DNA of 21,856 nucleotides from Botryllus schlosseri (Eukaryota; Chordata; Ascidiacea; Stolidobranchia; Styelidae): NCBI GenBank assembly GCA_000444245.1, contig ATSW01007514.1:1-21856 (forward strand), read 5' to 3'. The notes under the pieces were generated by a model. That model was not told the DNA's origin. It saw only the letters and a program-made list of their open reading frames with translations, and ran no database searches. Numbering within the stretch: position 1 is the stretch's first letter; the number at the start of each line of letters is the position of its first letter. This document shows, in pieces, positions 1 through 21,856 of this stretch. Position numbers and translations under genes: made by a program.

Positions 1-283
1 TAGAGATATATTCTATCGGTTTGAAATCGTCTAAGATCTTTCTCAATATACACGTGGCCTTGTGGCCTGTTCTAGCTAAGTAACAGAGTTGAGTGCCGAG
101 TAAACTTATGATGCGTCTGTAAAGGTAGGCATTATAACCTATTTCCAAAGTGTATCTTACATCCGATAATGAAATTAATAAATTCAAGCATGAGAGTTTG
201 TTGCTATCAGTGATTGGCGTATATGCATAACATGAAATTTCCAATTTGCTTTATTGCGCATTAAAAATTGAATTTGATTACAG
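1..283. other. Upstream non-coding DNA, probably intron
   Basis: AT-rich sequence with no reading frame that looks coding. It ends in a usable splice acceptor (ttgattacag, AG at 282-283) just before the candidate exon at 284-325. If that exon is real, this stretch is the 3' part of an intron and the 5' end of the gene lies beyond the left edge. No promoter element could be supported. Confidence 0.4.
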
Positions 284-325
284 CTACATTTAGTGCTGGT
301 ATGCATAATCACAGGAGTGGTGATG
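284..325 (+). CDS. Candidate small upstream exon of the giant gene
   Basis: A 42-nt segment lies between an acceptor (gattacag, ending 283) and a textbook donor (GTAAGT at 326-331). Read from the third base it encodes a hydrophilic peptide, TFSAGMHNHRSGDG, with one base left over. That phase fits the acceptor at 1312, where the giant exon needs one base to complete its first codon, giving ...SGDGSELIHQS. A second frame of the exon is also open but hydrophobic and out of phase. A shorter alternative uses the internal acceptor ending at 314, leaving an 11-nt microexon. The support is splice consensus and phase only; there is no homology. A competing donor lies at 900 (CAG|GTAAGC) with a possible 25-nt exon 875-899 in the same phase. 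Confidence 0.35.
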
Positions 326-1312
326 GTAAGTCTAATTCAAGTTATCTTGATTATTTAAATCCGTCACCGGCACTCATCTAGAAAAAATGTTATACAAAGT
401 ATGATGTATATGACTTTGGTCATTGTGAATAGTGCAAATCTTTTTTTGATTTTGGACTGTGCGTCAATAATTCTGGCCAATTCAAATAATATTAGGCTAC
501 TGTATCGACCGTTCTTTTGAATGAATGCGCCGTTCGTTTCATGTCTAAAGACATACATATTTGTATAGATCATATCCATGCCAATGTTGAATCTCATGGT
601 CGAAAATCAGTGGGTAAGACAATCTGGATATGCTCTCGAGGCACTCAATGGGTGGAATAGGTTTTAGGGTAGTGCACATTATGGTGCCCACGCACGCAAG
701 AGTGTGGATATGCATGCCATACGTTTTAAGAAGAATTTATATTATACAAGTATTTGAATGTGCAATTGTGCATTGATGATTTGATTTAGTAAATGCAACT
801 TACAGTTATAACTAAATGGCTAAGCTCGACAAAACCATAGGTATATTTGTAATGTGTTAATGTGTATTGAGTAGGCCTATACTTATGCGTGTGGATCAGG
901 TAAGCACGGTTAGATTGCGTTAATTTTTAGTAAGCATCGATCCAAAAACAGTGAAGGATGTGGCATTTTCAAACTTGTTATTAAAAGTTCCCATAATCCT
1001 GGGACATGAAATATCGAGATTCATTCTAAATATGTATAACCCGATCACGATGGGCTCAACTGATTTCCTATTATACTTTTGGAATCATTTTTTTGACTGC
1101 ATATTTTATACCATAGGCTTTGTAAGTACAGAACTTCAATATAGCAACAAACAAATTGTATTGCATACCAGTGTCTACCTTTTTATCTATTCCTAATCTA
1201 AATAAATGTTGCCTACGACTGCTTGTTTGCGTTTAGTAGCCTGCTGTTTTTTATTTCACGCATCGTCCTTTTCATTTCTCATTACCAAGACGTTAAACTT
1301 GTTCTGACACAG
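326..1312 (+). other. Probable intron before the giant exon
   Basis: It begins GTAAGT and ends ttctgacacag, with pyrimidine-rich sequence at 1263-1285 and a branch-like CTGAC at 1304-1308. The frame of the giant exon has a stop at 1294-1296, so the coding segment must begin after that point by splicing. A second good donor at 900 (ATCAG|GTAAGC) could mark an alternative small exon. Short open frames at 364-597 (minus) and 951-1196 (plus) have low-complexity, non-coding-like translations and no supporting signals. Confidence 0.45.
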
Positions 1313-2950
1313 GATCAGAGCTAATACATCAGTCAACGGTGACATCGGATTCACCCGCAGAAGCGCTTCAGACTACATCATCGAACTCTTTGCAAAATGA
1401 ACTTCACGACAGGGTCTTGCTAGAAAGCAGTCTCGAAGACGACCTTGCTGATGTCGGAAGTGATGAAGTTTCAGGTCCGGATCATAGCATGAAAAAGATG
1501 GATATAATAGATTGGATGAAAACAGATTTGGCGTTGGCAATGGAAAGTGCAGTGACTGCGAAAAAACGACGGAAAAGACAAGCTATCAAGGAAGAAGTTA
1601 TCATCCCTGCAAAGGCGCATGATCAACACGAGCAACCTGCCGCACAGATAGCAGATGCGGAACAAGCAAAGAATATACTAGCAAGCCATATGGCAGATGA
1701 TTTACAAGCTAATTCAGAGCAAGAATCGCCAAAATATACCGGTCATAACGCGGATATCGAATCAGACGTAGTGCCGGTTAAAGCACAGAAAATCCAAGTA
1801 GGCTTAAATGTAAATGAACTTTTCCTGGAGAAAGCAGCAGACAAGGCTTCTATATATGAAGATAAACCAAGTGAAAATGTCTCAATGGCAGAAGAGACTG
1901 ATCCGGACGCAAATTCTACTGAAAATCTGACAGTTAACACTGTAACCTGTAGCTCATCTTCAGACCAACTCATAGCAGAATGTTCAGAGTCGCAAGATCA
2001 CGACGAAGATATCGCAAAGCAGTCTCCAGAAGCTGTGGCTGGAGAGGAACCTGATATCATCGATCATGTAACTGAAGCATCTGAAATTTCGCATCAGGGC
2101 ACACATGATGAAAATTTGTGTGCCGACAATGCTGCATCCGCAGAACACCTCTCTTTGCCGGATAAGGAGAGCAGCAGACTATCCAGCGCATCCGACGATA
2201 GCTCGATTGGTGAGGATCAAATGTCTCTGATGCAATTTCTCGAGTCTTTGCCTTCCGCCAAGGCTTTGCGTTCACCTCGTGGGCATCCTAGTCCAAGATT
2301 GAGCAGGCAGATCTCCATCGATTCAATTACAAGCAACGACGCCGTCGTGAATTTACTCGAAGATATGGTCGCGAAAGTTGAGGATAACGCTTCCATATCG
2401 GCTGCTGTCGATTCAGCTGTCATAAAAATAGACGAAACAAATGAGGAGTTTGAGAATTATCCAGCATCGAACATGATATTACCTGAAACTGAAATTTCAG
2501 AAAGCAACGTTGAGCCATCAGCCGCACAGGATGCCTCCAACAGCGTACTTGAAAAAGACAATAAGTCATCAATTGAGGTAAAGGAAATGGAAGAAACAAT
2601 GACATCAATACACGTAAGCGATGTGATGAACCAAATGGAAGGAAATTATGAAACTGAATCTGACAAACAGGATGTTAAAATCGTAGTTGACCATGATTTG
2701 CGTGAAGTATCCGAGAACAAAGATTTACATCAAAAGTGTGGGGACATTAGTAGCTCTGCTGCTGCCGATTCTGGCGTTACTGTTCTTCCATCACCAACAA
2801 ACACAGATGTGGATAATACAACAACGTCCGACACTGCTAACAGAGATGCAGCTGGCGACAATGTTTCCTTACATTCATTCGAAACTGATGCATTCGCTAC
2901 AACTCAAATTGAATTGGATTCATCGGCAGACTTGGCAACAGCGGAAGGGG
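1313..2950 (+). CDS. Giant disordered repeat protein, N-terminal part of the giant exon
   Basis: Open in one frame from the acceptor at 1312 to the six-G run at 2947-2952. The GTG at 1339 is not a start; reading begins at the splice site as (G)SELIHQSTVTSDS. The product is acidic and rich in Ser, Asp, Glu and Ala with no signal peptide or membrane segment. Two local features stand out. A predicted amphipathic stretch near 1489-1570 (KKMDIIDWMKTDLALAMESA) runs into a basic cluster, KKRRKR, at about 1558-1577, possibly a nuclear signal or a lipid/polymer-binding patch. A basic Ser/Pro island near 2267-2330 (SPRGHPSPRLSRQISIDS) carries R-x-x-S sites of the kind basophilic kinases use. The composition continues unchanged into the following segment, so both are read as one exon interrupted by a one-base frame change. 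I do not recognise the family. Confidence 0.75.
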
Positions 2951-2952
2951 GG
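2947..2952 (+). other. One-base frame switch at a G6 run
   Basis: Upstream the codons read GCG GAA GGG GGG TGT and hit a stop at 2998-3000. Reading five G instead of six moves directly into the downstream 11.6-kb frame as AEGGVSFAETGRVEN, with no break in composition. The simplest explanation is a homopolymer length error or an allelic indel. An alternative removes the site by splicing: in-phase donors at 2578 (GAG|GTAAAG) or 2614 (CAC|GTAAGC) could pair with an acceptor ending at 2968. Programmed frameshifting is least likely, because the known animal cases do not use this context. Confidence 0.7.
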
Positions 2953-5900
2953 TGTTTCATTCGCAGAGACTGGACGTGTAGAAAATGTGATTGCTTATGA
3001 CGAAACTGTGGACTATTCTCCTAAACAAACTGTCGATGAAATCGCAGTCGCTTCGGAATTATATCCTGATTCAGATTCGAATGACGGCGCGCCTTTTGAA
3101 CTCGAAGATATCGCTAGTTCTATTGATAGCTATGGAAGCTCTAATCCGTCTGCGTATGCCGACTCGTATTTGAGATATGACGAGCTTCTGAACGTGAGCA
3201 ATGCCGGCATTTTGCAAGACCCAGAACACATACCCACGATATTGGTCACGGATTATGACGAAGATCTCTCGGAAATGACATTGACGAGATATGTGCGACA
3301 AAGCGAAAGCTGGAGTTCTGATTTGTACATTAGCGACGAGGATGAGGTGGAATATAACAGAGAAAGCTCCTGGTCTCGAGATGATACTGAAGATACTGTT
3401 AAAGACGAGGAAACTGTTGATTCGCAACCAGATTCATTACGGCAGTCATCCAGGAATAGCGATTTCATCGATGCCTCTGATTTTCACAGCGTGCCCGACA
3501 GTGAGAATGATTCATCGCACATATCATACGATATTCAAGCAGAATCTTTCACAAAGAACGAGGAAAATATCGATTACACCGAAACACCGCAAAGTGCAGA
3601 TCAATATACGCGTTCACAGGATTCGCACGTTGAAGATACAACTCTTGTATCTGAAGAATATGATGCAGAAGTTGAACAACTGGAGGCAGATATTGAGCAA
3701 AGTGTTGATTCACCCGAAGAGCCAAGTGTGATTGATGATGCGGACACAAGCGAACCAGTTTTTATGCTTGGAAACAATCATTACGTCTCCTACAATGTGG
3801 ACGAGGATGATGAAATCGTGATGTATCCACAGGACTCTTCAAACGTGCCCGATTCACCCATGAATTTTGTACGGAATCTGTATCCAATTGAGGAAGAACA
3901 TGAACCAGACGAGAACCAAATGGGTTTTCAGGAAAACGAAAATCCAGCAGCAGACAAGTCACAAAGTAAGCCATATATTGAAGAGTCAGTCACCCCATAT
4001 CCTTCTGGCGATAGCCAACGTGGTAAGGAAGGTATGTCAGTAGATGATCAAACACTCAAAGAGAGGTCAATCGATGATATATCACAGAGTAACGTTACTG
4101 ACAATAATGAGATTCAGTCTGTCGCAACATCTGATGCTGTGGGTGGTGGAGATAGTAACATAGAAACAGTAAAGTCAGTTGATGCTGAGATGCGTAAAAT
4201 CTCTACAATTCACGATGTGGAAGTCGAAACTCCACAAGTGAATACTGAGCAAGCAGATGAACAGTCCCTTATCAAACAAACGTATTTGACTTCACTAGGC
4301 GACGAAATACTGCCAGACGATGTAAACACACAAGCTGATGAAGCAAACACGTTACCTGTTACTGAAGCAGTAGATCCCGTTTCTGTTTGTGAGACGACGA
4401 AAACAAAATTCAGTGTAACCGATGAATTGGTGGATGAAGTCAATATCGGACACTCAGAGGCTGATTCACTGTTAGAATCTGTTAAGGAAGCCCACGCCAC
4501 TACTCATGTACAAGAGTTGGAAGTTTCAACAAGAGATGAGCTATCACCGACTCAAGAAAACAATTTGAATGAACCAACTCAACAAGAGTCCATAGATCAG
4601 GAAGAACATAGTGATCCAGACTTTAAAGAAAATGATTCGGACCGTAACACGAAATATTTGGGTGAATTGATCTTAACGAATACAGAGATTTTCACCGGTG
4701 ATGTAGCTATTCATGCTGAAAAGGGGGTGGTGATTCAACCTCCTGCAGACGAATCAGATGTTGAAACACAAGGAGCAGAGCGAACTCATGATATTGAAAT
4801 TGATGGATCGATTTCAGAACATGCTCCTGACAATTCCGCAATTGGGACTGAATTGCAAACGATAGAACACACTGAAAGCTCAAGTTCCAGAGTAACAGAC
4901 ACGTTGGATTCAACTGTGACTCATTCACTAAATGAAGCAGAAAAAGATCTAGAGAAGCTAGAAGAGCAGGTCAATCTCTCGGGTTCAACCATTTGGTATG
5001 TGGACGCAATACATGGTATGAATGAAAACGCAGAAGCACAAAGCTCAGACTTTGTTCTACCAGATGTCTCAAAGGAGACGATACCTCCACGACATGACAT
5101 CGGACAAACAGAGGAAATCAGCGCATCAGAAATGATTGAAAATCAACTGAGCACCGTTACTGATACAAATGAAACACTAAGTAGCAAATTAGCATCGCCT
5201 GATTCTGAATCAGTAGAGAAAGTGACTTTGTATGACATATATCCTGTGGATTCCGAATCAACAATAGATTCTCAAACTGTCAATATTCATGAAGTTGACT
5301 CTCAGAGCAAGAATATTGATCCAGTGCAGAACGTCGAAGATTCTATCGCATATTCCAGTATGTCAGGTAATGTTCCTCTTGTCTTGTCAACAAACATCCA
5401 GTCTGAGAGTAATCAGCAAACACAAGCTACCTTCACGGACACTGTGCAGATTTCTGAACAAAATTCGGAATATCATGAGGATGGTTTTAGAGCTGATGAA
5501 GTTCAGAAGACATTAGCTCCTCAATTTGATCCAGATGGGATAGAGGAAGCAAGCACCGAAATTGGTGGAGCTTCATATAAACAGCCACTGTCATCAACTG
5601 AGTTTGCCACCAAGCCACTGATTGAAGAGTTCACTGAACAGGCGGGGGCGCACGTTGAGTCTAATGTATTTGAAATGTCTGACACATCCACACCTTCAAC
5701 TGAAGAGACTATTACACGGACTTTGGCTGAAGAGAAAATGCAAGTATCCGAAATGGCTGATACATCAGCACAGCTAGTTGAAGAATCCACTGAAGAGTCA
5801 CAGACTCAACTTCAATCCGAAGTCTCTGCTATGGCTGCAATATTCACGCCACTGATTGTAGAATCCACTGAGCAGGTTTTCACTCAAGCTGCATCGCATG

Positions 5901-8900
5901 GATCTGAAATGGGTGATACATCCATATCACAAAGTGAGAAGTCCGCTGAACAGGCACAGACTCAAATTGAATCAGAAGTCTCCGAAGTGGCTGATTACTC
6001 CACACCTCTACTTAAAGAATCCACTGAACATGCCTTGACTCAAGATGAATCACATAAATCCGAATTGGCTGATGCATACGCGTCGCTAGCAGAAGAGTTC
6101 AGTAAAGAGTCACAGAATCGAGATGAATCCAAAGTCTCTGAAATGGATGACACATCTATGCCACTGATTGAAGAGTCTGTTGAACAGTCCTTGATTCAAT
6201 ATGAATCACCTAAATCTGAAATTGCGGATAGCTCCAGACCACTGACTGAAGAGTCCATTGAAAAGGCGCAGACTAAACTTGAATCACAAGTCTCTAAAGT
6301 GACTGATTCGTCCACCTCACTAACGGAAGAGTCTACTGAAAAGAATTTAACTCAAGAAGAATCACATTTATCCGAAAGGGTTGATGCATCCACGCCACCA
6401 CGCACTGAGAAGTTTACTGAACATGATTTGAATCGAGATGAATCACATATATTCACTCCATTGATTGAAGATTCCACTGAACATGCTTCGACGCAAGTTA
6501 AATCACATATACCTGAAATATCTCATACATTTATTTCACAAACTGAAGCGGTCACTGAAGAGGCACAGCATCCAGTTGAATCCAAAGTTTCTGAAATTAC
6601 TGATCCATCCACACCACCTATTGAAGAGTTAATTGCACAGGTATTGACTCAAGATGAATCACACGTAGCTGAAATGGATGATACATCCACGCCACAAACT
6701 GGAGAGTCCAGTGAAGAGGTACAGACTCATGGTGAATCCAAAGTCTCTGATATGGCTGTTATATTCACGCCATTGATTCAAGATTTCACAGAGCAACCTT
6801 TCGCTGAAGTTGAACCGGATATATACGAAATGGGGGATACACTCACACCAAAATCAGAAGAGTCCATGGATGAGACACACACTCAAGTTGAATCCAAAGT
6901 CATTGAGATGACTTTTACACCCATACCTTCAACTGAAGAATTTCCTGAAGAGGCACAGACTCCAGTCGAATCCAAAGTTCCAGATATGCCCGATACATTC
7001 ACGCCACTAATCGAACAGTCCACTGAACACACGCTAAAGCAAGATGAACCGGGTGAATCCGAAATCGATGATGCGCCGACGCTATCAATTGGTCAGTCCG
7101 CTGACCAGCCTTTGAATCGTGATGAGTCAAAGACATTGGGTATATCTGATGATGAATCACCAAAGTCATCGATTTCCCCTAGAAGGAAAACAGTGAAAAA
7201 GAAAAAGGCAACGACTGACAAATCTCAGGATATAACAAAGAAGTCGTTGAGAAGGAAAGTTATTAGGAAATCTTTGAAGGATCAAGAAACTGCGATCACG
7301 GATGATCCTGAAATAATAATCAGCACTCATCAAGCATCTCCTGGTACGAATGCTGAACTAAATGAGAACAAAGCTCAAGAATATGATTCGGAAAAAATGG
7401 TGCAAGTCGATCTCATGAATGCAACAAAGACTGACACTGCTGTCAAGCTGACCAAAAGGAAAACCATTAAGAAAAAGAAGGGTAAAGACGAGTCACAAGT
7501 CAGCCTATCTAAGAAGAAGATCATAAAGCGCAAGATTCAGAGCGAAATCTCACCTGGAGAACAGGCCTTATTTGCACCTGGATCGACAGAGCAAGCTTCA
7601 TTTGATGGTGAACCAAATGTGCATGCAAGTGATATTTCTGCACCTGAAATCGTTGATACATCAATGCCAACAAATCAAGAGTCCATTGCGCAAGCTTTGA
7701 TTCAAGATGAATTGAAAGTGTCTGAAATGACTTACACATCAGAACCACCATTTGAAGAGCTCAGCGAACAAGCACTGCCTCAAGTTGAATCCCAAGTCTC
7801 TGAAATGATGACTGTTATATCCACGTTACTGATTGAAGAGTCTACTGAACAGGCCTTATCATCTCAAGATGAATCGCATATCTCTGAAAATGCAGATACA
7901 TCAACGCTACCAATTAAAGAGGCACGGATTCGAGTTGAATCTGAAGTGACTGATTCATCCACGTCACTGATTGAAGAGTCTGTTAAGCAGGTCGCAACCC
8001 AAGACGAATTATCTATATCTGAAATTGCTGAGTCTGAGTCTACTGAACAGGCATTGACTCAAGATCAGTCGCATATATCTGAAAAGGCTGATATATCCAC
8101 TATATCCACGCCACCTTCTGAAGTGTCTACTGAACAAGCTTCGACTCAAGATGAATCGCACATATCTGAAATAGTTGATACACTGATTGAAGAATCCATT
8201 GAACAAGCCTCGACTCAAGATGAATCGCATGTGTCTGAAAATGCTCATTCATTCATCCTGCCAACTTCTGATTCTAATGAACAGGCATCGAATCGTGATG
8301 AACTGCACGTATATGATATAGCTGATACACCCGCGCCACTGATTGGAGAGTTCACCGAAATGGCCCCGATTCAAGATGAATCACATATATCTGAAATGTT
8401 TGATATGTTCACGTTTCCAACGGAAGAGTCTACTGAACAGAACTTGGCTCAAGATGAATTCCATACGTCCGAAAATGCTGATACAACCACGTCACTGATC
8501 GAAGAGTGTACTGAACAGGCGTTGACTCAAGGTGAATCGCATATATATGAAAAGGCTGATATATCCCCGCCACCTACTGAAGGGACTACTGAACAAGCTT
8601 CGACTGAAGCTGAATCGCACATATCTGAAATAGATGATTCATCCACACCACTGGTAGAAGAGTACGCCGAACGGGCCACGACTCATGATGGATCACATAT
8701 ATCTGGAACTGCTGATACATACGCGCAACAAACTGAAGAGGCCCAGACTCCAGTTAAGTCTGAAGTTGCTGATTCATCCACACCACTGATTGAAAAATCC
8801 ATTGAACAAACCTCGACTCAAGATGAATCACATCTATCTGAAATGTTTGATATATCCACGTCTCCAACTGAAGAGTCTACTGAACAGAACTTGGCTCAAG

Positions 8901-11900
8901 ATGAATTACATACGTTCGAAAATGCTGATACAACCACGTCACTGATTGAAGAGTCTACTGAACAGGCCTTGACTCAAGATGAATCGCACGTATCTGAAAA
9001 GGCTGATATATCTACCCCGCCAACTGAAGAGTCTACTGTGCAAGCTTTGGTTCAAGATGAATCGCAAACATCTGAAATAGCTGACACACCCACACCACTG
9101 ATTGAAGAATCCATCGAGCAGGCCTCGACTCAAGATGAATCGTACATATCCGAAAAGGTTGATATATCCACCACACCAACTGAAGAGTCAACTGTGCAAG
9201 CTTTGGTTCAAGATGAATTGCAAACATCTGAAATAGCTGACACATCCACACCACTGATTGAAGAATCCATTGAACAGGCCTCGACTCACGATGAATCGTA
9301 TACATCTGAAAAGACTGATGTATCCACGCCATCGACTGACGAGTCTAATGTACAAGCTTTGCTTCAAGATGAATCGAAAACATCTGAAATAACCGATACA
9401 TCCACACCACTGATTGATCAGTCCACTGATCAGGCCTTGAATCAAGATGAATCGCATGTATCCGATAATGCTGAAGCATTCATGCCACCAAATGGTGAGT
9501 CTACTGAACAGGTCTTGTCTCAAGATGATACACCCACGTCACAAACTGAAGAGGCACAGACTCCTGTTGAATCTGAAGTTGCTGATTCATCCACACCGCT
9601 GATTGAAAAATCCACCAAACAAGCCTTGACTCCAGATGAATCTTATCTATCCGATAATGTTGATACTTTGATATCACCAACTGTTGAGTTTACTGAAGCG
9701 GCCTTGACTCAAGATGAATTGAATACATTCGATAATGCTGATGCAGCCACCAAACAGGCCTTGGCTCAACATGAATCACTTACATCAGAACAGGCCGATA
9801 CAGCCGTACAACAAACTGAAGAGTTCGCTGAAGAGGCACAGACTCAACTGGAATCCAAAGTCTCTGATATGGATGATACACCTACGCCACATATTGAGGA
9901 GCCCACCGAACATGTGCTAATTCAAGATGTACCACTCGAATCTGCAATGGATGATGCATCCAATCTTATAATTGTCGAGTCCGGTGACCAATCGTTGAAT
10001 CAAGATGAGTCAAAGACATCAGAGATATCCAAGGCGAGAGAATCAGCTGATGATGATTCACCGAAGCCATCATCTCTCCCTAGAAGGATTACAATAAAAA
10101 AGAAAAAAACTACGACTGACAAACCACAGGATATCGCAAAGAAGTCGATCAGAAAGAAAGTGATTAAGAAATCAGCAAAAGATCAAGAAACTGCAATCAC
10201 AGATGATTCTGAAAACCTAATCAGCATTCATCAAGCATTTCCCGGTATGAATGCTGAACTAAATGAGAACAAAAGTCAGGAATATGAGTCGGAAGGAACC
10301 TTGCAAGTTGATCTCACGAATGCAACGAACACTGACACAGTTGCGAAGTTGGCCAAGAGGAAAACAATTAAGAAAAAGAAAGGTAAAGACGAGTCACAAT
10401 CCAGCACATCTAAGAAGAAGGTCATCAAGCGCAAGAAAAATAACGAAAGTGCATCTTCACAGCAGGATTCATTTTCATCTGAATCCACAGAGCAAGCGTC
10501 ATTGGATGGTGAACCATATGTAAATGCAACTGATATTTCTGTACCTGAAATGGCCGATGCATCAATGCCAGCAACTGAAGAGTCCATTGCACAACCTTTG
10601 ACTGAAGATGAATTGCAAGTGTCTGGAATGACTGTTACATCAGCCCCAACAATTAAACAGTCTCTGCCTCAAGGTGAATCCAGGGGTTCTGAAATGGCTG
10701 ATATATCCACGTCACTGATTGAAGATTCTACTGAACAGGACTTGACTCAAGATGAATCGCATATATCTGAATATGCTGATACATCCACGCCACTCATTGC
10801 GGAGTCTACCGACAAGTCCTTGAGTCAAGACGAGTCAGATATATCAGAAAAGGCCGATACATCCATTCCACCAACTGGAGAGGCTACTGAACAAACTTTG
10901 ACTCAAGATGAATTGCAGATAACTGAAATAGCTGATAAATCCACACCACTGGTTGAAGAGTCCGGTAAGCAGGACCTGATTCAAGATGAATCGTATATAT
11001 CTGAATATGCTGATACATCCACGCCACCAACTAAAGAATTCACGGAAGAGATTGTGAACGAAGTTGAATCGCATGTAACTGAAATTGAGGATACGAATAC
11101 GGCAATGATTGGAGGGTCCATTGAACAGGTATTGACTATAGATGAACCACAAGCATCTGAAATGGCTGATACATCAGCTTCAACAACAGAAGAGTACTCG
11201 GAACGGGCTTTTCCCCAAGAAGATTCACAATTATCCGAAATAGCTGGTACGTATATATCTGCAACTGAAGAGTCCACTGAACAGGCTATTTCTCAAGGCG
11301 AACCTCAAGCACCTGAAATAACTGATACATCAGCTTTAACAACTCAACAGTACTCGGAACATGTTTTGCCTCAACAGGATTCACAATTAACTGAAATTGC
11401 CGATACATCCACACCTACAACTGAAGAGTCCGTTGACCAGGCTCTGATTCAAGATGAGATAAAGACGTTGGAATCATCCAAAACAACAGAGTTCACTGAT
11501 GATGCACCACAAAAGCCATCGCCAAGAAGAGTGACAATTAAAAAGAAGAAAACTGCAAGCAACAAACAACAGGATATCGCAAAGAAGTCGATCAGGAAAA
11601 AAGTTATAAAAAAATCGACCAAAGACCAAAAAATTACAATCACAGAAGATTCCGAAATAGTAAGCAATCAAGAATCTTCATCAAGCAACGCCGAGTTAAA
11701 CGAAAACACAAATCAAGGATGTGACTCGGATGGTAGTCAGCAAAGGCCCGAAATAGATGATACAATCGGACCAAGTTCTGACTCTACGTATAAGATGATA
11801 ACTGAAGGTGAACTGTCTATTCCGCCTGTAGAGGACAATGCATCGAATTGCGAATCAGCTATCGCTGACCCACATCGTGAATTAGTAGCTGACGAAGGCC

Positions 11901-14545
11901 CTGCTGTACTTAATTATGCGTCTGAATATGCAGGAGACGGACTGTTTACGTCTGATATACCCCAATCTCTACCATTGTATTCAGCCGATCATGCCACAAT
12001 GGCGAATGAAACACCGATATTAATTTTAACGTCTCCGTCAAACACGGAAACCGAAATAAAAGCCGAAGTTTCTATATTTGAAAAGAAAACCAGAAAGTCC
12101 AGAAGGAAGAGTCTGATTCGAAGGAGAATCTCTGGCGCAACAGACGAGACGTCAAGTAACGATGGTGTTCTCGATTCGTCGGAAGATAATCTATCAGATA
12201 AAGAAGGCCTCTCCTATTATTCAGCAGCAGAAGAACTCGAAAATCTATCAGAAAGCGGTGATGTCACAGACCACAGCGTAGAATTCGATACAGAAACACC
12301 TGTCGGTGATGCCGTAAAGGATGAAAATGAGTCCAAACCTGATACAGTTGGTGGAGCCGCTTTGGAAGAGGAAGACATTAATATATCAACGCCTGTAGTG
12401 AACCAGGTATCGGATGATAAGCGATCTCAAACACAGGTGAAAAAAATTACGAAAAAGTCAAAGAAAACTGTCAAATCAGTCAAGAGAAAGGTAATTAAAA
12501 AGGTGCAGACCAAAGGAGATGACACTGTACAAACTGATGAGCTGGCGGAGGACCCGGAAGTCACAGAACCAAGCGAAGGGACGGGTGACATTTTTAATAT
12601 CTCTGCTGGAACTTACGTGTCAGATGACACTCTATCACAAGATATGCCATCTTCACACGCGACCGAGAATACAAAGGTAGCAAGTCAAGAACAGTCCGAA
12701 TCGGACCGTGCTGGTACGACACACGAAATCGTCACGGAGGACAAAGGCGATGGAGAGAACAATGAATCAGGGGTTCAGGCCGAACTGCCTCAGCGTAAAG
12801 TTAAGAGAAAGACAGTAAAGATTCGCAGACAAACTACGGACGGCTCCACAGACAAGAAGTCAGTAAAAAAGAGGGTGGTCAAAAAAATGCAACTAGTCAG
12901 CGGTCAGAATACAGTAGAAGCGACAGATGTTGAAGTCCAACCCGATGCTAACACTCTCTCGAGTGAGCAAGTGATTCAAACTCGAGTGAATATCCAGGTT
13001 GGTGACAATGAAGTAGGGGATGAAGGTTTTTCCATTGAAGACAGGGACAAACTATCTACCGAAGTTCAATCACAAATATCTGATGCTGTCGCCGATTCTG
13101 ATGGGTCATCTTCTCAATTTCAATCAATTTCAGAGGACCTGACTGTTGAGCACCAAAGCACAATCAATAGAGAGACAGTCAGCGACGATGAAATGAAACT
13201 TGTTACATCGAGCGTTTCTATAGCAGCAGATGCAGCTGACAGAAGCAGTGCCGTCAGTCCTGTGCCTTTTGACAATGCGTCGAGAAAAATCAAGAAGATC
13301 AAAAAGTCTTCGAGGAAAAAGGATGCAGAGAAAACACCTTCGATAAAAAGAGTTCCCAAACCGACAAACGCAAATGATCAAATCTCTACAGACTCACACT
13401 CTCCCGTAATGAGTCCACACGCTATCGACGTGATTGAAAAGCCAGATCCAGACATACACGATTCCGTGTCACAGGCTTCAGCAACTCCCACTACGAGTTG
13501 CATTGATGCGCAATACGTGGAATCCGGTGTCGTAGCGCAATCCACACCAGTTCAGTTCAAAACGAATGCTGAAATATGCGATTCAAATACAGACGAACAG
13601 TCGAATCGCAGTATGTCCGTGATGATAATATCCTCCAATGAAGTTGATCAAGATTTGGCAGCTAATACTCACGAACTAGAACAGGCGTGCGAGCCCATAG
13701 AAAGCATCGATGCTGCTGTAGGAGAGTTAGGATCTGCAGATAACATCACTTCCGAAACTGGTAATCAACCAGTGGTAGTGGAAGGCACTGCTCCAACCGA
13801 AATCGTCCAAGAAACACAGGATCGCGATCAATCTTTGACAAACTTATCTTCGCCGACAGAAGATACTTCACTAGCTCGATCTTCAGAGAATGAAACAATT
13901 TTTGAGGAATCATCTGATGGTACACGGGATAACAAGCATAACAGTGGCGAAGAATTTAATCCAATTTCAGAATCAAGCACAGGTCACGATTCCAACTCTC
14001 AAATTTCATCAAAAACGGAAAACACCGTCGGCATCAGCGATCTAGTTATGGCAGATTACGAAATCTCGCCAGACCCGCCAAAACTCAAGAAATCAATTAA
14101 AAAAATTAAGACCAAAAAGTCTAATCGAGATTATACCGCAGCGGGCGAGGAGGACGCTTCGACTCGTCCCAAATCAGCCAGAAGGAAGGTTATAAAAAAG
14201 GCGCCAAGAGACTCGCCTAAACCAGACACGGAGTCAGCAGAAGTACCAGAATCTTCAAATGTTGAACAAATCCCAGACAGCACTCATGTTGTTTTAGAGG
14301 GCGAATCACACGTAGAACAATCCGCAATGTCACAAATCCCGGTTGACGAATCGGCACAGTTGAAACAAGAAGAGACGGCTACGACAGCGCCGGTGAAAGC
14401 GGTGAAAAAGGTTAAGAAATCGACAAAGCAGGTACCGGCTGACGCCGACAGCAAAGGCGATTCAAGTAAAAAGACGACTGTAAGACGAAAAGTGGTTAAA
14501 AAAGCACACAAGCCAGCCGATCCTGAGAGAGATGATAGGACGTGA
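2951..14545 (+). CDS. Giant polyampholyte repeat protein, main part (about 3,860 codons)
   Basis: One unbroken frame of 11.6 kb. An ATG at 2687 in this frame is spurious: the 88 codons after it are the out-of-frame, hydrophobic shadow of the upstream coding segment. In order: an acidic Ser/Asp/Glu/Tyr-rich segment (2951-5580); repeat array A (about 5,585-7,140); basic module pair 1 (7,181-7,540); array B (about 7,570-10,020); basic module pair 2 (10,082-10,443); array C (about 10,477-11,475); basic module 3 (11,522-11,620); then a non-repetitive acidic tail with further basic modules near 12.1, 12.45, 12.8, 13.3, 14.1 and 14.4 kb. No enzyme motif, Ig, ankyrin, death, SH3 or transmembrane segment was seen. 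The alternation of strongly negative and strongly positive blocks with little hydrophobic content implies an extended disordered polymer. Cytoskeletal spacers such as MAP1/Futsch, neurofilament tails and giant ankyrin exons have this style, but no homology is claimed. It ends at TGA 14,543-14,545, which overlaps a possible donor at 14,542 (GTGAGA), so the true C terminus may lie further on. Confidence 0.9.
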   Translation, partial: GVSFAETGRVENVIAYDETVDYSPKQTVDEIAVASELYPDSDSNDGAPFELEDIASSIDSYGSSNPSAYADSYLRYDELLNVSNAGILQDPEHIPTILVTDYDEDLSEMTLTRYVRQSESWSSDLYISDEDEVEYNRESSWSRDDTEDTVKDEETVDSQPDSLRQSSRNSDFIDASDFHSVPDSENDSSHISYDIQAESFTKNEENIDYTETPQSADQYTRSQDSHVEDTTLVSEEYDAEVEQLEADIEQSVDSPEEPSVIDDADTSEPVFMLGNNHYVSYNVDEDDEIVMYPQDSSNVPDSPMNFVRNLYPIEEEHEPDENQMGFQENENPAADKSQSKPYIEESVTPYPSGDSQRGKEGMSVDDQTLKERSIDDISQSNVTDNNEIQSVATSDAVGGGDSNIETVKSVDAEMRKISTIHDVEVETPQVNTEQADEQSLIKQTYLTSLGDEILPDDVNTQADEANTLPVTEAVDPVSVCETTKTKFSVTDELVDEVNIGHSEADSLLESVKEAHATTHVQELEVSTRDELSPTQENNLNEPTQQESIDQEEHSDPDFKENDSDRNTKYLGELILTNTEIFTGDVAIHAEKGVVIQPPADESDVETQGAERTHDIEIDGSISEHAPDNSAIGTELQTIEHTESSSSRVTDTLDSTVTHSLNEAEKDLEKLEEQVNLSGSTIWYVDAIHGMNENAEAQSSDFVLPDVSKETIPPRHDIGQTEEISASEMIENQLSTVTDTNETLSSKLASPDSESVEKVTLYDIYPVDSESTIDSQTVNIHEVDSQSKNIDPVQNVEDSIAYSSMSGNVPLVLSTNIQSESNQQTQATFTDTVQISEQNSEYHEDGFRADEVQKTLAPQFDPDGIEEASTEIGGASYKQPLSSTEFATKPLIEEFTEQAGAHVESNVFEMSDTSTPSTEETITRTLAEEKMQVSEMADTSAQLVEESTEESQTQLQSEVSAMAAIFTPLIVESTEQVFTQAASHGSEMGDTSISQSEKSAEQAQTQIESEVSEVADYSTPLLKESTEHALTQDESHKSELADAYASLAEEFSKESQNRDESKVSEMDDTSMPLIEESVEQSLIQYESPKSEIADSSRPLTEESIEKAQTKLESQVSKVTDSSTSLTEESTEKNLTQEESHLSERVDASTPPRTEKFTEHDLNRDESHIFTPLIEDSTEHASTQVKSHIPEISHTFISQTEAVTEEAQHPVESKVSEITDPSTPPIEELIAQVLTQDESHVAEMDDTSTPQTGESSEEVQTHGESKVSDMAVIFTPLIQDFTEQPFAEVEPDIYEMGDTLTPKSEESMDETHTQVESKVIEMTFTPIPSTEEFPEEAQTPVESKVPDMPDTFTPLIEQSTEHTLKQDEPGESEIDDAPTLSIGQSADQPLNRDESKTLGISDDESPKSSISPRRKTVKKKKATTDKSQDITKKSLRRKVIRKSLKDQETAITDDPEIIISTHQASPGTNAELNENKAQEYDSEKMVQVDLMNATKTDTAVKLTKRKTIKKKKGKDESQVSLSKKKIIKRKIQSEISPGEQALFAPGSTEQASFDGEPNVHASDISAPEIVDTSMPTNQESIAQALIQDELKVSEMTYTSEPPFEELSEQALPQVESQVSEMMTVISTLLIEESTEQALSSQDESHISENADTSTLPIKEARIRVESEVTDSSTSLIEESVKQVATQDELSISEIAESESTEQALTQDQSHISEKADISTISTPPSEVSTEQASTQDESHISEIVDTLIEESIEQASTQDESHVSENAHSFILPTSDSNEQASNRDELHVYDIADTPAPLIGEFTEMAPIQDESHISEMFDMFTFPTEESTEQNLAQDEFHTSENADTTTSLIEECTEQALTQGESHIYEKADISPPPTEGTTEQASTEAESHISEIDDSSTPLVEEYAERATTHDGSHISGTADTYAQQTEEAQTPVKSEVADSSTPLIEKSIEQTSTQDESHLSEMFDISTSPTEESTEQNLAQDELHTFENADTTTSLIEESTEQALTQDESHVSEKADISTPPTEESTVQALVQDESQTSEIADTPTPLIEESIEQASTQDESYISEKVDISTTPTEESTVQALVQDELQTSEIADTSTPLIEESIEQASTHDESYTSEKTDVSTPSTDESNVQALLQDESKTSEITDTSTPLIDQSTDQALNQDESHVSDNAEAFMPPNGESTEQVLSQDDTPTSQTEEAQTPVESEVADSSTPLIEKSTKQALTPDESYLSDNVDTLISPTVEFTEAALTQDELNTFDNADAATKQALAQHESLTSEQADTAVQQTEEFAEEAQTQLESKVSDMDDTPTPHIEEPTEHVLIQDVPLESAMDDASNLIIVESGDQSLNQDESKTSEISKARESADDDSPKPSSLPRRITIKKKKTTTDKPQDIAKKSIRKKVIKKSAKDQETAITDDSENLISIHQAFPGMNAELNENKSQEYESEGTLQVDLTNATNTDTVAKLAKRKTIKKKKGKDESQSSTSKKKVIKRKKNNESASSQQDSFSSESTEQASLDGEPYVNATDISVPEMADASMPATEESIAQPLTEDELQVSGMTVTSAPTIKQSLPQGESRGSEMADISTSLIEDSTEQDLTQDESHISEYADTSTPLIAESTDKSLSQDESDISEKADTSIPPTGEATEQTLTQDELQITEIADKSTPLVEESGKQDLIQDESYISEYADTSTPPTKEFTEEIVNEVESHVTEIEDTNTAMIGGSIEQVLTIDEPQASEMADTSASTTEEYSERAFPQEDSQLSEIAGTYISATEESTEQAISQGEPQAPEITDTSALTTQQYSEHVLPQQDSQLTEIADTSTPTTEESVDQALIQDEIKTLESSKTTEFTDDAPQKPSPRRVTIKKKKTASNKQQDIAKKSIRKKVIKKSTKDQKITITEDSEIVSNQESSSSNAELNENTNQGCDSDGSQQRPEIDDTIGPSSDSTYKMITEGELSIPPVEDNASNCESAIADPHRELVADEGPAVLNYASEYAGDGLFTSDIPQSLPLYSADHATMANETPILILTSPSNTETEIKAEVSIFEKKTRKSRRKSLIRRRISGATDETSSNDGVLDSSEDNLSDKEGLSYYSAAEELENLSESGDVTDHSVEFDTETPVGDAVKDENESKPDTVGGAALEEEDINISTPVVNQVSDDKRSQTQVKKITKKSKKTVKSVKRKVIKKVQTKGDDTVQTDELAEDPEVTEPSEGTGDIFNISAGTYVSDDTLSQDMPSSHATENTKVASQEQSESDRAGTTHEIVTEDKGDGENNESGVQAELPQRKVKRKTVKIRRQTTDGSTDKKSVKKRVVKKMQLVSGQNTVEATDVEVQPDANTLSSEQVIQTRVNIQVGDNEVGDEGFSIEDRDKLSTEVQSQISDAVADSDGSSSQFQSISEDLTVEHQSTINRETVSDDEMKLVTSSVSIAADAADRSSAVSPVPFDNASRKIKKIKKSSRKKDAEKTPSIKRVPKPTNANDQISTDSHSPVMSPHAIDVIEKPDPDIHDSVSQASATPTTSCIDAQYVESGVVAQSTPVQFKTNAEICDSNTDEQSNRSMSVMIISSNEVDQDLAANTHELEQACEPIESIDAAVGELGSADNITSETGNQPVVVEGTAPTEIVQETQDRDQSLTNLSSPTEDTSLARSSENETIFEESSDGTRDNKHNSGEEFNPISESSTGHDSNSQISSKTENTVGISDLVMADYEISPDPPKLKKSIKKIKTKKSNRDYTAAGEEDASTRPKSARRKVIKKAPRDSPKPDTESAEVPESSNVEQIPDSTHVVLEGESHVEQSAMSQIPVDESAQLKQEETATTAPVKAVKKVKKSTKQVPADADSKGDSSKKTTVRRKVVKKAHKPADPERDDRT
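5585..7140 (+). repeat. Array A of a 78-bp (26-residue) coding repeat
   Basis: About 20 diverged units. The recurring core is [AVD]D-T-S-T-P-L-I-E-E-S-T-E, then Q-A-x-T-Q-x-E-S, then a short S-E-[MIK] ending. Many units here carry the variant TEEAQTxVESKVSEM. This is the most diverged of the three arrays, suggesting it is older or less homogenised. It lies wholly within the open frame, and length changes keep the frame. Confidence 0.85.
7181..7540 (+). repeat. Basic module pair 1
   Basis: Two related Lys/Arg clusters separated by an acidic linker. The first (7,181-7,275) starts RRKTVKKKKATTDK and closes KKSLRRKVIRKS. The second (7,456-7,540) starts TKRKTIKKKKGKDESQ and closes SKKKIIKRKI. Both have the plan [KR]RKT[VI]KKKK, a gap of about 8-13 residues, then a second cluster ending in V-I-[KR]-[KR] or I-I-K-R. 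The linker (QETAITDDPE... to ...NATKTDTAVKL) is acidic. The pair sits between arrays A and B and is repeated almost intact 2,901 bp downstream. Possible roles are binding an acidic polymer (microtubule, RNA, actin) or the protein's own acidic arrays; this is inference. Confidence 0.85.
7570..10020 (+). repeat. Array B of the 78-bp coding repeat, with 156-bp dimers
   Basis: About 31 units, the longest and most regular array. The core unit is PLIEESTEQALTQDESH followed by [IV]-S-E-K-[AV]-D. Near 8,900-9,400 the units form 156-bp dimers in which a PLIEES type alternates with a P[PS]TEES type. The unit at 9,021-9,130 matches that at 9,177-9,286 with only a few base differences over about 100 bp. 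A further block at about 8,400-8,600 is repeated at about 8,847-9,047 (offset 447 bp). Some units are shortened (TEEAQTPVxSEVADSS type at 8,732 and 9,545). The pattern indicates ongoing tandem duplication or conversion under frame-preserving selection. Confidence 0.88.
10082..10443 (+). repeat. Basic module pair 2
   Basis: A close copy of module pair 1, offset by 2,901 bp. The first cluster (10,082-10,176) reads RRITIKKKKTTTDK and closes KKSIRKKVIKKS. The second (10,354-10,443) starts AKRKTIKKKKGKDESQ and closes SKKKVIKRKK. The linker between them is also nearly the same as in pair 1 (QETAITDDSE, NAELNENKSQEYESE, VDLTNATNTDT). The similarity continues into the first units of the following array (DGEPYVNATDISVPEM against DGEPNVHASDISAPEI), so the duplicated block included the module and array sequence on its 3' side. 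Confidence 0.88.
10477..11475 (+). repeat. Array C of the 78-bp coding repeat
   Basis: About 13 units between module pair 2 and module 3. The 5' units resemble the start of array B (TDISVPEMADASMPATEES), supporting duplication of the array-plus-module block. Several central units keep TQDESHISEYADTSTP. Later units diverge to a Gln/Pro-richer form (EQYSE or EEYSE followed by ...PQxDSQL[ST]EIA). The whole array is in frame. Confidence 0.85.
11522..11620 (+). repeat. Basic module 3 (third copy of the first cluster)
   Basis: Starts RRVTIKKKKTASNK and closes KKSIRKKVIKKS, then TKDQKITITEDSE and NAELNENTNQG, matching the first half of module pairs 1 and 2. Its start is 1,443 bp after that of pair 2, about half the 2,901-bp spacing between pairs 1 and 2. 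The second cluster (KRKTIKKKKGKDES) is absent here, and the linker fades into unique acidic sequence after about 11,740. Confidence 0.85.
12080..14515 (+). repeat. Dispersed C-terminal basic modules related to modules 1-3
   Basis: At least six Lys/Arg clusters recur in otherwise acidic, non-repetitive sequence: 12,080-12,131 (KKTRKSRRKSLIRRRIS); 12,435-12,512 (VKKITKKSKKTVKS, closing VKRKVIKKVQTK); 12,790-12,888 (RKVKRKTVKIRRQTTDGST, closing KKRVVKKM); 13,281-13,360 (RKIKKIKKSSRKK, closing IKRVPKP); 14,083-14,212 (KLKKSIKKIKTKK, closing ARRKVIKKAPRDSP); and 14,396-14,515 (VKAVKKVKKSTKQ, closing RRKVVKKAHKP). Four of the six end in R-[KR]-V-[IV]-K-K, the same end as modules 1-3. The two-cluster plan is therefore the older element of the protein, and the 26-residue arrays grew between some of its copies. 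Confidence 0.75.
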
Positions 14546-15115
14546 GAATATTTCCCCATATACTACGTTAAACTATGCAAGCCTTTCGTTCTTATGGCGT
14601 TCAAATTTGCCGACGTATCTCCGTATTGTGATTTTTCATGCTGAAGATATTCCAGAACGAAAATGACGCGTACCGCAAGCTCGCCGTGCGTTGCGGAATG
14701 AACAATGAGCATACAGTGCCAGTTTCTCTTTTTACAGCGTACTATCTACTCCAAATTTCCAATGCTGTCTTACATCGGCTTATTCGCGCGGGCCGGATCG
14801 AAAAATTCATCACAAATAGTATGAATTCGACTCAACCAAAAATAACAAAAATCTGGCCAACATCCACTCCGGATCTGCCTTAATCGTGCACACCACTCGC
14901 TGGTGCAGGCCAATAGACACTTCAACTACACTACGACTTCACATCGATGCAGCATTTCGCCGAGCCTGTCAGCGTTATAAATTACGTCGAAGATTGTTGC
15001 GGGTGTAAGTGCAAGGTTTGGAGGTAACTGCACGAATGCATGCGGGTGATAGGGCTTTGTAAGATATCAGTAAAAGCCAGACAGCATGAAATTAAACTCG
15101 AAGCGTATTTTTCAG
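14546..15115 (+). other. Unresolved 3' splice region between giant exon and last exon
   Basis: GC content and open frames here are higher than in the flanking introns, so part may be exonic. Signals seen: a donor GTGAGA at 14,542 that overlaps the stop codon; an acceptor ending 14,655 (gatattccag); a strong acceptor ending 14,737 (tttctctttttacag); a strong donor GTAAGT at 15,005; and a strong acceptor ending 15,115 (cgtatttttcag). The open frame at 14,638-14,883 (starts MLKIFQNENDAYRK) could be partly coding but has no recognised family. No combination joins the giant exon to the 15,116 exon cleanly. The splice 14,542 to 14,738 is open only to a stop at 14,817. A weaker donor at 14,466 (CAA|GTAAAA) is the one in-phase partner found for 15,116. 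Confidence 0.4.
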
Positions 15116-15774
15116 GAGCTACAAAAGACATTGGCCAAAGCGTCGGCTTTCCCGATAGCTTTTTCTTCCCGATCAAAAGCATCCACGAGAATTTTTTCTT
15201 CCCGCTGAAATCCGAGCCGGTCGGGCAGGAGATACAAAACGAATTCCACTTCCCAATACTCATCCCTTCCAAAGATCCTGTGGATCCGAGTAGGAGATAC
15301 ATATCCAGGGCTGAAATCAGTGAATTCTTCGGTGGAAAATCCGGCTCAGTAGGGGTCAATATTGAAGAAAAACTCACAGTGTCAACCGCGTCTAAAGAAC
15401 CGTCTTCTCCGTCTAAAAAGAAAACCTTGTTCGGGAAAATCATTAACATTTTCTCGAACGAATCGCAGTCACCGGAACACGAAACAGTAATAGTAGCAGA
15501 GGCGCAAAATCAAAGCGTACAATCGGGATTGAAAGCTATAGCGGAGATTGTACTGGAAGAGGAAGCCACGCAGCAGCAACCAGTCAAAACAAACGGTGAG
15601 AATCTCGTAGAGGAAATAATGAATATAGCCACTGGAAACCAGGATAGTCACCCGTCTATTGTCGTGAGCGCGCCGGACCAAGGCGTGAAATCTTCTGTGC
15701 AGGAAATTCAAATCGATTCGGTACGCGTGGATAAGGTCGGTCAGAGTAGCGATGCGGTTATGGTCAAAATTTGA
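15116..15774 (+). CDS. Probable terminal coding exon with FFFP motifs
   Basis: After a good acceptor (tatttttcag, ending 15,115) a 219-codon frame runs to TGA 15,772-15,774; it needs one base from the preceding exon. An ATG at 15,040 extends the frame upstream but lies before the acceptor. The peptide has three similar motifs near its start (DSFFFPIKS, ENFFFPLKS, EFHFPILIPS), then a basic segment SPSKKKTLFGKIINIFS near 15,411-15,461 that could form an amphipathic helix. An acidic tail follows, ending DAVMVKI. The last three residues, V-K-I, match a class II PDZ-ligand pattern, which is weak evidence. The bulk hydrophilic composition resembles the giant protein, so this may be its last exon or an alternative 3' end. 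The family is unknown. Confidence 0.5.
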
Positions 15775-16315
15775 TTGTGCCGACTGCTGGAACATGATTA
15801 TTATCGATTTCCAATGATATAATGATAGTTTGTATATGCAATATGCATATTATGTCTGAAGCTTTACTTTATGAATTTTACGCTTTGCTTCTTTTATATC
15901 TGTTTATGTAGATGTTTATAAGCACCTTGTGTATTCTGTACTGGTTTCGTAGTCACGTATTGAATCTTGCCGTAATATATTATTAAACATATACCTTTAT
16001 GCAATGCTTTCGCGTGAATCGCGTGCTTTTAAATATCGCTGTGAATACGTATTCTTGCGGTCGCGTGACGCAATCAACCAGTTCGCCGTTCCTTGCTATT
16101 ATTACGAAACAGAAGGTGTCTGTCGGGAGTTGTTATAGTTTAAGGTCGTGATCTTGGTTAAACTTGTTGTGTGATCGTTAATCAGTCTTTTATTAGATTT
16201 ATACCGATTGTTATATATGTAATCTTTCTTCTGTTTCATCGAATGCAGCGCATCTGCCTCTCACAATCATATTTTATATCGAACGTACTCGGTCGCCGAC
16301 GAAGAATATAATAAA
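15775..16315 (+). terminator. Probable 3' UTR with poly(A) signals
   Basis: AT-rich sequence follows the stop at 15,774. ATTAAA at 15,982-15,987 is the first plausible poly(A) signal and AATAAA at 16,310-16,315 is the second. A third AATAAA lies at 16,971-16,976. No coding frame is seen. The assignment rests on motif and position only. Confidence 0.45.
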
Positions 16316-17273
16316 AGTATGTCCAAAACTGACGAAGTCTAGGTACGAAGACCAGTCGATAAGATTATGTTTATATAGGTTATTATGGACTGTGAAGCTA
16401 TTATGGAGATTCATGGTTGATCACTAGGCGATGCCGTGGAGAAGCATGAAGATTGGACTGTCTAGTCTAGCGGACTGTTCCAGAGATAGGTCGATCTAGG
16501 AGTCCTGCTATCCCTCCTTAGTCCTTACCCTAATTTCATTGCATTTCTGAAAGTCTTAATAGGATTTCATAACCGGATAAGGTCGGAGTGAGCACTGCTG
16601 ACGAGGGATTATCATTATGGTGATGAAATTACAAGAAAAAACGATCTTGAACAATACTAGCAATACTGTAGTTTGCAACGACAGTGACGGGTCGTTTTCG
16701 AATAATTATTATCTGCAAGGTGTACGGTAGTTCACTATACAGGGCAAGATACTTTGTACTGCTGTGATAGAATCGGTACGTGAGTGCTCTTGTGTCAGAG
16801 CTATTGCACTGCTATACATTGTACAGCAGGGGTATGCATGTGCTGTGTAATTTGAGCATACTGGCCTTATTATACACGACGCAGTGAAACCGTGGGTCGA
16901 ACACAGGCTTTCGAGTAATTGCAAGGCTCACTATATCATGAGGAAATGGTACCAGCGAAGGCAAGACTTCAATAAAATTTGATATCGGACTGCGTGTAAA
17001 AAATGATAAATATGTGAAGGAAATCGCGAGCAAAGTAAATATATTTTCACTCTTATGAAATAGATTTAGTCAAACTATCCAAGTGCAAAGTAAACATATT
17101 ATTGTTTTAGTGATTTCACTCATATTTTGGTCCCTCTCTTGGCCCATTTGCGCTTAGCTCAAATGTACCAAACCAAGCTAAAATAGAAATCCATTTATCG
17201 TGCAGCACACCTTTCAAAATTGGCAATTCTTCATGGACACCACACATTTTCTCTGTGTGCCGCTGGTTGCACA
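16316..17273. other. Non-coding DNA, nothing recognised
   Basis: No coding-like frame, RNA gene or repeat was recognised. Two short open frames on the minus strand (16,709-16,924 and 16,812-17,033) lack supporting signals. An AATAAA occurs at 16,971-16,976. Confidence 0.4.
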
Positions 17274-17281
17274 GTGCACAC

Positions 17282-17755
17282 TAGTGCGGAGCGGATCGAC
17301 AAATTCTCTGGTCCTACTGCGATCCTGTTTTTAAAAGCTCTGGTCCCACTCCGGTCCGACTCCTAGGCCGGATTCTAGAAATGATCGTGATCCGGTCCGA
17401 AAAGCTCCGATAATAATTTCTACTCACAGGGTGGTATTGAATATTGACTGAAACAATGCAAACAGGAAATTAAAAACTCAAAGGTGAATCCCAACCCTTC
17501 TCTGTAGTAATTATGCCAACTTGGACTTGGTATGTGGTTTATTTCCATGAGCGATTCACTTTAACTATATTGATTCAAGAGTGGAAGCGAGTAACGGAGT
17601 AAGGCTGTCATATTCTTGGCAAAAAGTGCTGATCAGGCTCCAATCCGATTTCGGCCTAATGAGAAAAAGTACTGATCCGGCTCCAAACCGGATCCGGCTA
17701 AAACTAAGAAAATCCGACCGATATCCAATCCGACTCCGGTCCATGCTCCGCCCTA
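17282..17755. mobile_element. hAT-like MITE, 474 bp
   Basis: The ends are inverted: the left reads TAGTGCGGAGCGGATCGAC, and the right on the other strand reads TAGGGCGGAGCATGGACCG. Flanking 8-bp target duplications are GTGCACAC (17,274-17,281) and GTGCACAG (17,756-17,763), identical at 7 of 8 positions and fitting the hAT preference for T at 2 and A at 7. Both ends carry clusters of CCGGNTCCGAT-like motifs (for example 17,350-17,395 and 17,630-17,745), as expected for subterminal transposase-binding sites. There is no transposase, so it is a non-autonomous element. A 13-bp direct repeat TGCACAGTGCACA overlaps both flanks, so the exact boundary could shift by a base or two. Confidence 0.8.
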
Positions 17756-17763
17756 GTGCACAG

Positions 17764-18391
17764 TGCACACTGTATGACTAGAAAAAAAATTCAAAATTTT
17801 GTGTGTCCTGTAGTCACAAACGACGAACTTTTGTGTCCTGATTGCAAAATTACCAAAAGTTAAGACTGGGTAAACAAAAACCTCGCGCACAAAAATTTTC
17901 CAGTTTTCACGGTATGGGGGATAGGCATTTTTTGTAGATACAGACTATATAATATATATACCGACTGATTTGAATTTAACTGACACAATTCCAATTGCGA
18001 AGATTTAAAATATTATTTTGGTAAACTTTGATCGCTCATATTGAATTATTTCTATCGTTTTCTTGCTTACAGTCAAAATTAAATTATTATTATTATTAAA
18101 TAATAATTATTAATTTCGATTTTAGATGTAGACTGTATAGATCGTTTAATTTCAATTTGTCTGACACAAATCGAACTGGTTGTTCGAAAAGGCGAAAGTA
18201 GAACAACTCAACATATTTTCAGCGGTCTAGAAAACCGATTAGAGGAATATGATGAAAATTTGAAAATGTCATATCATATGTGACTCAGCATCTGTTGATA
18301 CTGGGCGGCGGAATGGCGTTGTTGTGAAACTGCAAATTGCAGTGATGAGCAAGGGTTTTCATAAACCACAATACATTGGTTGCCAACATAA
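17764..18391. other. AT-rich non-coding DNA with a diverged direct repeat
   Basis: Two similar stretches, 17,935-18,005 and 18,123-18,180, share TAGATRYAGACTRTATA, then an ATTTNAATTT-like stretch, then CTGACACAA. Between them is an AT palindrome with an ATT run (18,078-18,116). The pair may be a degraded element with internal duplication. No coding frame was found. Confidence 0.4.
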
Positions 18392-19407
18392 TATTATCGA
18401 TTCTTAAAGCATATATCAGAGTTCTTCAATCCAACATCCTCAACAAATCCAACTCTCAGCTACAAATTTGGAGATGATATGGTAAAATACTACGAAAACT
18501 TGGTACAATCCATCAAGCCAGGATTTCAAATGAAAATATTAGAAAACCGAGGATGGAGGGATGATTTTAAGTTTATCTATGTGCTGTGCAGAGCATGCCG
18601 CTCTTTCAGAGAAAATAGTAGATTACCACTATTCAAACGGCATAAACTTCCATCTCTACGCAATGCGAGATGGAGCTCAAGGGCTATAATTCCGTACTTC
18701 CAAGTCCCCAGATGGAGAGTAACTATTGAGATATCATGCTTATTCCTCGCAAATGCGTGTCAGGAAGCCTGGTATTTTAACCAGATGTCTATTGATGGAA
18801 TATACTGGAGCCCGACCGTTTATCGGTTCGCCGATATTATCGGGACGATATCACACTTCGACAGAATTATCGGTATCAGCCATTGAAGCTGAAAAATCAT
18901 CGGCAATTCTCGTGACGTCACAACATGGCGGTAGGAAGTCAGAAAACCATAATCTTTGACCGCTAGATTGAGAATATTGATGTATGTCACAAGCTTACAC
19001 TTAACAGGTGTCCAGATGTAGCCTTTCTATAGTTTATTTCATGTTCAAATATAACAATGGCTGTAAAGATGTTCAAATAAATGCTCTGAAGATTTGAAAA
19101 TGTGCGTATGTATATCCAACTTCTTTTGAATATCGGCTGAATGTATTGGGGTTCTCGGTCAAGGTGTGAGATATCGGTTTTATCGGTGTCGACCCAAAAA
19201 TCCAATATCGATCGGTCTCTAGAGTATACCAAAGATTATTTGCTGCTATTTTTGCGCTCGAATGTCCTGCAGCGATAAAGTGCCTTAAAATCCCATTGGA
19301 AGTCGGATATTTCCGTTGTAGATGTCCCTGGCATTAACATAATAACAGAAAGAGAAGTCAAATTGATGGATGAACTTTACCTGAAGTACAAAAGGACATA
19401 TGTATGA
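18392..19407 (+). pseudogene. Broken coding remnant of a transposase-like multicopy gene, split by a MITE
   Basis: Left part 18,392-18,805: an open frame translating as ordinary globular protein, with FGDDMVKYYENLVQSIKPGF, RLPLFKRHKLPSLRNARWSS near 18,620-18,680, then VPRWRVTIEISCLFLANACQ and EAWYFNQ. The coding signal resumes right after the second target duplication at 19,230 (RLFAAIFALECPAAIKCLKI), and a last piece near 19,320-19,404 reads DVPGINIITEREVKLMDELY. The spacing of the N-A-R-W-x-x-R-A-I and N-I-x-x-E-R-x-x-K-x-M-x-E-L-Y motifs recalls uncharacterised, dispersed, transposon-like invertebrate proteins. This is recollection, not a search, and I cannot name the superfamily. The copy is dead: it carries the insertion at 18,806-19,221 and at least one further break. 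Confidence 0.6.
18806..19221. mobile_element. hAT-like MITE, 416 bp, inserted in a coding remnant
   Basis: The left end reads TGGAGCCCGACCGTTTATCGG; the right end on the other strand reads TAGAGACCGATCGATATTGG. Target duplications are GAATATAC (18,798-18,805) and GAGTATAC (19,222-19,229), 7 of 8 identical. Both ends are rich in ATCGG/CCGAT motifs (18,821-18,875 and 19,160-19,215), a style seen in hAT elements. The interior has a perfect TGACGTCA palindrome at 18,913-18,920 and no transposase. Coding-type sequence stops at the left duplication and resumes after the right one, which fixes the boundaries independently. Confidence 0.8.
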
Positions 19408-20642
19408 AGATTAAATTTGTAGCAAAGAATACCTTTGAATTGTAAATTTTTTCTATATTTGGACCAGTGTCGAAAATTGAAGTTGGTTCGTGCGGGACGT
19501 TTTTTTCGATTTGAACAAAATGATTATAATTTTTTTAATTTATACCAAAATGCTCATCAATTCATGCTACAGGCGAATTTTTTTTCTAGTCATATCCCTA
19601 GTGCACACCCATGCTGTTTGATAGTGTTGACATATTTCTCTGGGAACGAACAGAAAATATACACAATTGCACAATTTCTGTAATTAAATGCCTTCAGGAT
19701 CGCACTATCTTCCTCTTGCCCTCTTACTGCTCGACCCCACTCGGTAATGAGAAGATTGCAATTGTACGGCCCGAAATAGCGTCATTGATTGACATTGACA
19801 TGTGGCTCAACCTGTCACAAAACATTTCAAACGCCTAGATCCCTGACGACATCTTTAGCCAGGGCCTGTTCAAGATCATTGAAAGCATGACGGAATTTGC
19901 CATTTCGACACATTGCATGGGTCTTGTGTATAGAATTATATAGACTTTTGACAATCGTAACAATTAGAGCAGAAAGAAAAGTCCTTTGCTCCATTAAATT
20001 CGAGTCTTGTCTTGTCACCATCGAACAAAAGACACCATCGAACAAATAACAGCAACACCTCGTATGTGATACAATCGTTAAAATTCATTGTTTTCACTTG
20101 TAAAGTCCAAACGCATCACAGGACTGCACTTTCTTCCCTGTAGTAATCAGATCAGGGATGAATTGGAAAATGTTCTCTTTCACACAAAGGGCGTTTTCCC
20201 ACATCGCTTTACCAATGTACTCAAAGTAGAAGACCAAACACATTTCTCGCTACATTAGGATCAATTTACCGTAGCAATTTATTAGCGCGTCGGTATATAA
20301 ATTGGATAATCGAATAATGAAGTATCGGAAATATTGGACTCGGTCCCGTGGGATTTACAGACCGTGTATATCCTAAGAGCGAAACGTGATATCGCTAAAT
20401 GACTATTGATATTATGAGGACTAAACTTTTTTTTTTCTCATGGTGTATTGAATAAGGGGATATATATTGTGTTCCTTAATAGATTCCTCAGCTTCAGCAG
20501 GTTGGTAATCATGAAATTGCGATTTCCTCAAGTATGACATTGGCATTACACGACACAATGCGACTTTATTATGCCTTGTTTCCTACAATTAACTCAGCCT
20601 ACATGGATATGACTTTCTTATGTCGTACGCGGAGGGATGGTG
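19408..20642. other. Non-coding DNA with a small tandem duplication
   Basis: AT-rich with no convincing gene. A 17-bp unit is tandemly duplicated at 20,016-20,032 and 20,033-20,049 (CACCATCGAACAAAAGA, then CACCATCGAACAAATAA). Short open frames on both strands around 19,611-20,045 have no recognisable family; the minus-strand one (19,827-20,045) ends with a soluble-looking peptide but lacks splice or start support. Confidence 0.35.
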
Positions 20643-20720
20643 TGAACCTCTGAAAGGTTCAGGTGCGTGTGAACGTGAAGCTTTTTGAAATGTTCTGTGT
20701 GAACGCGAACGTGTGTATTT
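20643..20720. repeat. Inverted GAACCT/AGGTTC motif and GTGAACGTGAA cluster
   Basis: TGAACCT at 20,643-20,649 is inverted as AGGTTCA at 20,655-20,661, followed by TGTGAACGTGAA (20,669-20,680) and TGTGAACGCGAACGTG (20,697-20,712). The same words occur at the right edge of the window (AAAGGTTCA near 21,812 and TGTGAACGTGAACCTCTA at 21,839-21,856). The two sites could be the ends, or subterminal repeats, of another DNA transposon, but no matching terminal repeat or target duplication could be shown. Confidence 0.3.
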
Positions 20721-20799
20721 ACAGTGACCAATTCTTTAATTATTTATTATAGGTGTGCCCACCGTAAATGCATTTTATTCAAATCCAAATTTTTCGACG

Positions 20800-21031
20800 G
20801 CAATAACTCCGCTTCCACTGGTTGGAATTGAGCCAAATTTGGTGAACATCGTTTCTACAGACAACCTAACACTTTCATGAGGTGAACAAAAAATTTTGAA
20901 ATTTTTGTTAATTAATTTTTATATAATAAATAGAAACTTTGTTCTCCTGTAGCAATGCCGCTACTGGCTGGAATTGAACCAAATTTGGTGTGTCGGCTTA
21001 AATTAGGTAACCTAACAATTTTATCAAGTAG
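20800..21031. repeat. Two diverged tandem copies of a ~150-bp unit
   Basis: Copy 1 (about 20,800-20,885) and copy 2 (about 20,952-21,031) share GGAATTGARCCAAATTTGGTG and, about 20-30 bp further on, AACCTAACA followed by TTTTATCA- or TTTCATGA-like sequence. The offset is about 146-152 bp. This is probably a fragment of a dispersed or satellite-like repeat; no coding frame runs through it. Confidence 0.5.
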
Positions 21032-21810
21032 CCAGCACAATTTGAGGAAAAAAGTCATTTTTGAAGACCCCTAATGTACAGTTGTACACGATACCTATAG
21101 CGACGACTCGGGCCACATAATGCCACAATGCTGAAGTACATATTGACGTTTTAAACGTCGCCAAATGTATCAACTGGGACAATCATATGATATAATAATC
21201 CCGTAAAATCAATATCTTCCGTCGCTTTGCCAGCAATTTAGGCGAGAGCTTACAAGGGAATATAAGCTTACGCCTTATCGGTCTAGTCCAGACCGGACAA
21301 TGCATTCGGCGTCCAAGTATTGCAACGGTGATATTGAGCAGAGTGTGAAACGGGTTTCTATACTTGCTACCGATATTACCCCATTAACAAGTTATACAGC
21401 AGTAGCCAACACCCCAATCGCACGGATTTTGTTTTTATGATGCAATAAACATATGAAGTCATGATTGACCCCGTACACCTGCTAGATTTTTTTACATCCG
21501 ACAACGATATCAATTCCATTGATAGCATCATTCACTGACTACATGTAATGTATTTCGATCTTGATGTTGTGTCATTGAGGGTCAAGCTCACAGCAGAGAG
21601 ACACTAAATATTCACAAACGGAAAGCTGGATATTTCGAGATTACTTTTGTAACGAAGCAATTAAAATTTTTGAGATTGTCAAGGTGTATGCTCGTTTAGT
21701 GCTGATTTTTTTATGCTGCCAGCGCCATGTATATAGAGTGGCCCGCAGTTGAAATGCAATAAATTTCAACCAAAGATGTTATAATGAAGTGAAAACTGTA
21801 ATATATGGAA
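21032..21810. other. Non-coding DNA, nothing recognised
   Basis: No coding-like frame or RNA gene was recognised. A small perfect-stem inverted repeat (TTGAAAT / ATTTCAA) surrounds GCAATAA near 21,748-21,770. Confidence 0.35.
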
Positions 21811-21856
21811 AAGGTTCATAGTGCAGACAAGGTTCGTTTGTGAACGTGAACCTCTA

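Follow-up and report, generated by a model that had tools for sequence, protein, structure and literature searches.

The closest described systems are the giant ankyrins. In Bilateria their long exons average 8.1 ± 4.85 kb (13,344 bp in Ciona), consist of Ser and Glu to ~25% and of six residues to more than 55% – a composition called their most conserved feature – and, in a subset of species, carry repeats of 36–228 bp present in 5 to >160 copies (PMC5135030). These exons lose homology rapidly, such that lack of homology is the norm; the long exon follows the death domain in protostomes and echinoderms and precedes it in chordates (PMC5135030). Mechanisms have been described in several animals: in Drosophila the giant tail of Ank2 binds microtubules directly, in C. 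elegans a complex of UNC-44 with UNC-33 and UNC-119 anchors microtubules, and in mammals AnkG works through EB proteins. Few open frames in animal genomes are longer than those of giant ankyrin exons, which annotation easily overlooks. A further system of comparable style is Futsch, whose tandem repeats differ between lineages: the fly protein has 66 repeats of 37 aa, that of the bee 25 repeats of 18 aa and 50 of 42 aa.

The window analyzed here (a stretch of 21,856 nucleotides from Botryllus schlosseri, contig ATSW01007514.1) contains a coding stretch of ~13.2 kb that extends from 1313 to 14541/14545 (Table 1). A scan for open reading frames shows frame 1 open from 1297 to 3000 and frame 2 open from 2687 to 14545. 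Codon log-likelihood is positive in phase 1 alone from ~1313 to ~2950, beyond which the highest score is that of frame 2, positive over most of its length; translation in frame 2 from 1313 encounters numerous stops over the initial ~1.4 kb. If stops occurred as often as in the flanks (5.7%), an open run as long as the main part would be expected by chance with a probability of ~10^-98. Shuffling the bases of the exon gave a longest open run of 189 codons, and the other two plus frames contain 190 and 461 stops over the main stretch. Comparison of the duplicated basic blocks gave dN/dS values of 0.47 for I vs. II (160 codons), 0.16 for I vs. III (with dS near saturation) and 0.16 for II vs. III; in a wrong-frame control the synonymous excess between these blocks shrinks or vanishes. 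Because chance is excluded for the open frame and dN/dS in the duplicated blocks lies between 0.16 and 0.47, the giant exon is a genuine coding exon, with purifying selection at the protein level among these blocks. The initial annotation had described a single frame encoded almost entirely by one exon: the 13.2-kb coding stretch stands, but it runs in two frames (1, then 2), and the earlier figure of 4,411 codons comes from dividing the total length by three, across the +1 shift. The claim of almost one exon was overstated in that this exon alone is seen and further exons must exist upstream.

Table 1. Features of the giant exon and of the downstream exon (window coordinates)
Feature	Coordinates	Strand	Description
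Giant exon, first part	1313..2949	+	545 codons in frame 1; N part, non-repetitive, acidic and rich in Ser
Giant exon, main part	2951..14542	+	Frame 2; 3,864 codons without a stop
G6 run (GGGGGG)	2947..2952	+	Coding frame shifts +1; probable one-base indel
Acidic repeat zone	5582..11458	+	58 detected copies of a 26-aa (78-bp) unit, consensus SHVSEMADTSTPLIEESTEQALTQDE
Basic block I	7151..7549	+	Two bipartite Lys/Arg modules: 7178-7285, 7442-7543
Basic block II	10055..10453	+	Paralogous copy of block I
Basic block III	11492..11653	+	One module; paralogue of the first half of blocks I and II
C part	12050..14542	+	Non-repetitive; five more bipartite modules near 12428, 12791, 13283, 14081 and 14384
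Weaker basic patch	12050-12160	+	Within the non-repetitive C part
Giant exon end	14542..14545	+	Donor-like GAC/GTGAGA at 14542, overlapping in-frame TGA 14543-14545; splice or stop
Tail exon	15116 or 15180..15774	+	Open frame with coding signal; stop 15772-15774

The change-point optimum for the switch between frames, as located by the codon log-likelihood scan, falls at 2946–2954, and the translation makes coding sense on both sides of the G6 run (...LATAEG, then GVSFAETGRV...). Since the coding signal jumps frame on the run itself, a one-base indel is the simplest account: the switch is most likely such an indel, being either an assembly error or an allele. An intron at ~2950 (an acceptor-like TTCATTCGCAG lies just past the run) is less likely, because the frame-1 coding signal reaches up to the G run.

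The 5' boundary of the giant exon lies at 1312/1313, where an acceptor (CTGACACAG/GA) coincides with the beginning of the coding signal. There is no in-frame ATG between 1313 and 1490, though coding signal is present; upstream exons are thus expected. Beyond the giant exon, codon log-likelihood is positive over 15400–15760 of the tail exon, for which acceptor candidates are found at 15116/15119 (phase 1) and 15180 (phase 2, the same as the donor at 14542). Those at 15116/15119 have the same phase as the 5' boundary of the giant exon; speculatively, this would permit the giant exon to be skipped. A poly(A) signal (ATTAAA) follows at 15982. As the tail exon ends in a stop and this signal lies behind it, the 3' end of the gene is probably inside the window. 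A second ATTAAA, located at 15091 between the giant and tail exons, could end a transcript that stops at the TGA overlapping the donor. Within the tail exon two 32-nt direct repeats (15146–15210) encode an aromatic motif (SFFFPIK / NFFFPLK), soon followed by FHFPILIP; AlphaFold applied to this exon without an alignment was uninformative (pLDDT 37).

The encoded protein begins with an acidic, non-repetitive N part of 1,422 residues, which precedes the repeat zone. The repeat consensus (SHVSEMADTSTPLIEESTEQALTQDE) is without Lys or Arg. Identity between copies is greater at lag 2 (0.49) than at lag 1 (0.40), which indicates a higher-order unit of 52 aa and agrees with a period of 156 bp. AlphaFold, given four repeats and 27 alignment rows derived from the window (shallow and gapped), predicted no secondary structure (pLDDT 57).

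Basic islands number 12, compared to 0.3 expected from shuffles, and resolve into ten bipartite modules restricted to the C-terminal 56% of the protein. The module repeats with conserved sequence, beyond charge alone: its consensus is approximately [KR][KR]xT[VI]KKKK-x9-15-KKS[ILV][RK][RK]KV[IV]KK, and the motif [KR]2K[VIT][VI][KR] is present 12 times (shuffles, 0.0), a count that owes part of its size to the duplication of blocks I–III. A search of the literature with the letters of the basic motif found no paper. Both the acidic repeat arrays and the compact Lys/Arg modules of the initial annotation are present, and its description of a block polyampholyte is borne out quantitatively. The alternation of acidic and basic segments along the whole protein is not: with the single exception of a weak N-terminal patch (1516–1620), all basic islands lie after 7151.

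Ser and Glu together account for 25.7% of residues, Ser, Glu, Thr, Asp, Lys and Pro for 54.5%, and Pro for 4.8%; net charge is −599. Plots of hydropathy against charge place all three parts of the exon on the disordered side. A putative function in spacing or bundling the cytoskeleton is a reasonable guess. Among short motifs, EB-binding SxIP sites are not enriched (8 vs. 5.4 ± 2.3) and CK2-type sites are fewer than in shuffled sequence (182 vs. 214 ± 9.5). Motifs for LC8, PP1 and 14-3-3 are likewise not enriched, and these readings were rejected.

Searches of all coding pieces against Pfam and NCBIfam returned nothing above curated cut-offs, in keeping with the earlier statement that the protein has no recognised folded domain; nor did Pfam find a domain in the plus-strand frames of the upstream (1.3 kb) and downstream (7.3 kb) flanks. 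No relative was found in the PDB (best E 0.19, chance-like) or, as expected for animal DNA, in IMG/VR and GTDB genomes, none of these five libraries being devoted to proteins or genomes of animals. Rfam and tRNA searches found no match.

How does the locus compare to the giant ankyrins, the one group for which published quantitative criteria were found? At ~13.2 kb, with one frameshift at 2947–2952, the exon exceeds the >3 kb by which single giant exons are recognized, and its 58 repeats of 78 bp fall within the published range for repeat size and number. Ser plus Glu reaches the ~25% yardstick while the six-residue sum is marginally short of 55%, although such a bias is common to many disordered proteins and each of these ankyrin criteria, taken singly, is non-specific. 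The resemblance is closest to the invertebrate giant ankyrins (Drosophila Ank2-L/XL, C. elegans unc-44, and those of sea urchin and mollusc), which have the same exon length and Ser/Glu-rich composition, lineage-specific short tandem repeats, a position near the 3' end of the gene and no death domain after the long exon. Their genes also encode an ankyrin core with 24 ankyrin repeats plus ZU5-ZU5-UPA; here any such core would be encoded 5' of the window, in which neither ankyrin repeats nor ZU5, UPA or death domains are found and whose upstream portion covers just 1.3 kb. The long exon of the Ciona giant ankyrin is of almost equal length and belongs to the same published composition class; however, in Ciona death-domain exons follow the long exon and none was found here. 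The absence of a death domain from the 7.3 kb downstream fits a long exon placed after that domain and argues against the chordate position before it. Two published Ciona antisense PCR primers located near the 5' junction of the long exon are absent from this sequence.

Given exon length, repeat size and number, position at the gene end and Ser plus Glu content, a known kind of gene is likelier than an orphan. The most likely reading of the locus is the giant (long) exon, together with the last exon or exons, of an invertebrate giant ankyrin gene, to which we assign a probability of about 0.5. The initial annotation had not assigned the protein to a known family and had considered its likeness to giant ankyrins perhaps convergent; the same features now favor a known kind, while membership is not proven.

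Alternatively, the protein may be a lineage-specific giant disordered scaffold outside known families, its basic islands binding an acidic polymer, be it microtubule, F-actin or nucleic acid; no library searched gave a match (none is eukaryote-focused) and the bipartite module is conserved in sequence beyond charge, but missing homology is equally usual for ankyrin long exons, and we regard this possibility as doubtful. Less probable again is an undescribed family of giant cytoskeletal linkers, in which the approximately ten-fold bipartite module, set between acidic disordered arrays, would constitute a new class of polymer-binding motif. Futsch and other MAP1-type proteins – the next named rival after giant ankyrin – combine a giant central exon of lineage-specific repeats with conserved MAP1 domains at the N- and C-termini, and bind microtubules through basic repeats. 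The style is similar, the link to microtubules is shared, and in Futsch orthologues, too, a large central region carries tandem repeats that differ between lineages. Yet the apparent 3' end of the gene comes without a recognisable MAP1 C-terminal domain: the tail exon has no match in Pfam (assumed to hold a model for that domain) or the PDB. Moreover, the published fly and bee repeats are unrelated to the 26-aa unit and match the protein no better than shuffles. The conserved N-terminal MAP1 domain would be encoded 5' of the window. A MAP1-type identity is distinctly unlikely.

The modules, rich in Lys, Val and Ile, may recall PEVK-type segments as in titin; such disordered springs of muscle lie between Ig/FN3 domains, however, and no Ig/FN3 domain is present in the giant exon, tail exon or plus-strand flank frames. 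With Pro at only 4.8%, and a gene that seems to finish just downstream without such domains, a muscle elastic segment is very unlikely. We give least credence to a nuclear or nucleolar block polyampholyte (Nopp140/Treacle-like): its modules would be nuclear localization signals – which, being basic and bipartite, they resemble – and its acidic arrays CK2 targets, and charge blocks do alternate in the distal half; but CK2-type sites are depleted, net charge is −599 and Pfam gave no match. Compatible with any family reading is a gene recently disabled, in which the frameshift at 2947–2952 is real and the exon a young pseudogene. The coding phase does show a clear single-base shift. Against this stand 13.2 kb without any other stop or shift, dN/dS below 1 among the duplicated basic blocks, and the fact that G homopolymers are typical sites of error; recent loss of function therefore appears very improbable.

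If the locus is a giant ankyrin, then its long exon would sit downstream of the death domain, an arrangement found in protostomes and echinoderms, and would encode a disordered tail of ~4,400 plus ~200 residues. Together, the long acidic N-terminal stretch and the arrays of the 26-aa repeat would form a self-repelling spacer, and the ~10 bipartite Lys/Arg modules along the distal 56% would offer multivalent docking sites to the acidic tubulin tails. Held at the membrane by an upstream ankyrin/spectrin-binding core, the protein could by means of its tail tie down or space axonal microtubules. Ankyrin identity, microtubule binding and a neuronal role are all putative. Since SxIP motifs are not enriched, direct electrostatic binding of the modules to tubulin tails – with the acidic arrays as spacers – is preferred, and we infer that the modules work in this way. 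The discrete, repeated and constrained basic module would be a concrete candidate for the microtubule-binding element of giant-ankyrin tails, and together with the acidic arrays it would offer a testable design of spacers and stickers.

The non-coding DNA downstream of the gene contains repeats of its own. At 20817–21045 a short repeat (ACTGGYTGGAATTGARCCAAATTTGGTG, 93% identical) occurs twice, 146 bp apart, accompanied by a second stretch of 70% identity; the pair is probably a fragment of a dispersed element. Closer to the gene, a perfect 20-nt inverted repeat has its arms at 17773–17792 and 19575–19594, separated by 1.8 kb.
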